DNA of 53,304 nt from Deltaproteobacteria bacterium GWB2_55_19 (GTDB lineage: Bacteria; Desulfobacterota; GWC2-55-46), in contig MGPQ01000012.1 of assembly GCA_001797465.1 (NCBI GenBank), positions 241,699 to 295,002 on the forward strand, given 5' to 3'. The notes under the pieces were generated by a model. The model had not been told where the DNA came from. It saw only the letters and a list, made by a program, of their open reading frames with translations, and did not search any database. Made by a program: the position numbers and the translations under genes. Positions 1 through 53,304 of the stretch are shown in pieces. Within the stretch, counting starts at the first letter, position 1; the number at the start of each line of letters is the position of its first letter.

Positions 1-74
1 AGGACCGCCACAAGGAGCGCCTCGATAGCCGACCGGCCTTCAACAGACCGCAATACGCGCGCCGTGGTTTTCAC
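1..74 (-). CDS. Partial prepilin-like protein (N-terminus only)
   Basis: Reading leftward from a GTG at 74, the first 24 codons give MKTTARVLRSVEG followed by RSAIEALLVAVL before the window ends. A short basic leader ending in Gly, then a hydrophobic stretch with Glu at +5, is the type IV prepilin signature cleaved by PilD-type peptidases. It starts one base after the pilC stop codon on the same strand, so it is probably the third gene of this operon. It could be a major pilin, a minor pilin or a type II secretion pseudopilin; the remainder lies outside the window. Confidence 0.6.
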   Translation of the reverse strand, partial: MKTTARVLRSVEGRSAIEALLVAV

Positions 75-75
75 C

Positions 76-1296
76 CTACCGCCTCACTATCTTCAATATG
101 TCCCACATCGGGAGGAATATCGCGAGCGCGATAAAAAGGACTATGACGAATATGAAGGCGAGGAGGATGGGTTCGAGCGTGGTGGTCAGGTTCCTTATGG
201 TGTTGTCCACCTCGCCGTCGTAATACTCGGCGACCTTATCGAGCATATTGTCAAGATTTCCAGTGTCCTCGCCGACGGTCACCATCTGCACGACCATAGG
301 CGGGAAATGCGCGGCCCTTGACATAGGCTCAGCGAGCCCCTTGCCGGCCCTCACCTCGTCCTCTATCTTCTTTATCTCAACGGCGAGGACCGTGTTCTCG
401 ACGGCTCGCGATACTATGTCTATGGACTGCAATATCGGGAGCCCGCTCTTGTAAAGCGCGCCCAGGACCCTTGAAAAACGCGAGAGCATTGATTTAAGGA
501 GGAGCGGACCGAAGATCGGGACCTTGAGGCGGATGGCGTCCAGGGTACGCCTCCCTTCCTTTGTCGCGGCATACGTCTTCCACCCGAGGACGGCCGCCGC
601 CACGATCACTATGGCAAGATACCAGTAAGAGGTAAAGGCGTTCGAGGCCTTGATGAGTATCTTCGTAGGCAAAGGCAACTCTACCTGGAAGCTCGCATAC
701 AGCTTCGCGAACTTGGGGATGACGAAGTTCATGAGTATGACGATAGCAATGGCTATCGCGCCCAGGACTATCTTTGGATAGAGGGTCGCGGCCTTGACCT
801 TCGCCCTGTTCTCGGCGTTCTTCTCGGACATGCTGGCGAGCCTTTCAAGCACGTTATCGAGTATGCCTCCCGCCTCTCCCGCCTCTATCATGTTCGCGTA
901 GAGCTCGCCGAAGACCTTGGGGTGCCTGGAGATAGCGCCTGAGAACGACGAACCGCCCTCTACGTCCTCCCGTATCTGTTTTACTACCGAGACAAATTCC
1001 TTTGACTGTATCTGGCGCTCAAGGGTGAATAGCGCCCTCGTGAGCGGCACGCCCGCCCCAAAAAGCGTGGCAAGCTGTCTGGAAAAGAGTATGACGTCGC
1101 GGTCATTGACCTTTTCCTTAAAAAGCGCGTCCAGAAAAGGAGGCAACGCGGCCTTCCTCCCGCCGGCAACGACACTTAATGGGATAAGCCCCAGCTTGTC
1201 CAGCGAGGCCTCAAGCTCGGTCCGGCTCGCGGCGTCCATGTTGCCTACCACAAGCACGCCCTGCCTGTCTCTTGCCCTGTACTGGAATGAAGGCAT
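76..1296 (-). CDS. pilC: Type IV pilus / type II secretion inner-membrane platform protein PilC/GspF
   Basis: A 406-residue protein with the two repeated T2SSF domains of PilC/GspF. The first spans roughly residues 70-195 and the second 270-395, each followed by hydrophobic membrane segments (about 170-190, 220-235, 375-395). The N-terminus begins MPSFQYRARDRQG, as in the family. It forms the inner-membrane platform that couples the assembly ATPase to pilin polymerisation. It follows pilB with a 43-base gap and precedes a prepilin-like gene. Whether it serves pili or secretion cannot be settled from these three genes. No strong ribosome binding site precedes the ATG. Confidence 0.92.
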   Translation of the reverse strand: MPSFQYRARDRQGVLVVGNMDAASRTELEASLDKLGLIPLSVVAGGRKAALPPFLDALFKEKVNDRDVILFSRQLATLFGAGVPLTRALFTLERQIQSKEFVSVVKQIREDVEGGSSFSGAISRHPKVFGELYANMIEAGEAGGILDNVLERLASMSEKNAENRAKVKAATLYPKIVLGAIAIAIVILMNFVIPKFAKLYASFQVELPLPTKILIKASNAFTSYWYLAIVIVAAAVLGWKTYAATKEGRRTLDAIRLKVPIFGPLLLKSMLSRFSRVLGALYKSGLPILQSIDIVSRAVENTVLAVEIKKIEDEVRAGKGLAEPMSRAAHFPPMVVQMVTVGEDTGNLDNMLDKVAEYYDGEVDNTIRNLTTTLEPILLAFIFVIVLFIALAIFLPMWDILKIVRR

Positions 1297-1339
1297 ACTT
1301 CGAGATTACCCAGTTGACGGGTTGAGGCACGAACAAGCC

Positions 1340-3043
1340 TCAGTCTATCGACTGTGTAGCCTGGAGCACCTCCTCTACCGTGGTATATCCTCCGGCCACC
1401 GCCCGTACGCCCTGGACGCGTAGCGTCTTGAAGCCTTTTTTTCTGGCGGTCTCGAGGATGAGGTTGCTGTTAGCCTTGGCGAGTATGAGGGACCTTATCT
1501 CGTCGTCGAGAAGGAGAACCTCATAGATGCCGAGCCTGCCTTTGAGGCCCGTGTCCTTGCAGGCAGGGCATCCCGCGCCCCTGTAAAGCTGTGGGGCGGT
1601 CCCGGTGAGATTAACGCCCAGGTCGGTCAGCATGCGCGGGTCCGGGTCGTAGGCGACGGCGCACGACTTGCAGACCTTCCTCACCAGCCTCTGCCCGACG
1701 ACGCACGTAAGGGCTGAGGAAATGAGGAACGGTTCTATGCCCATGTCCATGAGCCGTGAGATTGTGCCCACGGCGTCGTTTGTGTGTACCGTTGATATGA
1801 CGAGGTGTCCCGTGAGGGAGGCGTGTATGGCTATCTCAGCCGTCTCCCTGTCCCGTATCTCTCCTATCATCACTATGTCCGGGTCCTGACGGAGTATATG
1901 GCGGAGCGCGCTCGCGAATGTTATGCCGACTTTTACATTTACCTGGACCTGGTTGACCCTTTTGAGGTGGTACTCTACCGGGTCCTCGACGGTAACTATG
2001 TTTTTGTCGATGGTGTTAAGGAGGCTTAAAAGCGTATAGGCGGTAGTGGTCTTGCCGCTCCCGGTAGGGCCGGTGATGAGTATAAGGCCGTACGGCCGTC
2101 TTATGATACGCCGGAGCGCGTCGAGGACGTCTGGCATGGGAGTTAAGTGCTCGAACTCGAGTATGACGGCGCTCTTGTCCAGAAGCCGGAGAACGGCCTT
2201 CTCTCCGAAGAGAGTCGGGAGCGTTGAGAGCCTGACGTCTATGTCTCGATTGCCGAGCTTGACCTTGAAGCGTCCGTCTTGCGGGAGCCTCTTTTCCGCG
2301 ATGTCGAGCTCTCCGAGTATTTTAACGCGGGATATGACCGCCGGATGAATCTTCATCGGCAGGTTTATCGTCTCTGTCAGGACGCCGTCTATGCGTAGCC
2401 GTACGCGCAGCGTGTCTTCGTCAGGCTCTATATGTATGTCGGAGGCGTTGTCTACTACGGCGCGAGAGATGAGGAGGTTCACAAGCTGTACAACGGAGGT
2501 CTCCCCCGCGATTTTTTCGAGTTTCTCCGGCAGGTCCTCTTCGCCCTTAAGGAGTTCGAGGCCAGAAGACTGTATCTTCTTTATCATATCATCGAGTGAG
2601 GTCTCCATGCCGTAGTACTGGTTTATGGCCTTCAAGACCTCTGTCTCGGTCGTGACGAGAGGGACGATGTTCTTTCTCGCTATGCGCTTGATCTCGTCTA
2701 TGGCGAAGACGTTAAGGGGGTCGAGCATGGCGACCTTGAGGTCGTCGCCCTCGACTGCGAACGGGACGACCATGTGCCTTCTGGCGACCGCCTCGGGTAT
2801 GGTCCTTATTATCTGGGGGTCGAGTATTGCGTTGGACAGGATGATTGCGGGGATCTGGTACTGTTCGGCAAGGGCGTTCGCGATATCTTCTTCTGTCGCA
2901 TAGCCCAGGTTTACGATGACCCTGCCGACCCTCGTGTTGGTCCTTTTGCCGATGCTGAGGGCCTCTGCGAGCTGGGTATCGGTCAGGATCCCCTTGGATT
3001 TGAGGATCTCGCCCATAGGCTGGATCTTTTTTACTACGGTCAT
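1340..3043 (-). CDS. pilB: Type IV pilus / type II secretion assembly ATPase PilB/GspE
   Basis: Hexameric ATPase powering pilus extension or secretion. From the chosen ATG (MTVVKKIQPMGEIL) the protein is 567 residues. A MshEN/T2SSE N-terminal domain covers about 5-150. The Walker A GPTGSGKTTT lies at 325-334, an Asp-box stretch MIGEIRDRE at 392-400, the His-box region near 410-422, and a zinc-binding pair of CxxC motifs at about 458/461 and 492/495, all as in PilB/GspE. The frame stays open to 3217, but a good promoter lies inside that extension and the family starts close to MTVVKK, so the start was set at 3043. Co-transcribed with pilC. Confidence 0.94.
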   Translation of the reverse strand: MTVVKKIQPMGEILKSKGILTDTQLAEALSIGKRTNTRVGRVIVNLGYATEEDIANALAEQYQIPAIILSNAILDPQIIRTIPEAVARRHMVVPFAVEGDDLKVAMLDPLNVFAIDEIKRIARKNIVPLVTTETEVLKAINQYYGMETSLDDMIKKIQSSGLELLKGEEDLPEKLEKIAGETSVVQLVNLLISRAVVDNASDIHIEPDEDTLRVRLRIDGVLTETINLPMKIHPAVISRVKILGELDIAEKRLPQDGRFKVKLGNRDIDVRLSTLPTLFGEKAVLRLLDKSAVILEFEHLTPMPDVLDALRRIIRRPYGLILITGPTGSGKTTTAYTLLSLLNTIDKNIVTVEDPVEYHLKRVNQVQVNVKVGITFASALRHILRQDPDIVMIGEIRDRETAEIAIHASLTGHLVISTVHTNDAVGTISRLMDMGIEPFLISSALTCVVGQRLVRKVCKSCAVAYDPDPRMLTDLGVNLTGTAPQLYRGAGCPACKDTGLKGRLGIYEVLLLDDEIRSLILAKANSNLILETARKKGFKTLRVQGVRAVAGGYTTVEEVLQATQSID

Positions 3044-3082
3044 CCCTTGCCTGCCATTCCTGTTAGTAGCGCCTTTTCCGGC

Positions 3083-3111
3083 AACATATACGAAACTACG
3101 CGTCTTGTCAA
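3083..3111 (-). promoter_or_regulatory. Predicted sigma-70 promoter of the pil operon
   Basis: On the minus strand a TTGACA -35 (3106-3111), a 17-base spacer and a TATGTT -10 (3083-3088) predict a start near 3076, about 33 bases before the pilB ATG. Its position supports the shorter pilB start. Confidence 0.65.
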
Positions 3112-3205
3112 CGGGTTTCGGGAGCTGTCTTAAGAGACAGTATATTGCATAACGCCTTAAAATAAAAGGGCTTACAGATACATACTTATCGTCAGCCGGC
3201 TTAAG

Positions 3206-3224
3206 GACTTGAATCATTCAAGTC
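3206..3224. repeat. 19-bp palindrome in the pil/copA divergent region
   Basis: Arms GACTTGAA and TTCAAGTC around TCA form a perfect inverted repeat in the region between the divergent pilB and copA promoters. A shorter one, CTGTCT-TAAG-AGACAG, lies at 3125-3140. Either may be a regulator site or a small hairpin; neither matches an operator I can name. Confidence 0.4.
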
Positions 3225-3273
3225 GTGTCGTGTTATTCAACAGCAGGACAAATTCAAAGGGTCTTCCCTTGGG

Positions 3274-3302
3274 TTGACTTTCTACGACTCGTAGAATATA
3301 CT
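3274..3302 (+). promoter_or_regulatory. copA promoter with palindromic spacer
   Basis: TTGACT (-35, 3274-3279) and TATACT (-10, 3297-3302) are separated by exactly 17 bases, and those 17 bases (3280-3296) are a perfect inverted repeat, TTCTACGA-C-TCGTAGAA. A dimeric regulator bound there would sit between the two promoter elements. Predicted start is near 3309. Confidence 0.7.
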
Positions 3303-3311
3303 ACAGTTGTA
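3302..3311 (+). promoter_or_regulatory. Candidate cop-box operator (TACANNTGTA)
   Basis: TACAGTTGTA overlaps the end of the copA -10 and the predicted start site. It matches the TACANNTGTA core bound by CopY/BlaI/MecI-type repressors. No such repressor is encoded in the window, so regulation by one is inference. Confidence 0.45.
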
Positions 3312-3341
3312 AGCTCTTCAACTCAATGGCAGGAGGGCCAT

Positions 3342-5657
3342 ATGGCAAAAGACCCGGTCTGCGGCATGACGGTGGAGGCGGCAAAGGCCGCCGGAAAAAG
3401 CGAATATAAGGGAGAGGCCGTCTATTTCTGCTCTATCAAGTGCAAGGAGCGGTTCGACTCCGATCCCGGGTCTTTTCTCGGCGCGGAGATTAAAGAGGCC
3501 GCCCATGGGCACAGGGGCATGACGCCTGCATCCAGCGGCGCGACGGATACCGCCAAGGACCCTGTCTGCGGCATGGTCGTCGAGAAGCGCAAGTCGCTCA
3601 AGAAAGAGATGGGGGGCAGGGCCTACTACTTTTGTAGCGACGGGTGCCTGAAGACGTTCGTCGCCCCTGAAGAGGAGTTGAGGAAGATGAAAAGGAGGGT
3701 CTCTATCGCCCTCTTCGGCGTCCTCGTACTCGCCCTCTTGAGGGCCGCCTTCTTCCTCGGCCTCGCCGCCGGGGCCACAATCCTCACATGGGCGCCGATA
3801 CCCCAACTCCCCTGGTTCACGTGGGGCGTGTGGCTCTTTATCCTCGTCACCCCGGTGCAGTTCATCGGAGGTTGGAGTTTTTACAAGGGGGCTTACAACG
3901 CGGTCAGCAACAAGCAGATAAACATGGACTTCCTCATCGCCCTCGGGACAACGGTCGCGTACCTCTACTCGGTCGCCGTCATCTTCGCGCCGGACATGCT
4001 TCCGGTCAAGGTCGAGGAGCGGGACGTCTATTTCGAGGTCTCGGCCGTCATCATCGCCTTTGTCCTACTCGGCAAATATATGGAAGAAATAATAAAGAAG
4101 AGGTCTTCTGCCGCCGTGCGCAAGCTCATGGACTTGAAACCCCAGACGGCGCGCGTAATAAGGGACGGCATCGAGATGGAGGTCCCTGCCGAGACGGTGC
4201 AGATAGACGACATCGTGGTCGTAAGGCCCGGAGAGAAGATACCGGCGGACGGCGTGGTCGTCGAAGGCGCATCGGCGGTAGACGAGAAGATGATAACCGG
4301 AGAATCCATCCCCGTTGAGAAGAAGGCCGGGGACGATGTAATAGGGGCGACCATCAACAAGGTCGGCCTCCTCAAATTCAGGGCAAAGAGGGTCGGCTCT
4401 GAGACCACATTGAACCAGATAATAAAGATGGTCGAGGAGGCGCAGGCCTCAAGCGCCCCCATACAGAGGATAGCCGACCAGGTCTCGGGATACTTTGTGG
4501 TCTCCGTTGTAGCGGTGGCCTTTCTTTCCTTTTTCGGGTGGTGGGCCCTCGGGAACTTCCCCCAGGGGCTCTTGAGCTTCATAGCGGTCCTTATCATCGC
4601 CTGTCCCTGCGCCCTCGGCATAGCCACGCCCGCCGCGCTCATGGTGGGCGTTGGAAAGGGGGCCGAGGCCGGGATACTCATACGCGGAGGCGAGTACCTC
4701 GAGAGGGCCCAGAAGCTCAATACCGTCGTATTTGACAAGACAGGGACGCTCACGAAGGGCGAGCCGTCGGTTACGGACATCATAAGCCTCGAAGGCGATA
4801 AGGACGCGGTCCTTAAGCTCGCATCGATTGCCGAGAAGGGCTCGGAGCACCCGCTCGGAGAGGCGATAATAAAGGCCGCAAGGATGAAGGGGCAGGACAT
4901 TCCCGACCCCGAGGGCTTCGAGGCAATGCCGGGCCACGGCGTAAAGGTCCTCTACGATAAAGAGACGGTCCTCCTCGGCAACAGACGCCTCATGCAAAAA
5001 TTCAAAATCCCGATAGATTCGATCGATGTCAGGTTAAGCGAGCTTGAGACACAGGGCAAGACCGCGATGCTTATCGCGAATGGCGGGAGGGTCATCGGCA
5101 TCATCGGGGTCGCGGATACGCTGAAGGAGGGCTCAGTATCCGCTGTATCGGCCCTTAAGAAAGAAGGGATCGAAGTGGTCATGCTCACAGGCGACAATGA
5201 AAGGACGGCCAGGGCCATAGCCGGCGAGCTCGGCATAGAGAACGTAATAGCTAACGTCCTCCCGGGCGAGAAGGCCGGTGTTGTAAAGGGATTCCAGGCC
5301 TCTGGCAAGGTTGTCGCGATGGTAGGTGACGGCATCAACGACGCCCCGGCGCTGGCCCAGGCGGACATAGGCATAGCCATAGGGAGCGGCTCGGACATCG
5401 CCAAGGAGACTGGGGGCATAATACTCGTCCGGGATGATGTCCGCGACGTTGTCGCTGGGATAAGGCTCTCAAGGGCCACCATGCGGAAAATCAAGCAGAA
5501 CCTTTTTTGGGCGTTCATATACAACGCCATCGGCATACCTATCGCGGCTCTCGGTTTTTTGAACCCCATAATCGCGGCGGCCGCTATGGCCTTGAGCTCT
5601 CTTTCTGTCGTAGCCAACTCGGCTACTTTAAAGACGTTTAAGATTGAGGTGAAATAA
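3342..5657 (+). CDS. copA: Cu(I)-exporting P1B-type ATPase with two N-terminal YHS domains
   Basis: Heavy-metal-transporting ATPase of 771 residues, expected to pump Cu(I) out of the cytoplasm. Residues 1-47 and about 70-110 are two YHS domains (AKDPVCGM and paired Cys, CSIKC and CSDGC) in place of the usual HMA domain. Catalytic motifs: TGES at 319-322, CPC at 421-423, DKTGTLT at 465-471, a [10 protein letters not shown] motif, then GDGINDAPA. The last two membrane segments carry YNxxxxP and MxxSS, the Cu(I) P1B-1 signature. The ATG at 3342 follows AGGAGG by five bases; the longer open frame from 3225 runs through the promoter and was rejected. The next gene follows after 2 bases. Confidence 0.93.
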
Positions 5658-5659
5658 GA

Positions 5660-6463
5660 GTGAAAAAGGCTGTATGGCTCTGCCCTCCCCTGATGGCGGC
5701 CCTCGCCGCGTGGATATTCACGCTCCTCGGGTTTACCCCATGGACGGCGGTCTTAATCGCCCTTCTCCTTGTATGCCCCGGTATTATCTTTTACGGCATA
5801 GTAAGGGTGTTCCGCCATCCCAGGGGGTTTTCACCAGAGACCATCCATACCCGCGGCATGCCGCTTGATCTCCTCGCGCCCATATACGACAGGTACTGTC
5901 CGATAATAGGTCTCGGAAGGGCGTTCAGGCTGGAGACGCTCCGGCACGCCGGCCTGAGAGCGGGAGAGTACATTTTGGATATCGGTTGCGGCACAGGTGT
6001 TTTGACGAGGCTTGCGGCCCATGATGTCGGGCCTGCCGGGCGTGTTACTGGCATAGACCCCGCCGCAAAAATGATAGGGATCGCGAAAAAAAACGGGCTT
6101 GCCGAGGGTAGCCGGGCGGAGTTCATACCGGGGGTCGCTGAACACCTTGATTTTGAGGACAACCGCTTTGACTGCGTCCTTTCAAGCGCGATGCTCCATC
6201 ACCTCCCCCCTGACCTGAAGATTAAATGCCTATCAGAAGCGCTCCGCGTGCTTAAGCCTGGAGGCCGCCTTGTCCTTGTCGACGTGGACAGGCCCTCAAA
6301 CACGGCCTGGTGGATAGTCCTGTGGCCGCTCCTTTTCTGGTCGTTTACAGAGGGTCAGGTTAAAGGCAGGATCAAAGAGATGATGATCAATGCGGGATTT
6401 TCCAGCGCCGAAAGGGTCGGGGGCTGGGGCGGTTTGCTCGGCTTCTGGAAGGCCTTTAAGTGA
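5660..6463 (+). CDS. Membrane-anchored class I SAM-dependent methyltransferase
   Basis: A 267-residue protein starting at GTG two bases after the copA stop, so translation is likely coupled. Residues 1-50 form two hydrophobic segments with a short turn. The remainder is a class I methyltransferase of the UbiE/Methyltransf_11 type: motif I ILDIGCGTG near 107-115, an acidic residue in GIDPA, and the post-motif LSSAMLHHLPPD. The substrate cannot be told from sequence. Co-expression with copA suggests a role linked to metal stress or the envelope, but that is inference. It is not evidently an arsenite methyltransferase. Confidence 0.8.
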   Translation: MKKAVWLCPPLMAALAAWIFTLLGFTPWTAVLIALLLVCPGIIFYGIVRVFRHPRGFSPETIHTRGMPLDLLAPIYDRYCPIIGLGRAFRLETLRHAGLRAGEYILDIGCGTGVLTRLAAHDVGPAGRVTGIDPAAKMIGIAKKNGLAEGSRAEFIPGVAEHLDFEDNRFDCVLSSAMLHHLPPDLKIKCLSEALRVLKPGGRLVLVDVDRPSNTAWWIVLWPLLFWSFTEGQVKGRIKEMMINAGFSSAERVGGWGGLLGFWKAFK

Positions 6464-6474
6464 GACCAAGGCCC

Positions 6475-6517
6475 CAAAAAAAAACGCCCGCGGCACGATG
6501 CCGCGGGCGTTTTTTTG
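6475..6517. terminator. Bidirectional intrinsic terminator
   Basis: A perfect 12-bp stem, ACGCCCGCGGCA and its complement at 6484-6495 and 6499-6510 with loop CGA, is flanked by an A-run on the left and a T-run on the right. It should terminate both copA-methyltransferase (plus) and icd-aclBA (minus), whose 3' ends converge here. Confidence 0.93.
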
Positions 6518-6556
6518 TTTTTGTCTGAACATCTTGCGGGCAGTAGTACCTGCCGG

Positions 6557-9268
6557 CTAACCCACAAACGTGCACTTCGAGGCCGCGGTCCTTGTGTCCA
6601 TGTTGCGGCCCCTGTTTATGTGGTCGTCTATCTCTGAGGCGCATCCGATCATCCTGCCGAAGAGGAAGGTCGTGAATGCCGCGGACTCGACCTCCTTATC
6701 CGTCATCTTTCCGGAGTTGAACGACACCCATACGACTTTCAAGAGGATGACCGCGATTACCGCGTCGACGTTCACGCAGTACACGTTCGACGACACCTTG
6801 GCGTCGAAGAGCGAGTGGACGAGGTTCTGGTAGAAGTCGAGGAACACGTTGTATATCCCCTTCTCCTCGAAGAGAGCGGATACGAACCTCTCCCTCGGGT
6901 CGTAGTTGACCTCCCTGCCCTTGAATACAGGGTGGTTGACGCAGGGGATCTTAAGATACTCGATGTTCCCGAAGGCCTTCTGCTCGGCCTTGTACTTTGC
7001 GTACCACTTCGCGTACTCATCCGCTATGGCCTTGAGGTTAAGGCCGTGTACCCTGGAGGACGGGTCTTTAAGGCCGGTCTTCCCGAACCTCTCGATGAGG
7101 AAGGCTATCGCCTCATACCCGTTGCCGCCGTGCGCGAACCCCGTGTGCGTGAGGAACCCTATGAACGCCTTGTTTATCTGTACCCTCGCCGTGTCCTCCG
7201 GGCCGTCGGAGCTGACGGCGCCCTTGCAACCCTGCGCGGATATAGTGCCGGGGCCGTTCGAGATGATGAGGCCGAGCAACATTGAGAACTCGAACCGCTC
7301 CTTCTCATCGGGCTTTCTGCCGATAAGGGCGAGGAACGCCGCGTCGGTGAAGGTCCAGCCGCTGAGCAGTTCGTCGTTCTTTATGCCGCAGAAGGCGTCC
7401 TTCGTATGTTTGGAGACAGGCACGCTGCACCCGACAAAGGACGAGAATATGCGGGAGTACCACGGCAGGGCCGTGAGCGTCACTTTGGATATCGACCTCC
7501 TGACGAGCGGCTCCCAGCCGAGCGTCATCCAGAGGCCCGCCATGAGGGCGTCGGAAGACGGGTTGCCGTTGGCGGCGTCCTTAACGAGCTCGATAAAGGC
7601 GGACTTCTTGTCAAGCGCGCCAATCGCCTTCAACATGGGCTTCGCGAGCTTGTCGTCTTTTGAGGCGACGAGCGCCTTCTTCGCATCAGCCGACATGGAC
7701 TTCAGAATAGCCGAGTGGTCGAACCCCTCTGTCGGGGAGACTACCCCGGAGGTCTGGAAGAGGTCGAGGAGAGCGCTCATAGCGTCAAGCGCGCCCTTTA
7801 CCCTCCCCCTGCCTATTATCGAAATAGCCGAGGAGAGGACCGTGTTAGGGGAGCTCTCCGCCTCTCTGGCCGCGTCAGCCGCGATCGCGGCGGCGTCGCC
7901 GTCGTGGTTGAGATAGGCGTTGAAAGCGATGTTTGTAAGGCTCCGCTCGTACTCGGAAGGGTACTTCTTCAAAAGCGAGAAGAAGAGGTTCTCCTCAAGA
8001 GAGCGCTTCGAGGCGTCGAGGATAGAGACGTTGTGGAGCTTCGTCACCTGTGTCGCCGGGTCCATCATGGAAACGCCTGAGGCGTCCTTCATCGTTTGTC
8101 TCGGGTACTGCGCGCCTATCTGCCTGTTTATGTGGTCTATCTGCTCGTCGTACGGGGAGACTGCCCTGACCGCCTTGAAGTCGAGCTCCTTGGGCACCTG
8201 TATGGAGGCGTCGGAGGCGAACCAGCACTTAAGCGAGAGGTCCCCCTTTGCCTCGAAGTCGGGCTTTATGCCGTTAAGCTCCATTACCTTTGTGAGCGCC
8301 TCGGGGATGTACGCGATGTTCGTTACGACCGCGCCCTTTTTCGAGGCTATCGGCGTCTGCGGCGTGTATATGCCGTTCACGCCGAAGTAGTCCATGTACC
8401 ACTTTTCCTTGGCGTTCGCGTCGTCGCCGGAGCCCGCAAGAGACCCTGCGTGGCCGCAGGCCTTTGTGAGGCGCGCCTTCCAACGGCCCACGACGCAGGC
8501 TACCGTGGGTTTCCCTATCTCAAGACCGTGCTCGTAGTACCCGCCGGGCTCGGTGTAGATGACCGCGGCCTTCGACCTGTCGTCGTTATCGAGGGCGTGG
8601 AAGAACTCCTTCGGTGCGTAGTGGATGTAGACGTCTTTTCCGCTCGATATCGAAGTCGTCGTTCCCCACCCTTTTGTAAGGAGGTATACGGCTATGGTGG
8701 TCGTAAAGTTGCCGGAGTTAGAGAACAAGGCGATAGAGCCCTTTACGAGGGATTCCTCAGGCTTGTTTCCCCCGAGCGCGCCGCCTATCCTCACCTTGTT
8801 CCAGGCGTCGGCGACGCCAAGGCAGTTACCGCCGAAGACGTCCACGCCGTTAGCCTGGCAGATCGCCCTTATGACCCTTGCGTCGTTGACCGAGACTTTT
8901 TCGGTAAGCACGATGACCTTCTTGAGGTCAGGGTTGTGCCTTACAGCCTCGGCGACACCGTCCTTCACCCCTGATGGGGGAAGGTATATGACGGCGGTAT
9001 TGAACTTGAGCCCGGCCTTTATGCCTTCCTTTATCGAGTTGAAGACCGGGATGTTCCCTGCCTTTGTCTCGAGGAACTGGCCGGACCTTCCGGGGCTCGT
9101 GCCGAAGACGATATTGCCGCCCGAGTAGATGTGGCTTACGGGAGTAACCGTCCTGGACTCGTTTCCGAGTATGTTAAAGACGCATACCCTGTCCTCCCTC
9201 GTGGCTATCTCGGAGAGGGAGTTTATCCCGACGTAGTACGGGAACTTCTTGACGCCTTCCTTATGCAT
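6557..9268 (-). CDS. aclA: ATP-citrate lyase large subunit (CoA-ligase plus citrate-synthase-like domains)
   Basis: Cleaves citrate with ATP and CoA to acetyl-CoA and oxaloacetate, together with AclB. This 903-residue protein begins with a succinyl-CoA-synthetase-alpha-like region (about 20-345) holding the phospho-histidine loop ACGHAGSLAG (His273), then a helical region, then a citrate-synthase-like C-terminal part (about 590-903). It is far longer than the roughly 610-residue AclA of Chlorobium. Where the canonical enzyme reads ADHGP, this one reads SNGPGTISAQG (about 670-680), while VNHPVFKGRE near 780 keeps a histidine corresponding to GHRV. This suggests the divergent large-type ACL. 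GAGGA precedes the ATG. Confidence 0.87.
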   Translation of the reverse strand: MHKEGVKKFPYYVGINSLSEIATREDRVCVFNILGNESRTVTPVSHIYSGGNIVFGTSPGRSGQFLETKAGNIPVFNSIKEGIKAGLKFNTAVIYLPPSGVKDGVAEAVRHNPDLKKVIVLTEKVSVNDARVIRAICQANGVDVFGGNCLGVADAWNKVRIGGALGGNKPEESLVKGSIALFSNSGNFTTTIAVYLLTKGWGTTTSISSGKDVYIHYAPKEFFHALDNDDRSKAAVIYTEPGGYYEHGLEIGKPTVACVVGRWKARLTKACGHAGSLAGSGDDANAKEKWYMDYFGVNGIYTPQTPIASKKGAVVTNIAYIPEALTKVMELNGIKPDFEAKGDLSLKCWFASDASIQVPKELDFKAVRAVSPYDEQIDHINRQIGAQYPRQTMKDASGVSMMDPATQVTKLHNVSILDASKRSLEENLFFSLLKKYPSEYERSLTNIAFNAYLNHDGDAAAIAADAAREAESSPNTVLSSAISIIGRGRVKGALDAMSALLDLFQTSGVVSPTEGFDHSAILKSMSADAKKALVASKDDKLAKPMLKAIGALDKKSAFIELVKDAANGNPSSDALMAGLWMTLGWEPLVRRSISKVTLTALPWYSRIFSSFVGCSVPVSKHTKDAFCGIKNDELLSGWTFTDAAFLALIGRKPDEKERFEFSMLLGLIISNGPGTISAQGCKGAVSSDGPEDTARVQINKAFIGFLTHTGFAHGGNGYEAIAFLIERFGKTGLKDPSSRVHGLNLKAIADEYAKWYAKYKAEQKAFGNIEYLKIPCVNHPVFKGREVNYDPRERFVSALFEEKGIYNVFLDFYQNLVHSLFDAKVSSNVYCVNVDAVIAVILLKVVWVSFNSGKMTDKEVESAAFTTFLFGRMIGCASEIDDHINRGRNMDTRTAASKCTFVG

Positions 9269-9297
9269 AGTCGTCCTCGTATGTGAGTTTTATGTGG

Positions 9298-10599
9298 CTA
9301 AACCCCGGCGTTTTTCCTGGCGGAGGCCGCGAGGGCCGGGTTCGCATCTGCGAAAAGTCCCCTGCCCTCCCTCTCCATCCACTTGTCGACCGAGAGGGCG
9401 TAGTTGACGACCTCGCTCATTGCGGAGTCGTGGCCGAATATCCTGTACGGGAGCTTCAAGTTCTCGATCGTGTCCCTCAAGTAGGCCATGCCCCTTATGA
9501 GGTTCGGGCCGCCCCTGCCGACGACTACGAAGAGCGGGGTCGGGCCGTTCTTGTGGAAGAAGTCCTTCAACGCGTCGGCCATCGCCCTGAATGTCTCGTA
9601 TATGTCGGTGTTGTTCGCCTTGCCGCCTATGATGAAAAGGACGTTGGACTGCTTCAGCCAGTACTTGAATACTATTCTCGATATCTGGAACATCTTCTCG
9701 TACGGCGGGTTGCCTCCGAAGTCGGACGAGATCGTCGCCCTCTCGCCGAGGAGCTCGGTCACAAGCGCGTTCGCGCCGCCGCCGAAGGTCGGGGCGGTAA
9801 TGGTCCCGCGCGGGTTCATGACGAATACGTCGCTCTGACCCTGGTAGGTGCGGAGCTGGTTTATCTCCTGCTCGAATTCGGAGTAGTCGGAGGCGAAGAG
9901 GTGGGCCGGGAGGCCAAGCCTCTTCCACGCCGGGTTGTCCTGGTCAAACGAACCCTTGAAGTCGCAGGCGATTGGCGTAAGCCTTCCCTTTGAGTCCGGG
10001 GACATCCTTATGGGGTTCAATTCCAGGGTGGCCATCCCGTAGTTGTTGTAGAGCGTCCAGAGCTTCGGGAGGTTCTGGACGAGCGGGCTTATTATCTCGC
10101 TCGGAGCGCCGAGCTCGGTCAGCGCGTTCGATATGTGGAATGATTTAAGGCCGGTGAGCGCGTCGAACGGGACCTCTTTTATCTTGTCCTTCGGCAGTTC
10201 CTCTATGTCCATGCCGCCGTGGTGGGTGATCGTCATGGTAGGGGCGCGGAAGACGGTGGAGTCGCTGATCGAAAAGTAGACCTCGTGCTCCGCCGGGACG
10301 CCGCCCTCGAAGGTGACTCCGTCTGCCTTGGCTACGGAGTTGCCGAAGGCGTGCTCAATGAAGTAGAGCCGCTCCTTTTCCTTGAGCGCCGTCGTTATGT
10401 CCTTTGCCCTGCCGATGAGGCCGGCCTTACCCTTTTTTCCAACGCCGCCCTTGAATACCGGCTTTATGAAGACCTGACCGCACTTCTTTATAAGGTCTTT
10501 TATTTCATCGACGCTCGCCTCCGGGCCAAGCACTTCGGCTGTCGGGAACTCGACGCGCTTAAGCAGCTCTTGTCCCCAGAGAAGGCCTGTGAGTTGCAT
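9298..10599 (-). CDS. aclB: ATP-citrate lyase small subunit (ATP-grasp / succinyl-CoA synthetase beta-like)
   Basis: A 433-residue partner of the large subunit. The N-terminal half is an ATP-grasp fold (FIKPVFKGGVGKKGKAG near 45-61, metal-binding ELNPIR near 193-198). The C-terminal part resembles the CoA-ligase domain of succinyl-CoA synthetase beta (GRGGPNLIRGM near 371). ACL-specific features such as the FVMNPRGTI segment separate it from SucC. GGAGG precedes the ATG. It is encoded 29 bases upstream of aclA and 88 bases downstream of icd on the same strand, so the three genes probably form one transcript that handles citrate and isocitrate metabolism. Confidence 0.88.
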   Translation of the reverse strand: MQLTGLLWGQELLKRVEFPTAEVLGPEASVDEIKDLIKKCGQVFIKPVFKGGVGKKGKAGLIGRAKDITTALKEKERLYFIEHAFGNSVAKADGVTFEGGVPAEHEVYFSISDSTVFRAPTMTITHHGGMDIEELPKDKIKEVPFDALTGLKSFHISNALTELGAPSEIISPLVQNLPKLWTLYNNYGMATLELNPIRMSPDSKGRLTPIACDFKGSFDQDNPAWKRLGLPAHLFASDYSEFEQEINQLRTYQGQSDVFVMNPRGTITAPTFGGGANALVTELLGERATISSDFGGNPPYEKMFQISRIVFKYWLKQSNVLFIIGGKANNTDIYETFRAMADALKDFFHKNGPTPLFVVVGRGGPNLIRGMAYLRDTIENLKLPYRIFGHDSAMSEVVNYALSVDKWMEREGRGLFADANPALAASARKNAGV

Positions 10600-10642
10600 A
10601 ACTACCTCCGTTATCCTTTTTCAATAAAAGCAAGCTGTTAAC

Positions 10643-10675
10643 GGAATTACCTGATGCGGAGCATCAGGTAATTCC
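10643..10675. repeat. 33-bp perfect hairpin in the icd-aclB spacer
   Basis: Two 15-base arms (GGAATTACCTGATGC and complement) flank GGA. There is no following T-run, so it is not a canonical terminator; it may stabilise or process the icd-aclBA mRNA. The decamer ATTACCTGAT in the arm recurs at the 3' end of icd (10687-10696). Confidence 0.75.
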
Positions 10676-10687
10676 CGATAGCGCCTA

Positions 10688-13191
<2,504 letters not shown>

Positions 13192-13224
13192 GGCGCGTTA
13201 GCGCCTTCTATTTTCAGCGTAAAA

Positions 13225-13253
13225 ATAGTACAGGAAAGGCCTTATTTTGTCAA
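13225..13253 (-). promoter_or_regulatory. Riboswitch promoter P1
   Basis: TTGACA (13248-13253), a 17-base spacer and TACTAT (13225-13230) on the minus strand place the start near 13218, about 27 bases before the aptamer. This shows the riboswitch is transcribed toward icd. Confidence 0.75.
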
Positions 13254-13305
13254 GTGGGAATTTGTCGTCGTAAACCGGGAAAAAAGGCTTTTTCGCGATC
13301 CGGCC

Positions 13306-13794
13306 TCAGGGGAGGTCGAGCCTTTCGAAGAAGGGTTTGAGCTTGTCGTAGGTATCGAGGAGGTGCTCGGGTATGACCTTTATATCCGCGAGCACCGGCA
13401 TGAAGTTGGAGTCTCCGTTCCAGCGCGGGACTATATGGATGTGGAGGTGGTCATCTATCCCCGCGCCGGCGGCCTTTCCGAGGTTGAAACCGACGTTGAA
13501 GCCGTCCGGCTTCATTGTCTTCGTGAGGGCGGCTGTCGAGTGGCGCATGAGCCTGAAGGCGTCTATCGATTCCTCAGGCGTGATCTCCTCAAGCTTCGCT
13601 ACATGCCTTGCCGGGGCGATAAGGAGGTGGCCGCCGTTGTATGGGTACTTGTTAAGCATCACAACCGAGACGGAGCCCGCGAAGAGGACTAAAGACTCTC
13701 TCGGGTCTTTCGAGCCTGCCGTGCAGAATATGCATTCGTCAGGCTTTTCGGAATGTATGTACTCAAGCCGCCATGGCGCCCATATCTGCTTCAT
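13306..13794 (-). CDS. HIT-family (histidine triad) nucleotide hydrolase/transferase
   Basis: A 162-residue protein with the catalytic triad motif DHLHIHIVPRW (near 117-127) and an N-terminal CIFC zinc-type pair, as in the FHIT/Ap4A-phosphorylase-like branch. These proteins act on dinucleoside polyphosphates or nucleotide conjugates. MKQIWAPWRLEYI is the typical family start, so ATG 13794 was chosen; the upstream open frame overlaps ihfB. Only one base separates the ihfB stop from this ATG, implying coupled translation. It is the last gene of the aromatic/rpsA operon. Confidence 0.88.
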   Translation of the reverse strand: MKQIWAPWRLEYIHSEKPDECIFCTAGSKDPRESLVLFAGSVSVVMLNKYPYNGGHLLIAPARHVAKLEEITPEESIDAFRLMRHSTAALTKTMKPDGFNVGFNLGKAAGAGIDDHLHIHIVPRWNGDSNFMPVLADIKVIPEHLLDTYDKLKPFFERLDLP

Positions 13795-13795
13795 G

Positions 13796-14086
13796 TCAGG
13801 ACTGTTTGTCCGTGTTGATCCTTTCCCGTATTTCCTTCCCTGCCTTGAAGAACGGGACCCTCTTCGACTGTATGAAAATATTCTCGCCGGACTTGGGGTT
13901 TCTCCCCTGGCGCCCTTCGCGTTCCTTGATCTTGAAGGAACCGAAACCACGGATTTCGACTTTGTCGCCCTTTGAAAGGCTCGTGGACATGGAATCGAAG
14001 AGGGTGTCGACTATTACCTCGATGTCCTTTCTTGAGAAGTTGCCGACCTTTGAGGCCACGATTTCGATAAGCTCACTCTTGGTCAT
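13796..14086 (-). CDS. ihfB: Integration host factor beta-type HU/IHF DNA-binding protein
   Basis: A 96-residue DNA-bending protein of the HU/IHF family. The N-terminus MTKSELIEIVA and the beta-arm region IEIRGFGSFK...GRNPKSGENI...VPFFKAGKE match IhfB more than HU. It would bend DNA as a dimer during transcription, replication and recombination; its partner is not in the window. A clear AAGGAGG precedes the start. Its place after rpsA and sppA is a conserved proteobacterial order, which supports the IhfB call. Confidence 0.88.
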   Translation of the reverse strand: MTKSELIEIVASKVGNFSRKDIEVIVDTLFDSMSTSLSKGDKVEIRGFGSFKIKEREGRQGRNPKSGENIFIQSKRVPFFKAGKEIRERINTDKQS

Positions 14087-14111
14087 ACCCCTTAAGCCTC
14101 CTTCAATTGCA

Positions 14112-14987
14112 CTACTCTGGTTTTGGTAACATGTACATGACCCTCAAACCCGAAAAGAGGTCCGTGAGATTGTTTATGGACGCCCTTCCGAGGATATTGC
14201 CGAGAAGCCCGAAATCCTTCCGCTCCGGATATATCACCTCAGGCTCCCCTTCAATGCCGGCGAGCTCGGCAGATAGCTTTATCGCGCTAGATAGGCCCCC
14301 GAGTTCGTCTATAAGACCCTTTTCCTTTGCCTGAGCCCCTGTAAATATCCTGCCGTCGGCTATGGCCCTGACGTCTTCGGGTTTCAAGCCCCTGCCCTCG
14401 GCGACCGCTTCTATGAACTGGTCGTTGACGTCGTCGATGACCGCCTGGAGGAGCTTTCTCTCCTCGTCCTCCATCTTACGGAGCGGCGAGCCGACGTCCT
14501 TGAACTTCCCGCTCTTTACCACATAACCCTTAAGCCCGATCTTTTGAAGCAGCTCCTCGGCGTTAAAGAACTCGACTATGACGCCGATGGAGCCGGTTAT
14601 CGTCCCGGGGTTCGCGACTATCCTCTCGGCCGCGACAGCCGTGTAGTAGCCGCCGGACGCCGCTATCGTGCCCATAGAGGCGACGACTTTTTTCTTTTCC
14701 CTGAGCCTCTTTATCTCCCCGTGTATCTCCTGCGAGGGCCCTACGGCCCCTCCCGGAGAATCGATGCGGACGACTATGGCCTTTACATCGTCTCTTTCCT
14801 CGAGGACCTTTAGTCTCCTCAAGGTCTCTGACGGATCGATTATTATGCCTTCAAGCTCTACTATCGCAACCTTGTCGGAGGTGCTGAAGGCCCCGCCGGT
14901 GAAGGCCGCAATCGCTATGGAAAGCACGAGGACTATTACAAATACCGCGCCTACGGCCGCGAGCAGGGTCTTGATCTTCTCTCCCAT
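14112..14987 (-). CDS. sppA: Signal peptide peptidase SppA (S49 family, short form)
   Basis: A 291-residue membrane-anchored serine protease that degrades cleaved signal peptides. One N-terminal membrane segment (about 8-29) is followed by a single S49/ClpP-like domain. The nucleophile serine is in AASGGYY (near 110), followed by NPGTITGSIGVI. The general-base lysine is most likely in VVKSGKFKDVGSP. The length fits the single-domain Bacillus-type SppA rather than the double-length E. coli enzyme. It starts 6 bases after the rpsA stop with no strong ribosome binding site, so translation may be coupled. Confidence 0.92.
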   Translation of the reverse strand: MGEKIKTLLAAVGAVFVIVLVLSIAIAAFTGGAFSTSDKVAIVELEGIIIDPSETLRRLKVLEERDDVKAIVVRIDSPGGAVGPSQEIHGEIKRLREKKKVVASMGTIAASGGYYTAVAAERIVANPGTITGSIGVIVEFFNAEELLQKIGLKGYVVKSGKFKDVGSPLRKMEDEERKLLQAVIDDVNDQFIEAVAEGRGLKPEDVRAIADGRIFTGAQAKEKGLIDELGGLSSAIKLSAELAGIEGEPEVIYPERKDFGLLGNILGRASINNLTDLFSGLRVMYMLPKPE

Positions 14988-14993
14988 AGCGCT

Positions 14994-16598
14994 TTATGCG
15001 CCCTCAGCCTTTTTTATGGTCCTTATGGACAGCCCTATCTTGTTGTCGTCAGGGTCGACGTTCAACACCTCGACCTCGACGATATCGCCTACCTGGATGT
15101 CCGCGCCCTTTTTCTTGCCGCGCGAGAGCTCAGAGACGTGGACGAGGCCTTCGAGACCTGGCTCGAGCTCGACGAAGGCGCCGAAGTCAGCTACACTCGT
15201 CACCCTCCCGTCTATCGTCATCCCGGGCTTGTACCTCTCGCCGACCCCCTCCCAGGGGTTCTTCTCGAGGAGCTTTGTGGAGAGGGAGAAACGCTTGTTC
15301 GCGCTGTCGATATTAAGGACGACGGCCTCTATCTCCTGCCCCTTTTTCACGGTCTCAGAGGGGTGCTTGATCTTCCTCCATGTAAGGTCCGAGACGTGGA
15401 CGAGCCCGTCTATGCCGTCCTCTATGCCGACGAAGACCCCGAAGTCCGTGATGTTCTTAACGGCGCCCTTGATGCGCGTCCCCTTCGGGTAGCGTTTTTC
15501 GGCGTCTATCCACGGGTTGGCCTCGACCTGCTTCATACCTAATGAAATGCGCTTGGCGGCGGGGTCTGCGTCGAGCACCACCACCTCGACGTTGTCGCCG
15601 ATCTTCACCTTCTGCGACGGGTGCTTGAGCTTCGTCCAGGACATCTCTGAAATGTGGATGAGCCCCTCAAGGCCGCTCTCAAGCTCTACGAACGCGCCGT
15701 AGTCCGTGATGTTTACGACAATGCCCGCTACCTTAGTGCCTGATGGATAGCTGTCCTTGACGGTAAGCCAGGGGTCTTCCTTGGTCTGTTTGAGGCCAAG
15801 AGAAATTTTGCCGTCTTCCTTGTTGTATTTCAGGACCTTTACCATGACCGTATCGCCTATCTTCAACACCTGGGTCGGGTGCGTCACCTTGCCCCAGGAA
15901 AGGTCGGTAAGGTGTATGAGGCCGTCTATGCCGCCGAGGTCGACGAACGCGCCGTAGTCTGTGATGTTCTTTACGAGCCCCTCTATGACGGACCCTTCGG
16001 CGAGGGTCTCGAGGGTCGACTTTTTAAGGACCTCCCGCTCGTCCTCAAGGAGGCTGCGCCTTGAGACGATGACGTTGCTCTTGCGCCTGTTGTGCTTCAA
16101 CACCCTGAAGGCGAACCTCTGCCCTATGAGCTTGTCCGGGTTCCTTACCGGCTTCAGATCCACCTGAGATCCGGGCAGGAAGGCCGTAACCCCTTTTATG
16201 TCGACATAAAAGCCGCCCTTGATCCTCTGCGTGATTATTCCGTCGATGGGCGTGCCCTTGTCGTGGGACTCTATTATCACGTCCCATATCTTTAACTGGT
16301 CCGCCTTGGCCTTCGAGAGGACTATGTAGCCGCGGTCGTCCTCGCGCCTTTCAAGCAGGACCGCTATCTCGTCGCCTACCTTGACAGTGGGGTTCCCGTC
16401 CTTGTCGAGGAACTCCCGGAGCGGCACATGGCCCTCGGACTTGTAGCCGATGTCCACCATTACGGAATCCTGTGTGACCTGAACGACCTTCCCCTTGATG
16501 ATATCCCCATCCTGCAGTTCCTTTACCTCTGATTCGAAAAGCATCTCGAAGTCAGACTTCGGGGCATCACCTGAAGATTTTTCTTCTCTCCCTATCAT
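14994..16598 (-). CDS. rpsA: 30S ribosomal protein S1
   Basis: A 534-residue protein made of six S1 OB-fold repeats. The last four are the canonical RNA-binding repeats, recognisable by NITDYGAFV or similar followed by GLIHISEMSW-type segments. S1 binds mRNA leaders and helps initiation on the 30S subunit. The start was set at MIGREEKSSG (16598), preceded by GGGAGGG; the open frame to 16775 overlaps ispH and was rejected. It follows ispH by 71 bases, a gap that holds a plausible promoter. Confidence 0.96.
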   Translation of the reverse strand: MIGREEKSSGDAPKSDFEMLFESEVKELQDGDIIKGKVVQVTQDSVMVDIGYKSEGHVPLREFLDKDGNPTVKVGDEIAVLLERREDDRGYIVLSKAKADQLKIWDVIIESHDKGTPIDGIITQRIKGGFYVDIKGVTAFLPGSQVDLKPVRNPDKLIGQRFAFRVLKHNRRKSNVIVSRRSLLEDEREVLKKSTLETLAEGSVIEGLVKNITDYGAFVDLGGIDGLIHLTDLSWGKVTHPTQVLKIGDTVMVKVLKYNKEDGKISLGLKQTKEDPWLTVKDSYPSGTKVAGIVVNITDYGAFVELESGLEGLIHISEMSWTKLKHPSQKVKIGDNVEVVVLDADPAAKRISLGMKQVEANPWIDAEKRYPKGTRIKGAVKNITDFGVFVGIEDGIDGLVHVSDLTWRKIKHPSETVKKGQEIEAVVLNIDSANKRFSLSTKLLEKNPWEGVGERYKPGMTIDGRVTSVADFGAFVELEPGLEGLVHVSELSRGKKKGADIQVGDIVEVEVLNVDPDDNKIGLSIRTIKKAEGA

Positions 16599-16638
16599 TA
16601 ATTCCAAACCCTCCCCCTGTCGTTTTCTATGAGATAAA

Positions 16639-16668
16639 ACAATATCATAGAGTGAAACTAAAGTGCAA
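16639..16668 (-). promoter_or_regulatory. Possible rpsA promoter
   Basis: TTGCAC (16663-16668), an 18-base spacer and TATTGT (16639-16644) on the minus strand predict a start near 16632, about 34 bases before the rpsA ATG. The -35 overlaps the boundary with ispH. It would add transcription of rpsA-sppA-ihfB within the long operon. Confidence 0.45.
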
Positions 16669-16669
16669 A

Positions 16670-17512
16670 TTATTTCATCGCCAGCGCCCCTATGCGGCGC
16701 ACTACCTCTTCGACGACCCAGTCCGGGGTCGAAGCCCCGGATGTAACGCCGACTTTTTGAGCGGACGCGAACCACGCCGGGTCAAGTTCTTCCGCGACTT
16801 CGATGTGATGTGTCTTCGGCTGGATCCCGGTGCATATCTCGGCGAGCCTCCTTGTATTCGCGCTGTTCCTGCCGCCGACTATTATCATGCAGTCGACGGT
16901 CTCGGCGAGGTCCCCGCTCTCCTTCTGCCTGATCGACGTCGCGTTACAAATCGTATTGAAAACTTTTAATTCAGAGGCCTTTTTTAAACAAAAGGAGACA
17001 ACGGCATCGAGCTTTTCCATCGGGAGCGTCGTCTGGGCGATGATCCCTATCTTCTTCTGTCTCGGGAGGTCCTGGAGCCCCTCCGGCGAGTCAGCGACCC
17101 TTATCCCCTCGGAGCCGTAGCTTATGAGCCCCTTTACCTCTGGGTGGTCCTTTTCACCGACGACTATCACCGAATAACCTTCAGAGCTTAAGAGCGAGAC
17201 GAGGTCCTGCGCCTTCTTTACGAACGGGCACGTGGCGTCGACGATGTTGAGCCCCTTGTCCTTCGCCGACTTTATCTCGTCGAGCTTCGCGCCGTGGGAC
17301 CTGATGATGACGGTCCCTGATGCTATATCCTCAACGCCCTTCTTCGCGTATACGCGGGACTCCTCGAGCCTTTTGACGACCTGCGGGTTGTGGATGATCG
17401 GCCCCAGGGTATATATCTCCCCCCTCGTCTCGGACGCGCATTTGTTGGCGAGGTTTATCGCCCTTTTAACGCCGAAACAGAAGCCTGACGACTTTGCTAC
17501 CAATATCTCCAA
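16670..17512 (-). CDS. ispH: 4-hydroxy-3-methylbut-2-enyl diphosphate reductase
   Basis: Last enzyme of the MEP isoprenoid pathway: reduces HMBPP to IPP and DMAPP with a 4Fe-4S cluster. The 280-residue protein has the expected three cluster cysteines, in SGFCFGVKRAI (Cys12), VDATCPFVKKA (about 96) and FNTICNATSIRQKES (about 190). The IIRSHG segment and a GGRNSANTRRL motif are also present. It lies between cmk and rpsA. In clostridia IspH and S1 are fused; here they are separate neighbours. Confidence 0.95.
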   Translation of the reverse strand: MEILVAKSSGFCFGVKRAINLANKCASETRGEIYTLGPIIHNPQVVKRLEESRVYAKKGVEDIASGTVIIRSHGAKLDEIKSAKDKGLNIVDATCPFVKKAQDLVSLLSSEGYSVIVVGEKDHPEVKGLISYGSEGIRVADSPEGLQDLPRQKKIGIIAQTTLPMEKLDAVVSFCLKKASELKVFNTICNATSIRQKESGDLAETVDCMIIVGGRNSANTRRLAEICTGIQPKTHHIEVAEELDPAWFASAQKVGVTSGASTPDWVVEEVVRRIGALAMK

Positions 17513-17531
17513 CGTACTCTACCTACCCTAT

Positions 17532-18206
17532 TTATTTAACTACGAGACCGGCCTTCCTTGCGCAATCGAACGCCATTTCCACCACATCAAATATCCCCAG
17601 CTCACTCGTGTCTATGCGGACGGCGTCTTCGGCCATCTTAAGGGGCGACTCCTTCCTCTCGGTATCGCGCCTGTCCCGCTCCTGTATCTCGGCGCTCACG
17701 TCCGCCTTGGTCTCTCTCTCTCCCTTTAGTTCCAGGTGGCGTCTCTCTGCCCTCACCTCAAGCGACGCGTCGAGAAATATCTTAAGCTCCGCGTCCGGGA
17801 ATACCACGGTGCCGATGTCCCTCCCCTCCATGACTATGCCGCCGTCTTTGCCGAGCGACCTCTGGAAAGAGACGAGCAACTCCCTTACAGACGGGTTTGC
17901 CGACGAGACCGAGGCGAGAGAGCCCGCCTTCTGGGTCTTTACCTCGGCGGAGAAATCCCCGTTGTTTATAATTATCGCGTTCTTTGCCTTGTCAAACCCG
18001 AGCCTTACGGAGGCGCAGAACTCTTTCATGGACTCGTTATCGGCAACGTCTATCCCGGCCTCGTCTGCGGCGAGCGCAAGCGCCCTGTACATCGCCCCGG
18101 TGTTTATGTACCTGAAGCCGAGCTTATCGGCGAGCGAGCGGGCGACGGTGGACTTTCCGACGCCGCTCGGCCCGTCTATGGCTATGACAGGCCGCCCCCT
18201 CGTCAA
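17532..18206 (-). CDS. cmk: Cytidylate kinase
   Basis: Phosphorylates CMP and dCMP with ATP. The 224-residue protein has the P-loop GPSGVGKST near 13-21, the NTGAMYRALAL CMP-binding segment near 36-46, GRDIGTVVFPDA (near 128) and a LID region with RRDTERKESPL. It overlaps the 3' end of aroA by four bases, ATGA, which implies coupled translation. The aroA-cmk-rpsA order is widely conserved. Confidence 0.95.
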   Translation of the reverse strand: MTRGRPVIAIDGPSGVGKSTVARSLADKLGFRYINTGAMYRALALAADEAGIDVADNESMKEFCASVRLGFDKAKNAIIINNGDFSAEVKTQKAGSLASVSSANPSVRELLVSFQRSLGKDGGIVMEGRDIGTVVFPDAELKIFLDASLEVRAERRHLELKGERETKADVSAEIQERDRRDTERKESPLKMAEDAVRIDTSELGIFDVVEMAFDCARKAGLVVK

Positions 18207-19531
18207 CTGACGCGGACCCTTTTGAGTTGGTCGAAAAACCCCGGGAAAGACACATCAACGGACGACGCGCCGTCTATCTCGACGCCCTCATCCGACCTTA
18301 AAGCCGCCATTGCCAAGGACATCGCAATCCTGTGGTCGCCGTGGCTCTCAATCTTTCCGCCCTTGATCGACGCGCTCCCGACGCCCTCGATGACGATGCC
18401 GTCAGGGAGCTCGGCGTTCCTTACGCCGACCCTTGAGAGCGCCTCTGACATTGCCGCTATCCTGTCGCTCTCTTTTACGCGTAGCTCTCTTGCGCCGGTT
18501 ATACGCGTCGTCCCTTCCGAGAACGCGGCGGCTACGCATATAATAGGGAACTCGTCTATGGCCGGGAGGAGTTCGGCCCCGGAGACCTCGGTCCCCTTGA
18601 GCCTTGAGGTCTTGACGAGCAGGTCGGCGACCGGCTCACCGGAAGCGACCCTCTCGTTTTGCACTTCAACTGTGCCGCCCATCTTCCTGAGGACGTCTAT
18701 TATGCCGGTCCTCGTCAAGTTCACGCCCACGCCCCTTATAAGGAGTGCTGAGGCGGGTGAAATCATCGCGCCGACGACAAAAAAAGCGGCCGAGGAGATA
18801 TCCCCTGGCACTTCTATTTTACACCCGATCAGCTCGTTTGTCGATCTGACGCTTACGGAATTTTTATCTGTTCTGACGTCGGCCCCGAAGAGACAGAGCA
18901 TGCGCTCGGTATGGTCCCTCGACTTTTCAGGCTCTTCAATCACCGTCTCGCCTTCGGCGTAGATCCCGGCGAGCATGAGCGCGCTCTTGAGCTGTGCCGA
19001 GGCTATTGGCGTCTTGCAGGTTATCCCCTTGAGCTTGCGGCCGGATATGGCGAGCGGGAGGTTGTTGCCGTTGTTTCTGCCTGATATGGAAGCCCCCATG
19101 AGCGAGAGCGGCTCTACGACCCTCTTCATCGGCCTCTTTCTCAATGACGCGTCCCCGGTGATGACCGAGAAAAACGGCTGGGCGGAAAGGAGCCCCGTAA
19201 TGAGCCTCGTCGTCGTGCCGGAGTTGCCGGCGTCTATAACGTCCGCCGGCTCCGTAAGCCCCCGCATCCCATTGCCCCTTATGACGACCCTGCGGGAGTC
19301 CTTCTGAAGGTCGATCCCTATGCCCATCGCCCTGAACGCGCCTATGGTCGATAAGTTATCCTCGCCTTCGAGAAAGCCGGTAACTTCCGTTATCCCGCTC
19401 GCGATAGACCCGAGCATCACGGCCCTGTGGGAGATGGATTTGTCCCCAGGGACCGTCATCTCTCCCTTAAGCCCTCTTCCGGGGACGGCTATGATTGCGC
19501 CTCCGAATATGTCTTTTTTGAATGTGGTCAT
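18203..19531 (-). CDS. aroA: 3-phosphoshikimate 1-carboxyvinyltransferase (EPSP synthase)
   Basis: Adds enolpyruvyl from PEP to shikimate-3-phosphate in chorismate synthesis. The 442-residue protein has PGDKSISHRAVM near 28-39, DAGNSGTTTRLI near 107 and the C-terminal KESDRIAAM segment. AGNSGTT is the PEP/glyphosate-binding region. It overlaps tyrA upstream and cmk downstream by four bases each, so this part of the operon is tightly coupled. Confidence 0.96.
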   Translation of the reverse strand: MTTFKKDIFGGAIIAVPGRGLKGEMTVPGDKSISHRAVMLGSIASGITEVTGFLEGEDNLSTIGAFRAMGIGIDLQKDSRRVVIRGNGMRGLTEPADVIDAGNSGTTTRLITGLLSAQPFFSVITGDASLRKRPMKRVVEPLSLMGASISGRNNGNNLPLAISGRKLKGITCKTPIASAQLKSALMLAGIYAEGETVIEEPEKSRDHTERMLCLFGADVRTDKNSVSVRSTNELIGCKIEVPGDISSAAFFVVGAMISPASALLIRGVGVNLTRTGIIDVLRKMGGTVEVQNERVASGEPVADLLVKTSRLKGTEVSGAELLPAIDEFPIICVAAAFSEGTTRITGARELRVKESDRIAAMSEALSRVGVRNAELPDGIVIEGVGSASIKGGKIESHGDHRIAMSLAMAALRSDEGVEIDGASSVDVSFPGFFDQLKRVRVS

Positions 19532-20421
19532 TTGTCCTCTGCGAGCTTTCCGGCCTTGTTCACGAGCGAGTCCCTTATGGATTTGGCGCGCGCGAAGTCG
19601 TGTTTGAGCCCCTCGACGTCGTTGGCGTCTATCAGCGTCTTGAGATTCGCGAGCCTCTTTTCAAAATCGCTTATAGTCTTTAAAATGGCGTCGCTGTTCA
19701 TGGCGCAGATATCGGCCCACATCTCAGGCGAGCTTGACGCTATGCGCGTAAAGTCCCTGAACCCGCCTGCGGAGTATGATAGAGCGTCCACACCCGACTT
19801 TTCAATGTCGCCGACGGTGTTTACGAGCGAGTAGGCTATCATGTGGGGCAGATGGCTTACTGCCGCGAGTATCGCGTCGTGCCTTGAGGGGTCCATGACG
19901 ACGACCTCTGACCCCGCCGCCTCCCAGACCTCCTTGACTGTGGAGAGGGCCTTATCATCGGTATTATCGGTCGGCGTGAGTATGCATCTCCTCCCCTTGA
20001 AGAGGTCAGGAAAGGCCGCCTCCACGCCGGAATGCTCTGTACCGGCTATGGGGTGGCCGGGCACGAAATGGACGCCCTTGGGAATAAGCGGCTCGCACTC
20101 GTCTATTACAGCCTTTTTTACTGACCCGACGTCTGTGACTATCGCGCCCTTTTTCAAGAACGGCGCGGCTTTTCTCACTGTCTCGCCTATTTTCAGAACA
20201 GGTGTTGCGATGAGGACGAAGTCGGCGTCTTTGACGCCCTCGCCGACGTCCTGCGTGAATGAGTCGACTACGCCGAGCCTTTTGGCGGCCTCCAGATTGG
20301 CGAGCCCCCTGCCGACGCCGGTAATGGAGCCAGCGAGCCCTTTTCTTCTGAGTATTATGGAGAGCGAGCCGCCGATGAGGCCGACGCCGATTACGGTTAT
20401 CTTTTTGAAGTAAAAAGCCAT
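19528..20421 (-). CDS. tyrA: Prephenate dehydrogenase
   Basis: NAD(P)-dependent oxidative decarboxylation of prephenate to 4-hydroxyphenylpyruvate on the tyrosine branch. The 297-residue protein opens with the Rossmann motif VIGVGLIGGSLS and has the family segments VTDVGSVK and FVPGHPIAGTEHSGVEAA, the latter with the catalytic histidine. It lacks a chorismate mutase domain; that activity is in PheA. The C-terminal half is helical, as in other TyrA dimers. An arogenate preference cannot be excluded. Confidence 0.93.
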   Translation of the reverse strand: MAFYFKKITVIGVGLIGGSLSIILRRKGLAGSITGVGRGLANLEAAKRLGVVDSFTQDVGEGVKDADFVLIATPVLKIGETVRKAAPFLKKGAIVTDVGSVKKAVIDECEPLIPKGVHFVPGHPIAGTEHSGVEAAFPDLFKGRRCILTPTDNTDDKALSTVKEVWEAAGSEVVVMDPSRHDAILAAVSHLPHMIAYSLVNTVGDIEKSGVDALSYSAGGFRDFTRIASSSPEMWADICAMNSDAILKTISDFEKRLANLKTLIDANDVEGLKHDFARAKSIRDSLVNKAGKLAEDK

Positions 20422-20458
20422 GGCATTTTCCGGAAGGGCTGTTTTTTTGGAAGAGAGT

Positions 20459-20486
20459 CCTGGAGGGCCTTTAAAGGCCCTCCAGG
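20459..20486. repeat. 28-bp perfect palindrome between aroF and tyrA
   Basis: Two 14-base arms, CCTGGAGGGCCTTT and its complement, meet without a spacer. In RNA it gives a long hairpin with a tiny loop. No T-run follows on the minus strand, so it is more likely an mRNA-processing or stability element than a full terminator. Confidence 0.75.
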
Positions 20487-20499
20487 GATAAAGCGGATG

Positions 20500-21513
20500 T
20501 TATAATGTCCTGCCTATTGAGACCGCGACCCTTCTCACTTCCTCCATGAGGCTGGCGAACTTTGTCGGTTTGAGCGACTGCGCGCCATCGCAGAGGGCGT
20601 TCTCCGGGTCTGGGTGGACCTCTATCATAAGCCCGTCGGCGCCGACGGCCACAGCCGCCCTCGCAAGCGGCAGGACGAGGTTCCATCTGCCCACGGCGTG
20701 GCTCGGGTCGATGAATACCGGGAGATGCGTCTCTTCCTTCAGGACCGGCACCGCGCTCAAGTCCAGCGTGTTCCGTGTAGCGGTCTCGAAAGTGCGTATG
20801 CCGCGCTCGCAGAGTATTATCTGAGAGTTCCCCTGCGCCGCGATGTACTCTGCCGACATGAGGAACTCCTTTATGGTGGCGGACAGGCCGCGTTTCAGGA
20901 GCACCGGCTTCTTCGCCTTGCCGACCTCGGTCAAGAGTCTGAAATTCTGCATGTTTCTCGCGCCTATCTGTACGATGTCCACGTATTCGCAGACGACCTC
21001 GGTATCGCGCGGGTCCATGAGCTCGCTTATTATGGGCAGGCCCGTCTCTTTCTTGGCTTCTCTCAAGAGCTTCAACCCTTCAACACCGAGCCCCTGGAAG
21101 TCGTAAGGCGAAGTCCTCGGCTTGAACGCGCCGCCGCGCAATATTGAGGCCCCGGCGGCCTTGACCTTCTTCGCGCAATCTACGAGCTGTTCCCTGCCCT
21201 CGACACTGCATGGCCCGGCTATGACCTGTATTGCGGTGTCTCCGATCTGCACGCCGTTTATATTGAGGACCGAGGCTTCCTTCCTGAACTCCCGGCTTAC
21301 CAGCTTATATGGCTTAAGTATCGGCATCACATTCTCGACGCCGGGAAGCGCCTCTAACGAGATCTGCCCGAGGAGAGTCTCGTCCCCTATCGCGCCTATT
21401 ATCGTCCGCTCCTTGCCCTTCGATATGTGGACGGCGAGGCCCGCAGATTTTATCTTCTCGACGACGTGATCGACGACTTCCTGTGTCGAGTCTCTTTTTA
21501 AAACTATTATCAT
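20500..21513 (-). CDS. aroF: 3-deoxy-7-phosphoheptulonate synthase (DAHP synthase, AroF/KDOPS-like type I-beta)
   Basis: First step of the shikimate pathway: PEP plus erythrose-4-phosphate to DAHP. The protein is 337 residues from ATG 21513 ([11 protein letters not shown]); GGGGAG lies just upstream. An N-terminal ferredoxin-like ACT-type domain (about 1-70) precedes a TIM barrel with [37 protein letters not shown] and [11 protein letters not shown]. An N-terminal regulatory domain of this kind suggests feedback by tyrosine or phenylalanine, by analogy with the Thermotoga enzyme. Confidence 0.94.
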
Positions 21514-21548
21514 AAAGTCTCCCCTCATGTTTTTTTGGGTTCTATGCC

Positions 21549-22655
21549 TTATCTTACGGATTCGGCAAAGGTCTTCAAGAACCTTTCATTCTCCTCAGGG
21601 AGCCCCACCGTGACCCTGATGTACTCCGGGAGGTTGTAGCTCGCCATCGGCCTTACTATGACGCCCTTTTTAAGGAGCGCCTCATACACCTTCTTGCCGT
21701 CGTTGACCTTTATGAGGAAGAAGTTCGCCTCGGTCTCGACGCACTCGCATCCAAGGGCGCGGACCTCCTTGAAGAGTAATTTGAGCCCTGTTTCGTTATT
21801 CTCCCTCGTCCTCTTAAGGTGCTCCCTGTCATCGAGCGCGGCTATCGCCGCGACCTGCGCGAGCGAGTTTACGTTGAAAGGCTGGCGCACCCTGTTAAGG
21901 AAGCCTATGAGCTCCGGGTGCGCTATGCCGTACCCTATCCGTAACCCGGCCAGCCCGTAAATTTTTGAGAAGGTCCGGAGCACAAGGACCGGCCTGCCTT
22001 CCGCGATATAAGCGAGGCTTTCCGGGAACTCGGAGGACCTTACGAACTCGAAGTACGCCTCGTCCACGCAGACTATAACGTTGTCGGGTACGTCTCTCAT
22101 GAAGCTGGAGAATTCGGACGCCGTGTTTATCGTGCCTGTCGGGTTGTTGGGGTTCGCTATAAATACTATCCGCGTCCTCTCGTTGATCTCGCGCGCCATG
22201 GCGAGTAAATCGTGCTTCATATTATTGAGCGGCACGAGCCTCGAGACCCCGCCCATGCACTTAACGACTATCGGATAGACGGCGAAAGACGGGTCTCCCA
22301 TGACGGCCTCGTCCCCCGGGCGAAGCAACGCCCTTACAAGCAACTCTATTATCTCGTTCGACCCGTTGCCGAATATGAGCATGGAGGGGTCTACGCCGAT
22401 ATTCGACGAGAGTTTTTCCTTCAGGTAATAGCACGAGCCGTCCGGGTACCTGTGGAGGTTTGGAAGCGCCTTAGAGACCGCATCGAGCGCCTTCTTCGAC
22501 GGGCCAAGCGGGTTCTCGTTCGAAGCGAGCTTTATGGAGCCGGTAATACCCAGTTCCCTCTCAAGCTCCTCAATCGGCTTACCCGGCGGATACGGCACGA
22601 GCGAAGCGATGTTATCGGGGACCGTGAGCTTAAGGGGTTTCCGCACTTTCAGCAT
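21549..22655 (-). CDS. hisC: HisC-family aminotransferase (histidinol-phosphate / aromatic)
   Basis: PLP-dependent class II aminotransferase, 368 residues from ATG 22655 (MLKVRKPLKL). Family segments include SNENPLGPS, NPNNPTGT, VDEAYFEF and the PLP lysine in RTFSKIYGLAGLRIGY. Placed between pheA and aroF in an aromatic operon, it more likely transaminates phenylpyruvate or hydroxyphenylpyruvate than, or as well as, histidinol phosphate. The true start is uncertain; the open frame continues to 22730 into pheA. Confidence 0.88.
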   Translation of the reverse strand: MLKVRKPLKLTVPDNIASLVPYPPGKPIEELERELGITGSIKLASNENPLGPSKKALDAVSKALPNLHRYPDGSCYYLKEKLSSNIGVDPSMLIFGNGSNEIIELLVRALLRPGDEAVMGDPSFAVYPIVVKCMGGVSRLVPLNNMKHDLLAMAREINERTRIVFIANPNNPTGTINTASEFSSFMRDVPDNVIVCVDEAYFEFVRSSEFPESLAYIAEGRPVLVLRTFSKIYGLAGLRIGYGIAHPELIGFLNRVRQPFNVNSLAQVAAIAALDDREHLKRTRENNETGLKLLFKEVRALGCECVETEANFFLIKVNDGKKVYEALLKKGVIVRPMASYNLPEYIRVTVGLPEENERFLKTFAESVR

Positions 22656-22678
22656 TTTTCGTAGCCTTGTGAAAAAAA

Positions 22679-23761
22679 TTAGAACTGCTGTGACTTCGAG
22701 TAAGAGCCGAGCACCTTCAAGAACGAGCAATTCGCCTCAAGCGAGTCTATCGCAGTCTTTATAAACTCATCCGAGATATGGCCGTCCATGTCGACAAAAA
22801 AAACATACTCCCACGCCTTGGTCTTAAGCGGCCTCGATTCTATCTTCGTTAAATTTATCGTCCGCTCGGCAAAGGGTTTCAACATCGAGTAGAGCGCGCC
22901 GGGCGCGTCCTTTATCGCGAACATGATGGAGGTCTTGTCTGCGCCGGTCTTCCTTCCGGATTGCCTGCCTATGACAAGGAAGCGCGTGAAGTTGTTCGCG
23001 TTGTCCTCTATCTTCTTTTCGATCACGCGCAGATCATAGAGGCTCGCCGCCGCGATAGAGGCCACAGCCGCGGTCGAGGGGTCCTCCGAGGCCATCTGCG
23101 CCGCCATGGCGGTTGACGAAACATCAAATACGAGCGCGTTCGGCAGGTTGCTCTTCAGCCAGAACTTGCATTGCGCGAGCGCGTGCGGGTGCGAGCAGAC
23201 CTTGGCGACGTCAGAGAGCTTCCCGCTCTTATTCAGGAGCGAGAGAGAGATCTCGAGCATCACTTCAGCTGAAATCTTCAAAGAGGATGATACGAACATG
23301 TCGAGCGTGTGGCTTACGACCCCTTCGGTCGTGTTCTCTATGGGGACCACGCCGAAGTCGGCCCTGCCCTTTTCTACGTCGTCGAAGACGTCGGCGATGT
23401 CTTTTTTGGGTATGAACTCGCCGGAGAGCCCGAAGTGCTGCATGCAGGCCTGGTGGGTGAACGTCGCCACCGGCCCGAGGAACGCTATCTTTATCGGCTT
23501 TTCAAGCGAGAGCGAGGCGCTCATTATTTCCCTGAATACGCTCCTTAGCGCCTCTGTCGGGAACGGCCCGGTGTTCGCGTCAGCGAGACGCTTCAAAATC
23601 TGCCTCTCCCGCTCAGGGGCGTAATACTCCCTCTGCTCCCTGGATTTGACCTTGCCGACCTCGATAACGAACCCCGTCCTCTTGTTCAGGAGGTTCAGTA
23701 TTTCGAGGTCGACTTCATCTATCTTTTCCCGGAGCGCCTCTATCGTAACGGTCTTGTCCAT
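22679..23761 (-). CDS. pheA: Bifunctional chorismate mutase / prephenate dehydratase (P-protein)
   Basis: Converts chorismate to prephenate and then to phenylpyruvate. The 360-residue protein, from ATG 23761 (MDKTVTIEALREKIDEVD), has an AroQ-type chorismate mutase at about 5-85. A prephenate dehydratase domain follows (AFLGPVATFTHQA near 95, then VPIENTTEGVV and SSTAMAAQ). An ACT domain sits at the C-terminus, with ALYSMLKPFAERTINLTKIESRP. The ACT domain predicts phenylalanine feedback. First gene of the aromatic operon. Confidence 0.95.
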   Translation of the reverse strand: MDKTVTIEALREKIDEVDLEILNLLNKRTGFVIEVGKVKSREQREYYAPERERQILKRLADANTGPFPTEALRSVFREIMSASLSLEKPIKIAFLGPVATFTHQACMQHFGLSGEFIPKKDIADVFDDVEKGRADFGVVPIENTTEGVVSHTLDMFVSSSLKISAEVMLEISLSLLNKSGKLSDVAKVCSHPHALAQCKFWLKSNLPNALVFDVSSTAMAAQMASEDPSTAAVASIAAASLYDLRVIEKKIEDNANNFTRFLVIGRQSGRKTGADKTSIMFAIKDAPGALYSMLKPFAERTINLTKIESRPLKTKAWEYVFFVDMDGHISDEFIKTAIDSLEANCSFLKVLGSYSKSQQF

Positions 23762-23803
23762 TGCCTCTGCGATTAGACGATTTCTTTTTACAATCAAAGG
23801 GAT

Positions 23804-23832
23804 AGATTAATTTATTATTTGATAAAAATCAA
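23804..23832 (-). promoter_or_regulatory. Predicted promoter of the aromatic operon
   Basis: TTGATT (23827-23832), a 17-base AT-rich spacer and TAATCT (23804-23809) on the minus strand predict a start near 23797, 36 bases before the pheA ATG. Confidence 0.55.
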
Positions 23833-23897
23833 TAGATTATTTGAGGATGGAGATGAGGCAGGAGAACATACCGGCGGGAATCGTGAAGGATTTTGAA

Positions 23898-23920
23898 ATG
23901 GTGCGCACGGCGCACCCTAC
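23898..23920. repeat. Dispersed palindromic repeat, copy 1
   Basis: A 23-bp unit containing the hairpin GGTGCGC-ACG-GCGCACC followed by CTAC. It is identical to the copy at 43333-43355. Such short units resemble REP-like dispersed repeats. Confidence 0.8.
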
Positions 23921-23986
23921 CCTACTGAACAAAGTGAAGCCCATCAAAATTGTTTTTCGCAGTAAAAAAAAATAAAACAAAGACTT

Positions 23987-24097
23987 TGTTGGGCTTCGTT
24001 CCTCAGCCCAATCTATGTGCTCGCAAGCCCGTGTTTTGCAGGATTGTAATCGCATATCATGCGCTTGCGTTGGGTTACGCTCCGCTAACCCAACCTA
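23987..24097. repeat. Two related hairpin repeats in the pheA-accA gap
   Basis: The 344-base gap 23762-24105 has no gene. It holds two diverged copies of one unit. The first (about 23989-24010) has arms TTGGGCT and AGCCCAA; the second (24069-24094) has arms GTTGGGTTA and TAACCCAAC. Each has a CGYTCC-like loop and is followed by a CTA tail. The second lies about ten bases past the accA stop and may act as its terminator. Confidence 0.6.
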
Positions 24098-24105
24098 CAT
24101 TACTG

Positions 24106-25077
24106 CTAATATATCTTAGGTTCGGAGAAAACCCCCATAGAGCGGAATTTTTTATAGCGGGCTTCAATCAGGGATTCCTTGTCAAGGGATTTAAGTTCCT
24201 TGAGGGTGGATGTGAGCGCGGCTTTGAGGTTCCTGAACGCGGTCTCGGGTTCCCTGTGGGCGCCGCCGATTGGTTCCTTTACGATCTTGTCGATTACGCC
24301 AAGCTTCTGGAGTTCCGCGGCCTCGATCTTTAAGGCCTTTGCCGCGAGATCCGCCTTTGAGCCGTCCTTCCAGAGTATAGCGGCGCAACCTTCGGGGGAT
24401 ATGACGGAGTAGGTGGAGAATTCGAGCATAATGACTTTATCGGCTACCCCTATGGCGAGCGCGCCGCCGCTGCCGCCCTCGCCTATGACGGTTGCGATGA
24501 CCGGGACCTTGAGCCTCGACATGACGAGGAGGTTTGTAGCGATCGCCTCAGACTGTCCGCGCTCTTCCGCCCCTATGCCGGGGTACGCCCCGGGGGTGTC
24601 GATGAAGGTGAATACGGGTTTCCCGAACCTCTCGGCGAGTTCCATCAGGCGTAGCGCCTTCCTGTACCCTTCGGGGTGCGGCATGCCGAAGTTCCTTAAG
24701 ACCTTGTCCTTGGTGTTCCGCCCCTTCTGCTGGCCGATGACGACGACCGGCTCGCCGTCGAGACGGGCCACACCTCCGGCTATCGCCGGGTCGTCCCTGA
24801 AACACCTGTCGCCGTGGAGCTCGATGAAGTCATCAAAAATGTTCTGGACGTAGTCGAGGGTGTAGGGCCTGTCAGGGTGCCGCGCTACGAGCGTCACCTG
24901 AGATGGCGTGAGCTTCGCGTAGATGTCCTTAAGAAGCCCCTTTGCCTTCTTTTCGAGCTTGGCTATCTCGTCGGCGTGGCGGGTCGCGCCTTCAGCCTGA
25001 AAGGACTTGAGCTCTTCTATCTTTTTGGCTATCTCTTCGACAGGTTTCTCAAAATCGAGCCAATGTCTGTATACCAT
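24106..25077 (-). CDS. accA: Acetyl-CoA carboxylase carboxyltransferase subunit alpha
   Basis: Transfers the carboxyl group from biotin to acetyl-CoA, giving malonyl-CoA for fatty acid synthesis, together with AccD (not in the window). The 323-residue protein has the AccA N-terminal helical region and the crotonase-fold segments [51 protein letters not shown] and [11 protein letters not shown]. It starts 31 bases after the dnaE stop on the same strand, an order common in proteobacteria. Confidence 0.96.
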
Positions 25078-25108
25078 CTAAAGTCTTCTCTCCTTGAAGT
25101 TCAAGCAA

Positions 25109-28100
25109 TTATAATATTTTAATCTCCGCGCCGTCTATAAGCTCTTTTAGTTTTGCCTTCATCGTTTCATCCAAAGGGTTTACCTTAAGCTCCTCCGGGA
25201 GCCCCAGGACCACCTCGCGGTCAGGGGGCAGGTACATGTGGAGGATGACGGGGGAGGCGCCTTTGGCGGCCTCGAATACGGTTTTAAGGGCCGTGAGCTT
25301 ATCCGCCGTAATGGACGCGCCGTCGGCGTGTACGTGCATGGAACGGGTCTTGACTTTCTTGTCCATCTTCCCGGCGTCTTCGAGGAGGGCGATGTCATTG
25401 GCTACTATCTTTACGTCCTCGCCTTCCTTGTCCAGCCTGCCGATTATGAGGAGGGGCTTGTCCGACGTGATGGCCTCGCGGGCCTTTCTGTAAAGCTCGG
25501 CGAATACGACTATCTCGACAGACCCCGAGAGGTCCTCGACCCGGAGGAAGGCCATCCTGTCGCCCTTCTTTGTCGTGACCTCCTTTACTTCGGTCACGAT
25601 GCCGCCGATAGTCACTTCGGCCTCGTTCTGCTTGTCAGTGAGGTTTTCTATCGGCCCCGTCGTGTAGAGCTCAAGCTCGGACTTAAGGTTCGCGAGCGGG
25701 TGTGACGAGAAGAAAAACCCGAGCGTCTCCTTTTCGAACGAGAGCGTCTCTTTATCAGTCCAGTCAGGGTAGGACCCTGAGGCGAGGGCGACCGCCTTCG
25801 ATGCCGGGGCCGCCTCATTGCCCAGGACGTCGAAAATGGATTTCTGCCCGATGTCCCTGTCCCTTTGGACGCCCTGGGCCATCTCCATGGCGGCGTCGAG
25901 CGAGCCGAAGAGCGCCGAGCGCTTCTCCCCGGTAAAGTCGAAGGCCCCGCACTTTATGAGCGACTCGACGACCTTCTTGTTTACCTTGCGGGAGTCCTGA
26001 CGGCTCAGGAAATCTATGAGGGACGTGAACGGGCCTGACGCCCTGACAGCGAGTATCTCGTCTATCGCCGCGTCGCCGACGTTCTTTACCGCCGCGAGGC
26101 CGAAGCATATCCGCTTGCCCGAGACCGTGAACTCCTTTGAGGACCTGTTGAGGTCCGGCGGGTCTACGGGTATTGAGCGCTCTTTGCATTCGTTTATGTA
26201 TTTTACGACCTGGTCGGTATTTCCCATGTCGGAGCCGAGGAGCGCGGCCGTGAACTCGACGGTGTAGTGGGTCTTCAAATACCCGGTCTGGTAGGCGATG
26301 AGCGCGTAGGCGGCGCTGTGGCTCTTGTTGAAACCGTACCCCGCGAACTTGGCCATGAGGTCGAATATCCTCTCGGCCTTTTTAGGCGGGATGTTCTTTT
26401 TCTTTGCGCCGTCCAAAAACTTCGTCCTCTCGACGACCATGACCTCGTCGAGCTTCTTACCCATCGCCTTACGGAGCACGTCGGCGTCGCCAGGGGTGTA
26501 GCCGGCGAGCACCTTGGCTATCTCCATGACCTGCTCCTGGTAGACCATGACGCCGTATGTGTTCTCCAGTATGTCCTTAAGCTCCGGGACTTCGTAGACT
26601 ATCGGCACCCTCTTGTGCTTCCTGTTTATAAAGTCGTCCACCATGCCGCTCTGGAGCGGCCCCGGCCTGTAGAGCGCTACCGCGGCGATCAAGTCCTCGA
26701 ACGTCTCGGGCTTGAGTTTCCGTAGGAGCTCCTTAAGGCCCGAGGACTCAAGCTGGAATATGCCGTTCGTGTCACCCGAGGCTATCCGCGCGTACGTCGC
26801 GGCGTCGTCGAGCGAGAGGTTTTCGACGTCGAGTGTCTCTCCCCTGTTCTCTCTTACGAGCCTTATCGTCTTATCGATGACGGTCAGCGTTTTCAGGCCC
26901 AGGAAGTCGAATTTGACGAGCCCGATCTTCTCGACGTCCTTCATCGGGTACTGGGTCGTGATGACGTCTTCCTTCTGGCTCTTATATAACGGCAGGTACT
27001 CGACAAGGGGCTTATTCGATATGACGACGCCCGCCGCGTGCGTGGACGCGTGGCGCGGCAGGCCCTCTAAAGCTATCGCGACCTCGATCAGGTCCCTTAC
27101 CCTCGGGTCGTCCTCAACAAGTTTTTTGAGCTTCGGCTCCTGTTCTATGGCGTCGCTTATGGTGATGTTAAGGGTATTGGGGACGAGCTTGGCGATCCTG
27201 TCGACGTCTCCGTAGGGCACATCGAGCGCGCGCCCGACGTCCCTTATGCACGCCTTCGCCTTCATCTGTCCGAAGGTGATTATCTGCGTGACGTTGTCGG
27301 CCCCGTACATGTTCGTCACGTACTTTATGACCTCATCCCTCTTCTCGAAGCAGAAGTCGATATCTATATCAGGGAGGCTTATACGGTCGGGGTTTAAGAA
27401 CCTTTCGAAGAGGAGGTTGTACTTTATAGGGTCGAGGTTCGTGATGCCGAGCGAGTACGCCACAAGCGAGCCTGCGGCAGAGCCTCTCCCCGGCCCGACA
27501 GGTATCTCCCTTGAGCGCGCGTGCTCGATGAAGTCGTTGACTATGAGAAAGTAGCCGGGGAAACCCATCCCCTTTATAACCTTCAGCTCCTTCTGGAGCC
27601 TCTCGTGGTAATGCCATCTTACGGAATCGACGTCGATGGACTTGCCTGACATGGCCGAGAGCCTCTTTTCCAACCCTTCGAGCGCCTTTTTTTCGATGAG
27701 GGAATCGAGCGTCTCACCCTTTGGCACCGGGAACTCCGGGAGGTGGTTCTCCCCGAGTTTCATCTCGAAGTTGCACCGCTCAGCGATCTCAATCGTTGCC
27801 TCGATCGCCTCAGGGGTGTCCTTAAACGACGCGTTCATCTCCTCCGGCGACTTTACGTAGAGCTCGTCGGTCGTAAAGCGCATACGGTTGGGGGTGTTGA
27901 CGGTCGCGCCAGTCTGTATGCAGAGGAGTATGTCGTGGATGCGCGAGTCTTCTTTTTTAAGGTAGTGGCAGTCGTTGGTAGCGACAAGCGGGATGTCGAG
28001 TTTTTTTCCTAACTCTATGAGCCCCTTGTTCACCTTTTCCTGCTCCTCAAGCCCGTTGTGCTGGATCTCAAGGAAGAAACGCCTGTTGCCGAATATCTCC

Positions 28101-28594
28101 CTGTACTCGGAGGCCGCGCGTTCGGCGGCGTCCCTCTGCCCTCTGTTTAAATTAAACGCGACTTCCCCGTGGAGGCAGGCGGATAGAGCTATGAGCCCGT
28201 CGTTCATCTCCCGGAGCAGTTCCTTATCCACCCTCGGGCGGTAGTAGAAGCCCTCAAGGTAGGCCTTTGTGAGGAGTTTGCAGAGGTTCTGGTAACCCTT
28301 GGCGTTCTTGACGAGAAGTACGAGGTGGAAGGCCGCCTCGCCCCTTGCCTGGGTCTTGTCCGTCCGGCTACCGGGCGCGACATAGACCTCGCACCCGATA
28401 ATGGGCTTTATTCCTGCCTTTATCGCCTTCTGGTAGAATTCCACGGCGCCGAAGAGGTTGCCGTGGTCGGTCATGGCGACAGCTGGCATCTTGTACTCGC
28501 GGGCCAGCGTAATGAGCGCCTCTGGCCTTATCGCGCCGTCAAGGAGGCTGTACTGCGTGTGCAGGTGGAGGTGTACGAAATTGGCGTGGTGCAT
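25109..28594 (-). CDS. dnaE: DNA polymerase III subunit alpha
   Basis: Replicative polymerase, 1161 residues from ATG 28594. It opens with a PHP domain (FVHLHLHTQYSLLDG at the N-terminus, then TDHGNLFG), followed by the C-family polymerase core with catalytic aspartates in PDIDIDF and FLGLKTLTVID. A helix-hairpin-helix region follows, then an OB fold near the C-terminus (VTIGGIVTEVKEV). It is DnaE1-like in length and has no exonuclease insertion. No good ribosome binding site is seen before the ATG or before the GTG six codons upstream, so the exact start is uncertain. Confidence 0.96.
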   Translation of the reverse strand: MHHANFVHLHLHTQYSLLDGAIRPEALITLAREYKMPAVAMTDHGNLFGAVEFYQKAIKAGIKPIIGCEVYVAPGSRTDKTQARGEAAFHLVLLVKNAKGYQNLCKLLTKAYLEGFYYRPRVDKELLREMNDGLIALSACLHGEVAFNLNRGQRDAAERAASEYREIFGNRRFFLEIQHNGLEEQEKVNKGLIELGKKLDIPLVATNDCHYLKKEDSRIHDILLCIQTGATVNTPNRMRFTTDELYVKSPEEMNASFKDTPEAIEATIEIAERCNFEMKLGENHLPEFPVPKGETLDSLIEKKALEGLEKRLSAMSGKSIDVDSVRWHYHERLQKELKVIKGMGFPGYFLIVNDFIEHARSREIPVGPGRGSAAGSLVAYSLGITNLDPIKYNLLFERFLNPDRISLPDIDIDFCFEKRDEVIKYVTNMYGADNVTQIITFGQMKAKACIRDVGRALDVPYGDVDRIAKLVPNTLNITISDAIEQEPKLKKLVEDDPRVRDLIEVAIALEGLPRHASTHAAGVVISNKPLVEYLPLYKSQKEDVITTQYPMKDVEKIGLVKFDFLGLKTLTVIDKTIRLVRENRGETLDVENLSLDDAATYARIASGDTNGIFQLESSGLKELLRKLKPETFEDLIAAVALYRPGPLQSGMVDDFINRKHKRVPIVYEVPELKDILENTYGVMVYQEQVMEIAKVLAGYTPGDADVLRKAMGKKLDEVMVVERTKFLDGAKKKNIPPKKAERIFDLMAKFAGYGFNKSHSAAYALIAYQTGYLKTHYTVEFTAALLGSDMGNTDQVVKYINECKERSIPVDPPDLNRSSKEFTVSGKRICFGLAAVKNVGDAAIDEILAVRASGPFTSLIDFLSRQDSRKVNKKVVESLIKCGAFDFTGEKRSALFGSLDAAMEMAQGVQRDRDIGQKSIFDVLGNEAAPASKAVALASGSYPDWTDKETLSFEKETLGFFFSSHPLANLKSELELYTTGPIENLTDKQNEAEVTIGGIVTEVKEVTTKKGDRMAFLRVEDLSGSVEIVVFAELYRKAREAITSDKPLLIIGRLDKEGEDVKIVANDIALLEDAGKMDKKVKTRSMHVHADGASITADKLTALKTVFEAAKGASPVILHMYLPPDREVVLGLPEELKVNPLDETMKAKLKELIDGAEIKIL

Positions 28595-28657
28595 AATGGG
28601 GAATGTTAACACAAAACGGGGGTTTTGGGTAGGGGAAAGAGGGTCTGGGGCGGGCCT

Positions 28658-29720
28658 TTATAACCCTCTATTGGTCGTGGATTTAGCTGGCTTTGTAAGC
28701 CTCTCTGATATCTCCTGTGTACCGCGCCCTTTTCCGAAGATAAAACAGAGGCCCATGAGCGAAATCGAGACGCCGCTTATTGCAAGGCCCGCCAGGAAAG
28801 AAGCTGGGAAATACCTGAATTCAACCGTATGGTCCCCGCCCCTTAGAAAGACCCCGCGCACAAGGCCGTTTACACGGTATATCTCAGTGGGTTCCCCATC
28901 GACATACGCCTTCCAGCCCGGATAAAATGTGTCGGTAAGCACTAAAACGCCGTCTTCTTCCGCGGACGCGTTTATGACGGCCCTGTTCGCGCCATACTCG
29001 ACTATCTCCGCATTGCCTGCGCCCTGCCCTGCCCAATCAATATTCATAGGTAGACGCTTCTCAAGTACGACTTCTTTTGAGACATCAAACTCGCCGGATG
29101 ATATGGCTTCCTGCGCCTCTTTGTAAGAGGCGGCATAACTCACCTTGTCAACGACAAAGGCCCTTGGCGTCGCGTACTCGTTCAGGTAAATCGAAACACT
29201 TTTGTCAGAGTATGACAAGGGGAAAAACGGCCTTTCATCCCAATCCGGATATATAAGTTCGGCTGTCTGGTTGAAGTCTATCTCGGACGGAAGGATAATG
29301 TATTTAACCCCGAGAAACGAGTAATATTTCAGATTTCTGATTATCGATTCCTCTATCGCGCCCACGCCCCGGGAGCGGCTCCCGGTGAACCACAAAGAGT
29401 GGTAATAGACATCCTCTGTCTCAAGGTATCTGTTCTTGAACTCGTGTAACGGGGCCGGAGAGAGAGAGTTTATGTACCTTATGTCCTCTATACGCACGGC
29501 TGACGCGTAGTTCGGGAATAGAACGCCGTGGCCGCCCATTACGCGTCCGTGTCCGCCGGCGCCTTTAAGTGCTTCGATGTAGGGAGGGGGCGTAAATGGG
29601 TCGTACCTGTCAAGGAAACCCCGTGGGGACCTCGTGTCGAGGAAGGCTACGCCTATCAGGCGCATACAAAATGGAGATGAGCAATATGTAATAGATGAAC
29701 GCGCGGGACTTGTCCTGCAT
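28658..29720 (-). pseudogene. YfhO-family membrane protein, internal deletion plus frameshift
   Basis: From ATG 29720, preceded by AGGG, about 20 codons read MQDKSRAFIYYILLISILYA, a typical membrane-protein N-terminus. That frame soon stops. About 60 bases in, the adjacent frame picks up RLIGVAFLDTR and runs about 330 codons to 28658 as the soluble and C-terminal part of a YfhO-type protein, including TDTFYPGWKAYVDGEP and VEFRYFPASF. YfhO proteins are normally some 700-850 residues with about a dozen membrane helices. Most of the helices are missing here and the joint is out of frame. YfhO proteins act in envelope glycan glycosylation. Confidence 0.75.
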
Positions 29721-29909
29721 TTTTTAATCCCTGAGCCATTTCGTATTTTCGCACGATAACACGGCCATTTTAAAAAAAACAAATGAGCTATGTATTCCAA
29801 TGCGCCGCCAGGTAACAATACAGGAGCCCTGATACCTGCCGGATAAAACATACATTTTGAATGGCGCTTTTAAAAAAAACTTCCGCGAAAGGGAGGGGAA
29901 AAGAAAAAA

Positions 29910-29933
29910 ACGTAAAATAAGAGGCCGCGGCCT
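29910..29933 (-). terminator. Terminator after the DtxR-family gene
   Basis: The palindrome AGGCCGCGGCCT (29922-29933) overlaps the dtxR stop codon and is followed on the minus strand by a T-rich tract (TCTTATTTTACG then TTTTTTT). The stem is short, so efficiency is uncertain. Confidence 0.55.
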
Positions 29934-30592
29934 TAGAAAATCTTTTTCACGTATATCTCTTTTATTATCTCAGGGTCGAGAGCGAGCGTTGTTTCTCCTA
30001 TCTGGATGACGAAGGCGGGGCGCTTCTGGTGGACTCTTACCGACGAACCTGGGACGATGCCGAGCGTCCCGAGCTTATCGAGTCGCGAATGGACGTTCGA
30101 GACAATGAAGGCGATCCTGCCGGTCTCCCCGACGTCGAGCGCGCTCAATTGCTGGAGGATCGGCTTTAATTCCCCGCCAGTCTTCCTGCAACAGTCGCCC
30201 TTTGGAATAGGCAGTCCGTGCGGGCACGTGGGCGGGTGTCCAAGGAGCGTGCATATGGAGTCCGTCACCTCGTGTGAAAGCGTGTGCTCGAAACTGCAGG
30301 CGTTCTTCTCGATGGATTCAGCGTCCATCGACAGGACCTCGGTCAGCAGACGTTCGGCGAGCCTGTGGCGGCGTATCGCGGCCTCGGCGAGCTTCTCGCC
30401 GTCCGAAGAGAGGACGACGGCGTCGCCGTCCATGCGTATGAGGTTGTTGCCGGCCATGCGCCGGAGTGTTTCGATGTCCGCCTCTTCGGCGACCTCCTCT
30501 ATGGCGAGGAGCTCCCTTATCGAGTTCGAGCCCCGCTCCCTCTGCGACCAGACGAACTCAAGGACCTCTTCGACTCCCTTATCCTGCTTCAT
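29933..30592 (-). CDS. DtxR-family metal-dependent regulator with C-terminal FeoA domain
   Basis: A 219-residue regulator: an N-terminal winged helix (about 1-65), a metal-binding/dimerisation domain with HxxxE-type residues (RRHRLAERLLTEVL; CSFEHTLSHEVTD; HPPTCPHGLPIPKGD), and a C-terminal SH3-like FeoA domain (about 150-219). DtxR proteins repress metal-uptake genes when Fe(II) or Mn(II) is bound. ATG 30592 follows AGGAGG; it starts 9 bases after feoB, so it is in the feoB operon and probably autoregulates iron uptake. It may also supply the FeoA-like domain otherwise missing from this locus. Confidence 0.87.
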   Translation of the reverse strand: MKQDKGVEEVLEFVWSQRERGSNSIRELLAIEEVAEEADIETLRRMAGNNLIRMDGDAVVLSSDGEKLAEAAIRRHRLAERLLTEVLSMDAESIEKNACSFEHTLSHEVTDSICTLLGHPPTCPHGLPIPKGDCCRKTGGELKPILQQLSALDVGETGRIAFIVSNVHSRLDKLGTLGIVPGSSVRVHQKRPAFVIQIGETTLALDPEIIKEIYVKKIF

Positions 30593-30601
30593 CAAACCTC
30601 C

Positions 30602-32572
30602 TCAAAAACTGACATTAAGGACTTTAAATATGAAATTCAAGGCCCCGCCAACGAGCACCGCGAACGGGAATATGAAAAGCGACATGAGGACGGCGGCCTT
30701 AAGCCCCCTCTCTTTTATCATCATGAAAAAATTCGCTATGCACGGGACGAAAAGCGTCATGGTGACGAGCGCGACGACTGTCTGGACCGGCGTCAGCATG
30801 CCGTCCTTCTGAAGGACAAGGAGCCCGGCGGCGCCGTAGTCTCTCCTTAAGAACCCTATGATGAAGGCCTGCGTGGACTCTATCGGGAGGTTCAGGAAGT
30901 TGACTATAATGGGAGAGCCCGCGGCCTCAAGGTACTTAAGCGCGTGGGTCTTATCAAGCGTAAAAAGGACGAGCGTGCCGAGTATGAAGAGCGGGACCGC
31001 TTCTTTTAGATACCACTCGACCCGCACGAGCGTCTTGAGCGCGATGTTCGACATCTGCGGCATCCTCATCGGAGGTATCTCGAGGATGAAGTCGGATGAC
31101 TCGCCCGGAAGGACCTTTGAGGCGAGGAGGCCGACTATGAACATCACGATGACGACGACACCCGCCCACCAGAGTGTGGCGTAGAAAGAGACCGCGCCGA
31201 GCATACCGAGTATGACGCCGAGCTGGGCGGAGCACGGGACGCCGAGCGCGAGGAGGAGCGTCACGATCACCCTCTCCTTTTTAGTCTCAAGGATGCGCGT
31301 CGTCATGGTGGCCATGGTGTCGCACCCGAGCCCCAGTACCATCGGAAGGACCGCCTTGCCGTTCAAGCCCATGAGCTTGAAAATCTTGTCTACCATTACG
31401 GCGAGCCTCGGGAGATACCCGGAGTCCTCGAGGAAGCTGAAGAATATGAAAAAGAACCCGACTATGGGGAGGACTATGGCTATGGCGTAGGTGAATGCCA
31501 TTGTCACAATGCCGTACTGGCCTACGATGAGGTCGTGCATGAGACCCGACGGGAATACAAGCGCCACGACGCGCTCAGCCCAGGGGTTCACGAACCCCTT
31601 GAATATGGTGGTCTCAAAGAAGTTGACGCTTACCCCGGCGCCCAGGACGCCGACGAATTCGTACATGAGGAATAGCACGGCAAGCAGTATCGGTATGCCC
31701 CATACTGGGTGCATGGAGAGCGACCCTATGACAGTTGAGAGCTTCGATTTCCCGAGCTTCTCCTGCGTAACAACGTCAGAGACGATAGCGTCGACGGTTT
31801 TGAGCCTCACCCTGTTTATGATGTATCCTACCGGGTCCGTGAACCTCGTCTGAACGCCCGAGCGGATATCCTCAATCTCCCCGGCCCTGCCGGGTGCGTT
31901 CTTATCGACCCAACCGGAGAGCGTTGCGTCGCCGGAGAGAAGCATGATGGCTATGGAGCGCGCGGAGATACGCGCCTGAGGCAGGAGCGCCTCTATCCGC
32001 CTTATGCCGTCCTCTATTAACTCCGGGTATTTGATGACCGATTCAGAATGGGCCCTGTGATGGAATGCGTCGGAGAGCTTGTCAAGGTTCCACCGCTGGG
32101 TGGCTATCGTGGGGATGACTGAGAGGCCGAGCGTTTTGGAGAGCTTTTCGATATCGACGGAGATGCCGCGCTCGCCGGCCTCGTCGTACATGTTGAGGGC
32201 GAGCGTTACAGGGAGATTCATCTCGACGAGCTGGAGGGTAATGAGCAGGCTCCTCCGGAGGTTCTTGGAGTCCATCACCTGGAGGGCGGAGCCGATGTTT
32301 TCATTCAGGAGTATGTCGCGGGTAACCTTCTCGTCCTCGGACATGGGGACGAGCGAGTTGACGCCGGGGCTGTCGATTATCCCCTGCTTCCTGCCGCCTA
32401 TGCGCGCGGTGCCTCTCGATACCTCGACGGTCGTGCCCGGGTAGTTCGAGACCGTCGCGTACCTGCCGGTTAAGGCGCCGAAGATGACGCTTTTGCCTAC
32501 ATTGGGGTTCCCGACGAGGACCAGCCACTCGCCGCTGTCATGCTCCCGCGCCTTTGAGCCTCCGTGGTTCAT
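30602..32572 (-). CDS. feoB: Ferrous iron transporter FeoB
   Basis: Inner-membrane Fe(II) uptake protein, 656 residues. The N-terminal G domain has G1 GNPNVGKS (near 22-29), G2 in YPGTTVE, G3 DSPGVNSL (commonly DLPGTYSL) and G4 NMYD. A helical spacer follows, then a membrane region with two Gate/NucRec-like segments, including LGCDTMATMTTR and GVPCSAQLGV with conserved cysteines. No FeoA or FeoC gene adjoins. The ATG lacks a ribosome binding site and coincides with the predicted transcription start (see promoter). A Fur box covers the promoter. Confidence 0.94.
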   Translation of the reverse strand: MNHGGSKAREHDSGEWLVLVGNPNVGKSVIFGALTGRYATVSNYPGTTVEVSRGTARIGGRKQGIIDSPGVNSLVPMSEDEKVTRDILLNENIGSALQVMDSKNLRRSLLITLQLVEMNLPVTLALNMYDEAGERGISVDIEKLSKTLGLSVIPTIATQRWNLDKLSDAFHHRAHSESVIKYPELIEDGIRRIEALLPQARISARSIAIMLLSGDATLSGWVDKNAPGRAGEIEDIRSGVQTRFTDPVGYIINRVRLKTVDAIVSDVVTQEKLGKSKLSTVIGSLSMHPVWGIPILLAVLFLMYEFVGVLGAGVSVNFFETTIFKGFVNPWAERVVALVFPSGLMHDLIVGQYGIVTMAFTYAIAIVLPIVGFFFIFFSFLEDSGYLPRLAVMVDKIFKLMGLNGKAVLPMVLGLGCDTMATMTTRILETKKERVIVTLLLALGVPCSAQLGVILGMLGAVSFYATLWWAGVVVIVMFIVGLLASKVLPGESSDFILEIPPMRMPQMSNIALKTLVRVEWYLKEAVPLFILGTLVLFTLDKTHALKYLEAAGSPIIVNFLNLPIESTQAFIIGFLRRDYGAAGLLVLQKDGMLTPVQTVVALVTMTLFVPCIANFFMMIKERGLKAAVLMSLFIFPFAVLVGGALNFIFKVLNVSF

Positions 32573-32578
32573 GCCGTT

Positions 32579-32607
32579 ATGATATTAATATTCATTTTCA
32601 ATTGCAA
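32579..32607 (-). promoter_or_regulatory. feoB promoter with overlapping Fur box
   Basis: TTGCAA (32602-32607), a 17-base spacer and TATCAT (32579-32584) on the minus strand. The predicted start is at about 32572, the A of the feoB ATG, so the mRNA would be leaderless. Positions 32581-32599 match the classic 19-bp Fur consensus at 14 of 19 bases on the minus strand, covering the spacer and -10. Iron-bound Fur from the adjacent gene should block it. Confidence 0.75.
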
Positions 32608-32628
32608 GAGAATTTTTTTTAGTCTACC

Positions 32629-33060
32629 TCAGACGCACTCCGAGCAGTAGCCGTAGAGCTCTAATTTATGGTTCACTACGGTGAAGCCGAGCTTTTTGGC
32701 CGCTTCGGCCTGGAGCTGTTCTATCTTCTGGTTCTGGAACTCCGCTATCTTAGAGCACTTTATGCAGATGATGTGGTCGTGGTGGCCGTTCTCCGGGAGG
32801 TTCTCGTACCGGGTCTGTCCGTCGCCGAACTGCCTTGAGATGGCCAGACCGCACTCTGTCAGGAGCTTCATCGTCCTGTAAACGGTAGCGTAGCCGATAT
32901 TCGGGGTCTTGCGCTTGACTTTCTTAAGGAGCTCTTCGAGGCTTATGTGGGTGTTGGTCTTGAAAAAGACGTCGGCTATGTAGTCGCGCTGGGCCGTGGA
33001 CTTGAGCCCCTTGGCCTCAAGGTAGGATTTCAGGATCTCAGTCTTGCTTAACTCCTTCAT
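32629..33060 (-). CDS. fur: Ferric uptake regulator Fur
   Basis: A 143-residue Fur-family repressor. The N-terminal winged helix has a recognition helix in GYATVYRTMKLL (near 55-66). The metal/dimer domain has HHDHIICIKCSKI and a C-terminal YCSEC, giving the two CxxC pairs of a structural zinc site. AAGGTGG lies just before the ATG. It is encoded upstream of feoB with a Fur box between them and downstream of tRNA-Gly, with no terminator between tRNA and fur. Another Fur-family specificity (Zur, PerR) is possible, but the feoB context argues for iron. Confidence 0.9.
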   Translation of the reverse strand: MKELSKTEILKSYLEAKGLKSTAQRDYIADVFFKTNTHISLEELLKKVKRKTPNIGYATVYRTMKLLTECGLAISRQFGDGQTRYENLPENGHHDHIICIKCSKIAEFQNQKIEQLQAEAAKKLGFTVVNHKLELYGYCSECV

Positions 33061-33108
33061 GCGCCACCTTGGTCAAACGATAGGACGGGTACGGGGGTTG
33101 AAAAATAA

Positions 33109-33184
33109 TGGAGCGGGAGACGGGGCTCGAACCCGCGACCTCAACCTTGGCAAGGTTGCGCTCTACCAACTGAGCTACTCCCGC
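33109..33184 (-). tRNA. tRNA-Gly (anticodon GCC)
   Basis: A complete cloverleaf reads on the minus strand. The acceptor GCGGGAG pairs with CTCCCGC; the D arm is GCTCAGTTGGTAGAGC; the anticodon stem CAACC/GGTTG holds loop TTGCCAA (33147-33153); the T arm is GCGGGTTCGAGCCCCGT. CCA is encoded (33109-33111). It probably begins a transcript continuing into fur. Confidence 0.98.
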
Positions 33185-33268
33185 GTTAAAACGAATTGTG
33201 GTTTGGTTTCCGTTAAATAGGGCTTCCTTGCGGTACAGCCGGCAGATGGAAGGCCGAAACGAAAACCG

Positions 33269-33296
33269 ATTTTATCATAACGTGTGCGACTGTCAA
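33269..33296 (-). promoter_or_regulatory. Predicted tRNA-Gly (and fur) promoter
   Basis: TTGACA (33291-33296), a 16-base spacer and TAAAAT (33269-33274) on the minus strand predict a start near 33262, about 78 bases before the mature tRNA. Confidence 0.6.
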
Positions 33297-33320
33297 GTGT
33301 ATAATGGGATTTTAGTACGG

Positions 33321-33461
33321 TGTTGAAAAACACCCTGCTATGCGATCCATGGATGGATTGCCAGATTGCAAGACTTGAAAAGTCGGGCAATTTGTAAGGT
33401 CTGGCCGAATTCACTTCGGCCAAGCCGTAGTTGAAAAAGCAATGGATGGACTTTTTCAACA
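33321..33461. repeat. MITE-like element with 10-bp terminal inverted repeats
   Basis: TGTTGAAAAA (33321-33330) and its complement TTTTTCAACA (33452-33461) bound 141 bases containing the hairpins GGCCGAA-TTCAC-TTCGGCC and TTGAAAAAG...CTTTTTCAA. No coding frame is convincing. It fills the gap between the sugar-epimerase gene and the tRNA promoter. Only one copy is seen, so mobility is inference. Confidence 0.45.
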
Positions 33462-33473
33462 TCCTGTTTGAGG

Positions 33474-34529
33474 CTATTTCTCCCGCCTCACCCATGCGTC
33501 GTGTATCTCTATGAACGTCGCGGAGAGGTCCTTTGTTATCGTCCACTTCGGGTAGTGGGCCTTCATCTTGGAGAGGTCGGAGATGTAGCATATATGGTCG
33601 CCCTGGCGGTTCTCCTCGACGTACTCCGAGGACATGGGTTTACCGGAGATCGACTCTATGAGCTTGAAGGCCTCCAGAATGGAGATGGAGTTCGCCCTGC
33701 CGCCGCCGATGTTGTAGACCTCGGCGGCCCTCGGAGCGGAGATGAATTCGGATATGAACTGCGCTACGTCGTAAGAGTGGATGTTGTCCCTCACCTGCTT
33801 GCCCTTGTAGCCGAATATCCGGTACTTGCGCCCTTCGAGGTTGCACTTGATGAGGTAGCTCAGGAACCCGTGGAGCTCTACACCGCTGTGGTTGGGGCCG
33901 GTAAGGCACCCTCCCCTTAAACAACACGTAGGCATGTTGAAGTACCTGCCGTACTCCTGCACCATGACGTCGGCCGCGACCTTCGAGGCCCCGAATAGCG
34001 AGTGCTTGGACTGGTCAATTCTAAACCCTTCCTTTATCCCGTCCCTGTAAGCGGGGTCCGCGTAATCCCAGCGGGTGGGCAGTTCCAGGAGCTTCAGCTC
34101 GTTCGGCGCGTCCCCGTAGACCTTGTTCGTCGACATGTGGACAAACGGCGCCTCCGGGCACGAGCGGCGCGCCGCTTCCAGGAGGTTCAGCGTGCCTACG
34201 GCGTTCGTGTCGAAGTCATCGAATGGCCTGCTGGCGGCGAGGTCGTGGCTCGGCTGGGCCGCGGTGTGGACGATGTAATCGGGTTTCAACGCGGCCATCT
34301 CCCTCAATACGCCGTCTCTGTCCCTTATGTCGAGCTCGATGTGGCGGAAGTTTTTGTATTTCTCAAGAAGCCTTTTCTGGTTCCAGCGGGTGTCGCCCTT
34401 TTCCCCGAAGAACTCGGCCCTCATGTTGCTGTCTATGCCGTAGACCTCATAACCGCTCTCGCAGAAGTGGACTACGACCTCGCTCCCGATGAGCCCGCTT
34501 GAGCCTGTTACCAGCATTTTTTTTGGCAT
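33474..34529 (-). CDS. NAD-dependent nucleotide-sugar epimerase/dehydratase (CDP-paratose 2-epimerase-like)
   Basis: Extended short-chain dehydrogenase, 351 residues, expected to act on an NDP-sugar. The Rossmann motif TGSSGLIGS lies near 7-15, STNKVYGD near 128 and [13 protein letters not shown] near 260, as in RfbE-type CDP-paratose/tyvelose epimerases. In the YxxxK position it reads [11 protein letters not shown], with Phe in place of the usual catalytic Tyr. AGGGG lies eight bases before the ATG. It is the last gene after wzi and the export gene, which fits a role in surface polysaccharide synthesis. Exact substrate unknown. Confidence 0.82.
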
Positions 34530-34552
34530 CTGAATTCCCCTCTGTTTATTCC

Positions 34553-36049
34553 CTAAAACGAATATTCTATCCCGGTCCAGCCTGCCACCCCGCCCTCGCC
34601 TTCTTCGTCGCTCTCCTCGCTTCCGACGCCAGCCTTCAATATTATATTATCTTTGGCCTGATATTCAATATCAACGGCGTACCACGCCATCTTTTGGTCA
34701 GAGGTATGGACTTCCGAGCGCTCGAAGTCTGCTTCCACACCGATTATCGTCCCGCCCTGGAATCTATACTCGGCCCGCAAAAACAGGTCTATTGCGTCAG
34801 AGCCCATGTGGTGGCCCGCGACCCTCCCGTTATAGGTGTAGCCGTCCGTGTAGATATGGTGGCGGTACCAGGCCCTGTCTCCAAGCCTGTCCCACCGCGA
34901 GGTCTGCGCCCACTCGACGCGCAGGCTCATATTCTCAAACAAAAAAGGCTCATCCACAAGGGCCCCGGCGAGATAGGCCTTGGAGGTCGGCGTCTTCGTG
35001 TCGCCGGATGAGTCCTCTGCCCCAATCTCCCCGTAGAGCTTCATGGAGCTGAAGGGCAGGAAGGCGTTCTCCCCGGTGAATATATACGAGAAGTCGATCG
35101 ATGCTATCTGGTCTCCGTCGATGGATGAAGACGAGTGCTCTGCGTCGTCCGCGGCGATGAATAAGCCCATGAGGTCGCCGGCCCCCAACCCTTCCCGCCC
35201 ATCGCCGCCGAAGAGGAGAACACGGCTAATGGCGACCTCGAAGGCAGGGGCTGGCTTAAAGGCGAGCCTCATGCCGAACAGGCTGGCGTTCGGAAAGTCG
35301 CGGTCGTCTTCAAGGGTAGCGAGAAAAATGGTCGGCCTCATCGGCCCGAGGGATCTGAATATCCAGGGGAGGAGAAACGGGCGCTGTGAGGTGGCCTTGA
35401 GCATATCGAAGGGCTCGGCGTTATCAGAAAGTATGAGGGAGCCGTGGTAGCCCGGCCCCCACCAGAGCGAATCGCGCCCGGCCTCGACCTCAAGGCCCCA
35501 GAGGTCGGCCTCTGCGTACCCGGTCTTGAGTTCGATGCGCGAGCCGTCGTCAAGCCTGTACTCGGGGTTTAAATAAATGGAGAACGCGCCCAAGGCCTCT
35601 GCCGTGAAAGCGAACCCGGCCCTTGCGTTCGGACCTTCTTTGAACTCGTCTCCGTTGTTGTTGACCGACGGGAAATGCGGAGCGGAGCCCGCGTACAGGA
35701 ATTGAGCGTAGGCCCTGTCAACCGGCTTAACGATGAACGCGCCGGTCTTCTCAAGCTCCCCGCTGAGCTCCCGCTCGAGCCTCTTTATCACTGCAGAGGC
35801 CCTCTCTTTTTTTCTGCCGGTGAGCGTTTGAAGGCAGTACTCTGCCTCGAAAAGGAGCCTTAAGGCTTCAAGCCTCGATATCGGACGGGTGGAAAGAAGG
35901 GAGGACGGGATGAGCCCCATGACCTCGAGCGCGTCAAGGTCGCGGTATATTGCGGACCCGGATGCCACATTGACGGATGAGGCGGGGTGTGAGAGCGCGG
36001 GCACGGCGAAAACTGATATCAGGGCGATGATGAGGCTAAAACGCCACAA
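34553..36049 (-). CDS. Capsule assembly Wzi-family outer-membrane protein
   Basis: A 498-residue protein with a signal peptide (cleavage near PALSHPASS) and a long beta-strand-rich region. It carries the Wzi hallmarks: [20 protein letters not shown], then [23 protein letters not shown], then further amphipathic strands ending in an aromatic Phe. Wzi is an outer-membrane barrel that anchors capsule at the cell surface. It starts with TTG and overlaps the end of the export gene by 14 bases, so translation is probably coupled. It may instead be a Wzi-like protein for another polysaccharide. Confidence 0.85.
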
Positions 36050-38084
36050 TCAGGACCCCGGCGGTGACGGCTATCTGATAGAGTATCTGGGTTATGTCTT
36101 TTACTTCCCTCAGCCAGTTTACCTTCTCGATTTTTTCGGGTATTACTATCGTGTCGCCCGGGTCGAGCCTCGTGGACATAAAGCCGCCGCTTTCCCAGCG
36201 GTTCTCGTCCGAGTCCCATCCGAAGTTGAAGAACCCCTTTTCGTGGGCGCTCACGGCTGTGCCGTCGACCTTGAGTATGTATATCTCGGACCTGTCAGCG
36301 TCCTTGCTCATGCCCCCGGCCTTCTGTATGTAATTGGAGAGCGAGAGCTTCGGGGCGTGTATAAACGCGGTCTGGTTATAAACCGCGCCTATGACCTGGA
36401 CCTGGGACGGCTTCTCAGGGATATAGAGGACGTCTCCCTGCTCGAGCAAGATATCGGATGGCGTGCCCTTGAGAGTCGAAGGCGCTTCTATGCGGAGCGA
36501 TATCCTCCCCTTAGCCTTCGCGGCCCTCATCTTGGCTATGAGCGCCTTCCTCTGCTCAACGCCTGCCCTCTGCAACGCCACCTCCTCCGAGCTTAGCGAG
36601 CCCTCTATCGACTGGGCCGATTCCGAGATGAGCTGGAACTCGAGCCTGTCAATGGACTCGTTCAACTGCCTCTGCTGGAGTATCTTTACCGATTCCCTCT
36701 CGAAGACCGCGCCCTTGAGATACGCCCTTTCCGTGAAGCCGCCGGTGCGCTCGATCAGCGAGGAAAGCCTCTCGCCCTTCTTTATCGTGTAGGTGCCCGG
36801 GTGCCTGACCTCGCCTACGACGTCGATGGTCTTGAACTTCTCCCACTCGGGTACGGACTTTATGAAGAGGAAGTCGTCTTCTTTAAGCGCCAGGTCAGCC
36901 GACGGGTCCCCTTCGAGCGCCCTTTTAAGTTTTATGATTATCTTCTCGGTCTTCGGGCCCTCAGGTGTGGCGGTGACCCTCGTAAGTTCGGCTTCGTCCT
37001 TCAGAGCGAAGTACTTGAGCCCTCCGGCGAGGTTTACAAGGTCGCTGATCTTAAGCCCCTTGCCTATGCCGTACTCCCCGGGGCTCTGGACCGCGCCCAT
37101 GAGCTTTACGAAACGCCTGTCCTGCGAGACCGTATATATCTGCACTATGTCGCCCTGCTGCACCTGCATCTTCCGCATCATTGGGTCTTCGAGGTTCGCT
37201 TCGGATACCCCGCCCTTGCCGTTCTCGATCCGCTCTATCTGGAACCTGCCCTTGAAAGCGATGTCGTTCAAGCCGCCGGCGAGATCGATGAGCCCGGCTA
37301 TGTCGAGGTCGCCCTTGAGCTCGTATATGGCCGGAGTCCTCACGTCCCCGGATATGCCTGCGAGCGGCCCTGTCGGGGGTATGAATATGACGTCTTCCGG
37401 CATAAGCCTTATGTCTTTGGTCTTGTCACCCTTTATGAGGAGGTCGTATAGGTCGAAGCTTACTATCGTCTTGCCGTCCCTCTTGACCTGTATGTCCCTC
37501 ATTGTGCCGGACTTGGACGGCCCTCCTGCCGCGAAGAGCGCGTTCACGAGCGTAGAGAGCGACGAGAGTGTGTAGCTACCGGGCCTCCGTGCCTTGCCGA
37601 CGACGAAAACGCGCGTCGTGCGGAGCGCGCCCATGCTGATGTTCATCTTCACTTCAGAGGCGATGTAGTAGCGGCTGAACTCCTTCTCAAGGGACGTCTT
37701 CGCGTCGGAGAAAGTAAGCCCCGATATGTTAAGGGCGCCGACCTGCGGGATAAGGATCTTGCCCTCGCGGTCTACGCGCACAACGTAGTCCGCGTTCAGC
37801 TTGCCCCAGAGGCTTATCCGCAGCTCGTCGCCGGGGCCAAGGATATACCCGGGCCCGACAGGTACGGAATCGACAGGGGCGAATGTCGAGGGGGATTCCC
37901 TGAAGAGGTCGTAGCCGAACTGGTGTATTACAGGCCCCCTTTGGCGGACGTAGTCCTCGAAGGACGAGACCTTCTCAGGCTCTTCCGCAGTCGAGGTCCT
38001 GAAAGAAAGAAGGCTCAGGAGCGCTACGAGGGCGATAACTAAAAATGCGAGGGTTTTAGTGTTGCTTACGGGTTGTCTCGTCAC
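36036..38084 (-). CDS. Polysaccharide export protein with repeated SLBB domains
   Basis: A 682-residue protein of the Wza/KpsD type. The N-terminal signal or anchor segment (about 10-33) has no lipobox Cys. Then comes a Poly_export domain (GPGYILGPGDELRISLWGK near 76-94) followed by about five SLBB repeats, recognisable by VxVxGxVxxPGxY-type segments such as FVVGKARRPGSYTL, VVGEVRHPGTYTI and VIGAVYNQTAFI. A hydrophobic C-terminus may span the membrane. These proteins form the periplasmic and outer-membrane channel for polysaccharide. The GTG start is weakly supported by a ribosome binding site. Confidence 0.88.
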   Translation of the reverse strand: MTRQPVSNTKTLAFLVIALVALLSLLSFRTSTAEEPEKVSSFEDYVRQRGPVIHQFGYDLFRESPSTFAPVDSVPVGPGYILGPGDELRISLWGKLNADYVVRVDREGKILIPQVGALNISGLTFSDAKTSLEKEFSRYYIASEVKMNISMGALRTTRVFVVGKARRPGSYTLSSLSTLVNALFAAGGPSKSGTMRDIQVKRDGKTIVSFDLYDLLIKGDKTKDIRLMPEDVIFIPPTGPLAGISGDVRTPAIYELKGDLDIAGLIDLAGGLNDIAFKGRFQIERIENGKGGVSEANLEDPMMRKMQVQQGDIVQIYTVSQDRRFVKLMGAVQSPGEYGIGKGLKISDLVNLAGGLKYFALKDEAELTRVTATPEGPKTEKIIIKLKRALEGDPSADLALKEDDFLFIKSVPEWEKFKTIDVVGEVRHPGTYTIKKGERLSSLIERTGGFTERAYLKGAVFERESVKILQQRQLNESIDRLEFQLISESAQSIEGSLSSEEVALQRAGVEQRKALIAKMRAAKAKGRISLRIEAPSTLKGTPSDILLEQGDVLYIPEKPSQVQVIGAVYNQTAFIHAPKLSLSNYIQKAGGMSKDADRSEIYILKVDGTAVSAHEKGFFNFGWDSDENRWESGGFMSTRLDPGDTIVIPEKIEKVNWLREVKDITQILYQIAVTAGVLIVAF

Positions 38085-38167
38085 CAGGTGATTAGCTCTT
38101 TTTCAGGCCGGATTGGCAAAAATAGAGAGGCGCGCCATTTCGGGCCGGTATTCTTAGTTCGTGCGTT

Positions 38168-38196
38168 AAGATATGAAAAAATCGAGGTTTTGTCAA
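38168..38196 (-). promoter_or_regulatory. Predicted promoter of the polysaccharide operon
   Basis: TTGACA (38191-38196), a 17-base spacer and TATCTT (38168-38173) on the minus strand place the start near 38161, giving a leader of about 77 bases before the export gene. Confidence 0.65.
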
Positions 38197-38227
38197 TAGA
38201 TAAATCCCCTCGCCTGCCCCTCCTCCC

Positions 38228-38971
38228 CTAAAAAACCAGCGAGAACGAGACAACGGCCCCGTCCTTGTAGGGAGATACCGAAATAAGCGGCGCGCCGCCT
38301 TTTTCAACGGCGGACGCGCTTAAGTACGCGAGATACCAGCCGAGCGCGGCCTGCGAGAAAAAGTGCTCGTCGTCGTTTATTCTGGACAGCGCCGGAAGCG
38401 TCGAGGCCCCGTAGAGGAGCCACCTTACAGAGGGACTCTCCTCCATCTTCGCGGCTGTAATGAACGGCACAGCCCCAATGAACGAGTGGCCGCTGAGACC
38501 ATTGTTGTTTGAAAATGGGCTCCAGTCGGAACTACCCTCTGTCGGCCGTCCCCCGCCTGTCGCGCTCCTCAGGAACAGACCGAGAGGCCCGCCGACAAAT
38601 AACGCCCGAAGCGACCTCTCGGCCCACAGATTGTCGGTTGAGAGATAAAATAGAGCGAGCGCCGGGACCGTAATGAGCGCCTCGCCGGGAAGGCGCGTGA
38701 TATCAGAGAGGACGTCGGTTGCCGAGTTGCGAATATTTTCCTGATAAAAATCCCGCACCCCGGCATCCGCGCCGGTATTGGCAAGCGCCCCACCAACGGC
38801 GAGCGAGCCCCCGAGCCTTAGGTACGACCCGCTGTCGAGATAAAAGGCCCTGTAATCGCCGGAGAGCCTTGTACCAGCGGCATCGAGCCTGCCGAAGACG
38901 CCTTCGGCGCGCGCCGTTAAAGACGGGATTAAAAACAAGACAGTTAAAACAGCGGAAATGACCGCCCGCAT
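38228..38971 (-). CDS. PAP2-superfamily lipid phosphatase
   Basis: A 247-residue protein with an N-terminal signal or membrane segment (MRAVISAVLTVLFLIPS). It has the three PAP2 signatures, GGGRPTEGS (RP), GLSGHSF (SGH) and ALSRINDDEHFFSQ (SR...H). The family removes phosphate from membrane lipids such as undecaprenyl pyrophosphate or phosphatidate. Next to polysaccharide genes, lipid-carrier recycling is a reasonable inference. ATG 38971 follows AAGGGGG; an open frame continues to 39022 but lacks such a site. Confidence 0.84.
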   Translation of the reverse strand: MRAVISAVLTVLFLIPSLTARAEGVFGRLDAAGTRLSGDYRAFYLDSGSYLRLGGSLAVGGALANTGADAGVRDFYQENIRNSATDVLSDITRLPGEALITVPALALFYLSTDNLWAERSLRALFVGGPLGLFLRSATGGGRPTEGSSDWSPFSNNNGLSGHSFIGAVPFITAAKMEESPSVRWLLYGASTLPALSRINDDEHFFSQAALGWYLAYLSASAVEKGGAPLISVSPYKDGAVVSFSLVF

Positions 38972-39128
38972 GAGCCCCCTTCTGAAAGGCCACAAGATAC
39001 AATATATCATCCGATACCGCAACTAACTTTGGCCACGTAAAGATGGGGGCCGGGGAGATTATGGATTTTGTTGTAATCCCCATTAGTCCACCTTTATGAA
39101 ATAGGGAGATAAACAATCCCGGATGTAA

Positions 39129-39157
39129 TTGACTCAGGGCCTTTCACTTGATAGAAT
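39129..39157 (+). promoter_or_regulatory. moxR promoter (predicted leaderless transcript)
   Basis: TTGACT (39129-39134), a 17-base spacer and TAGAAT (39152-39157). Seven bases after the -10 is 39164, the A of the moxR ATG. No ribosome binding site lies between, so a leaderless mRNA is predicted. Confidence 0.7.
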
Positions 39158-39163
39158 TTTAAA

Positions 39164-40111
39164 ATGCCTGAAATTAACGCCTTTCAAAAGATAAAGTCAC
39201 TCAAGGAAAACCTCGGTAAGGTAATACGCGGAAAGCCCGGCATAATCGACCTTGCCATAACCGCGCTCCTCTCACGCGGCCACCTCCTTATAGAGGACGT
39301 CCCCGGGGTGGGGAAAACAACGCTCGCCCACGGGCTCGCAAAGTCCATTAACTGCTCGTTCCAGCGGATACAGTTCACGAGCGACCTCCTGCCGTCCGAC
39401 GTCATAGGGGTAACCGTCTACAACCAGGCCCTCCACTCGTTCGAGTTCAGAGAGGGGCCGCTGTTCGCTAACATTGTGCTCGCCGACGAGATAAACAGGG
39501 CGACCCCGAAGACGCAGAGCGCGTTGCTTGAGGCCATGAACGACAGGCAGGTATCGGTCGAGAAGACCACATACAGGCTCCCCCGCCCGTTCATGCTCCT
39601 TGCAACCCAGAACCCTCTCGAGTTCTCCGGGACATTCCCCCTGCCTGAATCCCAGCTCGACAGGTTCACGATGTGCATAAAGATGGGATATCCGGACGAG
39701 TCCCACGAGCGGGAGATAATAACGCGATCCGCTTCTGCATCTTCGTCGATAGAGGCCCTCTCTCCGGCGCTTACTACCGACGATGTCGAAAGGCTTCAGG
39801 CGCTTGTCGATAAGGTCAAGGTCGACGAGGACCTCGTAGGCTACATAATGGCGATAGCTAAAGCCACGAGGAACCACAGGTCGATAAGGCTCGGCGTAAG
39901 CCCGCGCGCGACGATGACGTTGTATAAGGCCGCGCAGGCGCGCGCCCTCGTCTCGGGACGCGACTACTGCATACCGGACGACATAAAGGCGTTGAGCGTC
40001 CCTGTCTTCGCCCACAGGATAATAACCGCCGAGCACGGCGCCTTTGATGGAACTGAGGCATCTACGGCCGTTATGGATGAGATAGTATCGGGAATCGCAG
40101 TTCCCATATGA
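39164..40111 (+). CDS. MoxR-type AAA+ ATPase
   Basis: A 315-residue chaperone-like ATPase: Walker A EDVPGVGKTT near 45-54, Walker B VLADEINRATPKTQ near 107-120, sensor region LLATQNPLE, arginine finger in LPESQLDRF, and the C-terminal lid (LGVSPRATMTLYKAAQARA). MoxR proteins assist maturation of protein complexes and usually sit next to DUF58 and transglutaminase genes, as here. The coding end coincides with the left repeat of a MITE-like insertion, which supplies part of the stop region, but the length is normal for the family. Confidence 0.92.
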   Translation: MPEINAFQKIKSLKENLGKVIRGKPGIIDLAITALLSRGHLLIEDVPGVGKTTLAHGLAKSINCSFQRIQFTSDLLPSDVIGVTVYNQALHSFEFREGPLFANIVLADEINRATPKTQSALLEAMNDRQVSVEKTTYRLPRPFMLLATQNPLEFSGTFPLPESQLDRFTMCIKMGYPDESHEREIITRSASASSSIEALSPALTTDDVERLQALVDKVKVDEDLVGYIMAIAKATRNHRSIRLGVSPRATMTLYKAAQARALVSGRDYCIPDDIKALSVPVFAHRIITAEHGAFDGTEASTAVMDEIVSGIAVPI

Positions 40112-40231
40112 CAGAGCGTCATAACTTCGCATACCTGCGTTGCTCCTCGGCCCAGTCGTTGAGGCGTACACAAAAGTACGCCTCACGCCGGTCCTCGTCG
40201 CGCCTTGGTCTGCTGTGTTCTGACGCTCTGT
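40111..40231. repeat. MITE-like element with 11-bp terminal inverted repeats
   Basis: ACAGAGCGTCA (40111-40121) and TGACGCTCTGT (40221-40231) are perfect inverted ends of a 121-bp segment with an internal hairpin GAGGCGTAC-ACAAAA-GTACGCCTC (40161-40184). It has no coding potential and sits exactly at the moxR stop, widening the gap before the DUF58 gene. No second copy is seen in this window. Confidence 0.6.
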
Positions 40232-40267
40232 ATGCCTAATCTCTTTAATGCAAGTGGACAATTTACC

Positions 40268-41323
40268 ATGAACCTGCGCCCCGCCATCTCGGTGCCGCTC
40301 CCCTGGCTCATCATCCTCTTCGGCAAGGTCTTCGGCAAAAAGGTGGCGGAGCCCAGGGTAAAAAAAAGACTCTTGAAATTCCCCCGGTCGCTCTCCATCA
40401 CGCGCGAGGGCAAGTGGTTCATAGGCATACTCCTCTTTATCGGCGTCGCCGCGATAAACACCGGCAACAACCTCCTCTACCTCGTAGTAGCTACACTCCT
40501 TTCTCTCATAATCATCTCCGGGATCATGTCGGAGTCCACCATAAAAGGCGTAACCGTCGAGAGGACGCTACCCAAGCGGGTCTTCAAGGGCGCCCCGGTC
40601 GTTGCGAGGCTTAAGGCCCGGAACAGAAAGCGTACCTTCCCGTCCTTCTCCTTTTCGGTAAGGGAACTGACCGAAGCTTCGGTTGTAGCCGAGCCCGCGT
40701 ACTTCCTCAAACTCGAGCCCCTGGGAGAGGCTCAGACGACCGCGAAGTACACCTTCGGGGAAAGGGGCGTTCACAGGCTCTCTGCCTTCAAGGTGGCGAC
40801 ACGGTTCCCTTTCGGGTTGTTTCTTAAGGGGCGCGAAGAGGCCTCAGTGCATGAGGTGCTCGTCTACCCCTCTACTAAACTTAAGGCAAGGCCCGCGCTC
40901 ATGCCTGCCTATTCGGCTTACGGGGCCGAAAGGGCAAAGGGCAAAGGCAACGGCACGGAGTTTCACGCACTGCGCGACTACACCTTCGCCGACGACTCCC
41001 GCCGCATATACTGGAGGTCTGTCGCCAGAACTGGCAAGCTCTCAGTCAAGGAGTTCGAGCAAGAGAGCGAGAGGAAGGCGGTCATCGTATTCGAGAACCT
41101 TGAGGCGCTGAGAAAGGGCGCGTTCGAGGACGCGGTCGACGAGGCCGCCTCATACGCCGACTATCTCATTAATGAGGGCTACGCGGTGGGTTTGAAGACG
41201 CTGGCCTATGAGATCGCCCCGCGCGCGGGCAAAGACCAGTTGGAGAGGATATTATACTCGCTCGCGCTCATCACCCCGGCGCGGTCAAAAGGGACGCCCG
41301 GAGTAAAGGTGCTCGCCTACTGA
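40268..41323 (+). CDS. DUF58-domain membrane protein
   Basis: A 351-residue protein with two adjacent membrane segments (about 40-80: GKWFIGILLFIGVAAINTG and NLLYLVVATLLSLII), then a soluble region with the DUF58 signature EFHALRDYTFADDSRRIYWRS (near 235-255) and a VWA-like fold. DUF58 proteins partner with MoxR ATPases. ATG 40268 (MNLRPAISVPL) was chosen because the ATG at 40232 touches the end of the MITE-like element; neither has a strong ribosome binding site. Its stop is followed by one base and then the next ATG. Confidence 0.85.
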   Translation: MNLRPAISVPLPWLIILFGKVFGKKVAEPRVKKRLLKFPRSLSITREGKWFIGILLFIGVAAINTGNNLLYLVVATLLSLIIISGIMSESTIKGVTVERTLPKRVFKGAPVVARLKARNRKRTFPSFSFSVRELTEASVVAEPAYFLKLEPLGEAQTTAKYTFGERGVHRLSAFKVATRFPFGLFLKGREEASVHEVLVYPSTKLKARPALMPAYSAYGAERAKGKGNGTEFHALRDYTFADDSRRIYWRSVARTGKLSVKEFEQESERKAVIVFENLEALRKGAFEDAVDEAASYADYLINEGYAVGLKTLAYEIAPRAGKDQLERILYSLALITPARSKGTPGVKVLAY

Positions 41324-41324
41324 G

Positions 41325-43322
41325 ATGAACCTGAACGCTTACACACTAATTGTGACGTACCTCATGGCAGGCCTCGGGCTCGCGGCGATCTCGCTCGTCG
41401 AGTCAATTGGCGCCGCTTTCACGCTCGCCATGGCCGGGGCCGCCGCTTTCACGCTCGCGCTGAACCTTAAAGGAAGGCGGATAATACCCGGCGCGATATG
41501 GAACCCCCTGGCCGCCGTGGTATTCGCCTTCTTCATCGCCGATTACCTCGCCTTTTCAGGTAGCCTCATCGTCGCGGCCGGAAGGTTCCTGACGATACTC
41601 CTCGTGCTCAAGCTCTTCGACCTCGCCCGCAACCGCGACTTCGTCATAGCGTACGGAATAGTCTTTTTCCAGATACTCTCAGCCGCGGCCTCGACCGTGA
41701 GCCCCATTTTCCTCATCATACTCTCGCTCTTCATAATCGGCGCTATCTGGGCGATGATACTCTTCAACATGAAGAGGGACTACCAGGAGGCACACCCGGC
41801 AGAAAAGGGATTCCCGAGGGTCGCCTTTGGCGGGCCTTTCTTCGCCTATGTCGTTGGCGCGTCCGCCTTCTCGATTGTCGTCACCTTCATTATCTTCTTT
41901 ATAATGCCGAGGATGGAATTCGGCTTTTTCCAGAGAAAAACCCTGAATACCGTCAAGGTCTCCGGTTTTTCAGACCGTGTCGACTTAGGGACCATAGGGC
42001 CGGTCAAGGAAGACCCCACTATCATCATGCGGGTCGGAATAAACCCGATAGATAAGCCCGACGGGCTCATCTACTTCCGAGGCATGGCGCTCGATAGTTA
42101 TGACGGCAAGGGCTGGTCAAAAACTCTCAAGGATGAGATTGTCATCAGGCGGAACGACGGAGGGGTCTTTAACCTTACGAGGCTCGAAGGCAGGGCAATC
42201 GAGCAGTCGATCCTCCTTGAGCCGCTCGATACCGACGTGCTCTTCGCGGCTGGGAACCCGGTATCGATCGAGGGGCCTTTTCAGAATATTTGGTTCGACC
42301 GGTCCGGAACGATACGCCTCCCCTCGCCCCCCTACTCGCGTATCCAGTACAAGGCGAGATCAATCCTCTCACCAGTAAGAAAAGACCTATCTATGCCGCT
42401 CTTGCAGTACAGCGATACTTCTTTTCTTAACGAAGGCCCCGAGGGGGCGCGTATAAAGGCGCTCGCCGAGTCCGTGACAGACGGCGCTTTGGGGGCGAGA
42501 GAGATCGCTCAAGCTATCGAAGCGCACCTTAAAAGCAGTTACTCATACACGCTTAACCCCAATGCCAGCGCGGGCTTAAGCCCGCTCGACGACTTCCTCT
42601 TCGGGTCAAGACAGGGCTACTGCGAGCACTACGCGACGGCGATGGCGGCGCTCCTCCGCGCAAAAGGCATACCTTCCCGCATTGTCACCGGTTTTCTGAA
42701 CGGGGAGTGGAACGGGCTCGGGTCGTACTACATAGTAAGACAGCAGGACGCGCACAGCTGGGTGGAGGCGTTTATCGAGCACGATGGCTGGGTGAGGTTC
42801 GACCCTACGCCTTCCGCAGGGGTGGTTTCATACAGCCCCTCTCCAGTTTCACTCTACATGGACCTCCTCCGCTGGAGATGGAACAGGTACATAATCCAGT
42901 TCTCCTTCTCTGACCAGAGACAGATAGCGATGAGGTTTGAGGGGGTTGGGGCCGGGGTATTTGAAAACTTGCGGAACGCGCTCTTGGAAAAAAAAACCGG
43001 AGGCGCGGCCTCGAAGTTCTCGCCCGTGGCCGTCGTCGTTGTAATAGTGGTTGGGCTCATCGTATGGAGGCTCTTCACACGCAAAAAGACGCCCTCGCGG
43101 ACGCCCCGTTTCTACGCGGAGATGTTGCGGACGCTTAAGAGAAGAGGTCTTTCGAGGAAGCCAGCGGAAACCCCGCTCGAATTCGCGGAGAGGACCGGGA
43201 TAACGGAAGTGAAGGATATAACAACAGCCCTTCACATCGAGAGATACGGGGGAAGGAGATTAACCGAGGCGGAGCGCGGAAGCGTGGACGCGGCGATGGG
43301 GAGGCTTAAGAGGAGCGCTTGA
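41325..43322 (+). CDS. TgpA-like membrane transglutaminase (DUF3488 plus transglutaminase core)
   Basis: A 665-residue protein with an N-terminal block of about six membrane helices (1-185), an extracytoplasmic transglutaminase-like domain with the catalytic triad in GYCEHYATA (Cys near 430), DAHSWVEA (His near 470) and RFDPTPS (Asp near 485), then a further helix near 565-580 and a C-terminal DUF4129-like tail (EMLRTLKRRGLSRKPAETPLEF without the longer spacing). It resembles Pseudomonas TgpA, which is needed for viability there. It is translationally linked to the DUF58 gene. Substrate unknown. Confidence 0.88.
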   Translation: MNLNAYTLIVTYLMAGLGLAAISLVESIGAAFTLAMAGAAAFTLALNLKGRRIIPGAIWNPLAAVVFAFFIADYLAFSGSLIVAAGRFLTILLVLKLFDLARNRDFVIAYGIVFFQILSAAASTVSPIFLIILSLFIIGAIWAMILFNMKRDYQEAHPAEKGFPRVAFGGPFFAYVVGASAFSIVVTFIIFFIMPRMEFGFFQRKTLNTVKVSGFSDRVDLGTIGPVKEDPTIIMRVGINPIDKPDGLIYFRGMALDSYDGKGWSKTLKDEIVIRRNDGGVFNLTRLEGRAIEQSILLEPLDTDVLFAAGNPVSIEGPFQNIWFDRSGTIRLPSPPYSRIQYKARSILSPVRKDLSMPLLQYSDTSFLNEGPEGARIKALAESVTDGALGAREIAQAIEAHLKSSYSYTLNPNASAGLSPLDDFLFGSRQGYCEHYATAMAALLRAKGIPSRIVTGFLNGEWNGLGSYYIVRQQDAHSWVEAFIEHDGWVRFDPTPSAGVVSYSPSPVSLYMDLLRWRWNRYIIQFSFSDQRQIAMRFEGVGAGVFENLRNALLEKKTGGAASKFSPVAVVVVIVVGLIVWRLFTRKKTPSRTPRFYAEMLRTLKRRGLSRKPAETPLEFAERTGITEVKDITTALHIERYGGRRLTEAERGSVDAAMGRLKRSA

Positions 43323-43332
43323 GGGATGTTTT

Positions 43333-43355
43333 ATGGTGCGCACGGCGCACCCTAC
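43333..43355. repeat. Dispersed palindromic repeat, copy 2
   Basis: Identical over 23 bp to 23898-23920: a GGTGCGC-ACG-GCGCACC hairpin with an ATG-like left flank and CCTAC right flank. It begins about ten bases after the transglutaminase gene. Confidence 0.8.
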
Positions 43356-43400
43356 GCGGCTTGTTCGATCTACCATCGTGCCACTACTCTTCTAAATAAT

Positions 43401-43430
43401 CTCCCCCCGCCCCTCTTTAGAAAAGAGGGG
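43401..43430. repeat. C-rich hairpin repeat (copy 1)
   Basis: CTCCCCCCGCCCCTC (43401-43415) is shared exactly with 51927-51941. In this copy it leads into a 9-bp hairpin CCCCTCTTT-AGA-AAAGAGGGG (43410-43430). Confidence 0.6.
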
Positions 43431-43448
43431 TTAAAAAAAGCCATCCTT

Positions 43449-43477
43449 AAAAAAACTTCCCCCTTTTCTAAAGGGGG
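43449..43477 (-). terminator. Terminator of the phosphorelay operon
   Basis: The stem CCCCCTTT-AGA-AAAGGGGG on the minus strand (43459-43477) is followed closely by a run of seven T residues. It is placed just after the response-regulator stop. Confidence 0.75.
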
Positions 43478-43484
43478 ATTATGA

Positions 43485-43886
43485 CTACCCTACCTTCTCC
43501 CCGCCATCGTTTTTCTTTGCCAGGCTCACCGTTATTGCCTCAAGGAGTTTTTTCACTTCAATCGGCTTAGCCACGTAGCCGTCGAAGCCCTTGCTCAATA
43601 TCTTGTCCTCCTCGCCCTTCATGGCAGACGCGGTAAGGGCGAGGACCGGGATCGACCTGTTCTTTTCATCAGCCTTTATTATCCTCGTCGCCGTTATCCC
43701 GTCCATCTCCGGCAGATGCAGGTCCATAAGAATCAAGTCCGGGCGGTCGGCCGAGACCTTTACGAGCGCCTCTGTCCCGCTCTTCGCCTCGACTATCTCG
43801 TAGCCGTTAAGGGTCAATATCTCGCGGACGAGGACCTTATTCATGTAGTTGTCCTCGACGAGGAGGACCTTTATCTTTTGAGACAC
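43485..43886 (-). CDS. Stand-alone response regulator receiver (CheY-like)
   Basis: A 133-residue single receiver domain with no output domain: acidic pair in LLVEDNY, phospho-acceptor Asp in LILMDLHLPEMDG (near 56), Thr in LALTASAM and Lys in VAKPIEV, so all functional residues are present. GTG start preceded by AGGAG. It lies 23 bases after the histidine kinase gene and probably receives phosphate from it. Without an output domain it must act by protein contact or as a phosphotransfer intermediate. Confidence 0.9.
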   Translation of the reverse strand: MSQKIKVLLVEDNYMNKVLVREILTLNGYEIVEAKSGTEALVKVSADRPDLILMDLHLPEMDGITATRIIKADEKNRSIPVLALTASAMKGEEDKILSKGFDGYVAKPIEVKKLLEAITVSLAKKNDGGEKVG

Positions 43887-43909
43887 CGTTGATTCTCCTG
43901 AATGGCGGA

Positions 43910-45931
43910 TCAGCCGTTGAGTTTGTCGAGGACGCTTAAGAGCCTCTCCCTGTTTATAGGTTTTTCCATATATTCTATCGCGCCGAGCGCGTAGCCCATC
44001 TCTTTCTTGTCCAGCGACGATATTACGACGACCGGTATGGAACTCGTCTCAGGGCTGTCCTTCAACTCTTTCAGGGCCTCCCAGCCGTCTTTCTTAGGCA
44101 ACGCTATGCCCATGATTATCGCGAACGGCTTTTGCTCCTGCGCCTTGCGGAGGAGGTCCAGGCCGTCGGAGGCCGTAAAGACCTCATAGGCGCCTCCGGC
44201 GAGGTATATTTCAAGCAGGTGGTTTATGTCCTGGCTCTCGCTCGCGATGAGGACAAGCGGCTTTTTAACCCTGCCCTGCGGGGCATAGACCCTCCCGGTC
44301 ATTACAGGCAGGTCAATCTCCTCGGTCCCCTGCGGGAGCTTTACGAAGAAGGTCGAGCCCTTGCCGGGCTCGCTCTCGACCCGGATGGACCCCTTGTGGA
44401 GCTCAACGAGCCTTTTAGTCAGCACGAGACCTAAACCCGTGCCGCCGTACTCCCTCGTGATGGAAGAATCGATCTGTTCGAACTCCTTGAAGAGCTTCCC
44501 CTTGTCGTCTTCCTTTATGCCGATGCCGGTGTCCATGATCCTGAAGACGACGAACCGCTCCATCTTCATGCCGAGCGGCTCCTCCGATATGTCCCAGTCG
44601 ACCGTGACCCTGCCGCCGTCGTTGTTGAACTTTACGGCGTTGGAGAGGAGGTTCGTCATTATCTGCTTGAACTTCGCCCTGTCGGCGTGGATCTTGGGAG
44701 AGGCCGGGACGGTCTTGCACTCCAGCGAGATGTTCCTCTCGTGCGCCATAGGCCTCACGTTGCCGAGGAGCTCTCCCAGGACCTCCATTATGGAAAAATC
44801 CTCAGACGAGAGCTCCATCCTGCCCGCCTCTATGCGGGATAAGTCGAGTATGTTGTTTATGAGTTGGAGGAGGTGCGCTCCGCTCGAATGGACGTACTCG
44901 ACGTACTGGTGCTGGCGCTCGTTCAAGTCCCCGAAGGCCTTCTCCTGGAGGAGCTCGGAGAACCCGATGATCGAGTTAAGCGGTGTCCGGAGCTCGTGCG
45001 AGACGTTCGCCAGGAACTGGCTCTTCATTCTGTTCGCCTCGAGGAGCTCTAAGTTGGCGGTCTCGAGCTCCTGCTTCTTGGTCGAGAGCTCCTCGTTCGT
45101 CACTTTCAGCGCCTCGGTCCTCTCCTCGACCTTCTTTTCAAGCGTCGCGTAATAGTTCTCGATAGAGACGGCCATCTTGTTGAACTCGATTGCGAGGTTG
45201 CCTATCTCGTCGTCCGTCATGACCGGGACCCGCTCCTTCAAGTCCCCCTGCCCTATCTTTTTTGCCGACTCTTCTATGGAGAGTATCGGGCGGACTATCG
45301 ACCGGGTGAGGGCGAACCAGAGGCCCCCTGCCGTGATTATAGCAAGGAGCGTGAAGGCGAGCGTCACCGCTATGATGACGGACGCGAAGAAGTCGCTCTT
45401 CTGGTAGGCGGTAAAGGCCGTGTCGCGCTCTTCCTTTATGAGGTGTTTAAGCGCGTTTATCGCCTCGGTAAATGTCTTGTTCCCCTCGGTCCTTATAATG
45501 CTCAAGGCCTCGTCCCGCGTCCTGCCGCCTATCCGAGAGTGTATCGACCAGTAGAGCTCGATGTGGGTATGCAGTTCCTCAAAGAGCCTTGCGTGACCGC
45601 TCTTGATCCCGAGCGCCTTATACTCGTTAAGGAGCCTGTCTATCTTGGACTTGTGCTCGCCTATGGAGCCCTCGAGGTATGCCTTAGAGGCTACGTCGCT
45701 CGTTATGGTGTGGAGGAATAGCTCCTGGCGGGCGGACAAGAACTCGTTCTCAACGGCTGTGAGCGTCTCTCCCCTCTTATACGAATCAGAGTAGAGCCTC
45801 CGAGTGAGGTTGGCGAGCTGGCCCGCGTTATAGAGCCCTACGAGGCCGCCCACCCCCATCATGAAGAGCAGGAGGAGAAATACGACCGCGAGTTTGTTCG
45901 AAATGCTTAATGAGTTGAATAACCTTTTCAT
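43910..45931 (-). CDS. Membrane sensor histidine kinase with degenerate C-terminal receiver
   Basis: A 673-residue kinase: two membrane segments (about 13-33 and 185-208) around a helical periplasmic domain, HAMP (near 210-262), coiled coil, HisKA with SHELRTPLNSIIGFSELL, and HATPase_c with an N box, DTGIGI and GGTGLGLVLTKRL. Residues about 555-673 form a receiver-like domain. Where MDxxLP is expected it reads MGIALPKKDGW, and the acidic pair is ASES, so phosphorylation there is unlikely. The ATG shares one base with the upstream sensor stop (TGATG). Confidence 0.9.
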   Translation of the reverse strand: MKRLFNSLSISNKLAVVFLLLLFMMGVGGLVGLYNAGQLANLTRRLYSDSYKRGETLTAVENEFLSARQELFLHTITSDVASKAYLEGSIGEHKSKIDRLLNEYKALGIKSGHARLFEELHTHIELYWSIHSRIGGRTRDEALSIIRTEGNKTFTEAINALKHLIKEERDTAFTAYQKSDFFASVIIAVTLAFTLLAIITAGGLWFALTRSIVRPILSIEESAKKIGQGDLKERVPVMTDDEIGNLAIEFNKMAVSIENYYATLEKKVEERTEALKVTNEELSTKKQELETANLELLEANRMKSQFLANVSHELRTPLNSIIGFSELLQEKAFGDLNERQHQYVEYVHSSGAHLLQLINNILDLSRIEAGRMELSSEDFSIMEVLGELLGNVRPMAHERNISLECKTVPASPKIHADRAKFKQIMTNLLSNAVKFNNDGGRVTVDWDISEEPLGMKMERFVVFRIMDTGIGIKEDDKGKLFKEFEQIDSSITREYGGTGLGLVLTKRLVELHKGSIRVESEPGKGSTFFVKLPQGTEEIDLPVMTGRVYAPQGRVKKPLVLIASESQDINHLLEIYLAGGAYEVFTASDGLDLLRKAQEQKPFAIIMGIALPKKDGWEALKELKDSPETSSIPVVVISSLDKKEMGYALGAIEYMEKPINRERLLSVLDKLNG

Positions 45932-47622
45932 CAGGAGATGCCTCCGGACCCGGCCCCGCCTTCCGGCGTCTCTGCCTGGTCGGTCATGTCCTCGTAGAGG
46001 AGCGCAATGTTCGATATCTCGCCGCCCGCGTCATAGAGCGGGATGGAGCGGATTTTAAGCATCTTCGCGGCCCCCATGAAGCCGCACCTCGAGAGCATGA
46101 TGGGGTTGTAGTTTATTATGAACTCGGTTGAGTACCCCTCGTACGCTTTCCTTATGGAGGTGAGCATGCCCTGGGCCGAGAGTATGTCGTCCTCAAATAC
46201 GCTGTAATGGATGAGCGCGCCTGGCCTCGGGTCGGCGCCGAGGAGCCTTTTAAGGACCGAGTTCATCAATACGCATGAGCCGTCCCTGCCGAAGACCGCG
46301 ACCCCGAATGGGACCTGGTTCACGACCCTTTCAAGGAATTTTCTCTGCGCCATCTCCGCCTGCAGTAGCCCGACGTGCCCCGCCGAGACTCCGAGCGCGG
46401 CGGCTATCGACCCGTAGAAGGCTACCGCGTTGCCAGGGGCCTCCCTCAAGGCGGAGATGAGGACTCCGAGAGGCTTGCCGTCGTACTCTATCGGCGCGAT
46501 CACGACCCCGGTAAAGCCGCGCCCCGTAAGATACGCGGCAAGCCCTGAGGGCCTCACGCGGTCGATACCCTTGAACGCGGCAGGCCCGGCGCCCGCGTCG
46601 AGAGCGGATGCGTCCACGGACGCCCACTGCCTCATGAAGTTATCGTCAAAGCCCTCGGAGGCCTTGAGCCTTAACGCGCCTTCCTCCATCGCATAGACCG
46701 CGACGGCCCCTTTGCCGAAGACGAAAGCGGATTCCCTCGCCGCGGCCATGAAGACATCCGGGAGAGAGAGAGAACGTCCCGCTAACTTAAGCACCGAGCC
46801 GGCGGCCTCAAACCCTATCCCGGCCATCTTGAGCTCCCCCTCTATTTCCGCCCTCCTCCGGTCCTTGCGCTCGCCGTCTTCCTTGAATGAGCCGACCATC
46901 CTGTTTAGCTCTATCGAGAGGTCTCCGAGCGAGCTTCTATCCTCCCTGAAGCCCGCGCTCAAGTCCCCTGAGGCGAGCCTCCGAGCAACGAGCGCGGCGC
47001 GCTCGAGCGGGCGGACATAGCGCCTGTACGCGAGGAAGGACGCGGCCAGGATAAAGAGCACGAACCCTATGATACTCGTCCGCGCCAGAGACCTCGTCTC
47101 GTCAAAGACCTTCGTCCTCTCGGAGGATATCTGCCCCATGAGCCGTTCGGTCTTCTCGATGACGAGTACGGCGTTCACGTCGACCGCGTTGTGCACGAGG
47201 ATTATCTCGTCCTGCGAGAGGGCGTCGTTAAGCCTCCGTATCTCGGCCTTGATGGTACGCCAGTCCTCGGATATGGCGCCGAGCGCCTCGGCGAGCTGGG
47301 CGTTTGAGGCAAGCGCGTCCTTGAACCCCTGGTCGTTGACGACGAGGCCTATGGATTCGTCGAGCCTCTCGACGTCGTGCCTGATGAGCTCGACCGAGGA
47401 GTTCTCGAACCTCCTGGCGACGGTGAACATGTCGAGGAGGTACTCAAGCTGTGTGATGGAGACCCTTATGGAGCTGATCCGGGCGTTCAAGTCGTCGTAG
47501 ATCTCGATCTTCCTGTGTCTGGACGTGAACGACCTGTAGTCTAAGAGCGCGATTGCGAAAAGGACTGCGAGAGAGAGGACGAGCTTCTGTATATTGGAGA
47601 GGCGCCTGAAATTAAGTTTCAT
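45931..47622 (-). CDS. HAMP-GAF-PAS sensor protein without kinase domain
   Basis: A 563-residue protein with a membrane segment at about 13-28, a periplasmic helical domain (about 30-185), a second membrane segment (near 187-203), HAMP (205-255), a GAF-like domain (about 275-420) and a PAS domain (about 425-540), ending at SGGIS. There is no histidine-kinase, cyclase or receiver domain. Its last base of stop overlaps the kinase start, so the two are made together and may form a mixed sensory complex. The ligand is unknown. Confidence 0.8.
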   Translation of the reverse strand: MKLNFRRLSNIQKLVLSLAVLFAIALLDYRSFTSRHRKIEIYDDLNARISSIRVSITQLEYLLDMFTVARRFENSSVELIRHDVERLDESIGLVVNDQGFKDALASNAQLAEALGAISEDWRTIKAEIRRLNDALSQDEIILVHNAVDVNAVLVIEKTERLMGQISSERTKVFDETRSLARTSIIGFVLFILAASFLAYRRYVRPLERAALVARRLASGDLSAGFREDRSSLGDLSIELNRMVGSFKEDGERKDRRRAEIEGELKMAGIGFEAAGSVLKLAGRSLSLPDVFMAAARESAFVFGKGAVAVYAMEEGALRLKASEGFDDNFMRQWASVDASALDAGAGPAAFKGIDRVRPSGLAAYLTGRGFTGVVIAPIEYDGKPLGVLISALREAPGNAVAFYGSIAAALGVSAGHVGLLQAEMAQRKFLERVVNQVPFGVAVFGRDGSCVLMNSVLKRLLGADPRPGALIHYSVFEDDILSAQGMLTSIRKAYEGYSTEFIINYNPIMLSRCGFMGAAKMLKIRSIPLYDAGGEISNIALLYEDMTDQAETPEGGAGSGGIS

Positions 47623-47673
47623 TTTGTACCTGCTGAAACCCCGCTGGAGAGCGCCCTGGAGGAAATGGCCCTT

Positions 47674-48240
47674 TTAGCTCAAGAGCCGGAGGACGTTTTT
47701 CTGGAAGTCCTTTAGCTTAATGGGCTTGGGCAGGCAATAGTCGGCGCCGCACTGGATGATCCTGTCTATGTCATCCTGGCCGTACGCGGTCACGGCGAGG
47801 ATCTTTATGTCTTTCGTGTGCTCGTCGGTCTTGATTCTCCTGCAGACCTCGAAGCCGTCGATCTTCGGCATCCTTATGTCCAATACCATCAGCTCCGGCT
47901 TGAAGTCGCCTACCTTTATAAGCGCTTCGTACCCGTCCCCGGCGGTCTCTATGAGGTAGCCGGCGTCCATGGACTCGAGCGCGCCCTTGATGAACTCGAT
48001 GATGTTCTTCTCGTCATCGATGATGAGCACCTTTTTCCTGTACGGGAACGCCTGCTCTTTTATGTCAAGCTTGTACTTGCCAAGGAAGTCCATGAAATTC
48101 CCCTGGTTGACCCTGTAGTGGCCGCCAGGCGTCCTGAAGGCGCCGAGCTTGCCAGCGGCGATCCACTTCTTGACCGCGTTTATGGTGACATGGCATATGC
48201 TCGCTATCTCACCTGTCGTATATGGTTTTTTGTTGTCCAT
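47674..48240 (-). CDS. MerR/excisionase-type helix-turn-helix fused to a receiver domain
   Basis: A 188-residue protein. Residues 1-57 form a DNA-binding domain of the BldC/MerR or excisionase type (YTTGEIASICHVTINAVKKWI, then GKLGAFRTPGGHYRV). Residues 68-188 form a complete receiver with acidic pair LIIDDEKN, Asp in MVLDIRMPKIDGFEV and Lys in CLPKPIKL. DNA-binding before the receiver is the reverse of the usual order. First gene of the operon, so it may autoregulate it. No good ribosome binding site precedes the ATG. Confidence 0.88.
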   Translation of the reverse strand: MDNKKPYTTGEIASICHVTINAVKKWIAAGKLGAFRTPGGHYRVNQGNFMDFLGKYKLDIKEQAFPYRKKVLIIDDEKNIIEFIKGALESMDAGYLIETAGDGYEALIKVGDFKPELMVLDIRMPKIDGFEVCRRIKTDEHTKDIKILAVTAYGQDDIDRIIQCGADYCLPKPIKLKDFQKNVLRLLS

Positions 48241-48350
48241 AAGGGCAGAAACGGATAAAGGATAAAAAGCGTAAGGCGTGCCGGAAAAAAACTTGTAGCT
48301 GAATGCCGGTACAGTGATAAAAAGGCATGGTTATATTTTTTCTATTTCTA

Positions 48351-48379
48351 ATAATATCTTTAATGAAATACATCGTCAA
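48351..48379 (-). promoter_or_regulatory. Predicted promoter of the phosphorelay operon
   Basis: TTGACG (48374-48379), a 17-base spacer and TATTAT (48351-48356) on the minus strand place the start near 48344, leaving a leader of about 104 bases. Nothing else coding is seen in the 48241-48501 gap. Confidence 0.65.
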
Positions 48380-48501
48380 GGGCTTTTTATTATTCTTAAT
48401 GCACGATTGAACGATGGAGAGCGGGCCGCCTGCGCGCACGCACCGCACAGGCGCAGGGTAAAAAGCAATTAATCCGGCGTATTGCGACAAAAAACCCCTG
48501 T

Positions 48502-51138
48502 TCATTCAACCGCGTTCCAGTTGATCCCTGATTTAACGTTGACTTTAACGGGGACCTTAAGCTCTATCACCCCTTCCATCTCTTCTCTTACGAGCGCGTC
48601 GACTGCCTCGAACTCCTCATCAATGACCTCGAATATGAGCTCGTCGTGTATCTGGAGGATCATCCGGGACGCGCGCCCCTCTTCCCTAAGGCGCCTATCT
48701 ATCGTCACCATCGCGGCCTTTATCATGTCGGCGGCCGTGCCCTGGATGGGCGTGTTTATCGCGAGCCTCTGGCCGAGCCGCATTGTCTGCTCGATAGGGC
48801 TCTTGAGCTCGGGTATGAACCTGCGCCTGCCGAAGAGCGTCATTGTGTAGCCGCGCTCGGAAGCCTCTGCCACTGTCCTGTCTATCAGCTCCTTGACCGA
48901 CCTGTAATGAATGAAATATCTCTCAATGTATTCGAGCGCCTCTTTCATCGATATCCCGAGCTCGGCGGAAAGTCCGTAAGGCCCCATGCCGTAGATTATG
49001 CCGAAGTTGATCGCCTTGGCCCTCCTCCTCATCTCGCTTGAGACGAGCGCCGGCAGGACCCCGAAGACTTCGGATGCTGTCCTTGAGTGTATGTCCTCGC
49101 CCTTCGTGAACGCGTCTATGAGGACCGGGTCGCCGGACATGTGGGCGACTATCCGGAGCTCTATCTGCGAGTAGTCGGCGCATAAGAACCTGAAACCCTT
49201 TTCAGCCACGAACGCCTCGCGGATGCGCCAGGCCGAAGCGCTCCTTATCGGGATGTTCTGGAGGTTCGGGCGCGAGCTTGAGAGCCGCCCGGTGGACGTG
49301 ACCGTCTGGTTGAAAGAGGTATGGACGCGGCCAGTCGTTGGGTCGATTAGCTCAAGGAGCGCGTCGACATAAGTGGACTTGAGCTTCGAGAGCTGTCTGA
49401 ATCCGATGATGAGCGAAGGGACCTCGTGCCTGGCCGCAAGCTGTGTCAACACCTCCTCGTCCGTCGAAAACCCGGTCTTGGTCTTCTTTACGGGCTTGAG
49501 CTTCAACTTCTCGAAGAGCAGTTCTGAGAGCTGTTTCGGGGAGTTTATATTGAACTCCATGCCGGCTGAGGCGTATATCCGCGCCTCGATCGAGGCGAGC
49601 TCGATCTCCATCTCCTTTGAGAGGTTGGACAATAAGTCCCTGTCGACCTTGATCCCGGCGGTCTCCATTTTTGCGAGCACCCCGGCGAGCGGCAGTTCCA
49701 TTTCATCATAGAGACCGAAGAGCCCGGAATCCTCCAGCTCCTTCCGCAATATCTCAGATACAATAAAGACTTTGCAGGCCCTTCTGCACGAGAAAGCGGC
49801 CGCCTCCTCAGGCGCCATCCCGGCGATATCCCCATCGATGACCGGGGAGCCGAGGTACTCGCGCGCAAGCGCGCCTATCGAGTGGCCGGGCTTCGATGGG
49901 TTGATGACGTAGGAGGCGAGCGAGGTGTCTATGCAGATACCCTCGGCCTTTATCGAATGCCGGGCCGAGAAAATATGGAGCGCCTTGGCGTTGTCGGTGT
50001 CCTTTCTTATCGCGTTGTTTTCAAAAAGGCCCTTGAGCGCCCAGGCAATGGCGGATTCGGGGATCGAATCCGCTGGCGCGTAAAAGGCGGCCCCAGCGGA
50101 TTCGGCCGCTGAGACGCCGATGAGCCTCCCGGACGGGCCGTCCCCTTCGATAAATACCGTTATCGCCGCCCGCCCCTTTATCTGAGAAAGCGACAGTCTC
50201 AGGGCGGCCTCGTCGGTCAATAGACTGCAATCCACGCCCTCTTCGTCAATGAGAGACTCCCCCTCAGGGACTATCTCCTTAAGGAGCTTCGTGAATTCGA
50301 GCTCGTTAAGGAGCGTTTCGAGCTCATTGAAATCCGGCCCCTGGTACTTTAGCGTCTCCAGGCCGCACTCAATAGGCACCTCGGGGTGGAGTGTGGCAAG
50401 GTCCCTGGAGAGATAAGCCAGGTCTCGTGATGATTTCAAGCTCTCTCTTAACTTATCCTTGGAAATCCCCTCTAAACCGTCAAAAATACCTTCAAGAGAG
50501 CCGAATTCCTTCAAGAGTTTCGCCGCTGTCTTAAACCCAATGCCAGTGACACCAGGGATGGAGTCTGAGGAGTCGCCCGCGAGGGCCAGGAGGTCCTTTA
50601 TGCGGCCCGGCTCGACCCCGAACTTCTCGATCACCTCCCTAAGCCCGTGCTCCTTGCCGGAGAGGTAATCGAGTATGACGGTGTTGTCGTCGACGAGCTG
50701 GTACATGTCCTTGTCGCCCGTGATGATTGCGGTCTTCACGCCCTCGCCTTCGAGCCTTTTTACGATAGTCGCGATAATGTCGTCGGCCTCAAACGAGATC
50801 ATCTCGAGCGACGGGATGTTGAAGGCGCGGGCCATCCTCTTTATATAGGGTATCTGTACCGAGAGGAGGTCCGGCATCGGCTTCCTCTCGGCCTTGTAGC
50901 CCGTGAACATCTCGTGCCTGAATGAAGGGCCCTTGACGTCGAAGGCCATCCCTATGTACTCGGGTTTAAAGTCGTTCAAAATCTTCCGGAGCGACTGGGT
51001 GAAGCCGAATACTGCGTTCGTCGGGAGCCCCGCCGAGGTCGTGAACGTCGAGGGGACCGCGTGAAATGCCCTGTATATGAGGTAACTGCCGTCTATTATA
51101 AAAACTTTTTTCCGTTCTTTGTTCATACCGTTTTCCAT
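48502..51138 (-). CDS. polA: DNA polymerase I
   Basis: Replication and repair polymerase, about 878 residues. A 5'-3' exonuclease domain (FIIDGSYLIYRAFHAV, then FEADDIIAT and ITGDKDMYQLV) is followed by a proofreading-like domain and the polymerase core with motif A DYSQIELRIVAHMSGD, the O-helix RRRAKAINFGIIYG and motif C QIHDELIFEV. The proofreading residues are not kept: DTE reads IEG and the later aspartates are absent. ATG 51138 (MENGMNKER) coincides with the predicted transcription start; ATG 51126 (MNKERKK) is the alternative. Confidence 0.95.
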   Translation of the reverse strand: MENGMNKERKKVFIIDGSYLIYRAFHAVPSTFTTSAGLPTNAVFGFTQSLRKILNDFKPEYIGMAFDVKGPSFRHEMFTGYKAERKPMPDLLSVQIPYIKRMARAFNIPSLEMISFEADDIIATIVKRLEGEGVKTAIITGDKDMYQLVDDNTVILDYLSGKEHGLREVIEKFGVEPGRIKDLLALAGDSSDSIPGVTGIGFKTAAKLLKEFGSLEGIFDGLEGISKDKLRESLKSSRDLAYLSRDLATLHPEVPIECGLETLKYQGPDFNELETLLNELEFTKLLKEIVPEGESLIDEEGVDCSLLTDEAALRLSLSQIKGRAAITVFIEGDGPSGRLIGVSAAESAGAAFYAPADSIPESAIAWALKGLFENNAIRKDTDNAKALHIFSARHSIKAEGICIDTSLASYVINPSKPGHSIGALAREYLGSPVIDGDIAGMAPEEAAAFSCRRACKVFIVSEILRKELEDSGLFGLYDEMELPLAGVLAKMETAGIKVDRDLLSNLSKEMEIELASIEARIYASAGMEFNINSPKQLSELLFEKLKLKPVKKTKTGFSTDEEVLTQLAARHEVPSLIIGFRQLSKLKSTYVDALLELIDPTTGRVHTSFNQTVTSTGRLSSSRPNLQNIPIRSASAWRIREAFVAEKGFRFLCADYSQIELRIVAHMSGDPVLIDAFTKGEDIHSRTASEVFGVLPALVSSEMRRRAKAINFGIIYGMGPYGLSAELGISMKEALEYIERYFIHYRSVKELIDRTVAEASERGYTMTLFGRRRFIPELKSPIEQTMRLGQRLAINTPIQGTAADMIKAAMVTIDRRLREEGRASRMILQIHDELIFEVIDEEFEAVDALVREEMEGVIELKVPVKVNVKSGINWNAVE

Positions 51139-51145
51139 TTCCCCA

Positions 51146-51173
51146 ATATTACAGAATAAGGCGGCCGTTTCAA
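51146..51173 (-). promoter_or_regulatory. polA promoter (very short or no leader)
   Basis: TTGAAA (51168-51173), a 16-base spacer and TAATAT (51146-51151) on the minus strand predict a start at 51138-51140. That is at the first in-frame ATG (51138), or 12 bases before the second (51126). Confidence 0.6.
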
Positions 51174-51190
51174 ACAAAAAACGCCCGGCT

Positions 51191-51218
51191 TTGACACGAA
51201 TTCGATTTCATATATACT
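51191..51218 (+). promoter_or_regulatory. Promoter of the small secreted protein (predicted leaderless)
   Basis: TTGACA (51191-51196), a 16-base spacer and TATACT (51213-51218). Seven bases after the -10 is 51225, the A of the ATG. The AAGGGG directly abutting the ATG lies mostly upstream of the predicted start and is too close to act as a ribosome binding site. Confidence 0.65.
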
Positions 51219-51224
51219 AAGGGG

Positions 51225-51725
51225 ATGAAAACACTCATACTCGCACTAAGCTTCACCTTTATCTCTTTCCTTCCGGCGAGCGTAAAGGCGGGAGAGATCA
51301 ACAGCGCAAAGACGGCGACAGAGGTGGTGGAGGATTTCCACGACGAGGCCGAAGGCATGGTAAACGAATTCGTTAGCCCTGTAACGCTTGAGCGAATGAA
51401 CGGCCTGAAGGACAAGGCGATTAAGGAAATAGAGGGTATAAACCTTTCTCAAAGGCCCGGTGTGGCGAGGTACAATAACCTCAAAGACGCGGTCACAGTC
51501 TACATGGACGCGGTCCTCGCCATACTGGAAGGGGCTACCGGAGCGGACAGCGACGAAGTCCGGTCAACTGCCAGGAGGCTCAAGGCGTCAAAGACGGAAG
51601 GGCTGTCAAGGATTGACGCTGTCCACAAACAGGAGGTCTTGAAAGGCCCCGAAGGCCCTCCAGTGCCGTCAATTGACCGCCCGCGCGAAGACAAAGACGG
51701 CGCGGCTGACATATGGTACAGGTGA
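51225..51725 (+). CDS. Small secreted protein of unknown function
   Basis: A 166-residue protein with a clear signal peptide (MKTLILALSFTFISFLPASVKAG, shown here only for its hydrophobic core; cleavage after VKA). The mature part is helical and charged, with a possible coiled coil near 30-80 and a Pro-rich, charged tail (GPEGPPVPSIDRPRED). No cysteines are present. I do not recognise a family. It is divergent from polA with back-to-back promoters, and a terminator-like hairpin follows at 51744-51774. Confidence 0.75.
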   Translation: MKTLILALSFTFISFLPASVKAGEINSAKTATEVVEDFHDEAEGMVNEFVSPVTLERMNGLKDKAIKEIEGINLSQRPGVARYNNLKDAVTVYMDAVLAILEGATGADSDEVRSTARRLKASKTEGLSRIDAVHKQEVLKGPEGPPVPSIDRPREDKDGAADIWYR

Positions 51726-51743
51726 GGAGAGGTCAGGACTGGA

Positions 51744-51774
51744 TTCCCGATTAAAACATCGGGAACGACTTTTT
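51744..51774 (+). terminator. Terminator-like hairpin after the small secreted protein
   Basis: TTCCCGAT and ATCGGGAA form an 8-bp stem with loop TAAAAC (51744-51765), followed after four bases by TTTTT. Confidence 0.55.
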
Positions 51775-51880
51775 GCGGGTTCAGGTTGCAACCTGCGTCC
51801 TTTAATTTGTAAATCGAATATACGCCCGTATCGGCGGTTCGAATCCTCTGCCAGAAGCCTTTTTGCGCAGGAGTTAATCT

Positions 51881-51941
51881 CCTCCCCTTTACAAGGGGAG
51901 GCCGGGTGGGGTGATTTCAAGACGACCTCCCCCCGCCCCTC
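51881..51941. repeat. C-rich hairpin repeat (copy 2)
   Basis: In the 309-base gene-free gap 51726-52034. CCTCCCCTT-TAC-AAGGGGAGG (51881-51901) is a 9-bp hairpin, and CTCCCCCCGCCCCTC (51927-51941) matches 43401-43415 exactly. The same family of repeat flanks the phosphorelay operon. Confidence 0.6.
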
Positions 51942-52034
51942 CTTGGTAAGGTGGGGAGAAGGCGCTTTTGAATCGCTACCACCCTTTTTGCGAAGCCAGG
52001 TTTGCAGACTGAACCGTTAAGCACATCAGCCAAT

Positions 52035-52415
52035 CTATTCCACCGCCTCGAAGGCGTCCTTTATAAGCTCTGTCGTGTAAGAGCCGTCCTTTACTACGAT
52101 GCTCACGACATCGAACCGAAGATCGGTCTCCCGTACACCGCGCTCGGCGATGTAGTGGACTGCGACCTCGGTCAGCTTTTTCTGCTTCCTCTGATCGACG
52201 CTGTATTTGGGGGACCCGAAGGCCTCCGAGGACCGGGTCTTCACCTCGACGAACGCTATCGTCCCGCCGTCTCTGGCGACGATGTCTATCTCGCCGCGAG
52301 GGCAACGGTAGTTCCTCTCTATTATCCTGTAACCGTTTTTTTTAAGGAGCGCCTCCGCCCTCTCCTCGCCGCGCTCCCCTGTCAGGAGCCTCAGTATGCC
52401 CTTTATCGGCCTCAT
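52035..52415 (-). CDS. yraN: YraN/UPF0102-family nuclease-fold protein
   Basis: A 126-residue protein of the UPF0102 family with a restriction-endonuclease-like core: RGEERAEALLKKNGYRI near the N-terminus, then RGEIDIVARDGGTIAFVEVKTRSS, which holds the E...D...ExK residues of the fold. Its role is not settled; it often sits beside rnhB, as here. It overlaps rnhB by four bases (ATGA), so translation is coupled. Confidence 0.93.
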   Translation of the reverse strand: MRPIKGILRLLTGERGEERAEALLKKNGYRIIERNYRCPRGEIDIVARDGGTIAFVEVKTRSSEAFGSPKYSVDQRKQKKLTEVAVHYIAERGVRETDLRFDVVSIVVKDGSYTTELIKDAFEAVE

Positions 52416-53005
52416 CTTACTACCCCCCTGAATGTGCGCCTGTGGATAGGCGAAGGGCCAAAGGCCGAGAGCGCGGACAAGTGCTCCCTCGTCGGATAGC
52501 CCTTGTGGGATGAAAAATTATAAACGGGATAAATGCGGTGGTAGGCTTCCATTATCCGGTCCCTCGCGGTCTTTGCGATAATCGAGGCCGCGGCGATCGA
52601 GACGCTCAAGGCGTCGCCTGAGACGATCGCCTTCTGATCGATTGCGCTCGCGATGCCAAAAGACCCGTCTATGAGGAGCGCATCGGGCTTGACGCTTAAG
52701 GCCGCTACGGCCCTCTCCATAGCCAGCAGGGACGCCCTGTGTATGTTGATCGCGTCTATCTCTGCGGGCCAGACGAGGCCGACGCCGACTGAAATGGCGT
52801 TCAGATAAATATCGAGGATGAGCGAAGCGCGTTTTGCGGGGGACAGGGTCTTTGAGTCGCGTATTCCGAGGTCAAGGGGGAGCGGGCGATTAAATATTAC
52901 AGCGGCTGCCGCGACGGGCCCGGCAAGCGGGCCCCTTCCGGCCTCATCTATGCCGGCGATGAGCCTCTTACCTTTTGAGCGGGCCTCGTTTTCGTGGAAG
53001 TCCAT
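52412..53005 (-). CDS. rnhB: Ribonuclease HII
   Basis: Removes ribonucleotides and RNA primers from DNA. The 197-residue protein has IAGIDEAGRGPLAGPV (catalytic Asp and Glu near 17-18), DSKTLSPAKR, ALLIDGSF and the third and fourth acidic positions around SVSIAAASIIAKTARDRIM. ATG 53005 was chosen; the open frame to 53191 runs through a hairpin and into rplS. The order rplS-rnhB-yraN is common in bacteria. Confidence 0.94.
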   Translation of the reverse strand: MDFHENEARSKGKRLIAGIDEAGRGPLAGPVAAAAVIFNRPLPLDLGIRDSKTLSPAKRASLILDIYLNAISVGVGLVWPAEIDAINIHRASLLAMERAVAALSVKPDALLIDGSFGIASAIDQKAIVSGDALSVSIAAASIIAKTARDRIMEAYHRIYPVYNFSSHKGYPTREHLSALSAFGPSPIHRRTFRGVVR

Positions 53006-53028
53006 AGCTTGAAAGGGGTAAGAAAAGA

Positions 53029-53057
53029 CCGGCGCGCGCGGAGACCGCGCGCGCCGG
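53029..53057 (-). terminator. GC-rich hairpin between rplS and rnhB
   Basis: A perfect 13-bp stem, CCGGCGCGCGCGG and its complement, with loop AGA, followed on the minus strand by TCTTTTCTTA. It probably attenuates transcription from rplS into rnhB. Confidence 0.75.
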
Positions 53058-53108
53058 AGAAACTGCTCAATACATCGGCAGACGCAAAAACCCGCCGGCC
53101 ATCGGCCT

Positions 53109-53304
53109 TTACTTTGCTTTGAGTCTCGCGGCCTTGCCCTTGAGGTCGCGCAGGAAGTAGAGCTTCGCCCTCCTGACCTTTCCGCTGCCAAGGACCTTTA
53201 TCGACTCGATCGCCGGGGAGTTCAGGGGGAATATCCTCTCTACACCCACCCCGTAGGAGACCTTGCGGAGCGTGAAGGTCGCCCTCATGCCGCTACCACG
53301 TCTC
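53109..53304 (-). CDS. rplS: 50S ribosomal protein L19 (3' part)
   Basis: The last 65 codons are present: [20 protein letters not shown], then [20 protein letters not shown] and [13 protein letters not shown] before TAA. This is the C-terminal half of L19, which lies at the 30S-50S interface. The 5' part is beyond the window edge. Confidence 0.97.

Follow-up and report, generated by a model that had tools for sequence, protein, structure and literature searches.

How do transcription and translation of feoB begin in a locus where the start codon has no ribosome-binding site and a promoter-like element, itself overlain by a Fur box, ends only a few bases in front of it? This question is raised by the feo locus of Deltaproteobacteria bacterium GWB2_55_19, which lies on contig 12 of a 2.63-Mb genome, within the stretch of 53,304 nucleotides analysed here as a whole (the window, about 57% GC). 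Among named genomes, those nearest to this one come from groundwater metagenomes and bear the label "Deltaproteobacteria bacterium"; they belong to a little-studied group and include NC_groundwater_1707_Pr3_B-0.1um_57_20, whose FeoB is 98% identical. On the minus strand, the genes follow the order tRNA-Gly, fur, feoB and dtxR/feoA, with the following features:

33269-33296, minus strand: promoter-like TTGACA-16-TAAAAT, upstream of tRNA-Gly and fur
33109-33184, minus strand: tRNA-Gly(GCC), upstream of fur
32629-33060, minus strand: fur, 143 aa, SD AAGGTGG; PF01475 at E 5.9e-37, solved-structure neighbours Fur
32608-32622, minus strand: A/T tract just upstream of the -35, putatively UP-element-like
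32602-32607, minus strand: -35 hexamer TTGCAA, every base at 80% or more across 22 family genomes
32581-32599, minus strand: Fur box GAAAATGAATATTAATATC, 14/19 (15/19 read on the plus strand), covering the spacer and the -10
32579-32584, minus strand: -10 hexamer TATCAT, overlapping the Fur box; TAT[CT]AT in 22/22 family genomes, the -10 having also formed part of the search pattern
32573-32578, minus strand: discriminator AACGGC, six bases between the -10 and the ATG
32570-32572, minus strand: feoB ATG, its A (32572) being the predicted +1
30602-32572, minus strand: feoB, 656 aa, without SD; TIGR00437, with FeoB_N, Gate and FeoB_C domains
29933-30592, minus strand: dtxR/feoA, encoding a DtxR-FeoA protein of 219 aa from ATG; PF02742 and PF04023 present, PF01325 absent

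The identity of FeoB, the main ferrous-iron pump, is firm, with TIGR00437 at 405.5 bits over its cut-off. The fur start reads AAGGTGG, 3 nt, ATG, and that of dtxR/feoA reads GAGGAGG, 4 nt, ATG, with the SD overlapping the feoB stop. From the promoter through the feoB start, the minus strand reads CTTGCAATTGAAAATGAATATTAATATCATAACGGCATG. TTGCAA and TATCAT are separated by a 17-nt spacer and form a sigma70-type promoter (32607-32579), in which the -10 hexamer occupies positions -12 to -7 relative to the feoB ATG. With an SD pairing score of -1.9, no SD precedes this start. The annotated ATG is the sole in-frame ATG, GTG or TTG before the P-loop of the window feoB, and a misplaced start was rejected for this reason. 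An internal SD, GGAGG at feoB codons 4-5 (CACGGAGGC), was set aside as well, because no in-frame start is usefully spaced from it and it is absent in most relatives. In a few relatives, a downstream GTG with an SD may be the true start of feoB: G027 and G029 (score 10.0) and G024 (6.3).

Taken by itself, the promoter match is unremarkable, as 6 sites were found in a 5.1-kb region against 2.6 ± 1.8 expected. The background was drawn from 341 called genes of about 150 aa or more in 453 kb (the window plus 20 stretches), among which a 9/12 promoter ends 4-9 nt before the chosen start in two, feoB and an ApbE-like gene, a frequency close to what ordinary promoter spacing yields. SD pairing of at least 4 kcal/mol was found at the chosen start of 240 of the 341 genes, which is an upper estimate because start choice favours SDs, and 22 of the 341 have pairing below 1 kcal/mol. 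For leaderless usage in general, the sample gave no peak: of 216 first genes, 4 have TANNNT at 6 nt, the level per position being 3.7. Of the 44 first genes whose SD is weak, 3 have it there, with a level of 0.58 per position, and these numbers are too small to support a claim. An ApbE-like and an isoprenyl-transferase-like gene, both named by eye (C12:153434 and C12:116447 (+)), have TANNNT six bases before the ATG and a weak SD, and are candidate leaderless genes in their own right.

The Fur box stands above chance. It was scored against the 19-bp Fur consensus, and in composition-matched shuffles a match of 14/19 or better arose in 0.55% of 20,000 trials on the 56-nt intergenic stretch and in 0.2% of 2,000 trials on 88 nt; eight places in the 453-kb sample reach 14/19. 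The genome has three FUR-family proteins, one of which adjoins feoB. The nearest solved proteins of the latter are Fur (E 5e-29), with PerR less close (1e-21), and against the NCBIfam Fur models it falls below every cut-off, so that the name Fur is given by similarity. The two further FUR-family proteins are encoded on contig 12 (L002) and on contig 17 (L003, reaching the contig end). A scan of the whole genome that allowed up to 3 mismatches to the family consensus gave feoB and three other places, and of these three only the site upstream of ftr1 is clearly promoter-like. In front of this gene for an FTR1-family iron permease (contig 10, 54149 onward; L135 1501-2372), a 16/19 Fur box lies within TTGACA-17-TACAAT, and the -10 is followed by 35 nt to the ATG with a purine-rich SD. 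The long leader of ftr1, together with the SD of the second feo gene, indicates that leaderless initiation at feoB, if it occurs, would be a local choice.

A single genome would be weak evidence for such an arrangement, and it is conservation, rather than one genome's promoter match, that makes the case at the level of sequence comparison. We sought feoB in 30 family genomes, of which 22 were usable with the feoB 5' end; six had no true FeoB match (G001, G012, G015, G018, G021, G022) and in two the 5' end lies beyond the contig (G020, G026). The promoter/Fur-box block is present in all 22, with the 80% consensus CTTGCAATTGAAAATGAA..TTA.TATCAT, and the 10-nt bin upstream of the -35 that matches the A/T tract has an A/T share of 87%. 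Since the 19-bp Fur box does not reach the conserved -35, the promoter seems to have been kept and not merely the operator. From the -10 to the ATG the distance is 6 nt in 12 genomes, 7 nt in seven and 8 nt in one, i.e., 6-8 nt in 20 of 22, although, the family genomes being related, this does not equal 20 independent events. The exceptions are G014 (14 nt, no SD) and G019 (35 nt with an SD). Seventeen different sequences stand between the -10 and the ATG, and the gap that separates fur from feoB in relatives is anywhere from about 44 to 191 nt long; since both vary while the -10-to-ATG distance is held, the sequence has drifted and the length has not. A class-wide scan for the block found 26 places in 25 of 63 genomes, against 0 in a reversed control, with an ATG at 5-9 nt in 21 of the 26; one place, in G009:C16, was judged to be chance on account of its overlap with an unrelated gene's start. 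The elements, their spacing and their conservation are in this respect direct observations on the genomes. The initial annotation had described a feoB ATG without a ribosome-binding site, a -10 ending seven bases before it and a 14/19 Fur box over spacer and -10. The box, exceeding shuffles and conserved, and the missing binding site stand as described, and so does the adjacency of the -10, except that six bases intervene and seven are reached only by counting to the A. The wider proposal of Fur control with leaderless geometry is favoured by this phylogenetic footprinting.

Outside the family, the pattern is patchy. In the rest of the order, an ATG follows at 6-8 nt in 6 of 14 genomes with a usable 5' end (one order-level genome, G032, has TTGACA as its -35), and in the rest of the class in 0 of 9. 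In G041 and G042 (loci L164 and L166) no gap separates the Fur box from the feoB ATG (TATCAATG); the block therefore cannot give a leaderless mRNA there, and the promoter must differ. The ATG lies 85-134 nt from the block in G031, G037 and G038, and 32-103 nt behind the best-scoring block in seven genomes of class family f13, where the block of G056 is a weak match. Six Nitrospirota loci (L045, L050, L059, L063, L065, L067) have a Fur-like box with the start 16-39 nt behind it and an SD present. This patchiness indicates that the leaderless layout belongs to the family and parts of its order. Upstream regions of Nitrospirota feoB (L041, L045, L032, L036, L037) carry a different conserved Fur-like box, GAAAGTGATAACCAGT[AT]TC, with longer spacing to the start.

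On the reading that we favour, at a probability of roughly 0.7, feoB-dtxR/feoA would have its own Fur-repressed promoter, yielding a leaderless or nearly leaderless feoB mRNA. The sigma70-type promoter between fur and feoB would transcribe both feoB and dtxR/feoA; iron-loaded Fur, the product of the adjacent upstream gene, would sit on 32581-32599, over much the greater part of both spacer and -10, and would exclude RNA polymerase, whereas low iron would free the promoter. Because the -10 and the ATG are only 6 bp apart, +1 is predicted on or near the AUG, and given the 6-nt discriminator it would fall at 32572 or within about two bases of the AUG. The feoB mRNA, in other words, probably begins at its start codon and would be translated by direct AUG recognition, while DtxR-FeoA would be made from the same mRNA through its own normal SD. 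What we infer from the conserved layout is Fur binding, the 5' end and leaderless initiation.

A rival account, which we consider unlikely, has feoB read from a fur-feoB read-through mRNA that starts at the tRNA-Gly/fur promoter, with the block acting as a minor promoter or as a roadblock formed by Fur. The leader, rich in A/U and free of an SD, would then be translated by S1-type, SD-independent initiation. Such a transcript would be consistent with the co-directional arrangement of fur and feoB, only 56 nt apart and with no terminator-like site between them on their strand, with the strong promoter-like site upstream at 33296-33269, and with the occurrence elsewhere of SD-weak genes, the 22 counted above. 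It needs, however, neither a conserved -35 nor a fixed distance to the ATG, yet both are kept while the fur-feoB gap varies, and the search for a Fur box at the upstream site gave nothing above 10/19.

Does a second iron regulator converge with Fur on this operon, as the initial annotation had suggested from a Fur gene upstream and a DtxR-FeoA gene downstream of feoB? Both identifications are upheld, Fur by its solved-structure neighbours, though it lies below the NCBIfam cut-offs, and DtxR-FeoA by its matches to PF02742 and PF04023. The convergence is not: neither a DtxR nor an MntR box rises above chance at the promoter, PF01325 stays below its cut-off in the class genomes, and of the parts compared the recognition helix shows the least conservation. 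In the 88-nt promoter region, the best DtxR-box match is 11/19, reached by 19% of shuffles, and the best MntR-box match 10/20, reached by 86%. For the window protein, PF01325 is unlisted up to E 10. None of 62 genomes in the class has a match over the cut-off, whereas 12 of the 14 controls do, and even at E 0.1 the domain appears in only 3 of 47 orthologues, all 47 of which carry PF02742 with the FeoA domain. In an alignment of the window protein with 46 orthologues (A1), the mean top-residue share is 0.36 in the recognition region, against 0.72 in the metal/dimer domain and 0.67 in FeoA, and the corresponding value for the Fur recognition helix is 0.93 (34 sequences). The recognition helix is eroded, and the helix next to it is acidic (EEVAEE in the window). 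Net charge of the N-terminus was discarded as an argument, since IdeR is acidic there too.

We therefore regard a working second transcriptional regulator of the feo operon as improbable, although several features would suit one. The metal-site residues H76, C99, E102 and H103 are retained in 45-47 of 47 sequences, and the AlphaFold model contains a winged helix, predicted with confidence (mean pLDDT 88.0), and superposes on IdeR with an rmsd of about 2 over about 130 alignment columns; given this IdeR-like fold, DNA binding is unlikely, yet possible. There is also a precedent: PgMntR of P. gingivalis, which is of the DtxR type and carries FeoA domains, binds DNA, and its gene, PG1044, neighbours feoB2 (PG1043) (PMC4805248). 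The window protein resembles PgMntR in having a DtxR metal/dimer domain and a FeoA domain encoded beside feoB. The two differ in that a DNA-binding domain is predicted for PgMntR, which has two FeoA domains (PMC4805248), whereas the corresponding domain here is unrecognised by Pfam and there is one FeoA domain. Invariant in A1 are C99, H103, C114, H119, C134 and C135, and the protein is found behind the same feoB type in records named as several phyla.

Gene linkage points to another role. DtxR-FeoA is the genome's only FeoA-domain protein and its only DtxR_C protein. Among 53 feoB genomes, one of which (G016) was left out of this count, a FeoA-domain ORF lies within 1.5 kb of the same feoB type in 50 of the 52 examined; the others are G037, with no FeoA match and feoB at a contig end, and G052, with FeoA elsewhere. 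G026, G028 and G029 have a second feoB, 32-33% identical, with short FeoA ORFs beside that gene. The sole FeoA domain, the linkage to feoB and the separate short FeoA beside the second feoB together suggest that DtxR-FeoA acts as the FeoA partner of FeoB. More specifically, and only tentatively, it may be an iron-sensing FeoA subunit that is no longer a repressor, its DtxR domain reading cytosolic iron and its FeoA domain relaying this to FeoB, which would give two control layers. The eroded recognition helix would fit such a subunit, as would the retained metal-site residues and the extra cysteines C114, C134 and C135, likewise kept in 45-47 of 47 sequences. Known FeoA partners and FeoAB fusions are alike in that the FeoA domain is genetically tied to FeoB, and they differ in that the window FeoA is fused to a metal-sensing dimerisation domain; a published survey of FeoA removed DtxR-linked FeoA proteins by hand (PMC8980893).

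As to the start of the feoB mRNA, it is quite doubtful that transcription starts a few bases earlier, giving a leader of 3-8 nt that is functionally SD-less and not leaderless, for, although the purines GG at positions 4-5 past the -10 could be +1 and G014 has 14 nt from the -10 to the ATG, a discriminator is usually 6-7 nt, which places +1 on the A of the ATG and is the length seen in most family genomes.

The preferred reading, a Fur-repressed promoter giving a leaderless or nearly leaderless feoB mRNA, combines two familiar themes. Fur-repressed promoters with the box over the -35 and -10 are textbook. The feoB promoter is alike in having a 19-bp box over the spacer and -10 of an iron-uptake gene, and ftr1 follows the same logic in the same genome; it differs in that the feoB operator adjoins the coding sequence, with 8 bp between operator and start codon. 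Bacterial leaderless genes have a TANNNT -10 about 12 bp before the start, and were predicted in 8 of the 33 delta-proteobacterial genomes of one survey (Zheng et al., 2011; PMC3160421); a -10 motif of leaderless genes has also been described in Deinococcus (PMC12340547). In -10 position, AUG start and absent SD, feoB shares the signature of that survey (PMC3160421). Unlike known leaderless genes, it also has a -35 and an overlying repressor site, and the sample of its own genome lacks a general enrichment. A literature search that covered few subscription papers found neither a leaderless feoB or Fur-overlaid leaderless promoter nor DtxR-FeoA proteins without a DNA-binding domain. Leaderless genes and Fur-covered promoters are both known kinds, of which feoB is a conserved new instance.

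For this family, feoB stands out clearly as a conserved candidate for a leaderless mRNA that responds to iron, in a bacterium with mostly SD genes. About 30 bp contain the Fur operator, the -10 and the start codon, a layout that constrains how the operon can evolve and that would allow a single short fragment to show how repressor, start site and leaderless translation are linked. What FeoA does is a matter of debate, and a widely linked DtxR-FeoA whose recognition helix has degraded would point to post-translational feedback of iron on FeoB. If the iron-sensing FeoA reading is true, one operon would combine Fur at a leaderless promoter with allosteric feedback on the FeoB pump.
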